Assembly (NCBI RefSeq): GCF_023638035.1
Contig: NZ_JAKRVX010000002.1
Location: 620,001-684,000, forward strand
DNA length: 64,000 bases
Direction: 5' to 3'
Origin: Natronocalculus amylovorans
GTDB lineage: Archaea > Halobacteriota > Halobacteria > Halobacteriales > Haloferacaceae
A program made the position numbers and the translations under genes. Position 1 is the first letter of the stretch. Every line of letters begins with the position of its first letter. Shown here piece by piece: positions 1-64,000 of the stretch. Below the pieces are notes generated by a model. That model was not told where the DNA came from. It was given only the letters and a program-made list of their open reading frames with translations, and searched no databases.

Positions 1-2
1 GG

Positions 3-1556
3 ATCGAGTTTGCAGATGTGACCGCAGGTGGCTATCGTATTGAACGCGACCAGTTTGTTCGGAATCTCCTCACAACGCTTGGTGGAGAGAGGCGACCGGC
101 ACTGACCGATCGACCGGTAACCGAGACAGAGTTAACACGACTCCGATCGGCGCTTGAAAATGATCATCAACGGCCATCGTATCACCTTACCCCGCCTGCA
201 AATTGGATCAACGACCCGAATGGAATTATCCATTATAATGGAGAGTATCACGTCTTCTACCAGTACAATCCGGCAGGCCCATTTCATGGCACGATCCATT
301 GGGGGCATGCACGCAGTGAGGATCTCTGTACATGGACGGATGAGCCGGTTGCACTCAGCCCGGACCCAGATGGACCCGATCGGGATGGCTGCTGGTCGGG
401 CTGTGCAGTGATTGACACGGATGGGACGCCGACGATTATCTACACGGGTGGGCGCGGAAGCGAACAGCTGCCATGTTTGGCAACAGCGACGGATGAGACC
501 CTTAATTCATGGGAGAAAGATCCCGAGAATCCGATTATTTCGTCGGTGCCAACTGAGCCAGAGATCCTTGGGACTGCGGATTGGAGTGCAGAGTTCCGCG
601 ATCACAATGTCTGGCGAGAGGATGGCTGGTGGTATCACCTGATTGGCGCAGGGCTACAAGATGGCGGTGGTGTTGTACTCTTGTATCGTGGAGAGACGCT
701 TTCGGAATGGGAGTATGTCGGTCCACTGCTGAGCGGTGATTACGAGGTCCCACACACCGTCTGGGAATGTCCGGAGTACCTCGATCTCGGCGAGAAAGAC
801 CTGCTCCACATCTCGAACTATCGCGATGTTCGCTACGTTGTTGGTGAGATTGATCTCACAGCACCAGCGTTCACCGTTGAAAATGAAGGGCTGTTGGATT
901 ATGGATCGTTCTACGCACCACAATCAACCACCACGCCTGATGAACGGGTGTTGATGTGGGGCTGGATCAAAGAGAACCGGCCGGTCGAAGCACAGTGGAA
1001 TGCTGGCTGGTCCGGCGCGCTATCCATTCCACGAGAACTGTCGATCGGCTCGGATGGAGACCTTATTCAACGTCCAGCCAGAGAGATCGCAGACCTTCGA
1101 GAGGAGTTGCTCGTTGCGCGGACAGACACGCTCGAAGCGGGCGATCGACAGCAGTTACCGCTTACAGGAAACGCATATGAGATTGGCTTGACGCTCTCTC
1201 GATCGGACTCCGAGAGCGTGTTCGAACTCGGCTGTTTTGAGTCACCGGCCCTCTCAGAACAGACACGTATTCGGTGGCGTGATGACGACGTGGTTGTCGA
1301 TCGATCCAATGCAACACACGATCCAGCGCCGGAGACGGATGCGGTTCGGCTACCAGTTGACCAGAATGATGAACTCTCGCTTCGCATCTTTATTGATGGC
1401 TCAATTCTGACGGTTTTTGCGAACGATCGACAGTGTCTCACTACTCGTGTGTATCCAACCCGATCGGATGCAGATGGTGTCTCGGTTGCTGTGCGTGAGG
1501 GTACCATGTCGATCGAAGCGAGTGCGTGGACGCTTGCAAGCAGTTACGACAGATAG
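3..1556 (+). CDS. GH32 fructan/sucrose hydrolase (5' end outside window)
   Basis: Glycoside hydrolase family 32 enzyme (invertase/levanase type), predicted to hydrolyse beta-fructosides such as sucrose or levan. Numbering from the first possible start (GTG at base 18), the nucleophile motif NDPNG is at residues 65-69, WSGC near 126, an RD pair at 194-195 (RDH where many relatives have RDP) and the acid/base motif EC at 250-251. A beta-sandwich domain follows to residue 512. The frame is open to the window edge with no good start or ribosome site at 18, so the gene probably begins upstream and carries an extra N-terminal region. No signal peptide can be judged. It ends by overlapping the opposing GH68 gene by 13 bases. 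The family is certain; the substrate is not. Confidence 0.9.
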
Positions 1557-2857
1557 CCGTCACGGCGATCGCGGTCACGTCCACTAAACGGAGATTCCGG
1601 AAGCGGTTCGGTTGGCAGCGGCAGATGGCCGTGTGCTAAGACGCCAGTGATTTTGGTGGCGTATTCATCGACGGCGAGTCGAATGGTTGGCGCTGGGGCG
1701 CCACCGAAGCGTCGCATCTGCTCGGATTCGGAGAGGAGCGCAACGTCATCGAGGCTCGGCCGATCAAAATCGAAGTAGTTGAAAAATGAGTTCACAAGCA
1801 GCTCATCGCCGTGATCGTACACCAACCACGAGTACGACTGGAACGGCGCATTCTCGGGATTGGTTAGCACAAGCCCACTCTCATTGAGCGGCTCATACGG
1901 GCCGAAAAGCGAGTCGGACGCAAAGCCATAGAGCGCGTCGTATCCCGCTATTCCAGGTGCGAATGTGTGCATATGGCTGGAGATGAATAGGTAGTACGTA
2001 CCGTCTTTAACGACGATGTGTGGCCGCTCCAGTTCTTGGTTCACACACACAGCATCAAGGAGTGGGTCATGGAGTTCAAACTCGGTTGGGTCACCGCTTG
2101 GTGAGTGTGCAATGCCGACACTGCCGTTGAATTGCTGTGCCTCTGTGTCATCATCACAGTGTGGTGACCCTTCTGGAACCGGTGTATTCGCTTCAAAAAG
2201 GAGGTACGTCTCGCCCGCATCTTCGAAGAACCACGGATCGCGGAAGGTGTAGATCATCCCACGGGATTGGGCTTGCGTTTCATAACGATCGCCGTCCGGC
2301 TCAAGCATGATTGTGTGTGTCCACGGACCGGTGATCTCCAAGCGCTCATCACTTGTGTCGATCGTTCCGCCATAGCCGACGGCCAGTCGTTGGGTGTATG
2401 TGAGCTCATCCTCTCCGCGCTCGCCGGACGCGGTGTAGTACGCATACACGGTGCCGTTGTCATACAGTGCTGAGCCAGCCCACTGTCGTGAGCCAAACGG
2501 CTGTTCACCCTCGATCGAACCGCTTGCATCCGCAAATATCTCGCCACCGGTTTCCCAGTTGCGCCCGTCACTAGAGTAGAAATATCGGATGGTGGCGACG
2601 TCATGACGTTTCCCCGGAAGGAGATCAGATGACGATGTGAGCGCGAGAATCACCCGGTAGCCGTCGATCTCTGCGATCGAGCCGTCTCGAGTACGGAGAA
2701 ACCACGTATCCCAGAGGTGAAGATCAGGGTCGATCGATTCTTCAGGTGGATAAATAATCGGAGACACAGTGTTGTCGCTCCGTGACAGTCCGTCTGTAGC
2801 TGCCCGTGTCCATGCCGATGGGCGTGTTACGGTTTGCCCGGGTGGAGTCTCTGTCAT
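1544..2857 (-). CDS. GH68 levansucrase/inulosucrase-family fructosyltransferase
   Basis: Glycoside hydrolase family 68, which splits sucrose and transfers fructose to a growing fructan or to water. The early WTRA segment (16-19) matches the family start. The nucleophile is D50 in LWDTW, RQWAGSA is at 124-130, the transition-state stabiliser is the RDP at 206-208, and the acid/base is E277 in ELERPH. Length, 437 residues, is normal. No secretory or Tat signal is visible, although bacterial relatives are usually exported; action would be cytoplasmic unless export is non-classical. It converges on and overlaps the GH32 gene, suggesting a fructan synthesis and degradation locus. Polymer versus oligosaccharide product cannot be told from sequence. 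Confidence 0.9.
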
Positions 2858-2985
2858 GAAAGACAGTCACGAGCGGACGAACTTAGCTGTCTCCTTTATA
2901 CTCGAAGTTGAGTAACAATTTTGATGGTTTGGTGGATCGGGTGCACATCCGAACCAATTTGTGGCATGGTGTCGAAAGAAGGACA

Positions 2986-3894
2986 ATGACCAAGCGACAC
3001 GTGTCACTCCCCGATAGCGCTGAGTCGGGAGTCCGGGGCTTTATTGAATCGGTCGACGAACGGCTCTCCTCGGATGAAGACACTTGTGAGGTTGTCAAAG
3101 ACGTCTTGATTGACTTATTTGGCGATCGTGACGCGTACGAACGGTGGGAGGCCGGAGAAGACGTTTCGCCAGCGACGCAGGTTCGGCTCCAAGGCTACGA
3201 TCCGTGTAACGCAACGTTGGAATCGGAGTACTACGCCGAAAAAGATGAAGAGAAATTCACCCGATCGAAGCACCTTCAGTGGCTCTGGCGGCAGTTTGAC
3301 GCCACCCCCATGGCAGACAACGTCGAGTTTGCGCTCCGGTTCCGACAGATGCTTGCCAATCATCTGTTTGCGTCCTGTGGTGAGAACTGCCGATTTTTCA
3401 AGGGTGTGACCTTCACCTACGGACACAACATTACGATCGGTGACAATGTGGTTGTCCATGACGAGGTGCATCTCGACGATCGAGGGACGCTGACGATTGG
3501 CGATCGGGTCTCAATTTCGGATGGCGCACATATCTACAGCCACGACCACGATGTTGTTGATCAAACTGCAGTGCGGAACTTCCGCACAACGATCGAAGAT
3601 GATGCACGTGTGACGTTCGATTCAATGATTCGGGCCGGCTGTGTGGTTGGTGAAAACTCAATTGTTGGCGCACGAGCAGCCGTTCAGGGTGACGTTCCAG
3701 CGCACCACATTGTGGTGGGGATGCCTGCACAGAGTGTGAAAGTGAAGCCGGGATGGGAGGATGTTGCAGAGCCGATCGGCGATGGCAAACTCACCAACCG
3801 ACAGCACGAGCGAGAGATCGAATATGAGATCCCGGAGGATCTTGACGTATTTGATGAGTTCCAGCGTGACCTACAGCCACCAACGTCCAAGTAA
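2986..3894 (+). CDS. Hexapeptide-repeat (left-handed beta-helix) acyltransferase
   Basis: O-acetyltransferase-like protein of the NodL/maltose acetyltransferase group, using acetyl-CoA on an unknown sugar or small molecule. The first ~110 residues are helical and acidic; from about residue 120 hexapeptide repeats build a beta-helix (ITIGDN, LTIGDR, VSISDG and similar), with HDHD near 187 as the likely catalytic region, ending in the typical VVGMPA segment. The ATG at 2986 is preferred, with GGA just upstream, over a TTG 26 codons earlier. It is transcribed away from the GH68 gene across a short divergent region. No partner gene reveals its substrate. Confidence 0.8.
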   Translation: MTKRHVSLPDSAESGVRGFIESVDERLSSDEDTCEVVKDVLIDLFGDRDAYERWEAGEDVSPATQVRLQGYDPCNATLESEYYAEKDEEKFTRSKHLQWLWRQFDATPMADNVEFALRFRQMLANHLFASCGENCRFFKGVTFTYGHNITIGDNVVVHDEVHLDDRGTLTIGDRVSISDGAHIYSHDHDVVDQTAVRNFRTTIEDDARVTFDSMIRAGCVVGENSIVGARAAVQGDVPAHHIVVGMPAQSVKVKPGWEDVAEPIGDGKLTNRQHEREIEYEIPEDLDVFDEFQRDLQPPTSK

Positions 3895-3956
3895 CATACA
3901 AAACGTCGAGAGTCGATCGACACGCTGAAAATACTTCAGTACGAGACCGCTTGTAG

Positions 3957-4568
3957 ATGCCAGAGACAGACGCAACTGAGAAAATCGACAGCAACCTCTT
4001 TATTACCGTTTCCGGGCCACCAGGCTGTGGTGCGACCACAGTCTGCTCACAGCTTGCAGATGCACTTGGCTGCCCATACGTTTCCGGTGGGGATATCTTC
4101 CGCGAGCTCGCAGAGGATCGCAGACTCACGCTCAATCAGCTCACGGCGGAGGCAGAAACCTCCGGCGAGATCGATCGGGCGCTGGATGAACGGCTCCAGA
4201 TGATAGCCGAAAAGTGGGGAATGTCGAGCAAACCATTTATTCTCGAATCGCGGCTCGCTGGCTGGTTAGCGGGCGATCGTGCCGATCTTCGAATCTGGCT
4301 GGATGCCCCAGAGGAGGTTCGAGTCGGACGAATTGAAGACCGAATTGAGACAGAAGCGGAGATGCGTGTTCGTGAGGTCAGCGAAGCGGGTCGCTATGAA
4401 AAATACTACAATATCAACATTGGCGATCGAGAGTTCTACGATCTGCATCTAAACACCGCTCGTTGGAGCAAACAGGGCGTGTTTACGATTATCCGTGCCG
4501 CGATCGAATCATACGACCCAACGGATGATGAAGGCGCGTTTGAGACGCCGATCGTCGAGACACAGTAG
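3957..4568 (+). CDS. cmk: (d)CMP kinase, archaeal cytidylate kinase
   Basis: Phosphorylates CMP/dCMP with ATP in pyrimidine nucleotide supply. The P-loop GPPGCGATT lies near residues 19-27, SGGDIFR near 41-47 forms the nucleotide-binding edge, ESRLAGW near 95-101 is the typical archaeal monophosphate-binding helix, and an Arg-rich lid with the DREFYDL segment follows. At 203 residues it is slightly longer than common archaeal homologues because of short N- and C-terminal extensions. In haloarchaea cmk often sits in ribosomal-protein neighbourhoods; here it instead precedes an Nmad3-like gene by 38 bases, in the same direction, so the two could share a transcript. Confidence 0.9.
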   Translation: MPETDATEKIDSNLFITVSGPPGCGATTVCSQLADALGCPYVSGGDIFRELAEDRRLTLNQLTAEAETSGEIDRALDERLQMIAEKWGMSSKPFILESRLAGWLAGDRADLRIWLDAPEEVRVGRIEDRIETEAEMRVREVSEAGRYEKYYNINIGDREFYDLHLNTARWSKQGVFTIIRAAIESYDPTDDEGAFETPIVETQ

Positions 4569-4606
4569 GTCGTACATCTTTTTGACTGGGCGGTCGAACA
4601 CCGGGT

Positions 4607-5362
4607 ATGGCCCGAAGCCTCGCAATCAACGTCGCCGCAAATACCAACATCCCTGGCTTTCGTGGCCCGATCTATCCGGATGGATCGTTTGTTTATCTGC
4701 CGATCCCTGAACGAGAGCCGATCGCAGAGTTAGTGTCTGTCCCAACATATGGGGAGCTTATCGATCACCTTGATCCGCTTCCGTTTGCCGTATCTGCGGA
4801 GGTTCGTGAACAACACGTCCATCTTGATCCGGAGTTTGCAGGCTACCCGTTCTGTGAGACCTACACCTACGGCGACGAACATGGGGTAAAAGCAGGGCCA
4901 ATTTCGGAGTTGGAGCCCGGCGACTGGTTATATTTTTATGCAACGCTCACACGACACGAGCCACCAGCGTCAGTGTCGATCGGGACACCACAGCCGTGGG
5001 TCACCGAAGAGTGGGGAACATACATTATCGGTGCCTTTCACATCGAATCGATCCTCTCGGATCCGCTCAACGATCCGGTGCTTGAGACGACGTCGCATCC
5101 GTATCTGAACAATGCACACCTGAAACGCGATCCGATCGACCCAGAGGTGTTAGTCCTCGGAACCGAGCAGTCAGCGCTGTTCGATCGGGCAATCCCGCTC
5201 AGTAGCCCGGATGCTGGTGCGACCGCAAACAAGATCGTGACAGATCTGTCAAATGATTCCGGAAAGGGTCCATGGTGGCGACGACGGCTGTGGTTTGATC
5301 CAGACGCAAGCGAAACGTTGCGATCGATCGTCGAGAATCGGTCGGTTGAACCGTGGCTCTGA
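4607..5362 (+). CDS. Nmad3-like putative nucleotide-modification protein
   Basis: A 251-residue protein resembling the nucleotide modification associated domain 3 family. The N-terminal stretch with GPIYPDG near residues 20-26 followed by YLPIPE at 30-35 and TYGEL near 46-50 matches the family signature; further in are a conserved HLDPEF motif (72-77), GPISELEPGDWLYFYATL and an YIIGAFHIE strand. Nmad families were defined by association with predicted base-modification systems; biochemical function is unknown. It follows cmk by 38 bases. No DNA glycosyltransferase, TET/JBP oxygenase or methylase is in the window, so a role in DNA modification is only suggested by family and neighbour. Family call moderate; function open. 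Confidence 0.6.
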   Translation: MARSLAINVAANTNIPGFRGPIYPDGSFVYLPIPEREPIAELVSVPTYGELIDHLDPLPFAVSAEVREQHVHLDPEFAGYPFCETYTYGDEHGVKAGPISELEPGDWLYFYATLTRHEPPASVSIGTPQPWVTEEWGTYIIGAFHIESILSDPLNDPVLETTSHPYLNNAHLKRDPIDPEVLVLGTEQSALFDRAIPLSSPDAGATANKIVTDLSNDSGKGPWWRRRLWFDPDASETLRSIVENRSVEPWL

Positions 5363-5435
5363 GCGCGATTGTGTGAAGTCACTTTTATTTAGTTGCTCGG
5401 CTACTGACCGATAACGATCGATCTCTATCATTACT

Positions 5436-5795
5436 ATGACCAAACGGGTACTCATTGTCGACGATTCAGCACTGCAACGAAGCATTATCAAAGAGGTTCT
5501 CAAAGACGAGTTTGAGATTGTTGGCGAAGCCGAAAATGGCAAAGAGGCCGTGAAAAAATATCTCCAAACAAAGCCGGATCTTATTACGATGGATATCATG
5601 ATGCCGGAACTTAACGGGATTGAGGCAACAGCAAAAATCAAAGAGCAGTCCCCAGAGACGGTGATTGTGATGTGTACGAGTGTCGGCCAAGACGAAAAGA
5701 TGCGTGAGGCAGTGACGGCTGGTGCAGATGGGTATGTACTGAAACCACTGGACGAGGAGGAACTGTTTGAAACCGTCACAAACGCCGTCTCATAA
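5436..5795 (+). CDS. cheY: CheY-like single-domain response regulator
   Basis: A 119-residue receiver domain with no output domain. The acidic pocket is D9-D10, the phospho-acceptor D53 (ITMDIMMPE), the switch residue T81 (CTS), and the conserved Lys K103 in LKP. Archaeal CheY proteins link chemotaxis kinases to the archaellum motor through CheF adaptors, but no che or arl genes occur here, so it may serve another kinase. A small membrane protein begins 3 bases after the stop and probably forms an operon with it. Receiver family certain; chemotaxis role inferred from similarity only. Confidence 0.85.
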   Translation: MTKRVLIVDDSALQRSIIKEVLKDEFEIVGEAENGKEAVKKYLQTKPDLITMDIMMPELNGIEATAKIKEQSPETVIVMCTSVGQDEKMREAVTAGADGYVLKPLDEEELFETVTNAVS

Positions 5796-5798
5796 CCA

Positions 5799-6026
5799 AT
5801 GAGTCGAAACCGGAGCGATCGGTACCGAACGGTTGGCCGGATGCTGCTTTTGAGTTCACTTGCGATCGCGGCGGTCGCACTGTACTATTGGGCGATCTAC
5901 TGGACTGGAGAGAGAACAGTGGATGAGCTCACACAGGCGTACCTCTACACGTTCTTTGTCGGGGTGATTGTCGCAATTGGTGTTGGGAGTATTCGACTTG
6001 CTAATAAGGGCAGCCAGGATAAATGA
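5799..6026 (+). CDS. Small two-helix membrane protein
   Basis: A 75-residue protein with a basic N-terminus (RNRSDRYR) and two predicted membrane helices at about 15-35 and 48-66, joined by an acidic extracellular loop, ending in KGSQDK. It starts 3 bases after the cheY stop codon, so translation is likely coupled. I recognise no family. Conservation of the CheY/membrane-protein pair in other genomes would be the way to assign a function. Confidence 0.65.
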   Translation: MSRNRSDRYRTVGRMLLLSSLAIAAVALYYWAIYWTGERTVDELTQAYLYTFFVGVIVAIGVGSIRLANKGSQDK

Positions 6027-6115
6027 ACGGAAGTTATTGAGAGAGATTGTGGATAATCGTCCACAAATATCGCCAAGGGAATGGGTATTAGTCCTCTGGT
6101 GGCAAACAAGAATGT

Positions 6116-6949
6116 ATGAGTGCTGATAGCGTTTTGCTGAGCGATGACACACCGTTTGATCTCCGACTGTCCGAATCCGAATTAGAAAAGACTCGAACAC
6201 ATCTTGTTACGTTTATTCAACAGATCGTTTCAGATGCCGAAGCAGACGGCGCAACGCTCGGCATTTCTGGCGGTATTGATTCAACAACAACCGCACATCT
6301 CGCAGTTGAGGCGCTTGGGAAAGACGGCCTGCACGGTCTAGTAATGCCAAGCGAAGTAAACAACCCAGATGTAATGAGCGATGCAGAACGGGTTGCAGAG
6401 TCGCTCGGCATCGAGTATGATGTGATCGAGATTCAACCGATCGCAGAGCAGTTTTTTGACGCATACCCGGACGCTGCAGCGTCGCAGATGGCGGCTGGAA
6501 ACGTCTATGTCCGAACCCGTGCGGTGTTGAACTATTTTGTTGCAAATCACGAAAATCGGATTGTGCTTGGGACCGGAAACCGATCGGAGGCAATGACAGG
6601 GTACTTCACAAAGTATGGCGATCAGGCTGTGGACTGTAATCCGATCGGCGGACTATACAAACAGCAAGTGAGACAGCTGGCAGCCCATATTGGGGTCCCA
6701 CATGACCTTGTGATGCAGACACCGACCGCAGGCATGTGGGTTGATCAGACCGATGAGGAGGAGATGGGGCTGGATTACGATACGCTTGATGCGATTTTGG
6801 CGCTCCATATTGATGGACCCCTCTCAACGCATGCAACAATTAAGGCACTGAATGTTACTGCCGAGCAGGTCGAACGCGTTGAGTCGCTTGTTGCCGCAAG
6901 CGAACACAAACGATCGATGCCGCCAGCACCCGAACCGCTCAGTTTGTAA
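6116..6949 (+). CDS. nadE: NH3-dependent NAD+ synthetase
   Basis: Converts nicotinic acid adenine dinucleotide, ATP and ammonia to NAD+, the last step of NAD biosynthesis. The ATP pyrophosphatase P-loop SGGIDS is near residues 46-51, GTGNRSE near 144-150, YFTKYGD near 156-162, and PTAGMWVDQTDEEEMGLDY near 204-222 is the conserved adenylate/Mg site. No glutaminase domain is present, so it uses ammonia directly. Length 277 fits the archaeal form. Start ATG at 6116; another ATG lies 4 bases upstream out of frame. Transcribed alone, convergent with the crotonase gene. Confidence 0.95.
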   Translation: MSADSVLLSDDTPFDLRLSESELEKTRTHLVTFIQQIVSDAEADGATLGISGGIDSTTTAHLAVEALGKDGLHGLVMPSEVNNPDVMSDAERVAESLGIEYDVIEIQPIAEQFFDAYPDAAASQMAAGNVYVRTRAVLNYFVANHENRIVLGTGNRSEAMTGYFTKYGDQAVDCNPIGGLYKQQVRQLAAHIGVPHDLVMQTPTAGMWVDQTDEEEMGLDYDTLDAILALHIDGPLSTHATIKALNVTAEQVERVESLVAASEHKRSMPPAPEPLSL

Positions 6950-6972
6950 CGGAAATAGAGAGACAGAGGGGC

Positions 6973-7665
6973 TTACGATCGATCGGCTGCAATCTCCGGT
7001 GCATATTTGTTGACAAGCTGTTCGAATGCTGCTGCTTCTGCGTTCGCTTGTGTTGCTGTTGGCCCGTGATCTCGAAGCCGCGTTTTGAGTACCGAAAGCG
7101 CATCTGATTTGTTTTCGGCGATCGATGCGGCGACGGTCTCTGGCGTGTCAGTGAGACGTGAGACAAGCCCAATACGAAGTGCTTCATCGGCGTCGATCGT
7201 CCGACCAGAGAGCGCAAAATCAAGCGCATCACCCTCACCGAGAATCCGTGGCAGTCGGACTGTGCCACCCCATGCACCGAACAGGCCGAATTTGACACCC
7301 GGCTCAGCAAAGGTTGCGGTTGGTGTCCCGATTCGAATATCACAAGCAAGTGCCAGCTCGACACCGCCACCACGTGCAGGCCCGTCAATACCCGCGATAA
7401 CAACGGACTCCGCCTGCTCAATTGTGTTCGCGACTCGTTGTCCATGCTCAGCGAAGGCGTGTGGATCTGTTAGTTTTGAGACGACGTCAAGATCTGCACC
7501 TGCACAAAACGCAGAGCCAGCACCACGGAGATAGATTACTGGCTCCTGTGCATCGTCAATTGCGGCTTTCAGTTGGGTAAGTCCGGCTGGTGTGAGCGCG
7601 TTTCGGCGGTCGGGTCGATCGATCGTCACAATTCGATAGCCATCTGCCCGTTGTGAGCGAATCAT
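6973..7665 (-). CDS. Crotonase-fold enoyl-CoA hydratase/isomerase family protein
   Basis: A 230-residue crotonase superfamily protein acting on acyl-CoA thioesters. Oxyanion-hole segments are FCAGADLD and RGGGVELALACDI. The first catalytic Glu of classical hydratases is kept (GGGVE), but the second position, in FAEPGVKFG, is Gly, so isomerase, hydrolase or another crotonase reaction is more likely than standard hydration. The open frame extends 41 codons further upstream, but that part reads poorly and would overlap the divergent gene at 7725; the ATG at 7665 starts the recognisable fold. The protein is somewhat shorter than the usual 255-260 residues, lacking part of the C-terminal helices. 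Confidence 0.8.
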   Translation of the reverse strand: MIRSQRADGYRIVTIDRPDRRNALTPAGLTQLKAAIDDAQEPVIYLRGAGSAFCAGADLDVVSKLTDPHAFAEHGQRVANTIEQAESVVIAGIDGPARGGGVELALACDIRIGTPTATFAEPGVKFGLFGAWGGTVRLPRILGEGDALDFALSGRTIDADEALRIGLVSRLTDTPETVAASIAENKSDALSVLKTRLRDHGPTATQANAEAAAFEQLVNKYAPEIAADRS

Positions 7666-7724
7666 ACACGAGAGAAGCAGGCGTTTGCAAAGGTCTTTGG
7701 CGTTGCCGATCAAATCTGTAGGTA

Positions 7725-8390
7725 ATGGACGACGCTGTTCGAACACGGGCCGCAGCACAGGAGGCGCTCTCCGACATTGAGCCTCCACGGCTGCAGTCAG
7801 TGCTCGAAAACCGCCTTACTGATGCGTCGATGACACCGGGTGCGTTGACGCTTGCAAGTGCTCGTGCGGCGGCACCGACGACCACTGTTGAGGGGTTGTC
7901 GGAACGTGCTGCCGGCGTACAACTCATCTACGAGGGGCTTCGCCTCACACGAACGCTTGCCCATGAGGAGCCATGGAATCCTGATGGAACTGATGAAGAG
8001 AATCTTGACGCAGACCTCGCGATCTTAGCCGCAGACGTGCTCGTTTCTCGTGGGTTCTATCTGTTGGCTCGCACTGAAGCTGCTTCGATGGCTGTTGAGA
8101 CGGTCCGATCGTTCGGTCGCGATCAGACGCTTCGATCGGAGCCAAATGCCGATGTGAACGCGCTTGACGGGAATCTCGAAGTTGATGTGTTCCGACTGGC
8201 TGCCTATGCCGGCGCCACAGCGGTTGGGGGAGAGCCACCCGAGGAGTTACTCTCGTTCGTTTCGGAGTTAGCCCGCGGCTATGATGGTGTGTCGCTCCCG
8301 CCTGCCGCAGAGACGATCGACACCGAAACAAGTGACGAGCTTGCACTCCTGTCCTCGAATGGTGTTGCTCGATCGCCTGCCGATAGTTAA
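7725..8390 (+). CDS. Haloarchaeal helical protein (DUF7114-like)
   Basis: A 221-residue, acidic, almost wholly helical soluble protein. The segment from about 65 to 145 (VQLIYEGLRLTRTL, DLAILAADVLVSRGFYLLARTEA) has the character of the small subunit of heptaprenyl diphosphate synthases and of the haloarchaeal DUF7114 family, suggesting a role linked to prenyl diphosphate synthesis, but no Asp-rich catalytic motif is present. Divergent from the crotonase gene with 59 bases between starts, and followed by tRNA-Thr. Family assignment is from memory and moderate; function unknown. Confidence 0.6.
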   Translation: MDDAVRTRAAAQEALSDIEPPRLQSVLENRLTDASMTPGALTLASARAAAPTTTVEGLSERAAGVQLIYEGLRLTRTLAHEEPWNPDGTDEENLDADLAILAADVLVSRGFYLLARTEAASMAVETVRSFGRDQTLRSEPNADVNALDGNLEVDVFRLAAYAGATAVGGEPPEELLSFVSELARGYDGVSLPPAAETIDTETSDELALLSSNGVARSPADS

Positions 8391-8504
8391 TTCGGAGGTG
8401 GTGCTCTGTGGTATCGATCGTGCGAGCAGCTGGCATGCAAATCGATCGATGGCGTCGGGAAATCGAAACCCATAAAGACACAAGCGCCAAACGGAAAGTT
8501 GCCT

Positions 8505-8576
8505 GCCTGGGTAGCTTAGCGGTAAAGCGCGTCCTTGGTAAGGACGAGAGCCCGGGTTCAAATCCCGGCCTAGGCT
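8505..8576 (+). tRNA. tRNA-Thr (anticodon GGU)
   Basis: Seventy-two bases fold as a standard cloverleaf. The acceptor stem GCCTGGG pairs with CCTAGGC (one G-U), the anticodon stem CGTCC/GGACG encloses loop TTGGTAA giving GGU, and the T arm is CCGGG-TTCAAAT-CCCGG. The discriminator is U, usual for archaeal tRNA-Thr. No CCA is encoded and there is no intron. A CATAAAG element about 34 bases upstream may be the TATA box, and a run of T follows the gene. The accessory stretch to 12.3 kb begins just beyond. Confidence 0.97.
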
Positions 8577-8837
8577 TCATTATTTTTGGGTGTTGTCTAA
8601 CGTTGATCGGCAGTACTGGACGTATTCTGGTATGTATACGATGGTAAGATGGGTACGTTGCAGAAGCCAGAAAACTCACGACGGAACTGAGACCCTCAGA
8701 TAGTGATCGGTTTGGAAAATTGTGCTGAAAACAGATCGTGTAGTCAGCATACTGGCGACATTATGTTTGAGATCGTGTACGACTGAGAGCGAACATGGGG
8801 CAGATAATTAAGTCCAGATATGTGTATCATTTTATAA
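8577..8837 (+). other. Intergenic stretch after tRNA-Thr
   Basis: About 260 bases without a convincing gene. A T-rich run immediately after the tRNA can terminate it. Close to the next gene, the TTTATAA just before its ATG looks TATA-like but is too close to act as a normal TATA box for a leaderless start there. I see no copy of the tRNA 3' end here. Confidence 0.4.
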
Positions 8838-9191
8838 ATGTATCTTACAACGCTGCTGTTGTGTGGGGTTCTTACTGCATTCCTTTTTTCTGCCGTTATA
8901 TATTTTGACGCGGCAAGACGCGAAGTTCCAGCCGCTACTCGTCTCTTTGGGATCGTATTTGTTGCGGTCACTAGTCTCGGAGCGTTTCTTATGCCGTATC
9001 TGTTCACGGCCGAACTTTCGTATCTCTATTTTCAGATCATCAAAGAGACTGCCATTACTGTTCATCCACGCGAGTTCATGATTGTCAGCATTACTGCTGG
9101 AGTCATCCTTAGCGCGTTGGCAGCACTCATATACGTAACTTCGAGCCGAGTCTGGTACGCAGGTATGCAAACTGATGTAGAAACGCAGTGA
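8838..9191 (+). CDS. Hypothetical three-helix membrane protein
   Basis: A 117-residue protein with three predicted membrane helices at about 3-23, 36-56 and 80-102. Cytoplasmic and extracellular loops are short; no motif or family is recognised. It contains no CGATCG site in 354 bases, whereas core genes here carry roughly one per 130-160 bases, consistent with later arrival. First gene after tRNA-Thr, standing alone. Confidence 0.55.
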   Translation: MYLTTLLLCGVLTAFLFSAVIYFDAARREVPAATRLFGIVFVAVTSLGAFLMPYLFTAELSYLYFQIIKETAITVHPREFMIVSITAGVILSALAALIYVTSSRVWYAGMQTDVETQ

Positions 9192-9381
9192 TATCACACC
9201 CGTTGTGATATGGCCCGATCGGACACAACCCACAAAGACGTTTCAAAACACTCCTACCACTCTTGTACGCAAGGGTGTTGCCGGGTGCTGCTGCTCAGGA
9301 AGCCACCGCCACCAAATCAGTACGGTGACGATCGATCGCGGCGAGCGTGTTTAGCGTGCGTTTCTGTCGGTGATCACACCG

Positions 9382-10125
9382 CTACCGACACCAGCTCATC
9401 ACAACGTCTGTGATCGGCCGTGAGGGAGAGTTGGAGGACTCTGCATCGAGCTTCGAGACCGCAGCCGCCGAAAAGATGAGTCGCTTAGTTCCGCGGCGTT
9501 TCACGATTCGGACGCCTTCTTTCCCGAACTCGTCTAAGAAATTCATGACACGGGTGACGGTTTGGGTGTGTGGCGTCTGCCCTTCCTTTGCGTTCAGGAC
9601 AGTGCGGATCGTCCGTGAGTCGATCGCAAAGCCAGCCGGGACCTTCTGTGCATACTCAGCGATATCTTTGGCAATGAACTGTGCCCGCTGTTGATTCGCG
9701 GTGAGTTTCGAGACGGCTTTTGACGGGAGTCGAACGAGTTGCTGCAGCGGCGATCGGTTCGTGTCTGGGTCCTCTTCGCTACTGGAGGGCGTCTGCTCGG
9801 ATTCCAGCGTGTGAAGCCGCTGTTGGAGGTGCTTTCGGTGGTCGGTTGCGGCGTCAAGATCGGCTTCAAGGTCGTCGATCTTTGCTTCGTTTTCAGAAAC
9901 CAGCTGTTCGTACTGTTCGAGTTCGTCTTCTCGCTGTTTGAGCTGCTCTTTTTGGATTTCGACACGCTCTTCGAGAGCGTCACTTTCCTCTTCTCGCTGT
10001 TTGAGCTGCTCTTTTTGGATTTCGACACGCTCTTCGAGAGCGTCATTTTCCTGTTCAAGCGCACTAATCCGCTCTTCGAGGTCATCAATCCGATCGACCA
10101 GCTCTTCGATCAGCGACAGATTCAT
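9382..10125 (-). CDS. Coiled-coil protein with C-terminal winged-helix-like domain
   Basis: A 247-residue protein. Residues about 3-105 form a continuous heptad coiled coil rich in Glu and Lys, including a perfect tandem of a 21-residue unit (ALEERVEIQKEQLKQRE type). After a polar Ser/Glu linker, residues about 140-230 (TANQQRAQFIAKDIAEYAQ through RRGTKRLIFS) look like a helical plus winged-helix module that could bind nucleic acid, with a basic hairpin KRRGTKR. The ATG at 10125 follows a clear GGAGGGT ribosome site; the frame upstream is open but unlike protein. This resembles small DNA-binding proteins found on haloarchaeal plasmids and viruses, but I cannot name a family. Confidence 0.6.
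   Translation of the reverse strand: MNLSLIEELVDRIDDLEERISALEQENDALEERVEIQKEQLKQREEESDALEERVEIQKEQLKQREDELEQYEQLVSENEAKIDDLEADLDAATDHRKHLQQRLHTLESEQTPSSSEEDPDTNRSPLQQLVRLPSKAVSKLTANQQRAQFIAKDIAEYAQKVPAGFAIDSRTIRTVLNAKEGQTPHTQTVTRVMNFLDEFGKEGVRIVKRRGTKRLIFSAAAVSKLDAESSNSPSRPITDVVMSWCR
9926..10051 (-). repeat. 63-bp tandem duplication inside the coiled-coil gene
   Basis: Two directly adjacent copies of a 63-base unit (9926-9988 and 9989-10051) differ at only a few bases near their ends. The unit is a multiple of three and encodes 21 residues, exactly three heptads, so the coiled coil is lengthened in register. The near identity suggests a recent duplication by slippage or recombination. Confidence 0.85.
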
Positions 10126-10607
10126 TGTGTACCCTCCGTGAAAAACAGCGGTTGCGTGGCGAGACCTTTTTGCGTGGGTGGTGAAACTAGAGACATGCGG
10201 TTGGTTTCCTTTGACCGCACCGGATCCGTGTGCTATCACGGGTCCTTTTAGAAAGACCAAGTGATCCGGTGAGTCGTTAGTGTGAGTAGGTCGGTGCAGT
10301 TACTTGAATCTGTTTGCTTGGAGAGCGGTTGGGCTGTGAGTATTGCAGGTGTGCCGATCGGCGATTATGAACCTCCCAATGATTCGTTGTAGAATAAGGC
10401 TAACCAGGCCAATACCATCAATATCCAAGGACATAGACCCGCGGAATACACACTATTTTTCTCCTGAAGAGATCTCCTCAACAAATGTGGGTTCAATTGA
10501 GAGCAACACGTCCATGAACTACGGATGTGTAAGTATTATTTGAACTCCAGACCAGCAGATATATTCTATGTGATGCCACAATATACTGGTTTACGACACA
10601 AACCAAC
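10126..10607. other. Gene-free stretch holding a structured element
   Basis: About 480 bases between the start of the coiled-coil gene and the end of the HsdR-N gene. No open frame here has protein character. It holds the ribosome site and presumably the promoter of the coiled-coil gene and the junction element at 10218-10271. The right half, toward 10607, is AT-richer and appears non-coding. Confidence 0.5.
10218..10271. other. Three-way-junction inverted-repeat element
   Basis: A 54-base element in which nearly every base can pair. The outer arms CACCGGATC (10218-10226) and GATCCGGTG (10263-10271) are a perfect 9-base inverted repeat. Between them are two adjacent hairpins: CGTG/CACG with loop TGCTAT (10227-10240), and GGTC-TTT/AAA-GACC with one bulged C and loop TAG (10241-10258). 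Four unpaired bases close the junction. It lies 93 bases upstream of the coiled-coil gene start. It could be a structured leader or small RNA, a protein-binding site, or a replication/integration site of a mobile element. The structure is seen; the role is unknown. Confidence 0.55.
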
Positions 10608-11759
10608 TTACCAGTCACCAAGGAACTCAATTTCCATGTCGATATTATCCACGAGGTCGCGTAGATTATTCTGTTTTCCAGACGTACTAAGTGCAGTGTG
10701 CAGATAGTGGCCATCCACAAGTTCATATGCCCCTCGCATTTCGTCCCCATTTGGATGAAGCGGCTCTGTATTGATCAAACAGTTCTTCCGAGCATTGGAC
10801 GGAAAGTATGGAATTTCAATCTGCTCAGTCAGCGCATACTTGGTTATTAAATAGTCCACTGCGGCAGTCATATTCATATTCTGTTTTGTATGTGGCTCAG
10901 ATTCCGAATCAGGAACCACCGCTCCATCAGAAAACCGGATGACGTATCCTTCGAACCCGGTGTTGATCGTGTGAGAATCACCATCGTAAGATGCGGGAAG
11001 ATTCCCCACTGAATCAGTACTATCCTCGTCGTAAGATTGGGAAACCAGGATCGGTGACTCGGATGACGGTGTGGTATGACTCACAAACCGCCGTTGATCA
11101 TGTAGTAGTGTCACAAGATTTTGGACGAACTCGCGAGATTGCTGTGTCAGATCGATTGGGAGGTCTCCAACTGTTGATTCTATCGAAGCAACGATCGACT
11201 CCGTGAGTTGGTCTTCATTCGTTTTAACATCCTGAATCGCTTGGTTTGTGCGCCCAATCTGCTCTGCAACCTCGTCAGATTTCCCAGAGTGGATCGACTC
11301 CTTCGAGAGCAACGAAAGAAAGCTTGGGTCGATACGAAGATCATCCAAGTTGAATGTCAGCACAGACATCTCTTTGACACCGTTTTGATGACGATCTTTT
11401 GTAAGAACTTCAAATGACTCGCCATTTGTAAGAATTCCCCAATCGACAGCAAGCTCTTGTCGCATATAGCTCCGGAGTTGTCGCAGTTCGGTATCGGTGA
11501 GCGTTGCATGGATCGGTTTTGCTTCGACAAACACGACTGGTGAGTCACCGAGCATAAGCGCATAATCAACACGGGTATTTCCAGACGCCATTGGAACGGT
11601 GTACTCTAATACGACTTCAGACGAGTACAGGTCCCACCCCAACAATTCAAGAAACGGTTGAATGAGTTTGACTTTTGTATTCTCCTCATCCATTTGTGGA
11701 TTCGACTCGATGATTTGATAGCTTTGATTTATATATGCATCAATATCATGTTCATCCAT
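10608..11759 (-). CDS. Free-standing HsdR N-terminal (PD-(D/E)XK) nuclease-like protein
   Basis: A 383-residue protein whose first ~150 residues match the N-terminal nuclease domain of type I restriction R subunits: D65 in TRVDYAL and E79-A-K81 in FVEAK form the PD-(D/E)XK core, followed by the QLRSYM segment. No helicase motor follows. The middle is helical and Asp/Ser-rich, and the last ~120 residues (from FEGYVIRFSDG) form a separate domain of unknown role. No hsdM or hsdS gene is near. Such orphans are common in archaea and may be defence nucleases or remnants. Only one CGATCG occurs in 1,152 bases, far below neighbouring core genes, suggesting transfer. Confidence 0.75.
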   Translation of the reverse strand: MDEHDIDAYINQSYQIIESNPQMDEENTKVKLIQPFLELLGWDLYSSEVVLEYTVPMASGNTRVDYALMLGDSPVVFVEAKPIHATLTDTELRQLRSYMRQELAVDWGILTNGESFEVLTKDRHQNGVKEMSVLTFNLDDLRIDPSFLSLLSKESIHSGKSDEVAEQIGRTNQAIQDVKTNEDQLTESIVASIESTVGDLPIDLTQQSREFVQNLVTLLHDQRRFVSHTTPSSESPILVSQSYDEDSTDSVGNLPASYDGDSHTINTGFEGYVIRFSDGAVVPDSESEPHTKQNMNMTAAVDYLITKYALTEQIEIPYFPSNARKNCLINTEPLHPNGDEMRGAYELVDGHYLHTALSTSGKQNNLRDLVDNIDMEIEFLGDW

Positions 11760-11926
11760 TGATTAATTATTTCGACTAGTAGTGGTTAAAAATAGCTCTA
11801 AAATGCGCGGAGAATCGAGTCGAGATGTCCACCATTCGTGATGAACATACCCTAATGGTTGGTTCTAGAGGTTCCAGTACTACCAATCGATTAAACAAGC
11901 AATAACTGAATACAACAGTGACCGTG

Positions 11927-12181
11927 CTATACTGGTGAGTCCATCTTCCACTTGATCGGATCGATGGGTTCTGCATCCGATCGCTTCGTCTCCTCGGTAA
12001 TACACCCACGCAGTGATGTCAGCGATTGGGCTGTATCCCCATTCAGATCGTGCTGGATAACAATCCGATCATCTTCTATGGTCATCAGAACCGACGCACC
12101 AGGTTCGATCGCTAATTGCTCACAAATTGATTTCGGGATCCTCACCCGCCCACTTTGGTCTATTCTTTGTTTGAATCTCAT
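11927..12181 (-). CDS. AbrB/SpoVT-type DNA-binding protein, orphan antitoxin-like
   Basis: An 84-residue protein whose first ~45 residues form a swapped-hairpin AbrB domain (QSGRVRIPKSICEQL, then VLMTIEDDRIVI), as in VapB-like antitoxins and archaeal regulators. The C-terminus is polar and contains CITEETKR. The ATG at 12181 starts the domain; an upstream start would only add a poorly conserved tail. No PIN or other toxin frame follows in the 167 bases before the HsdR-N gene, so it is either a solitary regulator or the remains of a toxin-antitoxin pair. Confidence 0.75.
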   Translation of the reverse strand: MRFKQRIDQSGRVRIPKSICEQLAIEPGASVLMTIEDDRIVIQHDLNGDTAQSLTSLRGCITEETKRSDAEPIDPIKWKMDSPV

Positions 12182-12401
12182 ATTATTATTACAGTAAGGA
12201 GACAATTAATCATTCATTTAACAAATTCTCACTTGGACCGTGGTCGGCATCATCAGACAATTATGCATTCAATATATATGATATGAAGATCGCGAAGGTT
12301 CTTACGCACTCGGTTTCACAGACAGCGATCGTCACCGGGCAGACGCTGGACGACAACGATCGGATACAGTCACACAGCGTACAAAAGTATTCAAGAAGTT
12401 C

Positions 12402-13283
12402 TTATTTCGTTCCAGGCGTTGCAGACCGATCGGTACGACCACCGAGCGTCTCGAAGTCAAAGTTCTCGAACTGTGAGGGAGCAACACCTTCGGTTGCGTA
12501 CACGTAGAGGGCGGTCTTTGCAATGCCCCAGATCGTCTGGCTGATGAGGTAGGTAAACACCATTGCCAGTGCAACGAGCACGATCGTCAACAACACACCC
12601 AACCCAGCAGAGAGGACGAGCAGTGGGATCGAGATGGCGACGGCTGAAATAACGAGAATAACACCGATTCCGAGCACGATTGCGGTGATTCCGAATCCAG
12701 CACCGAGCGTCTCACCCCATGTATCCCGGAACGTCTCACCGCTGCGTTTGAACATCGAGGTGGCCGTTACATCCTCAAACACCAACACAGGGACGATGAA
12801 GAACGTCATAATCGACCAGCCAATGGCAAAGATCGATCGCATGATTGACGCAACCGGGGTATCTGAGTTCTCAAGCATCCGGAAGAGAATACTCACCGTT
12901 GCAGAGATGAGCGACCAGACGACGATCGGGCCGATATGAGGGTTAATCGCAGTCATGCTCTCGCGGATCTGTGGCTCCCGGCCGTGAAACACCTCATTGG
13001 AGGCATGCACAAGTGCGGCCGAAAAATACGTGCTGAAGAAGGTAGTGACGAAGTAGAGCCCAAACAGCACAATGTACTCCAATCCACCACCGATCACGTC
13101 TGCAATCACCATCGGGAGGAAGAACAATACCAAAAAGAAGATGCTCGAAAGTCCCGCCAACAGCGGAAACACGAGGAGTTTAGGGTGATCACGAATCACC
13201 GAGAGGCTGTCTTTTGTGAGCGTCCAGCCGGTTTTCAACCGACTAAAAAACCCAAATCCATTTGATTTCGTACTGGTTGCCAT
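12402..13283 (-). CDS. Six-helix membrane protein (DUF6159-like)
   Basis: A 293-residue integral membrane protein. A soluble N-terminal segment (FFSRLKTGWTLTKDSLSVIRDHP) precedes about six hydrophobic helices near 36-60, 66-92, 118-136, 148-172, 195-222 and 226-258. The N-terminal amphipathic helix and the FEDVTATSMFKRSGETFRDTWGE cytoplasmic loop resemble the DUF6159 family of haloarchaea and bacteria. Function is unknown. It is transcribed divergently from the phosphoesterase gene, with 94 bases between starts. Confidence 0.7.
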   Translation of the reverse strand: MATSTKSNGFGFFSRLKTGWTLTKDSLSVIRDHPKLLVFPLLAGLSSIFFLVLFFLPMVIADVIGGGLEYIVLFGLYFVTTFFSTYFSAALVHASNEVFHGREPQIRESMTAINPHIGPIVVWSLISATVSILFRMLENSDTPVASIMRSIFAIGWSIMTFFIVPVLVFEDVTATSMFKRSGETFRDTWGETLGAGFGITAIVLGIGVILVISAVAISIPLLVLSAGLGVLLTIVLVALAMVFTYLISQTIWGIAKTALYVYATEGVAPSQFENFDFETLGGRTDRSATPGTK

Positions 13284-13377
13284 ACCGGTGGGTCTCAGGT
13301 GACGTATTTATATATGGTGGCTCAATATCGGGCAAAGTGACTAATCATTAGTATCTCCACTCCCACGTTTTGACACA

Positions 13378-14721
13378 ATGACAGCCGATGATCGCGTCTA
13401 CTATGTCATCAGCGATCTGCATATCGGTGGCGATGAGCAGCTTGAAGATGTCGAGTTCTTAGACGAACTTCTTGAGTTTCTCAAGACGCTCGAACAAACG
13501 GAGGAGAACGCAGAGCTCATAATTAACGGCGATGCATTTGGGCTCTGGGAGTTTACAACCGTTGACGGGCTTGAAAAGTTCGATGTCTTAGAGGATACAT
13601 ATCCGGAGCTGTTCGAGCAGTTCAAACACACCGGCGAAAACATCGATATTACGCTCCTTCCAGGAAATCACGATCACGAACTTGCCGCATATCAGGAGTA
13701 TGTCGATCGGTTTGCACAGTACAATGTTGACCTCGTTCAGGATGAGTCGATCAAACGGCCGATCGGCGAGCATGCAATCCATTTCGAACACGGCCATCAA
13801 CAAGATGCAAATAACCGTATCGACGATTGGGGGAGTCCACATGCAACGCCGCTTGGCTACTTTTATAATACGCTCGTAACGAGTCGAGCAGGCCAGCTTT
13901 CCGATCGTGGCCGATACAATTGGCTCAAAGATGTCCAAGCGGTCACGCCAACCGAACGGATGCCTGTCTGGTTGCTCTCAAAATACTTCTACCGGGAGAT
14001 GAATCCGCTGCTTCGGTATTCAATCGTCCCGTTTTTGTTGTTGTTCAATATCAGTGCGATTTTGGCGGTGCTTGCAGGACTCGATCTGCTTGGGATCTGG
14101 TCGGCACCGGTAACACAAGGAACCGAGTTTCTTGGACAGTTTGGACGTGCCGGAACGGCCGCGTGGTTCTTCCTTGCAATTAATGTTGCAGTGACTGGGC
14201 TGTTATTGCTTGTTGGGGTGCCATTGTACTTCATCCGGAGAGATATCCGAAAAACGATTACACGATTTGGAATCTTCGAGACGGAGCTGACCGTCGATCC
14301 AGAAACGCCGTATAAGAGTGCAGCAGAGCAGATTTTTAAAGATGATCCGGAAACCGCCATCTTCTGTTATGGACATACACACCGCCCATCGGTACAGTCA
14401 GTCAACGGTGGATTACTAGTCAACACCGGGACGTGGCTCAAGCGCCTCCACCGTCGGGATGGCATTATTGGCATTCTGCCGCCAGTGTTTCATCCGTCGT
14501 ATCAGCTTGCAGCAGTAAAGATTGAATCGACAGCCGATGGCGGAATCGGAGTCGAGTACGAAGAGATGAAAAAACCAAGTCCAGCCGGTGAAGAGCTCAC
14601 TCGGACGGAGCGCTTCTTTACTGTTGGTAGAGAGCCAGTTCCGGACTTACCCGATCGGACAGTGATCAATCCAGAACAAGCGGAGCAGTCACAATCAACA
14701 GCACCACAACTCGAACAGTAG
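13378..14721 (+). CDS. Membrane-anchored calcineurin-like metallophosphoesterase
   Basis: A 447-residue phosphoesterase with the two-metal motifs in order: SDLHIG near 12-17, NGDAFGLW near 50-57, GNHDHE near 96-101, HFEHGH near 137-142 and GHTHRP near 331-336. Two hydrophobic segments, about 215-240 and 255-287, interrupt the catalytic domain between the fourth and fifth motifs, so the active site would assemble at the membrane surface. The fold resembles UDP-2,3-diacylglucosamine hydrolases, but haloarchaea make no lipid A; a membrane nucleotide-sugar or lipid pyrophosphate is a reasonable guess. Substrate unknown. Confidence 0.8.
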   Translation: MTADDRVYYVISDLHIGGDEQLEDVEFLDELLEFLKTLEQTEENAELIINGDAFGLWEFTTVDGLEKFDVLEDTYPELFEQFKHTGENIDITLLPGNHDHELAAYQEYVDRFAQYNVDLVQDESIKRPIGEHAIHFEHGHQQDANNRIDDWGSPHATPLGYFYNTLVTSRAGQLSDRGRYNWLKDVQAVTPTERMPVWLLSKYFYREMNPLLRYSIVPFLLLFNISAILAVLAGLDLLGIWSAPVTQGTEFLGQFGRAGTAAWFFLAINVAVTGLLLLVGVPLYFIRRDIRKTITRFGIFETELTVDPETPYKSAAEQIFKDDPETAIFCYGHTHRPSVQSVNGGLLVNTGTWLKRLHRRDGIIGILPPVFHPSYQLAAVKIESTADGGIGVEYEEMKKPSPAGEELTRTERFFTVGREPVPDLPDRTVINPEQAEQSQSTAPQLEQ

Positions 14722-14854
14722 CCGAGTGAGACACTACACGGAAAACATATACGACAGCAATGGTGATGTATCAAAAGATATCCATGCGTACACGTCCTGC
14801 ACCCTCCAGACAGGATCGGTTAGCGATCGGAATTACCCGATTCCATGATGGTCA

Positions 14855-16453
14855 GTGACGACCACGACAGCACAGCTTACACAGCATGCAAAGACGATCG
14901 GGAACCGGATGCAACAAAATGTCCGTGATACAATCCGCATCGATACGCGATCGCTTGCAATCTTTCGAATTCTGTTAGGACTGCTTGTTGTCGCGGATAT
15001 ACTCCTTCGGTCCCGGAACTTCTGGTACTTCTACTCTGGAGAGGGGGTCGTTCCACAATCACTTGCGCTTGATGCAGGCCGCGAAAACGCCTTTTCGTTC
15101 TACTTTTTTGTTGATGATCCAACGCTTATTGCAGGGCTATTCGTCCTCCAAGTGCTGTTTGCAATACAGCTGATATTTGGGTATAAAACACGTATTGCGA
15201 CGATTATTTCGTTTCTTTTTGTTGTCTCACTTGACCATCACAATCCGTTCGTCACGAGCTATGCGGATATTCTGTTCCGGCTGTTGTTCTTTTGGGCGAT
15301 CTTTTTGCCGCTTGGTGAGCGGTGGTCGATCGATGCAGTCCATCGCGATCGATCGCCTCGATCTTCATTTGCAGGGATTGCAGCGCTCTTTGCAATGGGG
15401 CAGATGGTATGGATGTATCTGGTGAACTGGTTCCATAAATCGCAGGACTCCCTTTGGACCAGCGGTGAAGCAACACCGCTTATTATGGGACTCGACGACA
15501 TGACATTCCTGCTTGCAGGGACCGTTCGTGAGTTCCCGACGCTGCTGGAATATGGTGGCTTGCTGTGGTACTACATGCTGTTGGTCTCTCCGCTTTTGAT
15601 CCTGCTTGTTGGCCGCACACGCTACCCGCTTATATTGTTATTCTTCGGTGGACACGCCATGTTCGCGCTCACCGTACGCATTGGTGCGTTTGCATACGTT
15701 GCGTTTGCTGGGTTAGTACTGTTTTTGCAGCCACAGTTCTGGAGCGACACCGCTGCACTCAGTCGCCGCGTTGGAATGCGTACCGAACCGTTTGAGACCG
15801 TTCGAGATCGGTGTATCCAACTGGCAGAGCGGGTGCCAAAACGACAGCCACAGCATCCATCGCTTCCAGCTCTGAAACAGTACACCTACAGCGCCGCATT
15901 GGGCATTGTGATCGGATCGATCGTCATCTATACCGTGTTTACAGTTGTTCCAATGGGCGTCGTTGGTGAGCAGGTCTCTCCGGAAGATCGGATCGAGGAG
16001 AACGCTCGTGCACTCAGTATCGACCAACCGGAGTGGAGCGTCTTTGCGCCAACTCCACGAACCACCGATCGATACTACGTGTTTGCGGCAGAGACTGCGG
16101 ATGGAGCGCTGATTGATGTGTACAATGATGGTCGCGAACTAACAAGCGAGCGGCCATACGACGAATTGCAGAACCAGTACGGAACCTATCGTGAACGCTT
16201 CTATATGAATAGCATCCGACGATCGGGGATGCAGGATCGAGACGACTCTGCAGCCGTATTAGCAGCCTATACGTGTGAACTGTGGGCCGAAGAACACGAT
16301 ACCGAGCTTACCCAGCTCACAATGTACACAATCACAGAATCGATCACACGAGAAACGATCAGCGACCCGGCAAACAGGGAGAGTCGAAGCTGGGTTATGT
16401 TTGAATACAGCTGCACTGATGAGCCACCGGAGCGGATTGCGCTTCCTGACTGA
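14855..16453 (+). CDS. HTTM-domain membrane protein (vitamin K carboxylase-like)
   Basis: A 532-residue protein with a horizontally transferred transmembrane (HTTM) domain, related to vitamin K-dependent gamma-carboxylase. It begins with RIDTRSLAIFRILLGLLVVADIL (about 29-51), then SRNFWYFYSGEGVVP and several helices to about residue 300; a further helix lies near 350-372, and the last ~150 residues (FAPTPRTTDRYYVFAAE) form a soluble domain. GTG at 14855 is used because nearby ATGs are out of frame; ATG at 14909 is possible. A DCC thioredoxin-like gene follows within 60 bases, a recurrent pairing that suggests a shared redox or modification role. Confidence 0.8.
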   Translation: MTTTTAQLTQHAKTIGNRMQQNVRDTIRIDTRSLAIFRILLGLLVVADILLRSRNFWYFYSGEGVVPQSLALDAGRENAFSFYFFVDDPTLIAGLFVLQVLFAIQLIFGYKTRIATIISFLFVVSLDHHNPFVTSYADILFRLLFFWAIFLPLGERWSIDAVHRDRSPRSSFAGIAALFAMGQMVWMYLVNWFHKSQDSLWTSGEATPLIMGLDDMTFLLAGTVREFPTLLEYGGLLWYYMLLVSPLLILLVGRTRYPLILLFFGGHAMFALTVRIGAFAYVAFAGLVLFLQPQFWSDTAALSRRVGMRTEPFETVRDRCIQLAERVPKRQPQHPSLPALKQYTYSAALGIVIGSIVIYTVFTVVPMGVVGEQVSPEDRIEENARALSIDQPEWSVFAPTPRTTDRYYVFAAETADGALIDVYNDGRELTSERPYDELQNQYGTYRERFYMNSIRRSGMQDRDDSAAVLAAYTCELWAEEHDTELTQLTMYTITESITRETISDPANRESRSWVMFEYSCTDEPPERIALPD

Positions 16454-16509
16454 TCGGGACACTCAGGCCCACCGGAATGCTGAATTATATCGAAACCGAA
16501 CCTGTAGAT

Positions 16510-16926
16510 ATGACAGAGGAGAGTTCAGGCGAGGATGCAGTAGTACTGTTTGACGGCGTCTGCAACCTCTGTACGGGGTTCGTTCAGTATATAATTCCAC
16601 GGGACCCTGACGGGATATTCAAATTTGCATCGTTGCAGTCTGAAGTTGGTGAAGCGCTCCTTGAAAAACATGGACTGGAAAATCATAATCTCGATTCTGT
16701 GGTGCTCATCGACGGCGATGATGTCTACATCAAATCGTCGGCGGTGTTAGAGATTGGTGCAATGCTTGGTGGGGTATATACGCTTGCACGACCACTCATG
16801 ATTCTCCCACAACGGCTCCGAGATTGGGGCTATGATGTGGTCGCTGCAAACCGCTATCGAATCTTTGGAAAAAAAGATCAGTGTATGATGCCATCAGGAG
16901 ATATTCAGTCACGATTTTTAGAGTAA
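16510..16926 (+). CDS. DCC-family (DUF393) thiol-disulfide oxidoreductase-like protein
   Basis: A 138-residue thioredoxin-fold protein of the DCC family. The namesake motif D15-G-V-C18-N-L-C21 opens the protein, and the family signatures FASLQSE and VVLIDGDDVYIKSSAVLEI follow. ATG at 16510 places the motif at the usual distance from the N-terminus; an ATG 11 codons upstream is less likely. It follows the HTTM gene, with which DCC proteins are often linked or fused. Electron donor and acceptor are unknown. Confidence 0.85.
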   Translation: MTEESSGEDAVVLFDGVCNLCTGFVQYIIPRDPDGIFKFASLQSEVGEALLEKHGLENHNLDSVVLIDGDDVYIKSSAVLEIGAMLGGVYTLARPLMILPQRLRDWGYDVVAANRYRIFGKKDQCMMPSGDIQSRFLE

Positions 16927-16988
16927 GTACGGTATGGAACGGCTGTCGGAAACCCAGTGTTTACACTGTTGAAGTGCGAACGTGAGTT

Positions 16989-17231
16989 ATGGCAACATTT
17001 GAGATTCCGATCTCCGATCGAATTGACAGCGAGATTGATAGACTCGTTCATCAGGGTGAGTTCCTCAATAGAGAACAAGCGATCGAAGAACTGCTTACAA
17101 TGGGTGTGTCAACGTACAGTACCCCAAATGAGACGGAAGATGGACTCGACGATGGGCTTTTTTCACAAGTGACTGATGATCAACAGGATCCAGCACGACG
17201 AGACGATCTCAACGACGGCTACTCGTTCTAA
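16989..17231 (+). CDS. Small ribbon-helix-helix-like regulator
   Basis: An 80-residue protein. The first ~45 residues (FEIPISDRIDSEIDRLVHQGEFLNREQAIEELL) have the strand-helix-helix pattern of CopG/MetJ regulators found widely in haloarchaea, followed by a disordered acidic tail. It stands 62 bases after the DCC gene and may be cotranscribed. No toxin gene follows directly, so a regulator is likelier than an antitoxin. DNA target unknown. Confidence 0.6.
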   Translation: MATFEIPISDRIDSEIDRLVHQGEFLNREQAIEELLTMGVSTYSTPNETEDGLDDGLFSQVTDDQQDPARRDDLNDGYSF

Positions 17232-17411
17232 TCAGTAACGGCTTATTTCCGCTACTAGCTACACGACAGAAACTACTCATTACCGATAGACAGCGTCACT
17301 TCGGAGTGGAATCCACACTATGGCTACCGTTGGGAGTGGAAGGGATACATTTGTACAGTATAAGATAACAAACAGCAGCGTAACGAAAACCCATTCGGCC
17401 GTGTTAGATAC

Positions 17412-18233
17412 ATGGCTGGACAGAGTATCGGTGAGTCAACACAGACACAGTGGACAATACCAGCAGATGAGTCACTTCTCAGATATCTGGTTGTGGGAAC
17501 GTTATTCGCAGTGTGTGTGTTATGTATTGAGCTACTCGTCTCTGGCGAGCCATTTACAACCGGAATCATAACCCAAGCTGGGGCAGATGTTTTTGGGACA
17601 GTCACTGTGCTGCTGATTGTCCTCCCGATTGGATCGCTCATGTTGATCGGTGCTGCTGCGACATTCGGTTTCGAGCGCTACCGACTCTACACACCGCTGC
17701 TTGGAAGTGGGCTACTCCTTGGAACCATCGCACTACTGATATCCAGTGCGGAAATTACTGCGGCTGCAATACTTGCGGCACCAATTTTTATGTTACCGGT
17801 TGGAGTTGGTGAATACTATTTCAGACACGCATTCATAGCGGAGCGATCGGCACTGATAATAAAAACAACAGGGATAGTGATACTCTATACGGGATATGTC
17901 TCTTGGAGTGTCTTGTGGCCACTGGTTGGAAGACAGACACCGTGGCTTTTGCAGCTTACTCCATACCGGTTTATAATAGCAATCTGGTTTCTGTTTGGGC
18001 TGTATCTAGCTATTATTGGTATTTCAACGCTCTTTGCGAGCAAGCTAGGCGTGTATATGCCGCTCTGTATTGGTTCGCTGTGGCTGCTTTTTGAGCTAAC
18101 GTACTTACATGGACGAGTCGGTGCGGGAGATTTCGCATTTTTGTTGTATGTGTTCTGTGGGCCGCTTGTTGCAGTGGCTACTGTTGGAGCAGGGCTGGTT
18201 GAACATCAGATCTATACCAGATTCAGACAGTAG
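17412..18233 (+). CDS. Hypothetical polytopic membrane protein
   Basis: A 273-residue protein with about eight hydrophobic helices covering residues 25 to 262 and a short polar N-terminus. No charged functional motif or family is recognised. It has just one CGATCG in 822 bases. The TrkA-N protein begins about 50 bases downstream in the same direction, so the two may be an operon, possibly a transport or channel unit with a cytoplasmic nucleotide-sensing subunit, but that is inference. Confidence 0.55.
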   Translation: MAGQSIGESTQTQWTIPADESLLRYLVVGTLFAVCVLCIELLVSGEPFTTGIITQAGADVFGTVTVLLIVLPIGSLMLIGAAATFGFERYRLYTPLLGSGLLLGTIALLISSAEITAAAILAAPIFMLPVGVGEYYFRHAFIAERSALIIKTTGIVILYTGYVSWSVLWPLVGRQTPWLLQLTPYRFIIAIWFLFGLYLAIIGISTLFASKLGVYMPLCIGSLWLLFELTYLHGRVGAGDFAFLLYVFCGPLVAVATVGAGLVEHQIYTRFRQ

Positions 18234-18283
18234 CCATGGATTTGAGGGGCATATTTTTCAGCCATTCAGTTGTACACAGTACC

Positions 18284-18943
18284 ATGCGAATCATTGTCGT
18301 AGGATACGGCCGCGTTGGAGCCCGAACAGCGCGTGTACTTAATGAGGAAGGCCATCAGGTGGTTGTTGTCGAAAATAACTACTCGAAAGTTGAGCGTGCA
18401 GAGCAAAATGGCCTTACGGTTGTTGAAGGGGACGGAACGGACCCTGAGATCCTAAAAAAAGCAGGGCTCAACGAGGCAGACTCTATCGGTGGCATTACCG
18501 GCGATATAAAAACAAACTACGAAATCTGTTTGATCGGCAAAGAGCATGGCCTTCGTACGGTGTTACGGATCAGCGAGGATGTGAGCAAGGCAGAATATGA
18601 AACCTACACTGAGGTTGCTGATGAGATGATCTATCCGGAGCGGTTGGGTGCTGCAGGCGCAAAAACCGCACTCCTTGGTGGGAGCCTCAATGCAATCGGT
18701 GATCTTACCGAGACATTGCAGCTAACGGTTGTGACAATTCCGGAGGGGTCGCCTGTTGTCGGAGAGCATGTTAACGAACTCTCGCTACCCGAGACTGCAC
18801 GGCTCTACGCACATGGTGGCTCACGCGAGCCGCTTACAATCCCGCTTCCGGGGACAATTCTAGAGGCAGGCGATCGGGTTGCACTGCTCATCGAACGTGA
18901 GGCCGCAGATACTGTAAGAACGATACTTCTCGGAGCGGAGTAA
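18284..18943 (+). CDS. TrkA-like RCK (TrkA-N plus TrkA-C) regulatory protein
   Basis: A 219-residue cytoplasmic regulator of cation transport. The Rossmann motif GYGRVGARTA is at residues 8-17 with the acidic strand end VVVENN, then VEGDGTDPE; the C-terminal RCK_C domain spans about 140-215 (LTVVTIPEGSPVVGEHVNEL). It binds NAD(H) or ATP and gates a partner channel. ATG at 18284 begins the Rossmann strand directly. It has half the length of the two-domain TrkA at 43.6 kb. Its partner is not obvious; the upstream membrane protein is the only local candidate. Confidence 0.85.
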   Translation: MRIIVVGYGRVGARTARVLNEEGHQVVVVENNYSKVERAEQNGLTVVEGDGTDPEILKKAGLNEADSIGGITGDIKTNYEICLIGKEHGLRTVLRISEDVSKAEYETYTEVADEMIYPERLGAAGAKTALLGGSLNAIGDLTETLQLTVVTIPEGSPVVGEHVNELSLPETARLYAHGGSREPLTIPLPGTILEAGDRVALLIEREAADTVRTILLGAE

Positions 18944-19115
18944 AAGAAGGTGGGACGGAGTGGAAAAGTAGGCGCGAAGTACGAGGACGGGAACTGAGGC
19001 CGTGTGACGCGCCTAAAATCAATAAGCGCTTGTGTGCTCTTAATACTACGTCAGACAGATGACATACAACCGGACGGACATATAGACTCTTTGTACTACT
19101 GAATAAATAGAACGT

Positions 19116-19724
19116 ATGGACTGGGCCACGTTGTTTGCCGAAACCAAACAGACTGAGCTATCGGTTCCCGAAATATCTAGCCAACTCGAAGAGCTGAGAG
19201 AGAATCGAGATCGGCGCTCAACAGCGACTGCTGTTGATGAACCGGGTGATCCAAGCCCAGTTCGGATTGTCGTTGATGTAGATGTGCTCGTTGCAGACGT
19301 ATTCAACGCATCATCACCTGCACGAACAGTAATGGACAAGCTATGGGAACACTCTTGGATCAAACTGGTTGGGAGCGATCAATTGCTTACGGAGACGACC
19401 TCGCTACTTTCGACAGTTAGCGACGAGTCGCTTGCAACAGCGTGGCGGTCACTGATCGAAGAGTGGCGAACACCGGTGACGCACCCAAATCAAGATCATC
19501 CGGCGCTTGGGTCGGCATACCGCGGAGGTGCAATGCACATTCTAAGCTATGACAAAACACTAACTGGCCCACGTACAGCAACCGCATTACAGGGCCGGTT
19601 TCCAGTGAGCATCCGAACACCGGACGCATTCAATGCGATCTTTTCACCATCGTCGTTGTATCAAGAGATTTCAGATACCAAATATGACGGCCCAGACAGG
19701 CTCCCACGGAAAAACCAATCCTGA
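19116..19724 (+). CDS. PIN-like domain protein (DUF7384-like)
   Basis: A 202-residue protein with a polar N-terminal region and, from about residue 48, a PIN-like fold: VRIVVDVDVLVADV with the first acidic positions, a helical middle, and HILSYDKTLTGPRTA near 140-154 with the late acidic position. This resembles a haloarchaeal family I remember as DUF7384, with similarity to PIN nucleases. It is not next to an antitoxin. Whether the full set of catalytic acids is present cannot be decided by eye. Confidence 0.6.
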   Translation: MDWATLFAETKQTELSVPEISSQLEELRENRDRRSTATAVDEPGDPSPVRIVVDVDVLVADVFNASSPARTVMDKLWEHSWIKLVGSDQLLTETTSLLSTVSDESLATAWRSLIEEWRTPVTHPNQDHPALGSAYRGGAMHILSYDKTLTGPRTATALQGRFPVSIRTPDAFNAIFSPSSLYQEISDTKYDGPDRLPRKNQS

Positions 19725-19823
19725 GTGCTATTTCAGATCAATAGTAGCAACGTCCCATCATCTTCAACAAGCACAGAGCTTCAGACTTGTATGCCGTAGC
19801 AGTGCGAAGGGGTCAAATACAGA

Positions 19824-20453
19824 TTATCGGGTTTCAAACCACTCTGCAAACTTTGCAAGCGCACGTCCACGATGTGAGAGTGCGTTCTTTTCTTCAGCGG
19901 TCATCTCCGCGAAGGTTGTTCCATCGTGCTCGAAAATTGGATCGTACCCAAATCCACCGCTGCCACGTGGCTCGACAATCGTTCCCGGAACCGCACCTGA
20001 AAACAGTTTGACAGGCAGTGGTTGTGATTCCTCTTCATCTGCAGTTGCGCCGGTAGCAGCTGCAGTAACTCGATCGTCTCTATCGATCGGATCCGGAGAT
20101 GCCTTGAACGCCCCACCGTCACAGTACGCAAGGACACAGCGGAATGACGCCGATCGGTCTGCCAGCGGTTCAGAGAGGGTCCACACACGTTCGATGCCGA
20201 TTGTATCCTCGACAAACGCAGAGTACGGCCCAGGGAACCCATCAAACTCATCAATAAAGAGTCCCGCATCGTCCACGATCACTGGCTCGCCGACCTGTCG
20301 GTACGCTTCCCGTGCACCGTATGCAGCGATCGGTTCAAGATCGTGACTCTGGATTTCAGTGTAATCAAAGTTGTATCCACTGACAGCGTCTTCGCCGAGG
20401 TATGCGCGTGCCTCACGGAGTTTGCCGTCGTTTGTCGTCACATAGTGCAGCAT
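19824..20453 (-). CDS. rdgB: Non-canonical purine NTP pyrophosphatase (RdgB/HAM1)
   Basis: Removes ITP, dITP and XTP from nucleotide pools by hydrolysis to monophosphates. The N-terminal TTNDGKLREA (6-15) is the phosphate-binding start, VDDAGLFIDEFDGFPGPYSAF holds the catalytic Asp, and GFGYDPIFEHDG plus EEKNALSHRGRA are the conserved C-terminal motifs. At 209 residues it carries an Asp/Glu-rich insertion (about 115-145) relative to archaeal relatives, plausibly a halophilic surface loop. The gene stands alone on the minus strand. Confidence 0.92.
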   Translation of the reverse strand: MLHYVTTNDGKLREARAYLGEDAVSGYNFDYTEIQSHDLEPIAAYGAREAYRQVGEPVIVDDAGLFIDEFDGFPGPYSAFVEDTIGIERVWTLSEPLADRSASFRCVLAYCDGGAFKASPDPIDRDDRVTAAATGATADEEESQPLPVKLFSGAVPGTIVEPRGSGGFGYDPIFEHDGTTFAEMTAEEKNALSHRGRALAKFAEWFETR

Positions 20454-20509
20454 ACACGTCTGTTTGGCGGGATAAAAAAAGAGTCGTCGATTAGCAGGGG
20501 GTCAAGAAG

Positions 20510-20794
20510 TTAGTCTTCGACAATGACTTCTACGGGTTCATCTTCGGCCTCTGCTTCTGCCTCTGCTGCGGATTTTGCGCTGCTTTGTTCTTGCCAGAGA
20601 AGCGCACCAACGACCGCAAGCACCGCCCACGATCGCCAGTTAGCAAGGTTGATTGTGTAGCCAATGCCGAACGGTTTCTTGACGAGCATCTTTTTGCCTG
20701 GTTGCCAGTATGCAGAGAGCATACGCCCAAGGCTTGGACGTTCAAAGTTGTACGGGATACCGAGGATTTCACCAGATTCTGGTTTGTCTGCCAT
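20510..20794 (-). CDS. DUF5808-like small membrane protein
   Basis: A 94-residue protein with the DUF5808 signature: KPESGEILGIPYNFERPSLG near residues 4-23, then KPFGIGYTINLANWRSW and one membrane helix near 61-75, ending in a Glu/Ala-rich tail. ATG at 20794 starts the conserved region. Found mainly in archaea; function unknown. Same direction as the SDR gene upstream, separated by 68 bases. Confidence 0.75.
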   Translation of the reverse strand: MADKPESGEILGIPYNFERPSLGRMLSAYWQPGKKMLVKKPFGIGYTINLANWRSWAVLAVVGALLWQEQSSAKSAAEAEAEAEDEPVEVIVED

Positions 20795-20862
20795 ACTACA
20801 CTGTACGCCGTACCCCGTAATGAAAATTGGTGTCTTCTGTGACACCTCACAACGGCACGGAA

Positions 20863-21561
20863 CTACCAGTCGATTTGCTCTCTATCCCGCCAAAACAGGC
20901 CACTCGGGGACTCTGCAGTGAAATGAGCAAGCCAAACAGGAGTATCTGCGCCCTCTTTTGGGCTTTTTGGTGCATCGGGAGAGCCAAGATCGGTTCGGAC
21001 CCATCCTGGACAAGCCGAATTAGCGAGAACACCGTCTATCCGATATTCTTCGTGGAGATAGGCGGTGACTCCATTCAACCCTGTTTTTGAGACTCTGTAT
21101 GCAGGATAGCGACCGCTCATTCCCTCACCCACTGCCCCCATTCCTGACGAAACGTTGGTGATCCGGCTACCCGCGCAAGTGCTCAACAGAGGAATCGCAG
21201 CGCGTGTCAAAAGCGTCGGTCCGCGGAGATTAACGGCGAACGTCTCATCAATTGTGTCGATCGCATTCATATGGAGTGGCTTGCGTGGCCCCGCAATTCC
21301 CGCATTGTTGACAAGGATATCTAGCACTCCGTCCATCTCTGTGATCCGTGTAATGGCCGCCTTGATCGTCTCCGTATCCGTCACATCAAGCTTGATTGGG
21401 AGTAGCTCCGAGTCGGAGAGATAAGATGGCGTTCGCGCACCAGCAAAGACAGTTGCGCCGCTTGCAGCCAGCCCGCGTGCAATCTCATAGCCAATGCCTC
21501 TCGTTGCACCGCTTACAAGCGCAACTTGACCGGAGAGGTCGTTGTGCAGTGAAACAGTCAT
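20863..21561 (-). CDS. Short-chain dehydrogenase/reductase
   Basis: A 232-residue classical SDR, NAD(P)-dependent. The cofactor motif GATRGIG lies near 18-24, NNAG near 85-88, and the catalytic Ser (NVSSG), Tyr and Lys (YPAYRVSK) near 136-159, followed by PGWVRTDLG. The arginine in the cofactor motif suggests NADPH preference. ATG at 21561 is favoured over one 8 codons upstream. Substrate cannot be read from sequence; plant-type carbonyl reductases are similar in motif pattern. Confidence 0.88.
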   Translation of the reverse strand: MTVSLHNDLSGQVALVSGATRGIGYEIARGLAASGATVFAGARTPSYLSDSELLPIKLDVTDTETIKAAITRITEMDGVLDILVNNAGIAGPRKPLHMNAIDTIDETFAVNLRGPTLLTRAAIPLLSTCAGSRITNVSSGMGAVGEGMSGRYPAYRVSKTGLNGVTAYLHEEYRIDGVLANSACPGWVRTDLGSPDAPKSPKEGADTPVWLAHFTAESPSGLFWRDREQIDW

Positions 21562-21618
21562 AGATCTGATTCGCAGTGTTAGCACAGAACATCAATTCGT
21601 GTGTTTTGATAGAGCGCG

Positions 21619-24342
21619 CTATGAATCGCTCTGTGCAGGATACGACAGTGTCTCAGCAGCGCTATTGTACACAGCTCCATCAATTCGCATTCCGGCCAGT
21701 TTGAGTACAGCGATCGGATCGGCAGCGCTGATGTCCGTCAGAGTCACAGTTCCGTTGTTGGTCAGTTTGGTTTCGATCGTCTCCTGTTGTGTAAGAAATG
21801 CCTGCACCGCATTCGTCGCTGGAGTAATCTCTGTGGACGCATTGGCGAGCGCCATAGCAGACTCGCGCCATACTGAAGCGAATTCTTGGAGTGAGGCTGC
21901 TGCTGTGAGATCACCGATTGGGTCTGCCGCAAGGATAGATGGCCGTGAAACAAATCCATCAGGAACCGGTCCCGTATGAATCGTAGCCAGTTCAGCTTCG
22001 ATCGACGTAATTGCACTGAGAAGTGCATGTTTCAGTACGTCTCGGGTCAGCGCTTCGAGCCCATCGAGGGGTGGTGTCCCAAAGAGCGGATCTATTCCCG
22101 AAATGACTGTTGACATCGATTGAACCTTGCCCGCAGTTGGGCCATCATAGGAATCTCGAACATCGTGTGTGGAAGCCGTCTGAAGAAGCGAACAGAGCCG
22201 ATCGAGCCGTTCGTCCGCGAGTGTTCGTCGAAGTTCGTCACCGATCGGTGTGACCGTAAACTCACGTGGCTCCGCTGGTTGAGCGACAGCGATCGAGATC
22301 GGCTTGAGATCATCGGCCCGGCCATCATTGATCGCAGCACGATGTTTTGCACAGCGAACGGCTGCAGCCGAAAGTACCCCTGCAGCCTCGCTCAACCCGG
22401 CTGCAACAGCACGGTCAGAAAGGTTTTCAAGTTTTGTTTGACAGTCGGAAAAAAGCTCCGAGGCAACAGATTCCTCACCACGTTTTGCGTGTTTGACTGC
22501 ACTGTCGAGCGTTTGCTCGATCGGTTTGAGCCGCTGCCGAAGCTCGTTATATCGCACAAATAGCCTCACCGATCGAACACCTTCCGACTGAATCCCGGTC
22601 TGTTTTGTTACCGTACGGATCGCAGTCAGCCCTTGTGCAAGGGTTTGACGCTCCCGTTTTGTGTGCAGTCGCTCATCGGTACTCCCCGCGTCTTCGACAA
22701 CCGGCTCTGGGACCGTGTATGCGGTCGTCGCAATTGTATAGAGCACAGCCGCCTGTTCATCAAGAAGAATCGAGAGTGCGGTTCGAATGCGTTTTGCATC
22801 CGTGTCGAAGCCACCTTCTGCTGCAGCACGAAGTGCAAGCACATAGGATTCGATCGCGATCGTATATGCCCCTGCCGCCCCAAGGAGGTCATCAGTCGTA
22901 AGCAGTCGGTCGCCCCGTCGAACCGCATCCCAACCGGTCCCAGCGGCCGCAGTGACGCCCTCACGGGAGGTGGTAATCGGTGGTAGTTCGTGATCTTTGG
23001 TAAGTCGGGAGAGGAGATCTTGAATTGTTTCCGTTGCTCGTTCTGGAGTGTATTGGGAAAGCTCGTGTGCGGTTGCAAGTGCAAGTGCAGCCTCAAGCCG
23101 TGCAAGCGTCTCCGCAAACGCTTCTGTGCCTGTTGACTGCTGTGCGGACTCAATGCGTTGGACAACGAGGTCAAAAAGACCACTCGATTCGCTAATCGCC
23201 ATAGCAAGCGAGTGTTCAGTCATCGATCGAGCTTCCTCTTCATTCCCGGCCTCCGCAGCAGCACGGGCATCACCAAGATCGATCGTCGAGATCTGTAGCT
23301 CCCCTGCGTGGCGTTTCAACGCCTCCATGAAACGTGAGGTACCAGTAAGATACTGTTCTGTTGGTGGAACGCGGTCGGCAAGGGATGTGGCAACAAATGC
23401 TGCAGCGGCTGCTGTAAGCGGTCGGCCACCAACAAGGCTACTTTGTGCATCATCAAGAAACTGGTGTGCGGTTGGGATGTTCACTGGGGCGGCAGCGACA
23501 ATCTTTCCTGCGCGTTCCACGTCTTCGGTCGGATCTGTGTGAGTGCGATGGCTTCCACCCGAGTCTGTGAACAGTCCGTTAATCTCTGCGCCGAATTCGA
23601 TCGCCGTCTGAACAAACTGCTCGTGATAGTACTCGAGTCGAGAGAGATCGACACCGCCCACAACCTGTCGTGTAAACAATACAGCGAGTGGAACACTAAA
23701 CAGGCCGGCGACAAACCCCCCAACACCACCGACAGAGAACAGAGAGATTGCACGGGCGACGAAGGGGACCGTTGCAGCAGTAAGTGCAACGACAAAGAAC
23801 TCAACAGTGACTGCAATTGGATCATCGTGAATGCCAGCCGCTCGATCACTGAACGACGACCGGCCCACGATTGATCCAGTATAAATCAATACCGCGCTCG
23901 CCATCCCAGCAAACAAGAACCCAATTAACGTCGTTGGATGGCCGATAAGCCAGCCAGCTGCTGCAGTTGCGAACAGGAGCACAAGAACGACTGCAACGAT
24001 CGCATTCAGCGCAAAGCCAAGGGTTGAAACACCAATAATCAACCCCCACAACCCAATCAGCCCCAGCAGATAGCCTGCAACCGCAGCATTCAGTGGTGAG
24101 ATATGAATCGAGCCAGAGACGATCGCGATCGTTGGAATAGTCACACACAACACACACACTGCAGTGAGTGCAATTGCACTTACAGCAGATCGATATCGAC
24201 GCGAAAGGTAGCGTGCGCACAACAGAACGGTCGCGATACCAGCGCCAACGCCAGCGGTTGGCATCCAGCGGAAAAGCAGCGAAACAAGTACAACCAAAGC
24301 GAGGGCAGACGCAGTCACAGAAATGGTAGGTACGTGCCGCAT
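21619..24342 (-). CDS. Unrecognised 907-residue membrane protein with large helical domain
   Basis: I recognise no family. The first ~230 residues contain about seven or eight hydrophobic helices (from about 7-28 through 200-225). The remaining ~680 residues are soluble, Ala/Glu-rich and helical, with repeated patterns resembling tetratricopeptide-like or long helical bundles (TAAAAAFVATSLADR, DDLLGAAGAYTIAIESYVLALRAAA, EESVASELFSDCQTKLENL). A hinge of polar residues lies near 265-290. The start codon directly abuts the stop of the Tat lipoprotein gene, so the two are very probably cotranscribed. The architecture suggests a membrane-anchored cytoplasmic scaffold. Confidence 0.75.
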   Translation of the reverse strand: MRHVPTISVTASALALVVLVSLLFRWMPTAGVGAGIATVLLCARYLSRRYRSAVSAIALTAVCVLCVTIPTIAIVSGSIHISPLNAAVAGYLLGLIGLWGLIIGVSTLGFALNAIVAVVLVLLFATAAAGWLIGHPTTLIGFLFAGMASAVLIYTGSIVGRSSFSDRAAGIHDDPIAVTVEFFVVALTAATVPFVARAISLFSVGGVGGFVAGLFSVPLAVLFTRQVVGGVDLSRLEYYHEQFVQTAIEFGAEINGLFTDSGGSHRTHTDPTEDVERAGKIVAAAPVNIPTAHQFLDDAQSSLVGGRPLTAAAAAFVATSLADRVPPTEQYLTGTSRFMEALKRHAGELQISTIDLGDARAAAEAGNEEEARSMTEHSLAMAISESSGLFDLVVQRIESAQQSTGTEAFAETLARLEAALALATAHELSQYTPERATETIQDLLSRLTKDHELPPITTSREGVTAAAGTGWDAVRRGDRLLTTDDLLGAAGAYTIAIESYVLALRAAAEGGFDTDAKRIRTALSILLDEQAAVLYTIATTAYTVPEPVVEDAGSTDERLHTKRERQTLAQGLTAIRTVTKQTGIQSEGVRSVRLFVRYNELRQRLKPIEQTLDSAVKHAKRGEESVASELFSDCQTKLENLSDRAVAAGLSEAAGVLSAAAVRCAKHRAAINDGRADDLKPISIAVAQPAEPREFTVTPIGDELRRTLADERLDRLCSLLQTASTHDVRDSYDGPTAGKVQSMSTVISGIDPLFGTPPLDGLEALTRDVLKHALLSAITSIEAELATIHTGPVPDGFVSRPSILAADPIGDLTAAASLQEFASVWRESAMALANASTEITPATNAVQAFLTQQETIETKLTNNGTVTLTDISAADPIAVLKLAGMRIDGAVYNSAAETLSYPAQSDS

Positions 24343-24774
24343 TCAGTACACCTCTGGGCACCATCCTTTGTACCGGATGATCGTTGTCTGCCACACACCG
24401 GTTTGAAGTGAATCACGGTTCTCAAATGTAATCTGAACCGGGGTGTCTGAAACAGCCTCGTACACGAGTTCTATGTATGGCTCCGGCCCGGTTTGACGCA
24501 ACACTGTCTCGTCAGGAGCGGTAACTGTGACTTTCGGAGATGTGCCGCGCTGCGTGATTGATTTGATATATATTCGGTCGCTCTGTCTCATCGCCACCAG
24601 CTCGGTTAGATTGCCAGTTTCGGGGACTGCATCAACCCGGTTATACAACACGTCGCACCGATCGCCACTGAGACAACCGGCAACACTCACAAGCGTAGCC
24701 GAGCCGGCAGCGTGCAGGAGTCTTCGTCTGGAAACCGATATGGCGGGTAGTTCACGACGCCGATCGCTGCCCAT
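24343..24774 (-). CDS. Tat-exported lipoprotein, small
   Basis: A 143-residue protein with a twin-arginine signal (SRRRLLHAAG) followed by a hydrophobic stretch and lipobox SVAGC, so it is predicted to be exported folded and lipid-anchored outside the cell. The mature ~110 residues appear to be a single beta-sandwich (KVTVTAPDETVLRQTG, PVQITFENRD). No family recognised. The stop codon is immediately followed by the start of the 907-residue membrane protein gene. The two products probably work on opposite faces of the membrane. Confidence 0.75.
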   Translation of the reverse strand: MGSDRRRELPAISVSRRRLLHAAGSATLVSVAGCLSGDRCDVLYNRVDAVPETGNLTELVAMRQSDRIYIKSITQRGTSPKVTVTAPDETVLRQTGPEPYIELVYEAVSDTPVQITFENRDSLQTGVWQTTIIRYKGWCPEVY

Positions 24775-24798
24775 TATTGTGTGTCAAGAACAGCACAC

Positions 24799-26433
24799 CT
24801 AAGAGTGTGGTTGATATCGGCCGCGGCTCTCAATCGTTCGAAGCCGATCAAGGACTGCAGCTGTTCCAACTGAACGATATCCCGCTTCAACAGCAGCATA
24901 TAACGGTTCTGGATCCTCTGCAGTGCCACCAATGCTCTGTTTGAATACGTGGAGATCCATTGCATGATCTTCGATATGTGCCGTATGAAAGCCAAGCCCA
25001 AAGTCGATCAGATACGTCTTCTCCGGGCCAGTACGAACGTTTCGCGTCGTTGGGTCGCCATGGACAATACCGTTATTATGTAAGGTTGCAAGGTGTGTTC
25101 CGATCGTCTTAACGTGGCGTTTTGTGAGATTTTCCGCAAGATCAGTATCACCGACGTACTGGAAGTCGATCGTTGCAGTGTGTGTATCCACATCCCACAC
25201 GATCGGTGTTGGAACGCCAACACGGCGCGCATCGCTCGTTAGTCGGGCTTCTGCGGCAGTTCGTGTTGTTCGCAGTGACGCTTCTAACTCCGGGTGTCGG
25301 TACTGCTTTGTCACACGCTGTTTCCGGGCGATCGGACCGGGAACAGACCCAGCCGCCGTATCGTGGTACGTAACAACAGCCTCGGCCCCGCGAAGCGCGT
25401 TCTCAGAACCTGGTGTTCGTGCAACCGATTCCTCGCTGTCACGCCACGTTACCGGGACCTGATCGGGTCGGAAGTTTGGATCGATCGCAGAGTCTTCGAT
25501 CGCCATTGTGTCGCCCGCAGCAAGCATTTTTGCGCCGAGAAGTGCAATCATTCCCGCATTGTCCTGCAAAAATCGTGGTTCAGGTGCGTAAAACTGTGCA
25601 CCGCGCGCCTCACACATCGTTGCGAGCATCTCTCGAAGTCGAGCGTTTTGTCCCACGCCACCACCGAGAACCAACTCATCTGTGCCAGTGAGCGACAGTG
25701 CGCGTTCTGTGACCTCGGTCAGCATTCCAAAGATATGTTCTTGTAGTGAAAAGCAGATGTCTTCGATCGCCTCACCGTCGTCCGCGGCCTGTTTGGCTGC
25801 ACTCATGATCCCTGAGAAGGAGAAGTCCATTCCTTTGACGACATACGGGAGGTCAATGAACGAACCATTTGCTGCCGCGCGCTCAACTTTTGGGCCGCCA
25901 GGATGTGACCAGCCGACATGGCGAGTGAACTTGTCGATCGCGTTCCCGACGCCGGTATCCATTGTCTCACCAAGCACCCGATATCGGCCGTTGTGATAGC
26001 CAAGCAGATGTGCATTCGCACCGCTTGCGTTGAGACAGACCGGCGAGTCAAAGCCGGCAAAGTGGCGGCCAACTTCGAGGTGCGCGACCATGTGATTTAC
26101 ACCAACTAACGGAACGTTGAGAGATTTCGAAGCCGATCGAGCAGCGGTTCCAACGATCCGAAGACACGGCCCTAACCCTGGCCCGCGCGAGAATGCAACG
26201 GCGTCGATCGCAGGGCCTGTTGTTGCTGATGGGGCCGTCTCGATAGCATGTTGCAGAACGGTGTCAATAACAGCAGGGATGGCATCTGCCATGTGTTCTG
26301 CGGCCTCGCGCGGATGAATACCGCCGCTCTCGGGTTCGTAGGGATCGGATTCGATGAAAATACGATCGGCCTCGGTGTCACAGAGCGCGGCGCTTGCGGC
26401 CCACGCCGTTCCCTCGATGCCGAGGATACGCAT
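24799..26433 (-). CDS. kae1-bud32: Fused Kae1-Bud32 (t6A tRNA modification complex)
   Basis: Residues 1 to about 325 are Kae1/TsaD, which transfers threonylcarbamoyl to A37 of ANN-decoding tRNAs; metal ligands H114 and H118 occur in HMVAH and the ASKH-fold motifs SRGPGLGPCLRIVG and LGGGVGQNARL are present. From about 345 to 544 is Bud32, a small atypical kinase/ATPase, with HGDPTTRN as catalytic loop and IDFGLG as the metal site. This fusion is known in haloarchaea and other Euryarchaeota. It starts 9 bases after the S24e stop, without the S27ae gene that commonly intervenes. Confidence 0.96.
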   Translation of the reverse strand: MRILGIEGTAWAASAALCDTEADRIFIESDPYEPESGGIHPREAAEHMADAIPAVIDTVLQHAIETAPSATTGPAIDAVAFSRGPGLGPCLRIVGTAARSASKSLNVPLVGVNHMVAHLEVGRHFAGFDSPVCLNASGANAHLLGYHNGRYRVLGETMDTGVGNAIDKFTRHVGWSHPGGPKVERAAANGSFIDLPYVVKGMDFSFSGIMSAAKQAADDGEAIEDICFSLQEHIFGMLTEVTERALSLTGTDELVLGGGVGQNARLREMLATMCEARGAQFYAPEPRFLQDNAGMIALLGAKMLAAGDTMAIEDSAIDPNFRPDQVPVTWRDSEESVARTPGSENALRGAEAVVTYHDTAAGSVPGPIARKQRVTKQYRHPELEASLRTTRTAAEARLTSDARRVGVPTPIVWDVDTHTATIDFQYVGDTDLAENLTKRHVKTIGTHLATLHNNGIVHGDPTTRNVRTGPEKTYLIDFGLGFHTAHIEDHAMDLHVFKQSIGGTAEDPEPLYAAVEAGYRSVGTAAVLDRLRTIESRGRYQPHS

Positions 26434-26442
26434 TCGTGGTAA

Positions 26443-26757
26443 TTATGCTTCTTCGGCTTCAGCGTCTACGTCGTCGCCGGCGCTGATTTTGTTGCGTTCG
26501 AGCATGTACTCTTGCTCGACGTCGCGTGCAAAGTCGGAGGTCTCGTACACTTTTGCGTAGCCGACGGTTTTTCGCATCCCGAACTTTGTTTTGAGCTCGT
26601 GAACGACAACCTCGTCTGAGGACTTGTCGAGCTTTGCTGCGAGCGAGTCGCGAACGGAGAGTCGTGATGGAGTTGCTTCCTCGTGAACGATCTGGAAGCG
26701 AACATCGGTTCGGTGCAACATTGGATTTTCGTCTTTTGAAATGATTTCGACGTCCAT
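26443..26757 (-). CDS. rps24e: Ribosomal protein S24e
   Basis: A 104-residue small-subunit ribosomal protein, archaeal/eukaryotic-specific. Conserved segments are MDVEIISKDENPMLHRTDV at the start, TPSRLSVRD and the basic KTKFGMRKTVGYAKVYET. The C-terminus is acidic, as usual in haloarchaea. It is the first gene of a two-gene cluster with kae1-bud32. The zinc-ribbon protein S27ae, often directly downstream, is not present here. Confidence 0.95.
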   Translation of the reverse strand: MDVEIISKDENPMLHRTDVRFQIVHEEATPSRLSVRDSLAAKLDKSSDEVVVHELKTKFGMRKTVGYAKVYETSDFARDVEQEYMLERNKISAGDDVDAEAEEA

Positions 26758-26880
26758 AGTTTAGTTGTCGTAACTTCCCGCCGAAAGGAGTAAAAGGATT
26801 TCGAAGGGTCCCTCACAGATTCTCACCTTCTGAGAGCACCCAATGTTACTTTTTGGATAGCAATCGTAGTGAGACATGTT

Positions 26881-27672
26881 ATGTCCCCTCACCCAGATCC
26901 GGATCGGGCTGGTTCGTCAAATCGTGGGACGATGAGTCAGTTACTTGCGCTTACTGCGCCACCGACACCAACGCCGCTCGAACCAAACGAACAGCCAAAA
27001 GCGCTCCCTGAAGGCCAAAAAACGCCCCCTGCGCTTGAGACGCTTGACATGCAGGCGCTCCCAGAGTCACCACGAACGCAGCTCTCATGTTGGGACCCTC
27101 GCGAATGCGTTGGAACACCACACTGTCCACCACGCTGTCCAATGTTTGTTGATAAAGAGGGTGCTCGGGTTCGGGTTCGAGCGTTTCGATCGTTCGATCG
27201 ATCGCCGCTGATTGAGATGTACGTGAATTTCGATCGCGCACATGTCGCACAAGGAATTCCACCCGCAACAGAGACACGAATCGAAGATTGGCTCTCACAC
27301 CTTCTCGAAGACGGCTACAATCTGATCGCAGAACGAGCGGGAACGGTTGTTGGTCACGCCGTCTATACACCAACCTCCGATCCGGAGCCAGAGCTTGCAG
27401 TATTTGTTACCCCGGAGTATCACGATCACGGAATCGGGTCGGAGCTTTGTAAACATGTTATTGCACATGCGGCAGCAGCCGGCCACGACGCGATCGTTCT
27501 CGACGTCGAGCGCGGTAACAGACGCGCCACACACGTCTACGCACGGCTCGGGTTCGAAGTCGTCCGAACCCATGGATTCACACAAGAGATGCGACTCGAA
27601 CTAACGGAGGCGGTTGCAGAACAAACACAGCGTCCACCAGCCGACCGAAACCACGACAAAGACGACGTGTAA
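26881..27672 (+). CDS. GNAT acetyltransferase with N-terminal Cys/His cluster
   Basis: A 263-residue protein. The C-terminal ~160 residues are a GNAT domain: VRAFRSFDRSPLIEMYVNF, then AVFVTPEYHDHGIGSELCKHVI, where HDHGIGSEL is the acetyl-CoA loop, and ATHVYARLGFEVVRTHGF. The N-terminal ~95 residues are Pro-rich and contain C-x5-C-x5-C-x3-C (CWDPRECVGTPHCPPRC), a likely zinc site. ATG at 26881 is chosen; ATG at 26932 would still keep the cluster. It is the only plus-strand gene in this information-gene region, between S24e and the dephospho-CoA kinase. Substrate unknown. Confidence 0.8.
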   Translation: MSPHPDPDRAGSSNRGTMSQLLALTAPPTPTPLEPNEQPKALPEGQKTPPALETLDMQALPESPRTQLSCWDPRECVGTPHCPPRCPMFVDKEGARVRVRAFRSFDRSPLIEMYVNFDRAHVAQGIPPATETRIEDWLSHLLEDGYNLIAERAGTVVGHAVYTPTSDPEPELAVFVTPEYHDHGIGSELCKHVIAHAAAAGHDAIVLDVERGNRRATHVYARLGFEVVRTHGFTQEMRLELTEAVAEQTQRPPADRNHDKDDV

Positions 27673-27677
27673 CGATG

Positions 27678-28241
27678 CTAGTTCGTTGGTGTCGCGATCA
27701 GCGAGCGCGCAGTTTCAGTGTCGCCATCGAATTGTGTAAACAGCTTATCAGCGTGCTGTTTCATCTCTGGGGTAACCGGAACACAGACCATTCCAACATC
27801 CGGTTGTCCGTAGACAATTGACGCACCAAGCGGTGCCGCAAGGATTGCAGGAAGCGTGAGGAGGTCTTCCTCACCAGTAATGTACAGCACGACAGGTTTG
27901 GGGTCATCGATCGCCTCACGAAGCGAAATAAGCGCTTCTTTGCTGATCTCTGCAGGTGGGTTTGTCACTGAAATCTGGTTCGGCGAATCAGATAGGACAC
28001 GAGAAATTTCATCGCGTACAGCCTCGCGTTTCGTCTTTCCGTCGATTGCCGCAACTGCAGGTTCGACTCCCGCGTTTCGGAGGTGATAGGTGACAACATC
28101 ACCCACAGTAATCAAGAGCCGACCGCGATCGTACGCTGTTGCGGTTTCAGAGGCAGCCGCTAACAAGGCATCAGTGTTGGTGAACACTGGGCCAAGCGGA
28201 TCTTTGAACGCTGATCGGAGCGAGTCGGGGAGCGTAAGCAT
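27678..28241 (-). CDS. GTP-dependent dephospho-CoA kinase
   Basis: Last step of archaeal coenzyme A synthesis: phosphorylation of dephospho-CoA using GTP. This 187-residue protein has the former DUF359 pattern: LGPVFT near 17-22, a GDVVTYHL segment near 47-54, IDGKTKRE near 66-73, TNPPAEIS near 93-100 and ITGEEDLLTLPAILAAPLGA near 120-139 including the GEEDL acidic motif. It follows spt4 by 13 bases and is the last gene of the eif2g-PIN-rpoE'-spt4 operon. Confidence 0.92.
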   Translation of the reverse strand: MLTLPDSLRSAFKDPLGPVFTNTDALLAAASETATAYDRGRLLITVGDVVTYHLRNAGVEPAVAAIDGKTKREAVRDEISRVLSDSPNQISVTNPPAEISKEALISLREAIDDPKPVVLYITGEEDLLTLPAILAAPLGASIVYGQPDVGMVCVPVTPEMKQHADKLFTQFDGDTETARSLIATPTN

Positions 28242-28254
28242 CGGCTGCTGTTAG

Positions 28255-28452
28255 CTACCGGACTTTCAGTGCGTAGCCGCCTGGTTCTGTCACGTTCATT
28301 TCGACTGCGATCTCGCTCTCTTCTGGGTGTGTGATCACGACATAGCCAGCCCAATCCTCGGTGAGGCTTGAGGAGCCGCAGTGATCACAGCTTTGAGAGT
28401 CTGGACCGTTGATATGGTGACACTCCCGGCAGGCGAGTCGTGTTCGGGCCAT
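28255..28452 (-). CDS. spt4: Transcription elongation factor Spt4 (RpoE'')
   Basis: A 65-residue zinc-ribbon protein that pairs with Spt5/NusG and binds the RNA polymerase clamp to raise processivity. Zinc ligands are CRECH near 8-12 (C-x2-C) and CDHCG near 22-26 (C-x2-C), followed by the highly conserved SSLTEDWAGYVVI. Its start abuts the rpoE' stop codon with no gap, as in many archaea. Confidence 0.96.
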   Translation of the reverse strand: MARTRLACRECHHINGPDSQSCDHCGSSSLTEDWAGYVVITHPEESEIAVEMNVTEPGGYALKVR

Positions 28453-29031
28453 CTACTCATCTCCCGCCGTCGCATTCTGTTCGCGGCGACGGCGATCTCG
28501 ATCGAGCCACGAGAGTTTGCCGAGACCCGGCTGTTTTGCCGTGAGCCCGATCTTTGAGTCGCGCGGGTTGCGCTCATCAATGCTTTTTGTAACAATCCGA
28601 ACACGCACTGGATCGGAGACACCAAGCGTCTCATCCGATTCCGTTGATGCAAGCTGTTGGTTCTCGCCGTCGAACGCGAGGTACTGATCGGAGATCTGCG
28701 ACACGTGCAACAGCCCGTCGATCGGTCCGATACCAACGAACGCACCGAACTCCACAACTTCCACGACAGTCCCGTCTGCAACCTCTTGCATATCGGGATC
28801 AAACGTGATTGCGTCAAAATCTGCTTCATAGTAGACGCCTGGGCGGCCAGGAAGCACCGCTCCCTCACCGATGTCGTGAACTTTTGTAACGCTCACGACG
28901 CTCCCAACGTCTTCATCCATTCGTCCTTCGAGTTTATCCTGCAGCAGGGCTTTCACCCGCTCAGGCGTTACATCCGCCAAGTGTTTCGGCGGCACCTCGA
29001 CCGTATCCTTGAGTCGTACCCGTTTGTACAT
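28453..29031 (-). CDS. rpoE1: DNA-directed RNA polymerase subunit E' (Rpb7)
   Basis: A 192-residue stalk subunit of RNA polymerase. The N-terminal tip domain (MYKRVRLKDTVEVPP, then GRMDEDVGSVVSV) is followed by an S1 RNA-binding domain from about residue 82 (GTVVEVVEFGAFVGIGPIDGLLHVSQISD). The basic C-terminus (RDRRRREQN) is typical. It sits between the PIN gene and spt4, with no gap to the latter. Confidence 0.96.
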   Translation of the reverse strand: MYKRVRLKDTVEVPPKHLADVTPERVKALLQDKLEGRMDEDVGSVVSVTKVHDIGEGAVLPGRPGVYYEADFDAITFDPDMQEVADGTVVEVVEFGAFVGIGPIDGLLHVSQISDQYLAFDGENQQLASTESDETLGVSDPVRVRIVTKSIDERNPRDSKIGLTAKQPGLGKLSWLDRDRRRREQNATAGDE

Positions 29032-29037
29032 AGTATA

Positions 29038-29424
29038 TTATGGCTCTGTTATTTTCAGTGTGTTCTCTCCCCTTAAACCGATTACGCGTACGTTCCGTGA
29101 GAGGACGCGATCTCGAAGAGGGGCGTCGTTCGTAACGACGTAGTCGATATCGCCAGCTTCGGCGAGCTCAACAATCGCATCGTCTGCATACGATGCATCG
29201 GTGATAACCGTCCGACAGCGCCCGGCAAGATCGGAGCCGACGGATGCAGCAACTGCATCCGTTCCGGAGCCGTCTGCAAGCGCGGTTAGCTCATCATGGA
29301 CTGCCTGTGGGGTTATGAGGTCGATCTGGGACAACCCCAAGAGTCGATCCAACTCATCAAACACCCGAATGTCGAGTTCAACAGGCATCATGAGCGCGTT
29401 TGTATCCATCAGGACAGTTACCAT
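29038..29424 (-). CDS. FCF1/VapC9-like PIN domain protein
   Basis: A 128-residue PIN domain of the archaeal family linked to rRNA processing (FCF1/Utp24-like). Acidic positions appear in MDTNALMMPVE at the start, the TPQAVHDEL helix and VVTNDAPLRDR near 98-108. It lies between eif2g and rpoE', the usual archaeal context, which points to a housekeeping RNase rather than a toxin. No antitoxin gene is near. Confidence 0.88.
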   Translation of the reverse strand: MVTVLMDTNALMMPVELDIRVFDELDRLLGLSQIDLITPQAVHDELTALADGSGTDAVAASVGSDLAGRCRTVITDASYADDAIVELAEAGDIDYVVTNDAPLRDRVLSRNVRVIGLRGENTLKITEP

Positions 29425-29441
29425 GTTTATATTTTGGTCGC

Positions 29442-30674
29442 TTAGTCACGAAGCGTTCCAACGCCAATAAGTCGCCATCGAGCGCCAACACGGCGGTTAA
29501 TTGCGATTTTGGCACCGTCTGCAGCACAGACTGGGCGTTTGAGTTTGACCTCGCACTCACCGCTTCGAGCGCTCGTCACTGCACCAACCGTGGTTGCAGT
29601 TCCGACGGTTAACATTAGAGGCTCACCAGTGGAGATTTCGTCAACCGAGCCGTCTTCGCCAACGACACGATCGAGTAGATCGACTTCCATCTCAAACGCT
29701 TCACGTGTTGGTGGGAGGGTTCCAGGCTTTCCAGCAACCTGCCCCGCGAGTGCATCACCCTTTGTCAGGCTTGGATCGAGGCCAGTTCCGACACCGATGA
29801 GTCCACCGGGGGTGACCTCATCAACACTCGCACTGCCTGCTTGAAGCGATCGAACGGTGGTTTCGAGCGATCGCCATTCGGTTTTCCCACCCTCATCAAC
29901 CTGCCGCCCAGGTCGAAGTTGGATCTCATCGTCGACGGAGAGTTTTCCGTCAACAAGACTGCCGCCAATCACACCACCGGAGAGCGAGTCCCATGTGGTT
30001 CCTGGGCGGTTAATATCGAAGCTCCGTGCCACAAACATACGTGGGTCATCAGCATTCGATCGATCCGGCGTTGGGATTGTCTCCTCGATTGCGCCAATAA
30101 GGAGGTCCATATTGACGTTCTGCCCCGCACTGACTGGAACGATCGGTGCATCCTCTGCAACAGTTCCGCTGACGAACTCCTTGATCTGATTGTAATGATC
30201 AACCGCACGATCGCGGTTAACGAGATCGACCTTGTTTTGTGCAATAACAATATTATCGATCCCAATGATATCCAGCGCCATCAGATGCTCTTCGGTCTGT
30301 GCCTGTGGGACATCTTCAGTCGCAGAGACAACGAGCACTGCCCCATCCATCAGCGCAGCGCCAGAGAGCATCGTCGCCATCAGCGTTTCGTGACCAGGTG
30401 CATCAACGAACGAAACAGTTCGAAGCACCTCGCTCTCGTTGCCGTTTGGACATTCCTCCTCAACGGTGTAACATTCGGGCTCGTCCATGTCTGGACAGTA
30501 GCGGAATGTTGCGTCCGCATAGCCCAGTCGGATCGAGATACCGCGTTTCATCTCTTCCGAGTGTTGGTCGGTCCACGAGCCGCTCAGGGCTTGGACAAGT
30601 GTCGTTTTCCCGTGATCGACGTGGCCGACGAGTCCGATGTTCACCTCCGGTTGTGTGTGTTCTTGTGTCACCAT
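29442..30674 (-). CDS. eif2g: Translation initiation factor aIF2 gamma subunit
   Basis: A 410-residue GTPase that carries initiator Met-tRNA to the small ribosomal subunit. GTP motifs are GHVDHGKTT (17-25), RGISIRLGY as switch 1, DAPGHE as switch 2 and NKVD. A Cys-containing zinc-knuckle segment ([10 protein letters not shown] to EECPNG) follows switch 1, with a changed spacing of Cys residues. Domains II and III complete the protein. It leads the operon eif2g-PIN-rpoE'-spt4-dephospho-CoA kinase. Confidence 0.96.
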
Positions 30675-30798
30675 TGACCTCCTAAGAGTAATCGTGTGAA
30701 GGTTTCGCCCTGAATGCGTGATAAAGTTGCTGTTCTACACTCGCTTCGTGGACACGTGTCGTGGCGATTTTTCGCACTCAACCATCGGTGTTTTTATA

Positions 30799-32214
30799 TC
30801 AGGACTCGGCCTGCGCGGTTGCAGCATCAACCACCCGTCCGAGAAAGAGGACGGTCTCTGTCTCATCATCACAGATTGCGAATAAAAACGGTCGATCGGC
30901 AACAAACTCGAACGGATCCACCGGCGCGGATTCGGTCCCGACAACAACACCGGTTGCGGCTGCTGCTTCAGTGCCATCTTCATCAACCGAAATGAACGTG
31001 TCGTGATACACGTCCCAAATGAAGAGTTGCTCACCAACTGCATCGAGGTCTGCCATCTTCGAGAAATCAGCCGCCGGATGCTCAAATGCGATCGGCATTC
31101 CCAACGTCGAAAGCAACTCTTTGAGTGCAAATCCGGACTCAAACGAAAATTTTGGGATTGAGACAGTGCCATCACGTGAGTCAAGCGTCTCGCGGGCCGC
31201 AGCAAGCCACTCAGCGTCGATCGACTCCTCAACCGCAGTGAATGACTCCTCGGGTGGAAGGAACAAGAGCATCGACGCTCGATCGCCCTCGTACGGAAGT
31301 TCGACAAGCTGTGTTCCCTCGTATTCGCCATACGGGAAACGGTCATCAACGGCCATTAGCGGAACATCCGTTGTCTCACCATCGATCGCGGTAAAGGGCT
31401 GCATCTCAGTTTGGTGGTCATTGAACGGCGTCTCCCAGTTGGCAGCAAAGTAGACCGCGTTGGTTAGAACAAGACGGGCTAACGGGTCGAGTGAACCCTG
31501 TGGAAGGAGGTCGTCAATCCGATCGTTGGTTTGCTCGGCGACCCACGAATTGATTGCTTCGCGTGCGCCCTCGTGATCAGCAGCATAATCAACGGTCCGA
31601 AGCGATGCATCGTAGTCAGATTCAAGGATGTCGAGATAGTCGTCGTACCATGGATACTCCGCTTGACCCCACAGCGAGTTTGCGAGTGCGAGCGTGAACT
31701 CGACGGCGTCATCTCCATCTTCATTTTCGTTTTCGTTTTCACCCTCGTCAACAGAATCAGATGCACGATTGAGTGCGGTCTGTAACGATCCAAACGTTGG
31801 ATGGAGGTCGTCTTCTGTGAGTGCAAATCGAAGTGCCTCTCGCATCTGTTCGGCCGTTTCACCTGCTGCACCTGCATACGTCATTGCAAGTGCGATCGAG
31901 ATGCTGTACGGAGAGGTAAGGATATTGTCCGACGGGTTGGCTTCAGCGAGCTCGCGATGAAGATCGAATCCGAACTGGGTATTATTTTGAACGAGTTGCG
32001 TCATGTTCGATCGGTCTGATGTGTCGGTGGTATCGTCACCGTTCCCGTCACCATTTCCATTGCCGTCGTCGTTGGTGTCACCGTCCGGTGTTGGTGTGGT
32101 ATCTTGATCAGTCGAGTTCTGAAGACAGCCAGCGAGCAGTGCTGCTGCGAGCAACCCACTGGAGGATTGTAGTAGCCGTCTGCGATCGGGTGAGAAGGGA
32201 GCATTCGAGGACAT
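30799..32214 (-). CDS. Tat-exported lipoprotein serpin
   Basis: A 471-residue serine protease inhibitor (serpin). A twin-arginine signal (PDRRRLLQ) with lipobox LAGC (C30) is followed by a long Asp/Asn/Gly/Thr linker to about residue 70, which sets the inhibitor off from the membrane. The serpin core follows (NILTSPYSISIALAMTYAGA, TNAVYFAANWETPF). The reactive-loop hinge EDGTEAAAATG near 412-422 has the small residues needed for loop insertion, so it should be inhibitory; the scissile bond lies in the next ~8 residues (VVVGTESA). An acidic Glu/Asn repeat interrupts the core near 165-180. ATG at 32214 starts the signal; the longer open frame is unlikely. Confidence 0.93.
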   Translation of the reverse strand: MSSNAPFSPDRRRLLQSSSGLLAAALLAGCLQNSTDQDTTPTPDGDTNDDGNGNGDGNGDDTTDTSDRSNMTQLVQNNTQFGFDLHRELAEANPSDNILTSPYSISIALAMTYAGAAGETAEQMREALRFALTEDDLHPTFGSLQTALNRASDSVDEGENENENEDGDDAVEFTLALANSLWGQAEYPWYDDYLDILESDYDASLRTVDYAADHEGAREAINSWVAEQTNDRIDDLLPQGSLDPLARLVLTNAVYFAANWETPFNDHQTEMQPFTAIDGETTDVPLMAVDDRFPYGEYEGTQLVELPYEGDRASMLLFLPPEESFTAVEESIDAEWLAAARETLDSRDGTVSIPKFSFESGFALKELLSTLGMPIAFEHPAADFSKMADLDAVGEQLFIWDVYHDTFISVDEDGTEAAAATGVVVGTESAPVDPFEFVADRPFLFAICDDETETVLFLGRVVDAATAQAES

Positions 32215-32441
32215 ACAGTATAGTACAACGCCAGTAGATGAACAGTTTTGGTAAGCACAAATGGTTCTTTGACTATTCAAAGGGTGGTGTCGAACAAGCC
32301 GTGGTGGTGCGATATGGGTAGATAGAGAGTATATTTCGTGTGCTTTTATCCGTATGCTGAAAGAGCGTTCAAAATCTTTTAAAACACCTATTGAGAGATT
32401 TTGCGGAAGTAAAGCAGACGAAATGTACTCTCTCTCACCGA

Positions 32442-32780
32442 TCACAGTGCAGGTACGATCGCAAACAGATTCCAAACCGTCACACCGACGCCAACAACAC
32501 TGAGCGCGAGTGGGATCGCAAGCCGAAGCGGGAGCCAAAGCAGTTTCCACACGCCGAAAAAGACAACAAAGGAGCCAATTTTCGCGGTGAACAGTCCAAG
32601 CGTACCGTAACCGTCAACGAGCGGGCCGACGATCGGCCCAATCTCTGCAACCCCACCGGTCGAGAGCCCCCACATCGTGGTTACTGTGTCACCAATCCCA
32701 TAGAAGACGATCGCACACAGCCACAGCGCTCGCTCGTGAGGAATGAGCGAAGCAATCGAAACCGTAGGAGAGCCAGCCAT
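32442..32780 (-). CDS. Small membrane protein, DUF5658-like
   Basis: A 112-residue protein with about three membrane helices. The segment GIGDTVTTMWGLSTGGVAEIGP near 26-47, an Asp-Thr-x-Thr-Thr membrane motif followed by Gly-x-x-E-x-x-P, resembles the DUF5658 family of archaeal membrane proteins. ATG at 32780 is preferred to one 17 codons upstream. First of several small genes in the same direction between the serpin and rimI. Function unknown. Confidence 0.6.
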   Translation of the reverse strand: MAGSPTVSIASLIPHERALWLCAIVFYGIGDTVTTMWGLSTGGVAEIGPIVGPLVDGYGTLGLFTAKIGSFVVFFGVWKLLWLPLRLAIPLALSVVGVGVTVWNLFAIVPAL

Positions 32781-32843
32781 ACCAGTACATCGTGTAACAT
32801 GGGTAATAGCTTTCGTGATCCGAAACTGCACCGCCCGAACTAC

Positions 32844-32993
32844 TTATGGAATCACGATCGCTGCACTTGCAAGCGACAGCAGCCCCACAACAGCGGTCAA
32901 CAGGAGAAAGTCCGCTCGCTCGGAGATGAGCACCGGATGATCGACGCGATTGCCCGTCCCCGAAGATGGCGCGTCAGATCGGGTGTTCGACAT
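32844..32993 (-). CDS. 49-residue single-helix membrane protein
   Basis: A short frame from ATG at 32993: polar N-terminus MSNTRSDAPSSG, a middle with VDHPVLISERADF, then one hydrophobic helix (LLLTAVVGLLSLASAAIVI) that ends the protein. The composition is clearly protein-like and lies between two genes of the same direction with reasonable spacing. No family recognised; a small membrane subunit or peptide. Confidence 0.5.
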   Translation of the reverse strand: MSNTRSDAPSSGTGNRVDHPVLISERADFLLLTAVVGLLSLASAAIVIP

Positions 32994-33060
32994 ACACCAA
33001 GATTCGATAACACCGTATATCAACGTTCGTCCGCAATTATCAGCCGCGAAAACCAGCGCA

Positions 33061-33477
33061 CTACAGCTGGTGGCGATAGTGGCGGCCAAACACCTGCCGC
33101 CGAAGCGTTCCAGCCGCTGCAGTTGGTTCGTTCTGGTAGGTTGCTGCAACCACCGTCTCTGCGAAATCGATCGAATGCCAAACAACCGAATCCACGTTTT
33201 CGCCACCCATAACCTCTCGATCGAACGTCGGATGATCGTCACACCATGCCTCAAATTCGGCACGCGTACCGTGATGGACAGTTAGCAGTGACGCAAAGAG
33301 TGCATCGCGGGCGGTTTCGATAACGTCGCTTGTGATCCGATCGGCATACTCCTCTCGATCGAACTGCATGGCGCTCGCGGTTTCACGGACAACAACCTGC
33401 GCAGTTGGGCCAACGTCTTCATACATCGATCGGACATCTTCAGGTGTCTCCGGCTGGATCATTCCTACAGTCTGCAT
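33061..33477 (-). CDS. DUF5809-like haloarchaeal protein
   Basis: A 138-residue soluble acidic protein. It has TPEDVRSMYEDVGPTAQVVVRETASAM near 11-37, a helical middle ending in FASLLTVHHGTRAEFEAW and GGENVDSVVWH, then FAETVVAATYQNE. This pattern matches the haloarchaeal DUF5809 family, commonly next to DUF5810, as here. Function unknown; conserved occurrence suggests a housekeeping role. Confidence 0.75.
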   Translation of the reverse strand: MQTVGMIQPETPEDVRSMYEDVGPTAQVVVRETASAMQFDREEYADRITSDVIETARDALFASLLTVHHGTRAEFEAWCDDHPTFDREVMGGENVDSVVWHSIDFAETVVAATYQNEPTAAAGTLRRQVFGRHYRHQL

Positions 33478-33507
33478 ACGTATGTTAGGTTTCAGCGATG
33501 GAGTAAG

Positions 33508-34011
33508 TTACTCGTTGTTATCTTTGCGATCGCCGGTTTCTGTGTCTGTCTCTGCGTCCGTCTCTGTCTCTGGGAGATTTCCAGCTGCGTCGTCAATCAT
33601 CTGCCGAGTGAGTTCCTGTGCTTCAAGTAGGATCGCTTCCGCATCAGCATCCAACTCACCGCCGAATCCAGCACCGCCACTACTTCTTCCACTGACACCA
33701 GGGGCTTGTTGGTTAGCATATGCATCATCAAAAAGCGCCCCACCGCGCTGGCTCGCTGGATCATCGTGATCGTGACCATCGCCGTGGTCATGGACTGTAT
33801 CCTCAAACACCTCATCAAATTCGGCTTCGGCTGCGAACTCCGAAACCACCTCCGCGAGTTCTGATGGCTTGCGGTCGTTCCACCCATCGACATGCTCATC
33901 GAGCCACGTCTCATGTTCATCCCCGTGCAACATCGCAGTGAAGGCAAGATGGTTTGCAAGGTGCGTTTCGTCCCGCTGTGGAACCTCACAGACCGGACAG
34001 GCGTATCCCAT
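33508..34011 (-). CDS. DUF5810-like zinc-finger haloarchaeal protein
   Basis: A 167-residue protein. MGYACPVCEVPQRDETHLANHLAF at the start has C5, C8 and H18, H22, a C2H2 zinc-finger arrangement. A helical Glu-rich middle, a His/Asp-rich stretch (HDHGDGHDHDD) and a Gly-rich linker lead to a C-terminal helix (AILLEAQELTRQMIDD) and Thr/Glu/Asp tail. ATG at 34011 starts the finger. Pairs with DUF5809, 30 bases away in the same direction. The His-rich stretch could bind metal. Function unknown. Confidence 0.75.
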   Translation of the reverse strand: MGYACPVCEVPQRDETHLANHLAFTAMLHGDEHETWLDEHVDGWNDRKPSELAEVVSEFAAEAEFDEVFEDTVHDHGDGHDHDDPASQRGGALFDDAYANQQAPGVSGRSSGGAGFGGELDADAEAILLEAQELTRQMIDDAAGNLPETETDAETDTETGDRKDNNE

Positions 34012-34059
34012 AGAGAATAAATTAATCGCGAACTCCAAAAACCAGTCGGGATACAGCCC

Positions 34060-34452
34060 TTATACCAAACCGGACAGACCAAGCAGCACTGTTCCAAAGA
34101 CGATCGCAACCAACAGCGTGGTTGCAATTGCGATTCCGAGCCAGACACCAACACCAACTGGTGACGCCTCCTCTGTAAACGCAACTAGTCGACGTTTGAC
34201 ATCACCGGTCGTCCCGTGTTGGTAGGAGAGAATACCTTCCGCACAGTACTCACAGAGGGCACGAACTTCGGTTGGCGCTTCATGTGTTGCCCGACAGATC
34301 GGCAGTCCGTCACAACGGACCGCCTCAAATCCGATCCCAACCATGACTGCATCTTCGGGAACCACTTCTTCGCCGCAGTTTACACACGTTATCACTTCAT
34401 AACTAACGTCACCATGTGGTGTATGTGCATTAACCGTTTTTCGGATGGACAT
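34060..34452 (-). CDS. Zinc-ribbon protein with C-terminal membrane helix
   Basis: A 130-residue protein. Cysteine pairs occur at CVNCGE near 23-28 and CEYCAEG near 67-73, with further Cys near 47-53, likely forming one or two zinc ribbons; residues about 100-127 form one or two hydrophobic helices (VWLGIAIATTLLVAIVFGTVLLG). The ribbon would face the cytoplasm. No family recognised. Upstream of the DUF5810 gene by 48 bases in the same direction. Confidence 0.65.
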   Translation of the reverse strand: MSIRKTVNAHTPHGDVSYEVITCVNCGEEVVPEDAVMVGIGFEAVRCDGLPICRATHEAPTEVRALCEYCAEGILSYQHGTTGDVKRRLVAFTEEASPVGVGVWLGIAIATTLLVAIVFGTVLLGLSGLV

Positions 34453-34511
34453 GGGCTCTAGCAGTAGTTGGTGCGCAGGTCAAAAAACACTGCTGGCAGC
34501 CGTGTTGACAG

Positions 34512-35003
34512 CTAGTGTCGACCCCACCGATTCATATCAACCGTCAGCACAAGTGCAGCCTCTCCATCATCGTAGTACCGCGGTATCCGTCGTATCCGTG
34601 AGAACCCTTCGGAGTAGTAGAGCGCTTTTGCTTTCTCATTGCCTTCTCGTACCTCGAGTTTTGTCACCGCTGCCCCGTCTACAAAGAGGCTCAAAAGCGA
34701 TCGGCGAACGAGTTTCCGCCCAACGCCAAACCCTTGTGCATCCGGGTGAACCGCGATATCTTTGATATGCCCAATGTCGCGGCCATAGTTTGCCATGAGA
34801 TCAGAGACAACATACCCAACGACAGCACCGTTGATTGTTGCGACAAGAAACCCTTTCTCGTCAAGGAAGCGCTCGAATGCACTGTAGGGCCACGGCTGCT
34901 CGAAGACCGTTTTTTCAATGCGATGAATCGCAAGCAGATCAGCACGCTCAGCACGTCGGATCGAGACGTCAATCTCCTCACGATTATCAGGCAGTGTAGC
35001 CAC
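34512..35003 (-). CDS. rimI: RimI-like N-alpha-acetyltransferase
   Basis: A 163-residue GNAT enzyme predicted to acetylate protein N-termini (Ard1/RimI type). SIRRAERADLLAIHRIEKTVFEQPWPYSAF near 13-42 and HIKDIAVHPDAQGFGVGRKLVRR with the acetyl-CoA loop QGFGVG are diagnostic, followed by LEVREGNEKAKALYYSEGF. I place the start at GTG 35003 because the frame upstream overlaps the aconitase promoter side and lacks protein character. No ribosome site is seen, consistent with a leaderless message. Confidence 0.88.
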   Translation of the reverse strand: MATLPDNREEIDVSIRRAERADLLAIHRIEKTVFEQPWPYSAFERFLDEKGFLVATINGAVVGYVVSDLMANYGRDIGHIKDIAVHPDAQGFGVGRKLVRRSLLSLFVDGAAVTKLEVREGNEKAKALYYSEGFSRIRRIPRYYDDGEAALVLTVDMNRWGRH

Positions 35004-35097
35004 ACAAATAGCTAGGAGGGTAGGAGCAAAAATCGATCGGATAGCAGCAGCTAGTGAGCGCTGATAAATAAAAAATAAAAACGAGGTGACTGATCGA

Positions 35098-37071
35098 TCA
35101 GTCGTCAGCAGGTGCAGCGCCGCCTGCGCTTTCTGCTTGGTTTTTGGTCCAAGAGAGTTTGCCACCTGCGGCGAGAATCTCGCGCTCGCGCTCGGATGCG
35201 TCGAGTTCTGCGGTGAACTCCCAGTCATCGTTGACGCGGACGGTGAACGCTTCTTGACCGTTTCGGACCGCTTCACCAACATCGTCGACGATTTCGATAT
35301 CGTCGCCCTGCTCGAATTTCTCGTAGGTTTCTTCGTCGATCGTCAGTGGAATGAGACCGAAGTTGAACAGGTTTGCTTTGTGGATTCGCGCGAACGACTG
35401 TGCGAAGACACCCTGAATGCCGAGGTACATCGGACAGAGCGCTGCGTGCTCGCGGGAGGATCCCTGACCGTAGTTCTCGCCTGCAACGAGGAACCCGCCA
35501 TCGGAGTCTTTGGCTCGCTGTGCGAACGTGTCGTCAACACGGCTGAGCGTAAAGTCAGAGAGCTTCTCAATGTTCGATCGGTACATGAGAATATCTGCGG
35601 TTGCTGGAATGATGTGATCCGTGGTGATGTTATCCGTCATTTTGAGGAATGCTTCACCGGAGAGCTCCGATTCCAGTGCGCCTTTCAGTGGCACGTCACC
35701 GATGTTTGGCCCCTTGATAAGGCTGTCATCGATCGCGTTCTCTGGAGAGATGAGATCTGCTTTCGAGCCGTCGTATTTTTCTGGAAGCTCAATGCCTGGT
35801 GCATCAAGATCGCCAACCTCATCAGCGAGATCTCGTGGGTCAATGATTTTACCGGCGATTGCGGCTGCTGCTGCGACTTCCGGCGAACAGAGGTAGACGT
35901 TGTCGTCTTCGATACCGGATCGACCTTCGAAGTTACGGTTGAACGTACGCAGCGAGACGGAGTCCGATGCTGGAACGTGACCGATTCCGATACATGCACC
36001 ACAGGTTGCCTCCGAGAAGTTGACACCGGCTGCCATCATCTCTGCGACCCAACCCTGTCGAGCGAGCATTTCGGATGCCTGTTTCGAACCAGGTGCAACG
36101 ATCATCTCGGTGTGTTTTGCGACCTCGCGGCCCTCAACCATCTTTGCGGCAGGAAGGATGTCCTCGTAGCCACCGTTCGTACAAGAGCCGACCATTACCT
36201 GCTCGACGCGCTCGCCTGCGACCTCACGGACCGGAACGACCTTGTCCGGCATGCTTGGACATGCGATGAGCGGTTCGAGTTCGGAGAGATCAATAACGAT
36301 CTCGTCTGCATACTCGGCGTCGTCGTCAGCTTTCAGTTCAGTGTACACATCGCCACGATCAACTCGTTCGAGGTAATCTTTGGTCTGCTCGTCGCTTGGG
36401 AAGATCGAGGAGGTTGCACCAAGCTCGGTTCCCATGTTGGTGATCGTCATCCGCTCTGGAGCGGTGAGCGTTTCGACACCGGGACCGGTGTATTCGAAGA
36501 TCTTGCCAACGCCACCTTTTACGGAGAGACGGCGGAGCATCTCAAGAATGACATCTTTTGCGGTTGTCCACTCGTCGAGTTCGCCCTCAAGTCGGACGCT
36601 GACGATCTCCGGCATTTCGACGTAGTATGCGCCGCCACCCATTGCGACGGAGATATCGAGTCCACCGGCACCGATCGCGAGCTGGCCGAGACCACCCGGT
36701 GTTGGTGTGTGGCTGTCCGATCCAAGGAGCGTCTTGCCCGGTGCAGCAAAGTTCTCTCGGTGAACGTTGTGACAGATACCATTGCCCGGACGGGAGAAGT
36801 GAGCACCGTACGTACCTGCAGCCGATCGGAGGAAACGGTGATCGTCTGTGTTTTTAAAGTCGAACTGGTAGGTCTGGTGGTCACAATACTGTGCAGCAAG
36901 TTCCGTTTGGACCTCATCAAGATCAAGTGCCTCAAACTGCAGCCACACCATTGTTCCGGTGGTGTCCTGCATAAGCGTCTGATCGATCTCGATTCCGATC
37001 TCTTCGCCAGGCGTGAGTTCGCCCTCTACGAGATGATCGGAGAGGATTTTCTCAGTTACCGTTTGTCCCAT
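35098..37071 (-). CDS. acn: Aconitate hydratase
   Basis: Interconverts citrate and isocitrate in the TCA cycle using a [4Fe-4S] cluster. Length is 657 residues, the single-chain mitochondrial-like archaeal form. Cluster Cys appear in VGSCTNGG and ATCGACIGIG; SRPGNGICHNVHRE and LLGSDSHTPTPGGLG are substrate-binding motifs, and the swivelling domain holds GENYGQGSSREHAALCP near 560-580. ATG at 37071 is chosen because the upstream 34 codons lack conservation and are AT-rich. The opposite strand carries a long open frame that is a coding shadow. Confidence 0.95.
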   Translation of the reverse strand: MGQTVTEKILSDHLVEGELTPGEEIGIEIDQTLMQDTTGTMVWLQFEALDLDEVQTELAAQYCDHQTYQFDFKNTDDHRFLRSAAGTYGAHFSRPGNGICHNVHRENFAAPGKTLLGSDSHTPTPGGLGQLAIGAGGLDISVAMGGGAYYVEMPEIVSVRLEGELDEWTTAKDVILEMLRRLSVKGGVGKIFEYTGPGVETLTAPERMTITNMGTELGATSSIFPSDEQTKDYLERVDRGDVYTELKADDDAEYADEIVIDLSELEPLIACPSMPDKVVPVREVAGERVEQVMVGSCTNGGYEDILPAAKMVEGREVAKHTEMIVAPGSKQASEMLARQGWVAEMMAAGVNFSEATCGACIGIGHVPASDSVSLRTFNRNFEGRSGIEDDNVYLCSPEVAAAAAIAGKIIDPRDLADEVGDLDAPGIELPEKYDGSKADLISPENAIDDSLIKGPNIGDVPLKGALESELSGEAFLKMTDNITTDHIIPATADILMYRSNIEKLSDFTLSRVDDTFAQRAKDSDGGFLVAGENYGQGSSREHAALCPMYLGIQGVFAQSFARIHKANLFNFGLIPLTIDEETYEKFEQGDDIEIVDDVGEAVRNGQEAFTVRVNDDWEFTAELDASEREREILAAGGKLSWTKNQAESAGGAAPADD

Positions 37072-37285
37072 AACATCCGAAGGTCGATTCTCGGCGGATA
37101 TAAATCCCGCGTGTTTACTACCGGAAAACCATGTACAATTACTACTTGAGTGGCAATTTTGGTAGAATCGCACTTGATATGTCCTTAAGATGTTTATGTG
37201 TTAAAATGTACCATGATTAATGCGGGAGTTTTTCACACACATACACACCGACACTGTTTTGATAATTAAGTAATTTTTCCACAGT
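37072..37285. promoter_or_regulatory. Divergent promoter region between acn and dut-like gene
   Basis: A 214-base AT-rich region between divergent genes. It contains several AT-rich boxes, such as TTTATGTGTTAAAAT near 37192-37206 and TTGATAATTAAGTAATTTTT just before the dUTPase-family gene, that could serve as TATA elements. The exact sites are not certain. Confidence 0.35.
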
Positions 37286-37756
37286 ATGTTTAGGGCAGGG
37301 TCGTTCGTGGCAGAACAGTTAGGACCGGTTGCACCGTCTCAGAAGCAACCAAATGGTGTTGATCTGACAGTCGAGTCGATTTATACACAGGAATCACCGG
37401 GCAGAATACAAACAGATGGGAAAAAGGTTGGTGAGCGGTCTGAAGTCTCGCTTACTGATGGGATGTATTCGCTTGCACCCGGTGGCTACGTAGCGCGATA
37501 TACAGAAACAGTTCGTATTCCAGAGGGGCATATCGGGTTTGTCTATCCACGTTCGACACTCATGCGTAACTCCTGTATGCTCCATACTGCGGTGTGGGAT
37601 GCCGGGTACGAAGGAAAAGGAGAGGGACTGTTGGAGGTCCATCATCCGATCGAAATTGAACCCGGTGCCCGTATTGCCCAACTTGTCCTCGCAGCGGCAA
37701 ACCATGATGGGGCATACGATGGGAGCTACCAAGGTGAACGGATAGATGGACAGTGA
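37286..37756 (+). CDS. dUTPase / dCTP deaminase-family protein
   Basis: A 156-residue trimeric dUTPase-fold protein that keeps dUTP low. NGVDLTVESI near 23-32 and FVYPRSTLMRNSCMLHTAVWDAGYEGKGEGLLEV near 85-118 are the nucleotide-binding motifs; PRSTLMRN is the phosphate loop and WDAGYEG contains the catalytic Asp region. Family members act as dUTPase, dCTP deaminase or both; the short length favours dUTPase. Its last codons overlap the start of the histidine kinase gene by 11 bases. Confidence 0.85.
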   Translation: MFRAGSFVAEQLGPVAPSQKQPNGVDLTVESIYTQESPGRIQTDGKKVGERSEVSLTDGMYSLAPGGYVARYTETVRIPEGHIGFVYPRSTLMRNSCMLHTAVWDAGYEGKGEGLLEVHHPIEIEPGARIAQLVLAAANHDGAYDGSYQGERIDGQ

Positions 37757-38807
37757 CGTCACGGACCAAACCGACGACACCATCGCACCAGAACATTACA
37801 TTCAGGCATTTCACGGCACACAGAACGCCGCAATAATCACGGACAAGCAGTACCGGATTCTTGATGTCAACGATCAGTGCGTCAAACAGTTCAGCTACAG
37901 CCGTGATGAGCTCCGTGGAGAGTTACCAATAAAACTGCTGACAGATCAGCGGCTATTGGAAGAGATCACTGACACGGTTGAACGATCCGGCCACTGGAGT
38001 GGACACTGTGAGCTACAAACTGCGGACAATCGCCGGATCTACGGCTATGGTCATGCAAGGGAACTTCGTTATAATGGACACAGCATTGGCTATCTCGCCG
38101 TTTTTACTGACAAAACACGCGATCGACTATACGAGCAGAGTCTGAGTATTCTCAACCGAGTGCTTCGACATAATATCCGAAATGACGCAAACGTTGTCTT
38201 GGGCCATTTAGAGCTTCTCTCTGATGAACTGAATAACGAACAGATTGAATCGCTGACGATTGCGATCGATCGTGTTAATGCGATGGTCAGCCGAGCGGAG
38301 ACAACCCGATCGTTCAGCGGAATATTCGCAGAGAATGTGCAAAGTGCGCTCCGTCCCATTCGGTTAGATACCACTGTTTCCGACGCAGTTGCACAAGCAG
38401 ATGTCAGTAGCGGACACATAACCGTTGATGTAGACCCAGTGTGGGTTGTTGCCGATCAAACCCTCACGCCTGCGATTACGGCTGTGATTGAGAATGCAAT
38501 CAAACACAACGATTCCGATCACCCATGCGTCGAAATCACAACGTCGGTTCAGCCAGGAACAAATGCGGCCCCGGACACGGACCGACTAACACTCTCAATT
38601 GCAGACAACGGCCCTGGAGTCAGTGATGATCGGCGTGAGCGAATCTTTGGGCGCGAAGAGTGGACGCCAGTGCATCATGGTCAGGGGTTGAGCCTCTTCT
38701 TTGTCGATCGGCTCATGGATCTCTACGGTGGGACCGTCCGAATCACAGACAATGAGCCACGCGGAAGCGTGTTTAAATTACAGTTTAGAATCCCAGATTC
38801 TATTTAG
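37746..38807 (+). CDS. PAS-domain sensor histidine kinase
   Basis: A 353-residue soluble kinase. A PAS domain spans about 15-125 (NAAIITDKQYRILDVND, ending IGYLAVFTDKT). The phosphorylation box LRHNIRNDANVVLGHLE has H142. The ATPase domain has ENAIKHND as N box, SIADNGPGV as G1 and HHGQGLSLFFVDRLMDLYGG as G2. No membrane helix or receiver domain. It overlaps the dUTPase-family gene by 11 bases, suggesting coupled translation, and its stop overlaps the end of the opposing ZnuA-like gene by 4 bases. Ligand and partner regulator unknown. Confidence 0.9.
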   Translation: MDSDVTDQTDDTIAPEHYIQAFHGTQNAAIITDKQYRILDVNDQCVKQFSYSRDELRGELPIKLLTDQRLLEEITDTVERSGHWSGHCELQTADNRRIYGYGHARELRYNGHSIGYLAVFTDKTRDRLYEQSLSILNRVLRHNIRNDANVVLGHLELLSDELNNEQIESLTIAIDRVNAMVSRAETTRSFSGIFAENVQSALRPIRLDTTVSDAVAQADVSSGHITVDVDPVWVVADQTLTPAITAVIENAIKHNDSDHPCVEITTSVQPGTNAAPDTDRLTLSIADNGPGVSDDRRERIFGREEWTPVHHGQGLSLFFVDRLMDLYGGTVRITDNEPRGSVFKLQFRIPDSI

Positions 38808-40201
38808 TGCTCAGCTGTCGGATCTGCTGCACCCAATGCGGTTGCAAACGCTGGGAGATTAATTTCGGTCATTTGCGAAAGAAGCGAGCCACGTCCATCC
38901 GTGTTCCACTCTTCGGTTGTGCTTTCAAGCGGCGAGATCATTCGTCTCTCTTCGACCGTGTCGGCTTCTGCTGCAATGACTGACGCAATTCGATCGCCCT
39001 CAAAATAGTCCCAGAGCACACAGTCGATCGCTTCGGCCTCAATAAGTTCGATCGTCTCAGCAATCTCTGCGGGAGTTGGTTCGTGGTCCGCAGAGAGCCC
39101 AACAGGCGTGTGAATTTCAAATCCGTAACGATCGGCGAGATAGCCAAACGAATCGTGTCCGGCGACGATTACTGTCTCACGAGTGCGCGTTTGAAGCGTC
39201 TCTTCATACAGTTCATGAACCGACGCAAGTTCGTCGATGTATGCATCTGCATTCTCTCGATACTGGTGTTCCCATGCAGGATCAAGGTCAATAAGTGCAT
39301 CACGAATCGTCTTGACGCCTTGTTGGGCTAACACTGGGTCAGCAAAGAATTTTACATCAAACTCACCATGAGTGTGAGTCGATTCACTGCTGTCGGATCG
39401 GTTTTCAGCACCACCGTCACCTGCTGTAATACCGATCGGCGGCGTTTGCCAGCGATCATCCGCCGTTTCAAGTGAAAAAATAACGCTGGTTTCACCGGCT
39501 TCTGTCGCGGTGAACCTGACGAGGTCCCGATCGATCGATGTCGAAACAAACGCTGCAGCGCTAGGGTCCGGAAACACAACCGCAAACTCAACATTACTGT
39601 GTGTAAACGAGATCACGTCGCCAGAGTGATCTGTAACAACAACTCGCAGTGTTACCGTCTCCCCCGCGGGGATATCGGGGATTTCGCCATGCCAGTGATC
39701 AAAATGAAAGTCCGCAACAGTGTTCTCGGTCCCTGGATCAACGAGCGCAACGGTTTCGACGGTGAGTGCTTCGACCGTGCGATTCTTTGCAGTCGCATAC
39801 CGTCGCAGTGGAATGCCTTCAAGCGCATCGATAAGTGTCACGCTGTCTGCATACGCCGATTGGAGCTGTTCGGCTGCTGCTTCGGCCCACGGCTGGAACC
39901 GTTCAACAGCAAAATAGACGAACGCATCCGCCTCAACAAGTGTTGGAAGAAGCGACGCAGGTGGCTCCCATTCATGACCATATGCACCAACTGGAACTGG
40001 GTTTTCAACGGAGACCCGATCGCCACCAATAGCGCTTGTAAACTCATAGAGTGGAAACAGCGATGTGACCACAGTTGGACCACCGTCCGATTGTGACTGC
40101 GGAGGCGACGAAGAAGCAGATGGAGAGGGAGACTGAAGACAGCCAGCAAGCCCGGTGAGCGCACCACCACATCCAACGAGCAGCGATCGGCGGCTATTCA
40201 T
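38804..40201 (-). CDS. ZnuA-like zinc/manganese-binding lipoprotein with inserted domain
   Basis: Cluster A-I metal-binding protein of an ABC importer, 465 residues. Signal with twin Arg (SRRSLL) and lipobox LAGC (C21). N lobe 43-145 has HEWEP with ligand H76. An unusual insertion of about 110 residues (150-260) looks like a beta-sandwich and contains HFDHWHGE (H166, H169, H171). The C lobe 275-460 has AGHDSFGY with ligand H349. The usual second His ligand of the DPHxWxDP motif is replaced: here it reads FDVKFFADP with Lys at 284, so metal coordination must differ or use the nearby His-rich THTHGE. No znuB/znuC genes adjoin. Confidence 0.85.
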   Translation of the reverse strand: MNSRRSLLVGCGGALTGLAGCLQSPSPSASSSPPQSQSDGGPTVVTSLFPLYEFTSAIGGDRVSVENPVPVGAYGHEWEPPASLLPTLVEADAFVYFAVERFQPWAEAAAEQLQSAYADSVTLIDALEGIPLRRYATAKNRTVEALTVETVALVDPGTENTVADFHFDHWHGEIPDIPAGETVTLRVVVTDHSGDVISFTHSNVEFAVVFPDPSAAAFVSTSIDRDLVRFTATEAGETSVIFSLETADDRWQTPPIGITAGDGGAENRSDSSESTHTHGEFDVKFFADPVLAQQGVKTIRDALIDLDPAWEHQYRENADAYIDELASVHELYEETLQTRTRETVIVAGHDSFGYLADRYGFEIHTPVGLSADHEPTPAEIAETIELIEAEAIDCVLWDYFEGDRIASVIAAEADTVEERRMISPLESTTEEWNTDGRGSLLSQMTEINLPAFATALGAADPTAEH

Positions 40202-40299
40202 TATCTGAACTTTGGCTGTGCATAATTAGAATACTCGGTTCAGTCCCCAGATGTGAAATTGAGACTGGATTTCACTCCTTATGTTGTTCCGAGCAAAAG

Positions 40300-40373
40300 C
40301 GGGCTGGGAGGGAGTTGAACCCCCGACCGTCTGGTTAAAAGCCAGACGCTCTACCTAACTGAGCTACCAGCCC
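40300..40373 (-). tRNA. tRNA-Lys (anticodon UUU)
   Basis: Read on the minus strand, 74 bases fold as a cloverleaf: acceptor GGGCTGG/CCAGCCC, D arm TAGCTCAGTTAGGTAGAGC, anticodon stem GTCTGG/CCAGAC around loop CTTTTAA giving UUU, and T loop GTTCAACT flanked by a 5-base stem. The discriminator is G. No intron or encoded CCA. A T-rich run follows the 3' end on this strand. Confidence 0.97.
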
Positions 40374-40472
40374 TCACCTGTTTTTGCCGTCACATCGGTA
40401 TAAACGTTTAGATACTCGATGAGTGTGCGATATGCAACCGATCGACGTCGCAAGGTTTAGGCAACAATCGCA

Positions 40473-41741
40473 ATGACTCGATATATGGACCTTCGATCGT
40501 TCGTCTCAGATTTTCTTCGATTTGAATCCACGGCTGGGAACGAAGAGCCGGTACAACAGTGGCTCTCCGAACAGCTCTCTGCGTTTGGATTTGAAACGTA
40601 TGAGTGGCACGCAGATGCGGATCGACTCTCATCACATCCATCATTCCCTGATGATCCAGACGACATACTGGTTGTTGGTCGGCCAAGCGTCGGTGGAGTT
40701 CTCGAATTTGGAGATCCCGATGCAGGACCAACGATCGTCCTTAACGGGCACATCGACGTGGTTCCTGCAGCCACCGAACACTGGGACAGCGATCCGTTTG
40801 AGCCAGTCTGGAGCGACGATGGAGAGACACTCACCGCCAGAGGAGCAGCGGATATGAAAACCGGAACCGCGACCTGTATCGCCGCTGCGATCGGTGTTCG
40901 CGATGCTGTCGAATCCGGTTCCGTCAAACTGGATGGCCGGATCGTCGTTGAAGCAGTTGCAGGCGAAGAGGATGGCGGAATCGGGGCCGCGGCTGCAGCG
41001 TTGGACAATCCGTATCCATTCGATCGTGATGCAGCAATTATCGCCGAACCGACGAGCTTGCGTCCGATTATTGCAACCGAGGGAAGTCTCATGGTACGAC
41101 TTGAACTGCAGGGACGATCCGCACATGCCGCAAGCGCATGGCACGGGGTAGATGTCCTCGACAAATTTGAGAACATCCGTGCCGCGATCAAAGCGTTTGA
41201 AACGGGTCGAAACGACGCAGTTGAACACCCGCTATATCAGGAGTTCCCGCGCGCAGTGCCGATCGTCGTCGGAACGGTTTCTGCAGGGAGTTGGGCCTCA
41301 ACCGTTCCTGCTGAACTCACGGCAGAGATTCGGGTCGGGGTTGGACCCGGAGAAACCGTTGCAGACGTTGAGTCTGAGCTTCGATCGCTACTTAACGAGG
41401 TCGCAGAGGCTGATGCGTGGCTTTCGGAACACCCACCGACGCTTGAGCGGTTTTCGGTGCAGTTTGAACCGGCAGTGATCGACCCGGATGAGCCAATCCT
41501 CACAGCAGTACAAACTGGAATGAACGCGATCGGCAACACGGATATTGAACCGAAGGGGGCAACATACGGAACCGATGCACGCCATTACATTGGGGCCGGA
41601 ATTCCAACCGTTGTGTTCGGCCCGGGTGACATTGACCAAGCACACTATCCAAATGAGACGATCGAGTGGACGGATGTTGAGCAGGCGCAAACAGCGATCG
41701 AACAGGCTGCCATTGCATATCTGCAAGCCGAAAGCGTGTGA
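40473..41741 (+). CDS. M20-family peptidase/deacylase (ArgE/DapE type)
   Basis: A 422-residue metallo-deacylase. Zinc and catalytic motifs in order: GHIDVVP near 92-98, GAADMKTG near 123-130, GEEDGGIG near 166-173, AEPTS near 191-195, and a C-terminal FGPGDIDQAHYPNE with the last His ligand. A dimerisation lid spans about 205-320. Substrates of the family include acetylornithine, succinyl-diaminopimelate and carboxypeptidase G2 substrates; which applies here cannot be read. Alone on the plus strand after tRNA-Lys. Confidence 0.9.
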   Translation: MTRYMDLRSFVSDFLRFESTAGNEEPVQQWLSEQLSAFGFETYEWHADADRLSSHPSFPDDPDDILVVGRPSVGGVLEFGDPDAGPTIVLNGHIDVVPAATEHWDSDPFEPVWSDDGETLTARGAADMKTGTATCIAAAIGVRDAVESGSVKLDGRIVVEAVAGEEDGGIGAAAAALDNPYPFDRDAAIIAEPTSLRPIIATEGSLMVRLELQGRSAHAASAWHGVDVLDKFENIRAAIKAFETGRNDAVEHPLYQEFPRAVPIVVGTVSAGSWASTVPAELTAEIRVGVGPGETVADVESELRSLLNEVAEADAWLSEHPPTLERFSVQFEPAVIDPDEPILTAVQTGMNAIGNTDIEPKGATYGTDARHYIGAGIPTVVFGPGDIDQAHYPNETIEWTDVEQAQTAIEQAAIAYLQAESV

Positions 41742-42130
41742 GCGAAGTTAGTTCCGGAAGAGCAGTCGTTCGATAATCGGCTCAAGGAATGTTGCTCGGC
41801 GTGATTTTCTCGAATGAACCAAGAGGACTGGCTGTTCGAGCCGGGTTGCAATCCGATCGAACGGTGGACTATATTGGACATTCCCCGGGGTAAAACACGA
41901 GGTTTGTGCCTGTTCATCTCATAAAGAACGCAAGAATAACTGCTGGCCTAGCCTCGGCCATTGCCAATCCTGGGAGAATAAAATACCACTTCCAATCACT
42001 GCCCCATGCTAATTGCAATAACTGCAAACATTTTATTTTTCTTAGGAAAGTGAAAATATGTGAACACCGGACTTCACTTTTATATAGACGTATCCATATT
42101 TAAGCGCGTTTGTGGAGCGAAGAAACGGAA
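41742..42130. other. Gene-free stretch with a possible gene fragment
   Basis: About 390 bases between the M20 gene and the end of trkH. The left part holds the C-terminal-looking minus-strand frame at 41748-41918. The right part, from about 41920, is AT-rich with no coding character and possibly carries the transcription end of trkH (T-rich runs near 42031-42045). Confidence 0.4.
41748..41918 (-). pseudogene. Possible 3' gene remnant without a start codon
   Basis: A 56-codon minus-strand open stretch, stop to stop, that has no usable start codon but reads like the end of a real protein: TPGNVQYSPPFDRIATRL, then EQPVLLVHSRKSRRATF and LEPIIERLLFRN. The hydrophobic and charged residues alternate as in a folded domain. 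It may be the last segment of a decayed gene of unknown family. It lies just downstream of trkH. Evidence is composition only. Confidence 0.3.
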
Positions 42131-43642
42131 TTACGACTTCCAGAACGCCTTCGTAAAGAGCACTAGCACAGGGATAATTTCAATTCGACCAATCCACATG
42201 AGCACAATCATGACTGCTTTCGTGCTCATTGGAAACACATCGTACGTTCCGTATGGTCCTGCAGCACCGAATGCAGGACCGATATTTAAGAACGTGGAGG
42301 CGGCAGCACCCATGGCGTCGAATGCAGGGATCTCGGATCCAGCGCGCTCACCATTCACTACGATAAAAATGGTAAGCAATCCAAAGATGACGATACTGAG
42401 GAGAAGATAGGAGTAGATATCACGAATGGTGTCTTCGTCGACCGGTTTTCCAGAGATTCGAACGGGCTTGATCGCTTCGGGGTGGATGCTCGTAAACAGG
42501 ATCCGACGGAACGATTTCAGCGCAACCAGCCATCGAAGTGATTTGATTGAGCACGTCGTCGACCCGACCATTCCACCCGTGAACATACATAAAAAGAGGA
42601 GATATTTTGCGCCGTTTGACCACAGATCAAAATCAATACTTGCGTATCCGGTGGTTGTTACAAGCGACGTGACATTGAACAGCGCATGCCTAATTGTTTC
42701 CTCAGTGCCGTACGCTATTTCAGTATCAAAAAAGAGCAACAAGGCAACTAAACTGCTAAAGAAAGCAAGCGTTCCCAAATAAAAATGAAACTCCTGATTT
42801 TTTAAGAGTCGCTCGGGCTGGCCATCTATAAAAAAGTACAGCAGAATGAAGCTCGTCGATCCAACAATCATGAACGGGATGACAGCCCACTGGACGATCG
42901 GCGCAAACGCACCGATACTCTCCGGCTCAGGAGAAAAGCCAGCGGTCGCTACAGATGTGAATGCGTGTGCAACTGCATTGAATAACGTCATATTCGGGTC
43001 AAGACCGGAGACCCCAATACTGTAGAAAACGGCGATCGCGGTCACAGTGATACCAACATACAAGCCCCAAATAAGCCGCGCTGTTTCCGAAATTTTCGGC
43101 GTGAGTTTGTTCACGTCTTTTGTCTGCGTTTCGGACTCCATCAGCTGTGCACCACCAACACCAAGCTCAGAAAGAACTGCCGTTGCAAGGATCAAGATAC
43201 CGAGCCCACCGAGCCACTGAATGAGCTGTCGCCACATCAGAATTGATTGGCTATGGAGTGAGAAATCTTGGAGCACAGTTGCTCCTGTTGTCGTGAGCCC
43301 ACTCATTGATTCAAAAAGTGCATTTATCGGGTGGGCAATCGTTCCCACGCCAGCAACAACGAATGGGATCGCACCAACAGCAGCGACAAGGAGCCAAATC
43401 ATCGCAACTGCAAGGAACGCCTCACGCGGACCGAGGTTCTCGTCGGGATCCGAGAGATACCGAAAGTACCCACCAAGCGAGACGGAAACAACAATTGCAG
43501 CCACAAATGGGAGTGCTGACTCACCATAGTAGAGCGCAAGCACAAGTGGAAATGCGAGCGGACCTGCAAGGTAGATGAGAACCTCGCCAGTCAACCCAAC
43601 GCTTGCACGCCAGCCAACACGGATGTTAGAAAAGAAGTTCAT
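42131..43642 (-). CDS. trkH: Trk potassium uptake protein TrkH
   Basis: A 503-residue potassium-translocating membrane subunit. Four pore repeats are visible: SGLTTTGATVL near 113-123, FTSVATAGFS near 237-246, NVTSLVTTTGYASID near 353-367 and a last one near FLNIGPAFGAAGP 460-472, each with the filter glycine. About ten to twelve membrane helices. It starts 1 base after the trkA stop, so they are cotranscribed. Potassium uptake is central to the salt-in strategy of haloarchaea. Confidence 0.94.
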   Translation of the reverse strand: MNFFSNIRVGWRASVGLTGEVLIYLAGPLAFPLVLALYYGESALPFVAAIVVSVSLGGYFRYLSDPDENLGPREAFLAVAMIWLLVAAVGAIPFVVAGVGTIAHPINALFESMSGLTTTGATVLQDFSLHSQSILMWRQLIQWLGGLGILILATAVLSELGVGGAQLMESETQTKDVNKLTPKISETARLIWGLYVGITVTAIAVFYSIGVSGLDPNMTLFNAVAHAFTSVATAGFSPEPESIGAFAPIVQWAVIPFMIVGSTSFILLYFFIDGQPERLLKNQEFHFYLGTLAFFSSLVALLLFFDTEIAYGTEETIRHALFNVTSLVTTTGYASIDFDLWSNGAKYLLFLCMFTGGMVGSTTCSIKSLRWLVALKSFRRILFTSIHPEAIKPVRISGKPVDEDTIRDIYSYLLLSIVIFGLLTIFIVVNGERAGSEIPAFDAMGAAASTFLNIGPAFGAAGPYGTYDVFPMSTKAVMIVLMWIGRIEIIPVLVLFTKAFWKS

Positions 43643-43643
43643 A

Positions 43644-44981
43644 TCAAACCATTGAAGTTAAATCGCTTACGTAACGCGTCTCAACAAATATAATTACGTG
43701 ATCACCGGCCCGTAATCTTGTATCACCACGGGGAGTCACAAACGATCGGTCCCGAGTAATCGCACCAATAACAAGCTGGAAACCGAGCTCAGAAACGAGT
43801 TCACTGATTGGCCGATCTATGAGTTCGCTATCCGCAGTTAGTTCAAGTTCAACAACCTCTGCTTGGTCGTTCTCCAGCACTGCAATATTCTCCGCAACCG
43901 TTTCATAACTGAATTTGATGATCTCTTCGGCAGTCACTTTTCGTGGGTTGATTGCGACATCAATCCCAATCTCTTCAAAGAGTGTCACATAGTCCCCGCT
44001 ATCGACGATTGAAATAACACGCTGAGCGCCAACACGTTTTGCTAGCACGGAGGCAAGCAGGTTCTTTTCATCGGATTCGAGAGCTGAAACAACGATATCG
44101 GCTTCATCAACATGTTCACGCGAAAGAAATTCAGTATCTGTAGCGTCGTGCTGCATTACCATCGTATGGGGAAGCTTTTCTGCAATCCAGCGAGCACGAT
44201 CGCGATCTTGTTCAATAAGTCTCGGCTTGAAGTTCCGTTCCTCGAGAAGGCGGGCGGTCTGATAGCCAACTGGACTGCCACCAATGATAACAATCTCATC
44301 TGCGGAATCAGGTGTTGCATCCGGAGCAATATCCATCGCAAACGATTGAACACTCTCTGGACTACCGATGACAACAGCACGGTCTGCGGATTCAATAACT
44401 GTCTCTCCGGTCGGGAGAATCATTTCACCATGTCTAAATAAAGCTGCGAATGTAAGCGAGTCAAACCGGTCTGCCTCAGCAACCGTTTGACCTGCAACTG
44501 GACTATCGTGTCCAATCTCAAACTCTGCCATCTGGACAAGCCCACCGGCAAATGGGTCCACGTCGATCGCAGATGGAAGTCCAACAACACGAACGACATT
44601 TTCTGCAGTGAGCAGATCAGTACAGACAATAAAGTCGGCACCGAACGCGTTCTCTGTTCGCTTCCATGTGTGAAGATACTCGACACTTTTTGTCCGAGCA
44701 ATCGTGAACGGGTCGCCGATCGTTTTTGCAGTTCCACATGCAACAAGATTTGTTTGATCGTTATCCGTGCTCGCAATGAACAGATCAGCATTATCAACCC
44801 GAGCCTCCTCAAGCGCTGACAGTGTAGTCCCATCGCCAACAAATGCCAACACATCAAGGTCATATTTGAGAGACTCCACGCGGTCATCATCAACATCAAC
44901 CACGACGACATCGTGGTCCGCTGCAAGACTGGCTGCGATCGTTGTTCCAACCTCGCCAGCACCAACAATGACCACATACAT
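43644..44981 (-). CDS. trkA: Trk potassium uptake regulator TrkA
   Basis: A 445-residue protein with two tandem RCK units. The first Rossmann motif GAGEVGTTIA lies near 7-16 with acidic strand end VVDVDDD; the second, GGSPVGYQTARLL, near 234-246. Each is followed by a TrkA_C domain (around 145-220 and 370-440). NAD(H) or ATP binding gates TrkH. It is the upstream gene of the trkA-trkH operon. Confidence 0.94.
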   Translation of the reverse strand: MYVVIVGAGEVGTTIAASLAADHDVVVVDVDDDRVESLKYDLDVLAFVGDGTTLSALEEARVDNADLFIASTDNDQTNLVACGTAKTIGDPFTIARTKSVEYLHTWKRTENAFGADFIVCTDLLTAENVVRVVGLPSAIDVDPFAGGLVQMAEFEIGHDSPVAGQTVAEADRFDSLTFAALFRHGEMILPTGETVIESADRAVVIGSPESVQSFAMDIAPDATPDSADEIVIIGGSPVGYQTARLLEERNFKPRLIEQDRDRARWIAEKLPHTMVMQHDATDTEFLSREHVDEADIVVSALESDEKNLLASVLAKRVGAQRVISIVDSGDYVTLFEEIGIDVAINPRKVTAEEIIKFSYETVAENIAVLENDQAEVVELELTADSELIDRPISELVSELGFQLVIGAITRDRSFVTPRGDTRLRAGDHVIIFVETRYVSDLTSMV

Positions 44982-45016
44982 ACACCCAGCGAGTAGCCCA
45001 ACAACTAAATTGGTTA

Positions 45017-45685
45017 CTATTGTGCCGTTTTGTCGGCAAAAAATGTCGAAAGTGCCGCTGAGACGATCTCATCAGGCGACTGATTCTGCATCGAGGCGGC
45101 TCGGCGGAGTTCAATATACGTCTCAAGCGGAAGTTGAATCTCAAGCGCACCTGGAATGACGTTGTAGGCTCGAAGCGCATCTTCGACCGGCGTCCCATCA
45201 TTAACATCGCTTGCAATCGATCGGACATCGCGAACCGTCAGGTCGCCATCTAATACAGCCCATGCGATCGCATAGCGAGCTTCACCGGGGACACGAGCAA
45301 TATGTTTTGCCGCAGTAGGGGCGATATGCCCACGAGCAACGTGTCGGCGGATCGCCTGCGGGAGATCGTGAACACGGGCCCATTTTCTGATGAACGAGAC
45401 GGAGACGTCACCTCCTGCACGCTCGGCTGCAGCCTTATATGAGCCAACACCACGAACCAGCGCCGCGCACGCTGCTGCGCCACGAAGCATGATTACATTA
45501 TCGTCTGCGCCAACTGTGTTCTCAGAGAACTGTCGGACAACCTTGGCTGCTTCAGCCACACTTTCGGGGTCGTCAGGATCGAACCCGATCGCTTCGGCGG
45601 CACGCTCACCCGTGATTTCGGGGTCGGCACGAACAACAGGGGCGCCAACTGGCGATCGACGATTCGATGCAGGCTCCTCAGTCAT
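45017..45685 (-). CDS. ParB-HTH-like haloarchaeal protein (DUF7119-like)
   Basis: A 222-residue protein. After a disordered acidic N-terminus, residues about 65-160 contain SYKAAAERAGGDVSVSFIRKWARVHDLPQAIRRHVARGHIAPTAAKHIA, a helix-turn-helix of ParB/KorB type including the ARGHIAP turn. The C-terminal part (LEIQLPLETYIELRRAASMQNQSPDEIVSAAL) resembles a ribbon-helix-helix strand and helices. A DNA-binding regulator is likely. No ParA or nuclease domain. ATG at 45685 is chosen. It is upstream of trkA in the same direction by 35 bases, so trk regulation is possible. Confidence 0.65.
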   Translation of the reverse strand: MTEEPASNRRSPVGAPVVRADPEITGERAAEAIGFDPDDPESVAEAAKVVRQFSENTVGADDNVIMLRGAAACAALVRGVGSYKAAAERAGGDVSVSFIRKWARVHDLPQAIRRHVARGHIAPTAAKHIARVPGEARYAIAWAVLDGDLTVRDVRSIASDVNDGTPVEDALRAYNVIPGALEIQLPLETYIELRRAASMQNQSPDEIVSAALSTFFADKTAQ

Positions 45686-45748
45686 GGTTCCAATATTCGT
45701 GTGATGGGTCAAAAGCCCAGTGTACTGTGGCAGTCTTCGCGGTGTGTG

Positions 45749-45982
45749 TCACAGTGAATCCTCACGCTGCGCGGAAAGATGCTCCCAAACTTCAGTGCAT
45801 CCAGCACCGTCGGAGAGGCCTGCAAGATGTTCGGTATCGTCTGTCTCGGCGTCAGCGTCAGCGTCAGCGTCTTCATCAGTCGAATCAGCTTCAGCGTCGA
45901 GTTCGGTTTTTTTGTCGTTTTCATATGATTCCTTGTTTGTCTCGTCGCCAGCACCGTCTGTATGGTGGGTTAGCTTACTCAT
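45749..45982 (-). CDS. Small acidic haloarchaeal protein
   Basis: A 77-residue protein, mostly disordered and Asp/Glu-rich (several Asp-Ala repeats around 37-50), ending with a conserved-looking short motif GAGCTEVWEHLSAQRE. ATG at 45982 lies 7-10 bases after a strong GGAGG ribosome site. The DNA behind the Asp-Ala stretch is a short imperfect GTCAGC repeat. No family named; the end motif suggests a real protein. It is 63 bases upstream of the ParB-like gene in the same direction. Confidence 0.6.
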   Translation of the reverse strand: MSKLTHHTDGAGDETNKESYENDKKTELDAEADSTDEDADADADAETDDTEHLAGLSDGAGCTEVWEHLSAQREDSL

Positions 45983-46283
45983 CAGCCACCTCCTCGGATC
46001 GATCGTACAGTTCAGGTGCAACGTCTGCAGAGGTATGTTGAATAACAGATTTGGACGGTAGTGTCATCAAAACCCTATTTTATGGCTGAAGGGATAACCC
46101 CGTTCGAAGTTGTAACACATACCTGTGATTCTGGATACCGGATGATGTTGCAGCTAGCTTGGAGGCGGCTAAACGGCAGAATCCGGGGACAGCAGAGAGA
46201 TCAGTTAGCTATGCCCGTCACCAACAGAGTCAGCCGTTGCAGTATGGCGAGACTACAGGGTCGAGCATCCCATACCGTAGTGT
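45983..46283. other. Intergenic stretch between divergent genes
   Basis: About 300 bases between the small acidic gene (minus) and the Cys-containing gene (plus). It holds a GGAGG ribosome site at its left edge and AT-rich boxes near 46068-46084. Short open frames here have no protein character. Nothing else is seen. Confidence 0.4.
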
Positions 46284-46592
46284 ATGAGCGTTGCAGTTCG
46301 AATCCTCGATGATGGGGCGTGGCTCTCGGTTAACGATGAACGGCAGGTGAGCGTGAGTGAGCTCTGGCGGCTTAATGCGCCCGAATTTTGTCAGTGTGAG
46401 CAGACGGACTTTCTTGCAGAGGGGTTTTTATCAGCCCGATCGAGCGGTCGAACGGTGACGGTCGAAACCTATGGACAGTGCATCGCGTGTGGGAGCAGTG
46501 GAACGGTTGGACACGTCCCTGTCGGAGAAATTATACACGGTGAATTCTACGGGTACGACCGTGAGGGCGATGTGTTAACGCCGGTTGCGTGA
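46284..46592 (+). CDS. Hypothetical Cys-containing protein upstream of nitrite reductase
   Basis: A 102-residue soluble protein. It begins with a strand-rich segment (VAVRILDDGAWLSV), then CQCEQ near 37-41 and CIACGSSG near 66-73, which together could make a four-Cys zinc or Fe-S site. No family is recognised with confidence. It precedes the nitrite/sulfite reductase gene by 80 bases in the same direction and could assist it, for example in cofactor handling, but that is inference. Confidence 0.6.
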   Translation: MSVAVRILDDGAWLSVNDERQVSVSELWRLNAPEFCQCEQTDFLAEGFLSARSSGRTVTVETYGQCIACGSSGTVGHVPVGEIIHGEFYGYDREGDVLTPVA

Positions 46593-46672
46593 TATACTGA
46601 GACAGAACCGGCAACATCATCCTTGTTTTCGAAGCACCGGGAAGGGTTGACGCGGTAGTTGTCCGTTTACGT

Positions 46673-48460
46673 ATGGCAGGTAGAACGATAGATATGCCAA
46701 CTGACGTGGAGCGATGGAAATCAGAGGTGTACGGAAACGAGATCCGTGAGCACCTCTATCGGTTTGCCGAAACCGGGTGGGGTTCGATCCCTGATGATGA
46801 ACGGGACGAGTGGTTTGAACGATTTAAATGGTGGGGACTGTACCACCAGCGGAACGGTCAAGAAAGCTACTTTATGATGCGGATTGGGACGCCAAACGGC
46901 GTCCTTGAGCCAGGACAAACAAAAGTCATTGCAGACGTGGCAAACAAGTATGCAACTGGGCCGGTCGAAAACCCGGAGTTTGGAAACGCATACGTCGATT
47001 GGACAACCCGACAGTCAATCCAGCTGCATTGGATCAAACTTGAAGACATTCCTGATATTTTTGAGACGTTAGAGGCGAACGGTCTCTCAACGCAACAGGC
47101 CTGTGGTGACTCATGGCGAAACATTGTCGGCAATCCGATGGCCGGGAAAGCGCCGGAGTTTGTTGATGCGCTGCCTGTGATTCATGAACTGAACGATCGG
47201 TTCAAAGGCAATGATGACCACTCGAACCTGCCACGAAAATGGAAAGTGTCCGTGACTGGGTCTGCAGACGGCTCCGGACAAGGAGATATCAACGACCTTG
47301 CGCTTGAGCCTGCATACAAGCAGATTAACCGGAAAGAGGTTCGTGGATTCAATATTCGTGTTGGAGGTGGACTCGCACGAAACGAACCACGGCTTGCGCG
47401 TGATATTGATGTGTTCGTTGAGCCATCGGAGGCAGCAGACGTTGCAGCAGGTATCTCTGCACTGTTCCGTGAGCATGGTGACAGAGAAAACCGGTACAAC
47501 GCACGCATCAAATTCCTTGTTGATGAGTGGGGGCCGGAGAAACTACGGCGCGTCTTGCAGGAGGAGTTTGTTGACTTCGAGTTGAAATCAGCGGGAACGG
47601 ATCTCCGAGATGAGTACACCTACAATGCTGGTGGAGAACATGGCGATCTGATCGGCGTCCACGAGCAACGCGATGGGAAGTATTACCTCGGACTCAATGT
47701 GCTTGTTGGGCGGATGGGTGCGGATGACACTGCCGAGCTTGCACGTCTTGCAGATACCTACGGCTCCGGGAGTGTCCGAGTGACACAACGACAGAATGTC
47801 ATTATCGCCGATGTCCCAGAATCAAAGCTAGATGCCCTGCTTGCGGAGGATCTACTTGAACACTACTCGCCGAACCCGCATCCGTTTATGCGTGGCTCTG
47901 TCGCCTGTACGGGGACCGAGTTCTGTTCGCTGTCGATCGTCGAAACAAAGAACCGGCAGGTGCGGTTTGCACGATGGCTCAAAGAGAACGTGGCGCTTCC
48001 GGACGGCGTTGAAGAGTTCCACATCCACCTTTCAGGCTGTACGGCATCATGTGCACAGCCACAGATCGCAGATATCTCACTGCGAGGGATGAAAACACGA
48101 AAGAACGGCGAAGCAGTCGAGGCGCTCGACATTGGTCTTGGCGGTGGACTCGGAGAGAACCCACAGTTCGCTTCATGGGTCGGTCAGCGCGTCCCTGTTG
48201 ATGAAGTTCCTGGCGCGGTCAAGAACCTGCTTGCTACGTTCGAGGACCATCGGGATGGGAATGAAACATTCCGTGAGTTCATCGCACGCCACGACGAAGA
48301 GGAGCTTGAAGCATTCATCGAACCGGAGGAAACGAGCTACGAGGACCCATTCATGCACAATACCAAACTCACATGGTACCCATATGCCGAAGATGATTCC
48401 ATGGATGCAAGCCCAGCACCGGCACATCCTGACGGGACGCCAATTGCAAGCGACGACTAA
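46673..48460 (+). CDS. Ferredoxin-dependent nitrite/sulfite reductase
   Basis: A 595-residue siroheme enzyme reducing nitrite to ammonium (or sulfite to sulfide) with six electrons from ferredoxin. The siroheme-[4Fe-4S] Cys residues are C412 and C418 (ACTGTEFC) and C456 and C460 (SGCTASC). The two-fold repeated ferrodoxin-like halves and KVSVTGSAD / GLGGGLGENP segments are present. The pattern fits assimilatory nitrite reductase (NasD/NirA type) better than sulfite reductase, but without nitrate reductase genes nearby this is not proven. An ATG seven codons later (46694) may be the true start. Single gene with possible partner at 46284. Confidence 0.85.
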   Translation: MAGRTIDMPTDVERWKSEVYGNEIREHLYRFAETGWGSIPDDERDEWFERFKWWGLYHQRNGQESYFMMRIGTPNGVLEPGQTKVIADVANKYATGPVENPEFGNAYVDWTTRQSIQLHWIKLEDIPDIFETLEANGLSTQQACGDSWRNIVGNPMAGKAPEFVDALPVIHELNDRFKGNDDHSNLPRKWKVSVTGSADGSGQGDINDLALEPAYKQINRKEVRGFNIRVGGGLARNEPRLARDIDVFVEPSEAADVAAGISALFREHGDRENRYNARIKFLVDEWGPEKLRRVLQEEFVDFELKSAGTDLRDEYTYNAGGEHGDLIGVHEQRDGKYYLGLNVLVGRMGADDTAELARLADTYGSGSVRVTQRQNVIIADVPESKLDALLAEDLLEHYSPNPHPFMRGSVACTGTEFCSLSIVETKNRQVRFARWLKENVALPDGVEEFHIHLSGCTASCAQPQIADISLRGMKTRKNGEAVEALDIGLGGGLGENPQFASWVGQRVPVDEVPGAVKNLLATFEDHRDGNETFREFIARHDEEELEAFIEPEETSYEDPFMHNTKLTWYPYAEDDSMDASPAPAHPDGTPIASDD

Positions 48461-48756
48461 TCGGCACAAAATTGCGTGCGTGTTCTGTGAGGAACACGTG
48501 ACAACCCGTATTTTGTACGTATTTCAAATTTGTCAGTGGTAATGACAAACACAAACATACAGAACCCATTCGTCACTGTTTGTCACGACAAGCAACCTAC
48601 CGACAAACATTTAAACAAAAATATCCGACTATTGTATGAGGAGTTAAACGTGAGGTTACGTTATCCAAACGCATGTCATCGAATCGTTCATCAGATCCCC
48701 GGTTTCGAGCGCCGTAATACAGCACGGGCTATGGCGCAGAAACCGGGGGTCAACCG
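48461..48756 (+). other. Intergenic stretch before the DMT transporter
   Basis: About 296 bases with no protein-like frame. It is AT-rich near 48530-48640, with the box TTTAAACAAAAATA at about 48608-48621. This could be a promoter for the transporter gene, though it lies over 130 bases from the start codon; a leader transcript would be needed. Confidence 0.35.
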
Positions 48757-49713
48757 ATGAGAATCGGTTCAACCCTCTCGTTGTTCGTGATCGCGTCGAT
48801 CGGCCTCGGAACCTCGTTCGTCGGGATCGAAACCGGATTGGCCGCGGTGCCGCCGGTGTTGTTTGCCGCGTTCAGATTTGACTTTGCAGCGGTGCTCCTG
48901 TTGGGCTTTGTGGCATACAGATACGAAATCTGGACACCACAGTCGCGAAATGACGTGTTTGCGATCGTTGCAAGCGGTGTCTTCGTTGTTGCAATCAACA
49001 ACGGGCTGCTCTTTGTTGGCCAGCAGTACACGACCAGCGGTGCTGCAGCAGTCACCTACGGACTGTTGCCTGTGATTTCACCGCTCTTTGCGTTCCTGCT
49101 GCTGAGCGATCGAGTCTCTGCGATCGATTTTGGTGGCATCTTGGTAGGCCTTGTTGGTGTACTGATCCTTGTCTCGCCAACACCAGGCTCGCTTGGTGAC
49201 AGTACCTACGGCCAGTCGTTGATTGCGATCGCCGCACTCAGCATTGCATTGGGAAGTGTCGCCACAAAGCGATTCAAGCCAACGCTTGCAATGCTACCAC
49301 TGTCAGCGTGGGCGATGGCGCTTGGTGCAGTATTGTTGCACATAACAAGTGTTGCGATCGGTGAGACAACGTCCATTGCGTGGACACCGGAGACACTCAC
49401 AGCGGTGGTCTACGTTGGTATTCCAGGGACAGCGGTTGCATACGGTGCGTACTTCCTCCTGATTGCACAAGCAGGACCGGTGCATGCCAACCTTGTCGCG
49501 TACACTGTCCCAGCGGTGGCAACCGTGAGTGGCTGGCTTGTGCTCGGAGAGGTACTCTCAGCAACGACAGTCATTGGATTCTTCATAATCCTTGCAGGGT
49601 TCGTTGTCATACAGCGATCGGCTGTGCGTGAGCTACGTGACAACTACCGTAGACCACCAGGATATGAGGAAACAGCCACCACAGATCGCACCGAGTTTGT
49701 CACAGACGACTGA
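48757..49713 (+). CDS. EamA/DMT-superfamily permease
   Basis: A 318-residue transporter with ten predicted membrane helices in two EamA repeats (about 5-140 and 150-290): an N-terminal FVIASIGLGTSFVGIETGLAAVPPVLFAAFRFD, and a second repeat ending PGTAVAYGAYFLLIAQAGPVHANLVAYTVPAVATVSGWLVLGE, a typical last-repeat motif. Family members export amino acids or other metabolites. Substrate unknown. ATG at 48757. Confidence 0.88.
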   Translation: MRIGSTLSLFVIASIGLGTSFVGIETGLAAVPPVLFAAFRFDFAAVLLLGFVAYRYEIWTPQSRNDVFAIVASGVFVVAINNGLLFVGQQYTTSGAAAVTYGLLPVISPLFAFLLLSDRVSAIDFGGILVGLVGVLILVSPTPGSLGDSTYGQSLIAIAALSIALGSVATKRFKPTLAMLPLSAWAMALGAVLLHITSVAIGETTSIAWTPETLTAVVYVGIPGTAVAYGAYFLLIAQAGPVHANLVAYTVPAVATVSGWLVLGEVLSATTVIGFFIILAGFVVIQRSAVRELRDNYRRPPGYEETATTDRTEFVTDD

Positions 49714-49764
49714 AACTGTTGACGCGAGCGACACCCATTTTTGACTTGGAGTTCGATCCTCTGT

Positions 49765-50049
49765 ATGCCAGATCGACTGCTTCGAGTAAACGCCTACACA
49801 ACATTTGACCTGCTGGATGGAGAAGCCGTTGGACATGACTTTTCCGAGAGTGCACTTGCTGTCCTCAATGTAACTGCGCCTCGAAAAAATCCGGATCATG
49901 TGAAACTTGAGTTCGAATTGGACAATACACAACTTGAGCAGCTCCCAGCACACGCCGATCGTGTACGACTCTCCGCAGCTGAAGCTCGGACACTTGCGGC
50001 CGAGTTAGAAAAATATGCAACACGTGTTGACGAAGCCACAGAGGAGTAG
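49765..50049 (+). CDS. DUF6360-like haloarchaeal protein
   Basis: A 94-residue soluble acidic protein: MPDRLLRVNAYTTFDLLDGEAVGHDF, then SALAVLNVTAPRKNPDHVKLEFELDN, LPAHADRVRLSAAEARTLAAELEKYA. This matches the haloarchaeal DUF6360 family, of unknown function. ATG at 49765 is used; one eight codons upstream is out of the conserved region. Tandem with the methyltransferase gene, 63 bases upstream. Confidence 0.8.
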   Translation: MPDRLLRVNAYTTFDLLDGEAVGHDFSESALAVLNVTAPRKNPDHVKLEFELDNTQLEQLPAHADRVRLSAAEARTLAAELEKYATRVDEATEE

Positions 50050-50112
50050 CCGCCAGAGTATGTGATACAAGCGTGCAATCGAACTATACGATTCCGGAGA
50101 GTGCGTTGTGTA

Positions 50113-50901
50113 ATGACTGATTCGTGGGATCCACAGCTCTACGACGGGGCGCACGCATTTGTCCATGAGTACGGCGAGGATGTATTGGAACTGCTTGCAC
50201 CACAGACTGGTGAGCAAATTATTGATCTTGGCTGTGGAACCGGCCATTTAGCCGCCGCAATTGCAGACAATGGTGTAGATGTGACTGGCATCGATGCAGA
50301 CCAAGAGATGATACACGAGGCTCGAAACACCTATCCACAGCAGACATTCATTCACGCGACTGCACAGCGCCTCTCTGCGATCGAGACACTCCCAGAAACG
50401 GTCGACGCCGTGTTCACGAATGCAGCGCTCCATTGGATCCCGGAAACGGATCAGCAGCTGGTGGCAGACAGTGTGTTTGAACGACTTCGAGCAGGTGGGC
50501 GATTTGTTGGGGAGTTTGGTGGCTACAGAAATGTGCATGCGATCGAGTCTGCACTCAAAGCGGAACTAACGGCTCGCGGACACCAGTTTGAGAATCCGTG
50601 GTACTTCCCGTCGATCGGGACCTACAGCCAGCTTCTCGAAGCGGCAGGGTTTGAAATCCGATATATGCGGCTGTTCGATCGGCCAACTGAACTCGAAGAC
50701 GGTCCGAAAGGATTGCGAAACTGGCTCGAAATGTTCACCGATTCGTTTTTTAAATATGTTGAGCCGGCAGAGCGGGATTCGCTCTGTTCGGCAGTTGAAG
50801 CACGACTCAGGGGGCAACTATACGACACAAACAGCAACACATGGACCGCAGATTATCGGCGGCTTCGGTTTGTTGCTGTCGTCCCGGAGCACAGACCGTA
50901 A
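50113..50901 (+). CDS. SAM-dependent methyltransferase (Tam-like)
   Basis: A 262-residue class I methyltransferase. SAM-binding motif IDLGCGTGHLAAAI near 37-50, the acidic GIDADQEMI near 58-66, and VFTNAALHWIPE near 96-107 as motif IV resemble trans-aconitate 2-methyltransferase. TamB-type enzymes detoxify trans-aconitate made by aconitase; the acn gene is in the window but 13 kb away. The start at 50113 is chosen because the upstream 17 codons are not conserved in character. Its stop abuts that of the opposing membrane-protein gene. Confidence 0.85.
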   Translation: MTDSWDPQLYDGAHAFVHEYGEDVLELLAPQTGEQIIDLGCGTGHLAAAIADNGVDVTGIDADQEMIHEARNTYPQQTFIHATAQRLSAIETLPETVDAVFTNAALHWIPETDQQLVADSVFERLRAGGRFVGEFGGYRNVHAIESALKAELTARGHQFENPWYFPSIGTYSQLLEAAGFEIRYMRLFDRPTELEDGPKGLRNWLEMFTDSFFKYVEPAERDSLCSAVEARLRGQLYDTNSNTWTADYRRLRFVAVVPEHRP

Positions 50902-51690
50902 TTATCGGCCGATTGCGGCCATCAGTTCATCGCCACGCTCTGCGATCGCAATGAACAAAATAGCCCACAAGACAACAACAAAACCAAGAACAACACCAAG
51001 GCTGGATCCCTGTTCTACACCCGGATACACGATCGATCCGACACCGATTACGAGCATGAAGAATGCAGCTGCATATGCAGGGAACCGCCAGCCGGTGCCA
51101 CGGAAGCTCGCATGGATTGAGAGCGCGCCAACTGCCAGCGCAGCAGTAGCCATAAAGAGGTAGTGTTCGAAACCAGCGTGTGCATCAGTGAGACTGAGCT
51201 GAGAAAGCAGCTGATTCGTTGCAAAGGCGATCGCACCCACTGTCGTGACGGCTGCCATCGCAGCCATTCGTCGATCAAGCGTCTCAACAGACGGCAGTTG
51301 TGAACGACCTGCTGGGTGAACGATTGCCATGACAGTAAGCAGTCCGAGGAGAATAATGAACACTGGAGAGAAGCCGGATCCAATGGTGAATACGATACTA
51401 AAAAGTCCCCAAATAATGAGTGAGCTATGAAGTGCACCAACGCGTTTTGCGGGCTGGACTGCTTGGGCAACAACACCCAAAAGCAACAGACCAAACACGC
51501 TCCCGAGAACAAAATGGTGGAGTTCGTGTGTCGGATAGATATAGCCGCCAAGAATAATACCGGTCCAAAACAGCATTGGCTCGGAGAATGCAGGGACAGA
51601 GAGAGCTAAAAACCCAACGCCTGCGAGGGCAAAGACAGGGAGTTTGAGACTCCTAATCGAAAGGTTTGTGAGAGCGGTACGAGTGCTCAT
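50902..51690 (-). CDS. Hypothetical polytopic membrane protein
   Basis: A 262-residue protein with about eight hydrophobic helices across its length and a short basic N-terminus. Conserved-looking residues are HELHHFVLG near 56-64 and DAHAGFEHYLFM near 168-179, containing His residues that could bind metal or heme. No family recognised. Its stop immediately follows the methyltransferase stop on the other strand. Confidence 0.65.
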   Translation of the reverse strand: MSTRTALTNLSIRSLKLPVFALAGVGFLALSVPAFSEPMLFWTGIILGGYIYPTHELHHFVLGSVFGLLLLGVVAQAVQPAKRVGALHSSLIIWGLFSIVFTIGSGFSPVFIILLGLLTVMAIVHPAGRSQLPSVETLDRRMAAMAAVTTVGAIAFATNQLLSQLSLTDAHAGFEHYLFMATAALAVGALSIHASFRGTGWRFPAYAAAFFMLVIGVGSIVYPGVEQGSSLGVVLGFVVVLWAILFIAIAERGDELMAAIGR

Positions 51691-51828
51691 CGGTTGGCCT
51701 CACTCTTGAACGCAATTGTGCAATCATTTGACGGGCCGAATGGAGTTTTTTGGATACTAACCATGATTCTCAGCCGAACGATGATGGGAGTGTATAAAAT
51801 ACTATATAATTCAGTGAAACTGATATTT

Positions 51829-53061
51829 TCAAACGGTGATTACCTCACCCAACGTCGGTGCTGTGGCGGTATATCCATCCTCACGGAGTTCGGCCGCGAA
51901 CCGATCGGTTGAATCGCCATGATTGAGCAGGATTGTCGCCTCCTCGTATGAGGAAAGAAACGATCGAAGTCCATCATGATCAGCGTGTGCGGAGAAATCA
52001 AAGAGGTCGACTTGTGCTGAGACCGGATAGATCCCACCGTTGAGTTGACAGCGCCCAGTTTCGAGCAGTTCACGGCCAGGGGTTCCGTCAACCTGATACC
52101 CAGTCAATGCAATCCGGTTCTTTGGATGGGTCCGTATTGCTGGAATATATGTCATGGCAGGGCCACCAGTCAACATGCCAGAGGTAGTTACAATGACCGT
52201 GTTATCTCTCGCAATTCGTTTTCGTTGTCCATCACGGCCGGTGACAAATCGGGCATGTCGCTTCGCGCGGGCGAGCGCGTCCGGGTCACGAAGAAACGTC
52301 GGATGGTCTCGGACGATCGACAGCACTTCTTGGCCCATTCCATCAACGTAACAGTCGATATCGTGTGCCTCACAGACCATGAGCAGCTCTTGAGTCCGGC
52401 CGATCGCAAACGCAGGTACGACAACGGTACCACCCTCCCAAACCGTCGTTTTGACCTGCTCGGCAAACGAACGTTCGACGGCCGATCGACCCTCATGTGT
52501 TACATCAGCGTATGTTGATTCACAGATGACAACATCCGCATCCGGTCTCTCGGTTGTCCCGGAGAGTAATCGAGTATCATCCGTGTGAAAATCACCGGAA
52601 TATAACAGCGTTGTCTCTCCGTCATCAACAAGCACATGTGCCGAGCCGGGAATATGACCTGCGTTATAAAATGTGATCTCATGGCCCGCTGCGTCAAACG
52701 GCTCGTTGTAGCCGTGTCGCCGATCGACTTCCGTCATCCGCGCGGCGTGGGCATCAGTAAACGGGCAGGCCATTGTCCCGCCGTGGAGTTTGAGCGTATC
52801 ACGCGCAAGCACCTGTGCAAGGCGGGCGGTCGGTGGTGTCCAGTGAATCTCGGGGCGATCGGCCCCTGAAAGCAACGACGGGAGCGCACCAACATGATCA
52901 AGATGACCGTGTGAGACAACAATAGCATCCGGAGAGACGTTTCCAAGAGGATACTGCGGTGGGTTGGCTGTGAGCGAGCCGTAATCCAAAAGCAGCCGAT
53001 CGTTGACGAGGATTGCGCTCCTGCCAACCTCGCCTGCCGCGCCTAAAAACTGCAGTTTCAT
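51829..53061 (-). CDS. Beta-CASP metallo-beta-lactamase RNase
   Basis: A 410-residue MBL-fold nuclease of the CPSF73/aCPSF2-like group without KH domains. Motifs: SHGHLDHVG near 50-58 (HxHxDH), AGHIPGSAH near 133-141, SGDFH near 156-160, FAIGRTQELLM as beta-CASP start near 219-229, TTSGMLTGGPA near 299-309 and FSAHADHDGL near 363-372 with the C-terminal His. Expected to cleave or trim RNA 5' ends. Likely a housekeeping RNA-decay enzyme; substrate unknown. Confidence 0.92.
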   Translation of the reverse strand: MKLQFLGAAGEVGRSAILVNDRLLLDYGSLTANPPQYPLGNVSPDAIVVSHGHLDHVGALPSLLSGADRPEIHWTPPTARLAQVLARDTLKLHGGTMACPFTDAHAARMTEVDRRHGYNEPFDAAGHEITFYNAGHIPGSAHVLVDDGETTLLYSGDFHTDDTRLLSGTTERPDADVVICESTYADVTHEGRSAVERSFAEQVKTTVWEGGTVVVPAFAIGRTQELLMVCEAHDIDCYVDGMGQEVLSIVRDHPTFLRDPDALARAKRHARFVTGRDGQRKRIARDNTVIVTTSGMLTGGPAMTYIPAIRTHPKNRIALTGYQVDGTPGRELLETGRCQLNGGIYPVSAQVDLFDFSAHADHDGLRSFLSSYEEATILLNHGDSTDRFAAELREDGYTATAPTLGEVITV

Positions 53062-53135
53062 ACGGAGAGTAGTAACTCAAACTGTTTTCATGCGTCGGTT
53101 ACAGGAGGCGATCGAAGGGGCCGAAATGAGTAGAA

Positions 53136-53447
53136 CTAGCGGTTGAGTTCGGGTTCATCAGAGAGGTGGTGAATCGTAAACTGCTGGTAGCCGCCATACG
53201 CAATGTCCAATGCACCCATCCACCAGTTCCAGCGTTCTGTGAGGCTGTGTTCTTCAGGTGCATCTGAGAGATGCGTAATGAGTTCATCGACGGTCAGTGC
53301 ATGGCCACGGTCGCGTTCATCCAGTCCGGAGTCAACAAGGTCACGAGCCTGTCGACAGAGGACGCGACGCTCCTTGGCGGTGCTCTCAAACGTCCGTGCA
53401 AGCTCTTTGTCGAGTTTGTTGATATCCACATTGGTACTACGTGCCAC
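53136..53447 (-). CDS. Hypothetical small acidic protein
   Basis: A 103-residue soluble helical protein. Pattern ARTFESTAKERRVLCRQARDLVDSGLDERDRGHALTVDELITHLSDAPEE, then WNWWMGALDIAYGGY and FTIHHLSDE. Aromatic residues near 68-85 are conserved-looking. It belongs to a type of protein common in haloarchaea, but I cannot name it reliably. Between a beta-CASP nuclease and a membrane-protein gene, same direction as both. Confidence 0.6.
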   Translation of the reverse strand: MARSTNVDINKLDKELARTFESTAKERRVLCRQARDLVDSGLDERDRGHALTVDELITHLSDAPEEHSLTERWNWWMGALDIAYGGYQQFTIHHLSDEPELNR

Positions 53448-53477
53448 ACATATATGAGTGACACGGCAGTATTTCGC

Positions 53478-54368
53478 TCACCGTGCCGCAATAAGCAGCC
53501 CAACAAACACACCAAACACCGAGAGATAGCCCACAATACCAATGAGGTCACGGTCTGCACCGGTCAGATACATCCCGATCGGAACTGCGACTGACACGAA
53601 CGCGATGAGTACGCCCGCAATTTTGATTCGGGTGTCCGTTTGTGATCGCGTCGGTTGTTTTGATTGGAGCGTTTCAAGCGCAGATACAACCGCCTCACGC
53701 TTCCTCGTTGGGAGTAGAATCACTCCTGGGCCGCTCAAACCTGCTTGCCCACCGGAGATCCAAATTGCAGTCACAGAGCCGATCGACACGGCTTGATACC
53801 GTTTCAGTCCACGCAGTGTGAGTGTCTGTGGTCCATCGTGAAACCGCCCCTGTCTGTCGAATGTACGTTTGAACTCCGCGCGGTCAAGGTCAATGTGAGC
53901 CGTGCCGCCGCTACCACGAGTGATCGGAATCGTGAGCAGTAACAGAGGAAGGAAGATCGTCATAAAGGGGAGTTGTGTATACCGGGTCATGACGATGAGT
54001 AGTATGAGAATCCCTCCCGCAGCAATCATACTTCGGAGAAACTCACGAGCAGAGCCGATCGGCAACACGGTGTACAGCAGCGAGACAATTCCTTTTGTTT
54101 GGAACAGCGACGATCGGTCGGATGCACTCGTTCCGTACAATCCAATACCATACACAAGGATGTGCAAAAACAGTGCATAGATGATGACAACAAGGACGGC
54201 CAGTTCGACTCCGCCGAGTGCGAGCGGGATGGTCAGCGTGCCAATAAACACAAAAAATCCGATGAATAGCAGTTTGAGACCGTCGTAGATCGAAGCACAA
54301 AACAATCGAAACCGTGGAAATGTTGGAACCGTCCACGAGACCGAAGACGGGGTGTTATTGGAGGGCAT
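53478..54368 (-). CDS. Hypothetical membrane protein with embedded soluble domain
   Basis: A 296-residue protein. N-terminal hydrophobic helices near 33-57, 60-82, 108-130 and 135-155; then a soluble region of about 90 residues (IDLDRAEFKRTFDRQGRF to LPTRKREAVVSALETLQ) with the look of a small PH-like beta barrel; then two final helices near 245-265 and 272-294. ATG at 54368 is preferred to earlier ATGs. Divergent from the MgtE-like genes by about 90 bases. Function unknown. Confidence 0.6.
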   Translation of the reverse strand: MPSNNTPSSVSWTVPTFPRFRLFCASIYDGLKLLFIGFFVFIGTLTIPLALGGVELAVLVVIIYALFLHILVYGIGLYGTSASDRSSLFQTKGIVSLLYTVLPIGSAREFLRSMIAAGGILILLIVMTRYTQLPFMTIFLPLLLLTIPITRGSGGTAHIDLDRAEFKRTFDRQGRFHDGPQTLTLRGLKRYQAVSIGSVTAIWISGGQAGLSGPGVILLPTRKREAVVSALETLQSKQPTRSQTDTRIKIAGVLIAFVSVAVPIGMYLTGADRDLIGIVGYLSVFGVFVGLLIAAR

Positions 54369-54457
54369 CAACAGTATCTGTTGTACAGAAATCATATATG
54401 TGTATGTGGTCCGATCAAGCACGCGGGGTTTATCAACACAAACCATGACATGTCTGT

Positions 54458-55030
54458 ATGGCCGGACGGAGTTCAGCATGGGATATCTATCGACAGGCAA
54501 TGCCGGTTATTTTTATCAGTCTTATTGCAGGATTGTTCGCAGGCACCGTATTGGGAAGCGAAACAATGCGTAATGGCATCGAAAGTGTACCCGGAATCCT
54601 TGTTCTACTGCCTGCGTTCTTGGCGACACGTGGTGGTGTCTACGGATCGCTCGGTGCACGAATCTCAAGTGGCCTTCATCAAGGAATTATCGAGCCCCGA
54701 TTTACCTTCGATAAACGGCTCTCAAATGCAGTGATTGCATCATTTATTAACGGGATGGTAGTATCCATATTTATTGCAGTTGTTGCATTCGTTGTTGTTG
54801 GGTTGCTCGGAAGAGGCGGAAATCTGATTGAACTTGTCGGAATTATGGCGATTGCAGGGTTTTTATCTGCGATATTAATGCTAACAGTGCTTGTCAGCGT
54901 CGTATTCATCGGCTACCGAAAAGGGATTGATCCGGACAACCTCGTCGGTCCGATCGTCACAACACTGGGAGATGTCTTTGGTGTCATCTTCTTGCTCATT
55001 GCAATCTACGTTGTGGGGTTGGTTGTATGA
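54458..55030 (+). CDS. MgtE-like divalent cation permease, first half
   Basis: A 190-residue membrane domain of MgtE/SLC41 type without the N- and CBS domains of bacterial MgtE. The family signature VPGILVLLPAFLATRGGVYGSLGARIS is near 42-68, and GIDPDNLVGPIVTTLGDVFGV near 155-175 is the conserved C-terminal motif. Five helices. It overlaps the next gene by 4 bases (ATGA), and the two halves probably form one heteromeric pore, as in known archaeal pairs of COG1824. Expected to carry Mg2+ or other divalent cations; direction unknown. Confidence 0.88.
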   Translation: MAGRSSAWDIYRQAMPVIFISLIAGLFAGTVLGSETMRNGIESVPGILVLLPAFLATRGGVYGSLGARISSGLHQGIIEPRFTFDKRLSNAVIASFINGMVVSIFIAVVAFVVVGLLGRGGNLIELVGIMAIAGFLSAILMLTVLVSVVFIGYRKGIDPDNLVGPIVTTLGDVFGVIFLLIAIYVVGLVV

Positions 55031-55698
55031 CAGATATCGACGCTGGAGAGAATCTAACCGGAATGAGTGACTCACTGAGCGAGATTTATGACGATCTTCT
55101 CGAGGGTGATGAAGAACCGGAGCCGGAGACGCTCCTAGACCGACTTGACGAAGAGTGGAGTATCCGTCGAATGGTTGTTACAATGGTTCCGCTGCTTGTA
55201 GCACTGTCCGTATTGCAGATGGTGTCAGGCTCCGTGCTTGAGTCGTTTGAGGATGTCCTGTTAGAAACACCATCGCTGCTTATTTTAGTCCCCGTTCAGA
55301 TCGGTACCGCAGGAAACCTTGGCTCAATTATGTGTTCACGGCTCTCAACACAGCTGCATTTAGGAACATTCGAACTATCGATCGACAATCATGATGTTCA
55401 ATCAAACTCGCTTGCAGTGTTGGGTCTCGGATTCACGGTGTTCACACTGGTTGGTGTTGCTGCATGGGCGATCGGACAAGCACTCGGCGGAACGCTCACG
55501 CTCGTGGAGGTGATGACGATATCGCTGATAAGTGGGATGCTCTTATCGGTGTTCGTTGTCGTTGTGAGTCTGCTTGCAGTGTATGGTTCATTCAAATTAG
55601 GATACAATCCGGACGATACAACAATCCCTGTTGTAACAAACGTGTGTGATATTACTGGTGTCTTAATTCTGTTCGCCGTTGTCGCAATCGTCCTCTAG
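55027..55698 (+). CDS. MgtE-like divalent cation permease, second half
   Basis: A 223-residue partner with an acidic N-terminal region (about 1-45, including GDEEPEPETLLDRLDEEW) that may sense cations or bind the partner, then five helices with LLILVPVQIGTAGNLGSIMCSRLSTQLHLG near 84-112 and NPDDTTIPVVTNVCDITGVLILF near 192-215. Its stop overlaps the end of the opposing P-type ATPase gene by 4 bases. Together with the preceding gene it probably forms the functional transporter. Confidence 0.88.
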   Translation: MTDIDAGENLTGMSDSLSEIYDDLLEGDEEPEPETLLDRLDEEWSIRRMVVTMVPLLVALSVLQMVSGSVLESFEDVLLETPSLLILVPVQIGTAGNLGSIMCSRLSTQLHLGTFELSIDNHDVQSNSLAVLGLGFTVFTLVGVAAWAIGQALGGTLTLVEVMTISLISGMLLSVFVVVVSLLAVYGSFKLGYNPDDTTIPVVTNVCDITGVLILFAVVAIVL

Positions 55699-58184
55699 AC
55701 AGATTCAATCGCCTCCGGCGGTGTTTCTGGCTCGATACCCGCAAGCCGCATCGCGTTGCTCGTTACCCCCAAACTCATTCCCATATCACCAACGACGATC
55801 GCAACAAGCACAGAAACATAGCCGAACGGTGCACCGATTGCAAGCACCGCCTTCACCGCAAGGCTTGAGCCGATATTCTGTTTGATCACTGACTCTGATT
55901 TCGCTGATAACGAGTAGAGGTACGGAAGCTTTGTGAGATCGTCAGCCATGAGGGCGATGTCTGCGGTTTCGATCGCGGCATCCGTACCAGCGGCACCCAT
56001 TGCAATGCCAACCGTTGCAGTTGCGAGTGCTGGTGCGTCGTTGATACCATCACCAACCATTGCAACGCCACCCGCAGTTTCAGCGTCAAGCTCTCTGATT
56101 GCTGCAACCTTTTCGGCTGGAAGCAGCCCCGCCCGAATCTCATCGACACCGACCTGATTGCCAATCGCGTGAGCCGTTCGTTCGTTATCGCCAGTGAGCA
56201 TGACAACGCGGGAAATTCCGAGTTCGTTGAGTCGATCGACCATCCACGCCGCTTCTGGTCGAACCGTATCAGCGACTGCAATCACACCTTCAATCTCATC
56301 TTCCGTTCCGACAAGAATGACTGTCTTTCCTTCCTGCTGGAGGCGTGGGATTGTCTCGTTTCGAAGGTCAAGATAACTACCATGTGCACAGGATTGAATA
56401 TCATCTTCGGCAGTCTTCGAGATTGTGACGCCACCGTCTGTTTTGAGATGTGTGTGCTCAAGCGAAAACCCAAGCTCTGCGAACAGCCCTGGTTTTCCAG
56501 CGTAGTGTGTTACACCATCAAGTTCGGCACGGACGCCTTTTCCAGGGAGTGCTTCGAACTGTGCGATCGATCGGATCGGAGCAGCAGCGGTGTCAGCATA
56601 CTCGACAATCGCGGCTGCAATTGGGTGTTCGCTCCGGCGTTCGATCGAGCCTGCACACGCAAGTACGTCTGTCTCGTCATTTCCATTGAGTGCAATGACG
56701 TCAGTAACCTGCAACTCTCCAGTTGTAAGCGTCCCTGTCTTGTCGAGCGCAACGGTGTCAACTGTCGCCATCGATTCAAGATGTGCTCCACCTTTGATGA
56801 GGACGCCATTTCGTGCGGCGCTTGTGAGTCCGGAGACAACGCTAACTGGTGTTGAGATGACAAACGCACATGGGCACGCGATAACAATAAGCGTGAGTCC
56901 ACGAACAAACCATTCGGTAAACGGTGCACCGAAAACCAGTGGCGGGATCGTCATTGTGAGCAGTGCACCAACGACGATAATCGGCGTATAGATCGCTGCA
57001 AACCGATCGACGAACTGTTCTCGCTCGGTTTGTTCGGCTTCTGCGTCTGCAACAAGCTCAATAACCTGTGCAAGGGTGGATTCTCCAGCAGGTGCAGTGG
57101 CTTCGATCGCAAGGAACCCCTCCGTATTACGAGTGCCCGCATACACCTCATCACCGACAGTTTTGTCCACCGGAACGCTCTCGCCGGTAACAGGAGACTC
57201 ATCAAGCGCGCTGTGCCCGTCAATCACAACACCATCGAGTGGAACGTTCTCACCAGGCCGGACAACAACCGTCTCGCCAACCGAAATCTCCTCAACTGGG
57301 ACAACCACCTCTTCTCCATTCCGCCGAACCGTTGCCGTATCTGGTGAGAGTTCGAGCAGTTCGGTCAACGAATTGCGGGCCCGATCGATCGAGTAGCGCT
57401 CAAGCAGTTCTGCAATGCTATACAGTACCGCCAGCGTTGCAGCCTCAAACGGAAGCCCGACGACCAACGCCCCGGTGATTCCCGCACTCATTAATAGGTC
57501 AATATCGAGCTGTCTGGTTCGCACCGAAATGAGCCCATTCCGGAGAATTGCAGTTCCTGCAACAACAACCGCGAGAACATAGAGCAGCCAGTCGATCGAA
57601 ACAGTCCAGAGCCAGATTGTTGTGAACGTCGTATTGAATGCAGGAATGAACCATTCAAATACAACACCAGTGAGGAGCAACACTGCACCGATCGCTGTTT
57701 TGACTGCCCGTGGTGTTTTCCAGAGCTGTGGCTGTGTGTCACGCTTGGATTCAACGACCGCATAGCCGGTCTGTTCGATCGTCGCAGCAAGCTCGCCGAC
57801 AGAGGATTGTGCAGGATCATACGTTACAACGACCGTCCCGCTCGTTGGACGCGTGTCGATCGAAACAACGCCCGAGAGCTCGTTCAGTGCAGCGTCAACC
57901 TTTCCAGCACAAGCGGAGCAATCCATCGATGGAACTGAGAACCGCTCCTGCTGTGTGGTTGTAACTGGGTAGCCAAGCGAACCGAGTGCCTCCGTGATTG
58001 TTTCGGCGGTTATGCTGGTTGCGTCGTAGGTCACAACCACAGTGCCACTCGTCGGTCGTGTCTCCACGTCCAAGATCGCATCAAGATTGCCGAGCCCACG
58101 TTCAACTTTCCCGGCACAGGATGGGCAGTCCATGTCAGGAACAACAAACTGAACAGTCTCGTTGTCAGTCGACTGCATACTCAT
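55695..58184 (-). CDS. P1B-type heavy-metal ATPase, Zn/Cd-type signature, two HMA domains
   Basis: An 829-residue ion pump. Two N-terminal heavy-metal domains have MDCPSCAG (C20, C23) and MDCSACAG (C89, C92). Catalytic motifs are TGES near 333, the membrane metal site CPC at 437-439, DKTGTLT with D481, and GDGINDAPAL near 700. The eighth membrane helix carries VVGDMGMSLGVTSNAMRL, where D-x-G is the P1B-2 sign for Zn2+/Cd2+/Pb2+, and the preceding helix has K in LAVKAV; Cu+ pumps have MxxSS there. I therefore expect zinc/cadmium export rather than copper. Two-domain N-termini are more common in Cu pumps, so the metal remains unproven. Confidence 0.85.
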   Translation of the reverse strand: MSMQSTDNETVQFVVPDMDCPSCAGKVERGLGNLDAILDVETRPTSGTVVVTYDATSITAETITEALGSLGYPVTTTQQERFSVPSMDCSACAGKVDAALNELSGVVSIDTRPTSGTVVVTYDPAQSSVGELAATIEQTGYAVVESKRDTQPQLWKTPRAVKTAIGAVLLLTGVVFEWFIPAFNTTFTTIWLWTVSIDWLLYVLAVVVAGTAILRNGLISVRTRQLDIDLLMSAGITGALVVGLPFEAATLAVLYSIAELLERYSIDRARNSLTELLELSPDTATVRRNGEEVVVPVEEISVGETVVVRPGENVPLDGVVIDGHSALDESPVTGESVPVDKTVGDEVYAGTRNTEGFLAIEATAPAGESTLAQVIELVADAEAEQTEREQFVDRFAAIYTPIIVVGALLTMTIPPLVFGAPFTEWFVRGLTLIVIACPCAFVISTPVSVVSGLTSAARNGVLIKGGAHLESMATVDTVALDKTGTLTTGELQVTDVIALNGNDETDVLACAGSIERRSEHPIAAAIVEYADTAAAPIRSIAQFEALPGKGVRAELDGVTHYAGKPGLFAELGFSLEHTHLKTDGGVTISKTAEDDIQSCAHGSYLDLRNETIPRLQQEGKTVILVGTEDEIEGVIAVADTVRPEAAWMVDRLNELGISRVVMLTGDNERTAHAIGNQVGVDEIRAGLLPAEKVAAIRELDAETAGGVAMVGDGINDAPALATATVGIAMGAAGTDAAIETADIALMADDLTKLPYLYSLSAKSESVIKQNIGSSLAVKAVLAIGAPFGYVSVLVAIVVGDMGMSLGVTSNAMRLAGIEPETPPEAIESV

Positions 58185-58319
58185 TAGTGACCCCTATGAA
58201 TCGAGTAGATATTAACTCAGCTGCGAAAATAGAGCGTATTTTATTAAATTTGAAACAATAAGAGTCTCATATACTAGTAAACCGAGGTGCTTTTTCGGTT
58301 CAGTAGCGTACCGGATGGT

Positions 58320-58679
58320 ATGACAAACTGGCGTGCAGTTGCGGTTGGCTTTGTAATAATGTTTATCGCGGGTGTCCTCGCGACAGGGGCACCGATCGTT
58401 GGCCACATCGGGGCAGGAATTATCGGTGGATTTGCTGCAGGATATCTTGCCGGTGGTGGGCTTGCCAGTGGGGCGTGGCACGGACTCCTTGCCGGGTCGA
58501 TTACAGGAATCGTGCTCTCAGTGCTGTTAGCGCTTCTTGCAGGGCTATTTGGATTAGTTGGTGGGCCACTGGGTGGCGTGCTTGGGTTTGGCGGTGTACT
58601 CGTTGGCGGTATTGTCCTGACAGTCATCTTTGCGATCGATAGCGCACTTGCTGGAGCGATCGGTGGCGTTTTTAACTAA
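58320..58679 (+). CDS. Small Gly-rich membrane protein (DUF5518-like)
   Basis: A 119-residue, very Gly-rich protein with about four hydrophobic helices and hardly any charge. The segments APIVGHIGAGIIGGFAAGYLAGGGLASGAWHGLLAG match the DUF5518 family of archaeal membrane proteins. ATG at 58320 is used. Function unknown. It converges on the TrmB-like gene. Confidence 0.7.
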   Translation: MTNWRAVAVGFVIMFIAGVLATGAPIVGHIGAGIIGGFAAGYLAGGGLASGAWHGLLAGSITGIVLSVLLALLAGLFGLVGGPLGGVLGFGGVLVGGIVLTVIFAIDSALAGAIGGVFN

Positions 58680-58696
58680 AACCTGAAGCGACGACG

Positions 58697-59497
58697 CTAC
58701 GACCCCGTACGAAGTCCGGTCGCCATGAGCCGTCGGATGATGACAACAAGCCCATTATTAAACCCACGTCCGAACACAGCCTGCTCGCGTGATTCGCCTG
58801 TTGCAACATCGACGTGAGATGAGCTAATAAGAATCGTTTTTTTATCAACAAGGAGAAGCCGAGTGATTTCAGTATCTTCATCCTCACCGTGGAGCCACTC
58901 AAGCGTTGATCGAAACACCGCTGCATTTGGGACCTGTTCGCGAAGCTGTTCGTACACAGTTGTGGAGGTCGTCCCAATAACAACGGAAACACCGCGATCG
59001 GCAGCATCAGACAGACGAACAACCAACTCATCCGTGACACTGTCACGGCGCCCGACGACCAGTATCAGTTCAGTAGCCCCTTCAGTAATCAGCTGCTGGG
59101 TTCGGCTTGCGATCGCAGGTGCCCCGGACAACGACCAGACTTCATGCGTCACGCGAGAGTCTTCTGTCGGTGTTGCTGGTTCGATTCCGGAAAGCGTTTC
59201 ACGAAGTTTGTCGGTTCGTGATTCATACTCTCTCCGGAGTGTGTCAGTGGCTTCTTCGATCGAAACGGCATGAAACTGTTGTGGGCTTGTATGTTGGATT
59301 TCAACCAGCCCTTTCGTTTCAAGCACCCGAATCGCATCATAGACACGGGTTCGTGGAACTGCAGAAATTTCGCTGATATCTTTGGCACTCCCATGCGGAA
59401 TCCGCGAGAGTGCCACGAATGATTTCGCTTCGTACTCTTTGAGCCCGAGCTGTTGGAGCAGTTCAATCGCCTGTTGTTGTGTTGTACGTTCGTCCAT
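58697..59497 (-). CDS. TrmB-like transcriptional regulator
   Basis: A 266-residue regulator. The N-terminal winged helix (LLQQLGLKEYEAKSFVAL, then EISAVPRTRVYDAIRVLETKGLVEI near 45-69) is the TrmB/Sox type. A helical linker leads to a C-terminal phospholipase D-like effector fold near 125-260 (GATELILVVGRRD, RGVSVVIGT). Sugar-binding residues of classic TrmB are not evident, so the ligand is open. ATG at 59497 is used over an upstream TTG. Divergent from a paralogue across an AT-rich region. Confidence 0.88.
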   Translation of the reverse strand: MDERTTQQQAIELLQQLGLKEYEAKSFVALSRIPHGSAKDISEISAVPRTRVYDAIRVLETKGLVEIQHTSPQQFHAVSIEEATDTLRREYESRTDKLRETLSGIEPATPTEDSRVTHEVWSLSGAPAIASRTQQLITEGATELILVVGRRDSVTDELVVRLSDAADRGVSVVIGTTSTTVYEQLREQVPNAAVFRSTLEWLHGEDEDTEITRLLLVDKKTILISSSHVDVATGESREQAVFGRGFNNGLVVIIRRLMATGLRTGS

Positions 59498-59861
59498 GAA
59501 TCCCAACCCGTGCTATCACCGAACAAATAGCAGTATCAGATGGTAGTTTCGTACACTACCGGAAAGGTATTTCCACTTTTTAATCACAAGTAGAGGGTGA
59601 ACTATGTGGTAAAAACCGTTTTTAGCCCTATAAACCCATTTTTGAAATGTTTTTCTGCTAACATAGTGAGATATGTGAGTAGTTGAGTGACAAAGAGATG
59701 CTAATAGTTGTTTTTGAACTGTTTGTCAAAGGCCACATATTCACTCGGATAATCACAACAGCAATATACGCTATCAGAGAGAAGAGTTAGTTGGCACACA
59801 AATCAGGAACCCAACATCCGCGATTGTGTGCTCATACATCGGATCGATATATCTCTCATCT
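59498..59861. promoter_or_regulatory. Shared AT-rich region between two TrmB-like genes
   Basis: A 364-base AT-rich region between divergent regulators. It contains the inverted repeat GGTAGT (59542-59547) and ACTACC (59555-59560) with a 7-base spacer, close to the first gene, and an AAAAACCGTTTTT near-palindrome around 59615-59628. Both are candidate operators, perhaps for auto- or cross-regulation. No gene-like frame is visible. No TATA box can be assigned with certainty. Confidence 0.5.
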
Positions 59862-60632
59862 ATGTCAGACACCCCTACGAATACGCCTCGCTCCGTTGCG
59901 ATCGAACAGCTTGAAGCGCTCGGGCTTAGCGCCTATGCTGCTCGGACATTTGTTGCATTAACAACGTTACAGTGTGGGACTGCACAGGAAGTGAGCGAGG
60001 TGTCGGATGTACCTCGGACGCGCGTCTATGATGCGGTGACCGAGCTCAAAGAACGAGGGCTTGTTGAGATTCAACAGTCGGTTCCGAAACAGTTCTGGGC
60101 AATCTCAGCACAAACTGCGGGTACGAAACTCACACAGGAGTATCAGGGCCGGATTGAAACGCTCGTCGAGATGCTCACACAGATACGACCACAACACGCG
60201 AGCACACGCGCCGAGCAGCTTGAGATACTACACCACACTGAAGCCGTTGAAAACCGAATCCAAGAGATGCTTGAATCGGCCACGGAAACCATTATATACG
60301 GAATCTATCAGCATCCGTCACAGCATGTCATGTCGCACCTAACGAATGCGACCAATCGTGGTGTGTCTGTGACTATTGGTGTGGGTCCACAGATTACGGA
60401 GTCAACTATCGAACAGCTACGTTCATCACAGATTACCATTGAACACATTACCGATGCGGTTGAGAATCCGATCGGACAGCTACTGATTGTGGATGATACA
60501 ACTGCCTGTATCAGTGCGCCGATCGACGAACAGTCCCAGATGCAAGCAGCCGCAGGATACGCGGATGGAAAGATGAATGCAGTAAATACGATTATTCACG
60601 AGATTGTCACCGCACGTTTTAATAACCACTAG
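59862..60632 (+). CDS. TrmB-like transcriptional regulator (paralogue)
   Basis: A 256-residue regulator similar in plan to the one at 58.7 kb: winged helix with QLEALGLSAYAARTFVAL and EVSDVPRTRVYDAVTELKERGLVEIQQSVPKQFWAI near 48-83, then a helical linker and an effector domain (TETIIYGIYQHP, GVSVTIGVGPQ). The recognition helix VPRTRVYDA is identical in the two paralogues over about nine residues, so they may bind similar operators. ATG at 59862 is used; an upstream start at 59826 is possible. Divergent from its paralogue. Confidence 0.88.
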   Translation: MSDTPTNTPRSVAIEQLEALGLSAYAARTFVALTTLQCGTAQEVSEVSDVPRTRVYDAVTELKERGLVEIQQSVPKQFWAISAQTAGTKLTQEYQGRIETLVEMLTQIRPQHASTRAEQLEILHHTEAVENRIQEMLESATETIIYGIYQHPSQHVMSHLTNATNRGVSVTIGVGPQITESTIEQLRSSQITIEHITDAVENPIGQLLIVDDTTACISAPIDEQSQMQAAAGYADGKMNAVNTIIHEIVTARFNNH

Positions 60633-60655
60633 CGGACAGCGTGGGAGCGCGTGAT

Positions 60656-60970
60656 TCACAAGGATGTGTCGATAAAATCAATAAGCTTTTCAATTTTTCT
60701 GGTCGATCGATAGCTGATTGTCTCGTCTGTCTGGTTATATGCAATTACATCCGCATCTGCTAATTTCGGAAGATGAATATGATGGAGTTCGGTTTTAAGT
60801 TGGGCTTGGGCTTCAGGTGAATTACCGTCAGGCAGTAAACCAATGAGGTGGTCTAAGTGAACCGGTTGCTGCTCAACGAGTATGAGCTGTTGCAGGAGCG
60901 CTTTTCTGCACGGATTTTTTAAAAGCTCCAGGGCGGTTGATGTCGTTACTGAGTTTGTCTGTTGTTCCAT
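60656..60970 (-). CDS. Winged-helix transcriptional regulator (DUF7344-like)
   Basis: A 104-residue protein of a haloarchaeal winged-helix type. The first helices ALELLKNPCRKALLQQLILV near 13-32 and the LKTELHHIHLPKLADADVIAYNQTDETISYR segment near 58-88 form helix-turn-helix plus wing, as in ArsR-like or DUF7344 proteins. ATG at 60970 is used. It ends 24 bases past the end of the second TrmB-like gene, on the opposite strand. Target unknown. Confidence 0.75.
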   Translation of the reverse strand: MEQQTNSVTTSTALELLKNPCRKALLQQLILVEQQPVHLDHLIGLLPDGNSPEAQAQLKTELHHIHLPKLADADVIAYNQTDETISYRSTRKIEKLIDFIDTSL

Positions 60971-61097
60971 AATGTGACCCACCACCACGGTGGAGATCAC
61001 AACGGCTGTGAATGTGGGTGAGTATAAATACGCCCCTATGAATCAAACAAGTATCGTTAACCCAGAAAATCAAAGACGATTTATATACGACGCTATT

Positions 61098-61634
61098 CTA
61101 TCGATCGAGATACGCAGATTGGACGGATACAACCTCCGTTGAGTCCGCACACGCAGCATATCGGCGTAATGGTTCGTCATTAAGTTCGAGAAATGTCTCT
61201 CCCCAATTGAATTTTGCGAGGATCTGTTCGGCGTGTTCACGCTCGCCTAAAATCACGAGCGCTGCGGCAAGCGCCTCGACCGTTGTCAACCGCATCGGTC
61301 GACCAAAATTCACTGGATTAGCTGCAACGAGATATGGAAGTGCGCGGTGCTCGCCAGCGAGCGAAAACCGCGCCTCACCAGCAGACTCCCACGAACAGTC
61401 AAGCGCAACGAGTGCACCACCTGTTGGTCGTCCATCTCCGCCTCCATCTTCGATCCCACCTGCTGACGCACGATCGGCCGGTGAAAGCGCTTGCTCTGCG
61501 TGCGGATTCAACACAACACCATACGGTGTCTCACGATGGCTTCGGTGCAGGCGTGCGAGATCAAACCGTGCGAGCTTTTTGGCGGTGCACTTTTTCGGAT
61601 CATCGTCACCCTCGTATCGAATATGCAGTTCCAC
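61098..61634 (-). CDS. tsr3: Tsr3-like 16S rRNA aminocarboxypropyltransferase
   Basis: A 178-residue SPOUT-like enzyme that, in relatives, transfers the 3-amino-3-carboxypropyl group of SAM to a modified base in small-subunit rRNA. Conserved: the N-terminal [14 protein letters not shown] near 10-23, the LDCSWE segment near 78-83, [15 protein letters not shown] near 98-112 with the SAM-binding loop, and [16 protein letters not shown] Gly/Glu insertion (about 58-72) is lineage-specific. In archaea the target is inferred from yeast Tsr3. Confidence 0.88.
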
Positions 61635-61716
61635 GGTTGCTGGAACTGGGCGAGCGGGCGATAAAAACGCCGCGCTTGGGAGACAAACCCTTTGGTGACG
61701 GCGTCATGTCCTCCGT

Positions 61717-62043
61717 ATGGACACCCCCGCGATCGTCACCGAATACTACCGGTGTCTCGATGAGCACGAGTATGAGACACTGAAATCAGTGCTGGCAGCT
61801 GATTTTATGCAGTACCGACCCGATCGAACATTTGAGGATAGAGCGGCATTTATTTCATTTATGCGGGATGATCGGCCACTCACAAACACCCGACACAGGA
61901 TTGAAACAGTCAAACAAGCACCAGAGAGCATTGCGGTATACGGTAGACTCCTCGATTCAAATGAGGAAGAAGTATTGTCGTTTATTGATGTATTCGAAAT
62001 GTCAAGGGAAGGGACGATCGCCAAGCTACGAACACACGTCTGA
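61717..62043 (+). CDS. NTF2-like / SnoaL-like small protein
   Basis: A 108-residue cone-shaped NTF2-like fold: an N-terminal helix pair (IVTEYYRCLDEHEYETLKSVLAADFMQYRPDR) followed by strands ending FIDVFEMSREGTIAKLRTHV, the usual SnoaL closing strand. Members act as small hydrolases, isomerases or non-enzymatic ligand binders; no catalytic residues can be assigned. Convergent with serS, with about 10 bases between stop codons. Confidence 0.75.
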   Translation: MDTPAIVTEYYRCLDEHEYETLKSVLAADFMQYRPDRTFEDRAAFISFMRDDRPLTNTRHRIETVKQAPESIAVYGRLLDSNEEEVLSFIDVFEMSREGTIAKLRTHV

Positions 62044-62053
62044 CCGATATAGA

Positions 62054-63433
62054 TTAGTCTTTTGTCCCAGCACCAACTGCGCTCTCACCAACCGGCTCGC
62101 TCCCTTCTATCAGCTCTTGACCGCCCATATATGGCTGTAATGCCGCAGGGACGTCGACCGTCCCATCCTCGTTCTGGTAGTACTCAAGAATAGCGACAAC
62201 AATTCGTGGAACCGCAAGCCCTGAACCATTCAACGTGTGGAGATACTCTGCAGAGCCATGTCGCTCCGGTCGGTACTGAATCCCTGCTCTGCGAGCCTGA
62301 AAGTCCTCGAAGTTCGATACCGATGAGACTTCGAGCCAGCGGCCACCTTCGGCTGGGCCGTCCTCCATATCATCACCTGGTGCCCAGACCTCGATATCGT
62401 ACTTTTTCGACTGCGTAAATCCAAGGTCGCCGGTACACATCTCAAGAATTCGGTATGGAAGCTCAAGTCGTCGAAGGACCGCTTCGGCTTCATCCACAAG
62501 CCCCGCAAACCGATCGTAGCTCTCCTCAGGCCGCACGAAGTTGACCATCTCAACCTTGTTGAACTGATGGACGCGGACGATTCCACGAGTTTCGGTACCG
62601 TGTTCGCCAGCCTCCTGTCGGAAGTTCGGCGAGTAGGCTTGATATTTCAGCGGGAGATCGTCATCCAACAGAATCTCATCGCGGTGCATGTTGGTGACAG
62701 GGACCTCTGCGGTCGGGAGCAACCAGAGATCATCATCGGTATATTCGTCCTCATTGCTCCCCTCAAGCCGGTATGCATCTTCGGTGAACTTTGGGAACTG
62801 GCCGGTGCCACGCATTGAGGCGCTGTTGACGGGGATTGGCGGGAACACGTCAATATAGCCCTGCTCGCGGTGGACGTCAAGCATAAACTGGATCAGTGCA
62901 TGCTCTAGTTTTGCGCCGTCACCTTTCGCAAAGTAGAATCCACCACCTGCAACTTTTGCACCACGCGAAAAGTCAAGAATATCGAGCTGTTCGCCAAGAT
63001 CATAGTGTGGGACAACTGTCTCAGGAAGCGATCGGAGGTCTTCAAATCCTTCACGACGACGTTCAACGTTCTCGTCCTCGTCAGCACCAACCGGTACTGA
63101 TTCGTGTGGAATCTGCGGCAGCGTCAAAAGTGCGGCTTCAAGCTCTGCCTCCAGTTCGTCTGCACGCGATTCAATCTCTTGAAGCTCCGTTTTGAGCGCT
63201 CCAGAGCGCTCGATTGCGTCTTGGGCTTCATCCTCTTTGCCCTCCTGTTTGAGTTGGCCGATCGATCGGCTCACCTCATTGCGCTCGTGTCGAAGATCGT
63301 CACCAGTGCTTTTCAGCGATCGCCACTCATCGTCAATCTCGAGAATCCGATCGAAGTCCACATCCACGCCCTTGTTTTTGAGCGCTTCTCGGACAACGTC
63401 GGGATTCTCACGAACGAACTGTCTGCTCAGCAT
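62054..63433 (-). CDS. serS: Seryl-tRNA synthetase
   Basis: A 459-residue class II synthetase of the common (non-methanogen) type. The N-terminal coiled-coil arm spans about 30-105 (RSLKSTGDDLRHERNEVSRSIGQLKQE). Motif 2 is FRQEAGEHGTETRGIVRVHQFNKVEM near 278-303, motif 3 the region GSGLAVPRIVVAILEYYQ near 400-417, with TAEVPVTNMH near 243-252 as serine-binding segment. Complete and normal length. Charges tRNA-Ser and tRNA-Sec-type tRNAs where present. Confidence 0.96.
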   Translation of the reverse strand: MLSRQFVRENPDVVREALKNKGVDVDFDRILEIDDEWRSLKSTGDDLRHERNEVSRSIGQLKQEGKEDEAQDAIERSGALKTELQEIESRADELEAELEAALLTLPQIPHESVPVGADEDENVERRREGFEDLRSLPETVVPHYDLGEQLDILDFSRGAKVAGGGFYFAKGDGAKLEHALIQFMLDVHREQGYIDVFPPIPVNSASMRGTGQFPKFTEDAYRLEGSNEDEYTDDDLWLLPTAEVPVTNMHRDEILLDDDLPLKYQAYSPNFRQEAGEHGTETRGIVRVHQFNKVEMVNFVRPEESYDRFAGLVDEAEAVLRRLELPYRILEMCTGDLGFTQSKKYDIEVWAPGDDMEDGPAEGGRWLEVSSVSNFEDFQARRAGIQYRPERHGSAEYLHTLNGSGLAVPRIVVAILEYYQNEDGTVDVPAALQPYMGGQELIEGSEPVGESAVGAGTKD

Positions 63434-63483
63434 TTATTTGTCGTTCTTCGGGACGGCGGAAAACGGTATCGGGTCTCCGTGGA

Positions 63484-63972
63484 CTAGTCGTCGACGCGTT
63501 CGGGGAGCAACAGGCTCACATCATGGTGAGAAAATACAACGCGGCGGTCGTCGGAAAGCGGTCGAACAATCGTCTCCATCTCCTCCGCTGCTTCTGCTTC
63601 CGAAATCATGTAGGAAGCCTGTGAGATGTCGTAGTACGCAGGGAAGCAAACAGCGCGCTTTTCATCCGCTGCTTTCATCACAATAAGAAGCAACATCGTA
63701 TCGCCAGCGTTCGATTTATACACTTCGTAGCTATCGAATGCAGCCTCTTCAACAAACGGCTCAAGCTCGCGAAACTCGTTACCCGGAATAAGGACATTGA
63801 GCCCGATAAACGTCTTGCCGACATCGCTCTCTCGAGCCGGTCGTGGTGTTACATCACCGGTAGTGAGCGTCATCACTTCCCAACCATCCGACTCCAGTTC
63901 GGCTGCAGTTGCATCTCTCTCCTCAGTCAGTTTGTCCCACACAGGCGAAGTGGACTCAAATGAGGTTGTCAT
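63484..63972 (-). CDS. Hypothetical haloarchaeal protein (DUF7529-like)
   Basis: A 162-residue soluble acidic protein: WDKLTEERDATAAELESDGWEVMTLTTGDVTP near 12-43, then KTFIGLNVLIPGNEFRELEPFVEEAAFDSYEVYK near 53-86 and FPAYYDISQASYMISEAEAAEEMETIVRPLSDDRRVVFSHHDVSLLLPE. It fits the haloarchaeal DUF7529 family as I remember it. ATG at 63972 is used. It lies upstream of serS in the same direction, 50 bases apart. Function unknown. Confidence 0.65.
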   Translation of the reverse strand: MTTSFESTSPVWDKLTEERDATAAELESDGWEVMTLTTGDVTPRPARESDVGKTFIGLNVLIPGNEFRELEPFVEEAAFDSYEVYKSNAGDTMLLLIVMKAADEKRAVCFPAYYDISQASYMISEAEAAEEMETIVRPLSDDRRVVFSHHDVSLLLPERVDD

Positions 63973-64000
63973 ATCCCTGTGTGGTGTCTGCACATGGCTA

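Follow-up and report, generated by a model that had tools for sequence, protein, structure and literature searches.

The window, i.e., the whole stretch of DNA under analysis (64,000 nucleotides from Natronocalculus amylovorans), carries on its minus strand a gene for a protein of 247 aa (9382–10125), assigned from plasmid homologues and structure prediction to a coiled-coil family with a winged-helix-like domain. The initial annotation had called this gene DNA-binding-like, in agreement with the predicted structure, in which a winged-helix-like domain comes after a long helix (AlphaFold mean pLDDT 76.6, pTM 0.38; matches to PDB entries were weak, none with E ≤ 0.001); on this model the protein is probably DNA-binding. 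Its Pfam and NCBIfam matches were all below the cut-offs, and PHROG matches were weak; phrog_12665 (function unknown) spans most of the homologous protein of a small Halomicrobium urmianum plasmid (L004). A direct repeat was noted by eye within the gene at 9925–10050, its two copies of about 60 bases being almost identical (ALEERVEIQKEQLKQRE repeated); it represents an in-frame duplication of the coil. At 10608–11759, just upstream of the leader described below, is a gene with a type I restriction HSDR_N domain; it occupies the spot which in Haloprofundus relatives is taken by regulators and a partner gene.

A compact three-way-junction element had been annotated upstream of the coiled-coil gene at 10218–10271, and these coordinates are right: a perfect outer inverted repeat of 9 bp (10218–10226/10263–10271) encloses two adjacent hairpins, and the distance to the coiled-coil ATG (10125) is 93 bases, as claimed. 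The estimate of about 40 paired bases out of 54 is true for the minus strand (20 pairs, 40/54), the plus strand having 17 pairs (34/54). Folding also bore out a stability beyond chance, since none of 200 dinucleotide shuffles was as stable on either strand (minus-strand RNA, 54 bases: ΔG −24.8 kcal/mol, z −5.00; plus-strand RNA: −21.6 kcal/mol, z −3.56). For a stretch of 94 bases around the element the minus strand remained exceptional (z −3.92, 0/200 shuffles as stable), whereas the plus strand was unremarkable (z −1.30, 23/200).

The element is larger than 54 bases. Its further parts, all on the minus strand, extend it to an AUG at 10196, and the conserved unit reaches to about 10160; as judged from the comparisons given below, the 54-base fold represents only the core of a 5' leader, which is composed of a TATA-like box, P0/P1 around P2 and P3, P4 and the AUG. 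The TATA-like box ATTCAAGTA (10301–10309) was identified from hexamer statistics over 62 leaders and predicts a transcript start at about 10278–10282. The P0 5' strand GACT (10272–10275) pairs with GGTC (10213–10216) across a bulged C10217, and the P1 5' strand CACCGGATC (10263–10271) forms a helix of 9 bp with the P1 3' strand GATCCGGTG (10218–10226), as supported by an alignment of 22 leaders. Enclosed by these are hairpin P2 (GGTCTTT ctaa AAGGACC, 10241–10258), the sequence of which varies between leader types while its pairing is kept, and hairpin P3 (CGTG atagca CACG, 10227–10240), which is invariant in 22 close relatives and covaries in a wider set. The strand GCGGTC (10213–10218) is shared: its partner is either the P0 5' strand or the strand before the AUG, ACCGC (10197–10201), which pairs with 10214–10218 and thereby forms the 3' side of P4, directly adjoining the start codon. 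Calculated energies were −30.9 kcal/mol for the P0 state and −27.8 kcal/mol for the P4 state of the window leader.

The AUG after P4 (GCGGU/ACCGC) opens a leader ORF, in the window of 24 codons (10122–10196, MSLVSPPTQKGLATQPLFFTEGTQ) and in its relatives of 23 or 24, with the consensus MSxNTPPTQKGLVAQPP..TEGHE. A motif, CAAAAAGGTCTCG (10160–10172), lies at +25 to +37 of this ORF, with the same spacing as in dissimilar gene groups, and a Shine-Dalgarno-like GGAGGG (10132–10137) is found 6 nt before the coiled-coil ATG. In 23 of the 24 leaders of this type, that of the window among them, the stop codon of the leader ORF and the start codon of the coiled-coil gene share bases in the sequence ATGA; the sole exception is a 423-kb plasmid of Haloprofundus halobius (L002, 5034–5131), where the leader ORF is shifted by one base relative to its 23 relatives. 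Among these 23, the length of the ORF varies by whole codons, which supports its translation.

Relatives of the leader and their genomic setting

When plasmids were searched at the DNA level with 261 bases around the element, two plasmids of Haloprofundus halobius were hit, and in both of them the match sits just 5' of a homologue of the coiled-coil gene. The coiled-coil family was present on 18 of 72,556 plasmid records, which were haloarchaeal, and protein searches of 170 genomes of the family yielded at least 39 places above 100 bits among the matches listed; the tally of 149 genomes with protein matches includes weak ones to the coiled coil. Named relatives include Haloferax, Haloprofundus, Halogeometricum and Halogranum. 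The leader was present in 24 of the 25 upstream regions that were read, out of 54 extracted; one of these 24, on a 4394-bp contig of Haloferax profundi (L016, 1–1120), keeps only the 3' part, the 5' half having been replaced by other sequence with a breakpoint in or near P3.

Twenty-two of the leaders were aligned, and 95.2% of the cells were paired. Column covariation in this closest set was not above that of shuffles (86/500 reached the score), because P1 is almost constant in its 3' strand; its 5' strand varies between pairing partners. One-sided changes in P1 give G-U pairs on the minus strand in 28 cells and A-C in 4, counted from related sequences and not as independent events, and 185 of 197 P1 cells are paired in the sense compared with 161 of 197 in the antisense. 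Since G-U is kept over A-C, pairing is better preserved on the coding-strand RNA than on its complement; by this measure the minus strand, i.e., that of the coiled-coil gene, is the functional strand, and the element works as RNA.

R1, a covariance model built from these 22 leaders, detected 24 places at E ≤ 1e-9 in the 170 family genomes; the 23 that were checked are upstream of a coiled-coil gene detected by protein, G043:C19 being the 24th place. Before the coiled-coil genes of most other extracted upstream regions the R1 search gave no comparably strong match. Weaker R1 matches were found at about 0.8 kb from some of the strong ones, on the opposite strand, and scattered elsewhere; those that were read have a common architecture with very different sequences. 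The genes behind such leaders comprise a divergent partner gene of 100 aa in the same region, SWIM zinc-finger genes, small zinc-finger-like ORFs and others, one of them weakly similar (below the cut-off) to DUF6998. A weak match with 72% GC before a 32-aa ORF (L140) was judged a false positive, and an alignment with three rows of false appearance (A3) was left out of model building.

Twelve divergent leaders, aligned by sequence only, yielded a second covariance model (R2). In their alignment 86.5% of the cells were paired, compared to 80.0% in shuffled alignments; there were 20 cells with double changes (shuffled mean 9.7), and the covariation score was 0.201 (shuffled 0.127). Each of these three values exceeded 500 of 500 shuffles; a fourth measure was reached by 5 and a fifth, the number of pair types, by 104 of the 500. 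The covarying copies proposed as a check in the initial annotation were thus found, including G-U-preserving changes, and this contradicts the lack of any homologue with compensatory changes, which had been named as its refutation.

At E ≤ 0.01, R2 matched 148 of 391 Halobacteria genomes in 55 of 86 genera, a count which rests on rough E-values, since matches were read only from about 34 bits up; 58 of the 170 family genomes had a match. In a phylum-wide sample 8 of 196 genomes were positive, all 8 belonging to the same family or order (168 genomes of unlisted make-up). Reading of 34 R2 matches showed an ATG at the end of 33, while the match in L178 runs six bases beyond its ATG; every ATG opens an ORF, partly by construction because R1 and R2 contain the ATG columns. 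P4 is modelled as pairs in R1, the columns before the AUG are held unpaired in R2, and the motif at +25 to +37 is outside both models.

The SWIM genes were followed further. From 34 records obtained by protein similarity, 10 plasmid SWIM genes were examined, of which one had an R2 match and a second was recognised as a member by eye only. This mostly negative result of a prospective test means that the leader marks some members of these gene families and not the families as such; in phages no SWIM protein was found. For a SWIM gene of Halalkalicoccus (L196, 514–609), the annotated GTG start is located 5' of the leader match and the leader points to an ATG at its own end, so that the start of this gene is probably misannotated.

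The coiled-coil gene occurs on plasmids from 4.5 kb (Halomicrobium urmianum) to more than 400 kb. The smallest (NZ_CP084094.1, 4491 bp) has six annotated genes, one of which is the coiled-coil gene; three others were scanned and none had a Pfam match above the cut-off. This plasmid is a candidate for a new replicon, and the coiled-coil protein may have a role in plasmid replication or maintenance, a suggestion derived only from the plasmid distribution of its gene. The copy in the window is on a 701-kb contig; it is the sole R1 match in its genome, which has no R2 match, and no partner leader was found near it. The hint at a mobile element in the initial annotation agrees with the facts in part: relatives are on plasmids, but others are on chromosome-sized contigs. 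Small draft contigs had no terminal overlap to support circularity. Among viral contigs, the coiled-coil protein was found at one locus, and two leader patterns had no exact match.

In Haloferacaceae we infer from the ATGA overlap that the leader acts on the coiled-coil gene by way of the coupled ORF. Other arrangements exist: in Halalkalicoccus, an R2-type leader is found before an ORF of 69 aa, two genes 5' of the coiled-coil gene (L006), or at about 1.1 kb upstream of that gene (L032), and in five further genomes of one genus (G254, G294, G297, G306, G312) the R2 matches share the strand of the coiled-coil gene at a distance of about 1.15 kb upstream. Divergent relatives of the coiled-coil gene in Halalkalicoccus, Haladaptatus and Haloquadratum (L007–L012) have other upstream hairpins, whose energies per 60 nt range from −21 to −43.5 kcal/mol. 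Just upstream of the TATA-like box, L015, L017, L052, L025, L063 and others have short palindromes (such as GTCACTAATTAGTGAC) or near-palindromes (such as GTTTACTTATTAGTAAAC), the half-sites of which are specific to each copy; this suggests replicon-specific repressors, and small winged-helix genes occur nearby in Haloprofundus plasmids.

Helix P4, the promoter-like box and the motif in the coding region

Statistics on P4 and the promoter were obtained with 62 leaders, namely 32 curated ones (from loci found by protein or by R1) and 30 of the 34 R2 matches, four of which (L156, L157, L180, L182) were dropped as duplicates of elements already included. A TATA-like hexamer was present upstream in 48 of the 62 (shuffled 26%) and at 27–33 nt before the leader start in 44 (shuffled 4.6%). 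From this spacing transcription would be expected to start at the edge of the element, and the leader to be transcribed. P2 and P3 stand side by side inside P1, which in most leaders is lengthened by P0.

A helix joins the bases just before the AUG to the 3' strand of the P1/P0 region. The mean complementarity score for this helix, P4, was 15.45, compared to 10.19 when strands were swapped between unlike leaders and 9.62 after shuffling, and a score of at least 12 was reached in 55 of the 62 leaders (25% swapped, 22% shuffled). Its sequence varies, e.g., GCGGU/ACCGC, GGUCUUC/GAAGACC, UGCUUCUG/CAGAAGCA, GCUUCGUG/CACGAAGC and GCUGUC/GACAGC, and a compensatory change distinguishes two near-identical leaders (GGGUG/CACCC in L138, GGCUG/CAGCC in L139). 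Inspected by eye, the sequences before the AUG correspond to the helix strand (ACCGC, AAGCCA, GAAGACCA, GAAGCA and similar); some linkers contain short purine runs. The gap between P4 and AUG was 0 nt in 42 and 1 nt in 20 leaders, in a search restricted to 0–2 nt. When 0–9 nt and a shorter partner region were allowed, the best helix ended 0–1 nt from the AUG in 42 of 62, compared with 29% of shuffles, and its scores were barely above those of shuffles (at least 12 in 37 of 62 vs 45%).

In 54 of the 59 leaders with a P4 of at least 4 bp, P4 and P0/P1 compete for one strand; in controls the same was true for 58% (847/1451), and in 5 of the 59, P4 does not overlap with P0/P1. Since strand sharing is common by chance and these five dispense with it, P4 could be a static part of the structure. 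With RNAfold (37 °C, not molar salt), 41 of 59 leaders favoured the P0 state by a margin above 1 kcal/mol and 11 the P4 state. P4 is retained where P0 has been lost, e.g., in L139 and L175. At the level of predicted pairing, two statements can be regarded as established: the minus-strand RNA forms a three-way junction of P0/P1, P2 and P3, plus P4 ending just before the AUG; and P0/P1 and P4 exclude each other in most leaders, since both require one and the same strand.

Downstream of the AUG, the motif [CG]AAAAGNGTAYCG at +25 to +37 is common to the 61 leaders that extend far enough. Its third codon positions are conserved even where the encoded amino acids differ (A27 in 50, T33 in 45 and C36 in 54 of 61); G37 is found in 60 of 61 and CG at +36/+37 in 54 of 61. 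When one member was taken per gene group (17 usable of 18; groups separated by BLASTP at E 1e-3 beyond residue 16, several of them being ORFs of 24–49 codons and too short to show similarity), the most conserved window of 13 nt started at +25, with 12.8 bits (lowest window 4.8), and CG at +36/+37 was present in 16 of 17 representatives, the group of L136 deviating. Pairing of the motif with unpaired leader positions (7.5) did not exceed that of swapped controls (7.85), and its complementarity to the host 16S locus was no better than that of shuffles. A recombination site at +25 to +37 was considered and rejected, since leaders which share a genome or plasmid, such as the two kinds in L003, differ in sequence.

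Function of the leader

Three functions had been proposed in the initial annotation, namely a structured leader, a small RNA, and a nick/replication or integration site of a mobile element. Strong support was obtained for the structured leader, from homologues with compensatory and G-U-preserving changes, from the promoter-like box upstream and from the start codon downstream. A small RNA received no support, as each leader read joins an ORF, although partly by construction, the models containing the ATG; nor did a nick, replication or integration site, since G-U pairs kept on one strand and a location at the AUG are indicative of mRNA. Origin, nick site and trans-acting RNA are disfavoured. 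In the broad sense the element belongs to the cis-regulatory mRNA leaders, having a conserved coding-strand structure directly 5' of ORFs and a promoter-like box, and the leader of the window probably controls translation of the short peptide gene and the coupled coiled-coil gene, as far as its arrangement indicates.

A conserved sense-strand leader, a helix against the start codon and a mostly competing helix together favour translational control in cis by a two-state switch between P0 and P4. We rank this reading first and hold it with slightly less than even confidence, the switch, its signal and its direction being proposed from sequence. Transcription would start from the TATA-like box at the 5' end of the element, so that the untranslated region would essentially equal the element. 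With P0 formed, the strand before the AUG would be free and the leader ORF would be translated; a ribosome terminating on it could then pass to the coiled-coil gene by ATGA coupling, aided by GGAGGG. With P4 formed, the AUG would be jammed against a helix and initiation would fall. A shared trans-acting factor or condition may shift the balance for all leader-bearing genes, and the motif at +25 to +37 may take part as a binding or pausing site; an obvious common metabolite is not apparent from the downstream genes.

Next in rank, and a possibility which we consider real but rather unlikely, is a constitutive platform for Shine-Dalgarno-independent initiation, or a stabiliser of the mRNA 5' end, in which the junction and P4 present the AUG or protect the end without any switching. 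The wider-gap and strand-sharing controls have weakened the claims on P4–AUG spacing and strand sharing and have moved weight from the switch to this explanation. It would account for a P4 that ends at the AUG above chance (0–1 nt in 42 of 62 vs 29%), is kept where P0 is lost, and has, as judged by eye, a helix strand instead of a Shine-Dalgarno sequence before the AUG, and also for a motif at a fixed position; a static platform, however, would make the strand sharing in 54 of 59 leaders (controls 58%) superfluous, and the motif has no 16S complementarity. Cleavage at the junction by an endonuclease such as tRNase Z, yielding a short or leaderless mRNA, appears improbable. Most haloarchaeal mRNAs are leaderless, tRNase Z processes tRNA-like elements in Haloferax, and such a process would be consistent with a compact three-way junction whose end lies at the AUG or close to it; but no tRNA fold is recognisable, ARAGORN calling only tRNA-Thr and tRNA-Lys in the window, the P3 loop mostly has 6 nt and not the 7 nt of a T loop, and P4 and the motif at +25 to +37 would be left unexplained.

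With a structured leader, a leader ORF coupled to the next gene and carriage of that gene on plasmids, the layout resembles that of IncFII/IncI plasmids, and a plus-strand counter-transcript could pair with the leader and block the coupled ORF in control of plasmid copy number; its promoter could be concealed in the stretch from +25 to +37, where third codon positions are conserved. This is quite improbable in our view, as the leader also precedes many other genes, some on chromosome-sized contigs, pairing is better kept on the sense strand, and no convincing opposite-strand promoter was seen, CGGTACGCTTTTC being a poor TATA box by eye. Least probable is an element acting as DNA, i.e., a replication origin, a nick, integration or recombination site, or a structured binding site. 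Relatives on plasmids, a perfect inverted repeat and a conserved module that ends about where gene bodies diverge would be compatible with it; against it are the acceptance of G-U mainly on one strand (28 vs 4 in P1), the position at the AUG, and leaders that differ in sequence within one genome or plasmid, which argue for a lack of active exchange. Equal conservation of both strands, as for an origin or nick site, was likewise not found in the P1 cells, and an integrated element at tRNA-Thr (8505–8576) was rejected, the last 16–24 nt of this tRNA having no second exact copy in the window.

The P0/P4 switch could be part of a wider scheme, which we regard as doubtful: a switchable, IRES-like archaeal module of junction, AUG-abutting helix and in-gene motif, present class-wide, would admit or turn away ribosomes at start codons that lack Shine-Dalgarno sequences and would unite many haloarchaeal accessory and plasmid genes, including that of a putative new plasmid replication or maintenance protein, in one regulon. 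The leader marks accessory genes that may be co-regulated, and the plasmid-borne coiled-coil family could be an unrecognised component of replicons. To our knowledge, few structured cis-regulatory RNAs are both widespread and confined to archaea, and the start of translation on leadered haloarchaeal mRNAs without Shine-Dalgarno sequences is an open question. The present leader, with model matches in 55 of 86 sampled genera, a position against the AUG and ready two-helix mutants, makes this question directly testable.

Comparison with known systems

In the window, Rfam 15 gave no family at gathering score except two tRNAs, and in ten leader-bearing loci nothing on any leader at E up to 5. The literature searched contained no description of the leader, with a partial coverage of RNA-motif papers that leaves novelty in print unproven, and in the text of a survey of 104 motifs (PMC2864571) the terms "haloarchaea" and "Halobacteri" are absent; the leader is apparently undescribed.

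In translational riboswitches and protein-responsive leaders, helices that exclude each other are present, with one adjoining the start site. Such helices are also predicted for the present leader (strand shared in 54 of 59, controls 58%); unlike the riboswitch class, it has no known ligand and no evident Shine-Dalgarno sequence to mask, and one architecture stands before many dissimilar gene groups, with a partner motif in the coding region. In IncFII/IncI plasmids, Rep synthesis is controlled by a leader peptide, the ORF of which overlaps the start. A structured leader and a short ORF overlapping the start (here ATGA in 23 of 24) of a plasmid-borne gene are common to both, the coiled-coil gene being a candidate rep gene; the present leader differs in being archaeal and in preceding other genes as well.

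The Rep-Arvir/SNJ2 origin has been described as a DNA hairpin located 3' of the gene for a rolling-circle endonuclease (PMC13107129). Both cases concern haloarchaeal mobile elements with a conserved folded element beside a gene, but the element in the window is an RNA leader upstream of ORFs. Closer is the work of Brenneis and Soppa (2009, PMC2636863), according to the abstract of which alteration of stem-loops in haloarchaeal 5'-UTRs abolishes translational regulation. Stem-loops of a haloarchaeal 5'-UTR in translational control are the shared feature; that system, as summarised there, consists of two single genes and also requires the 3'-UTR, and the abstract makes no mention of a shared three-way junction, an AUG-abutting helix or an in-gene motif. 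Structured leaders as such are already known; the present one differs from them in the position against the AUG, the partner motif within the gene and the breadth over dissimilar genes.
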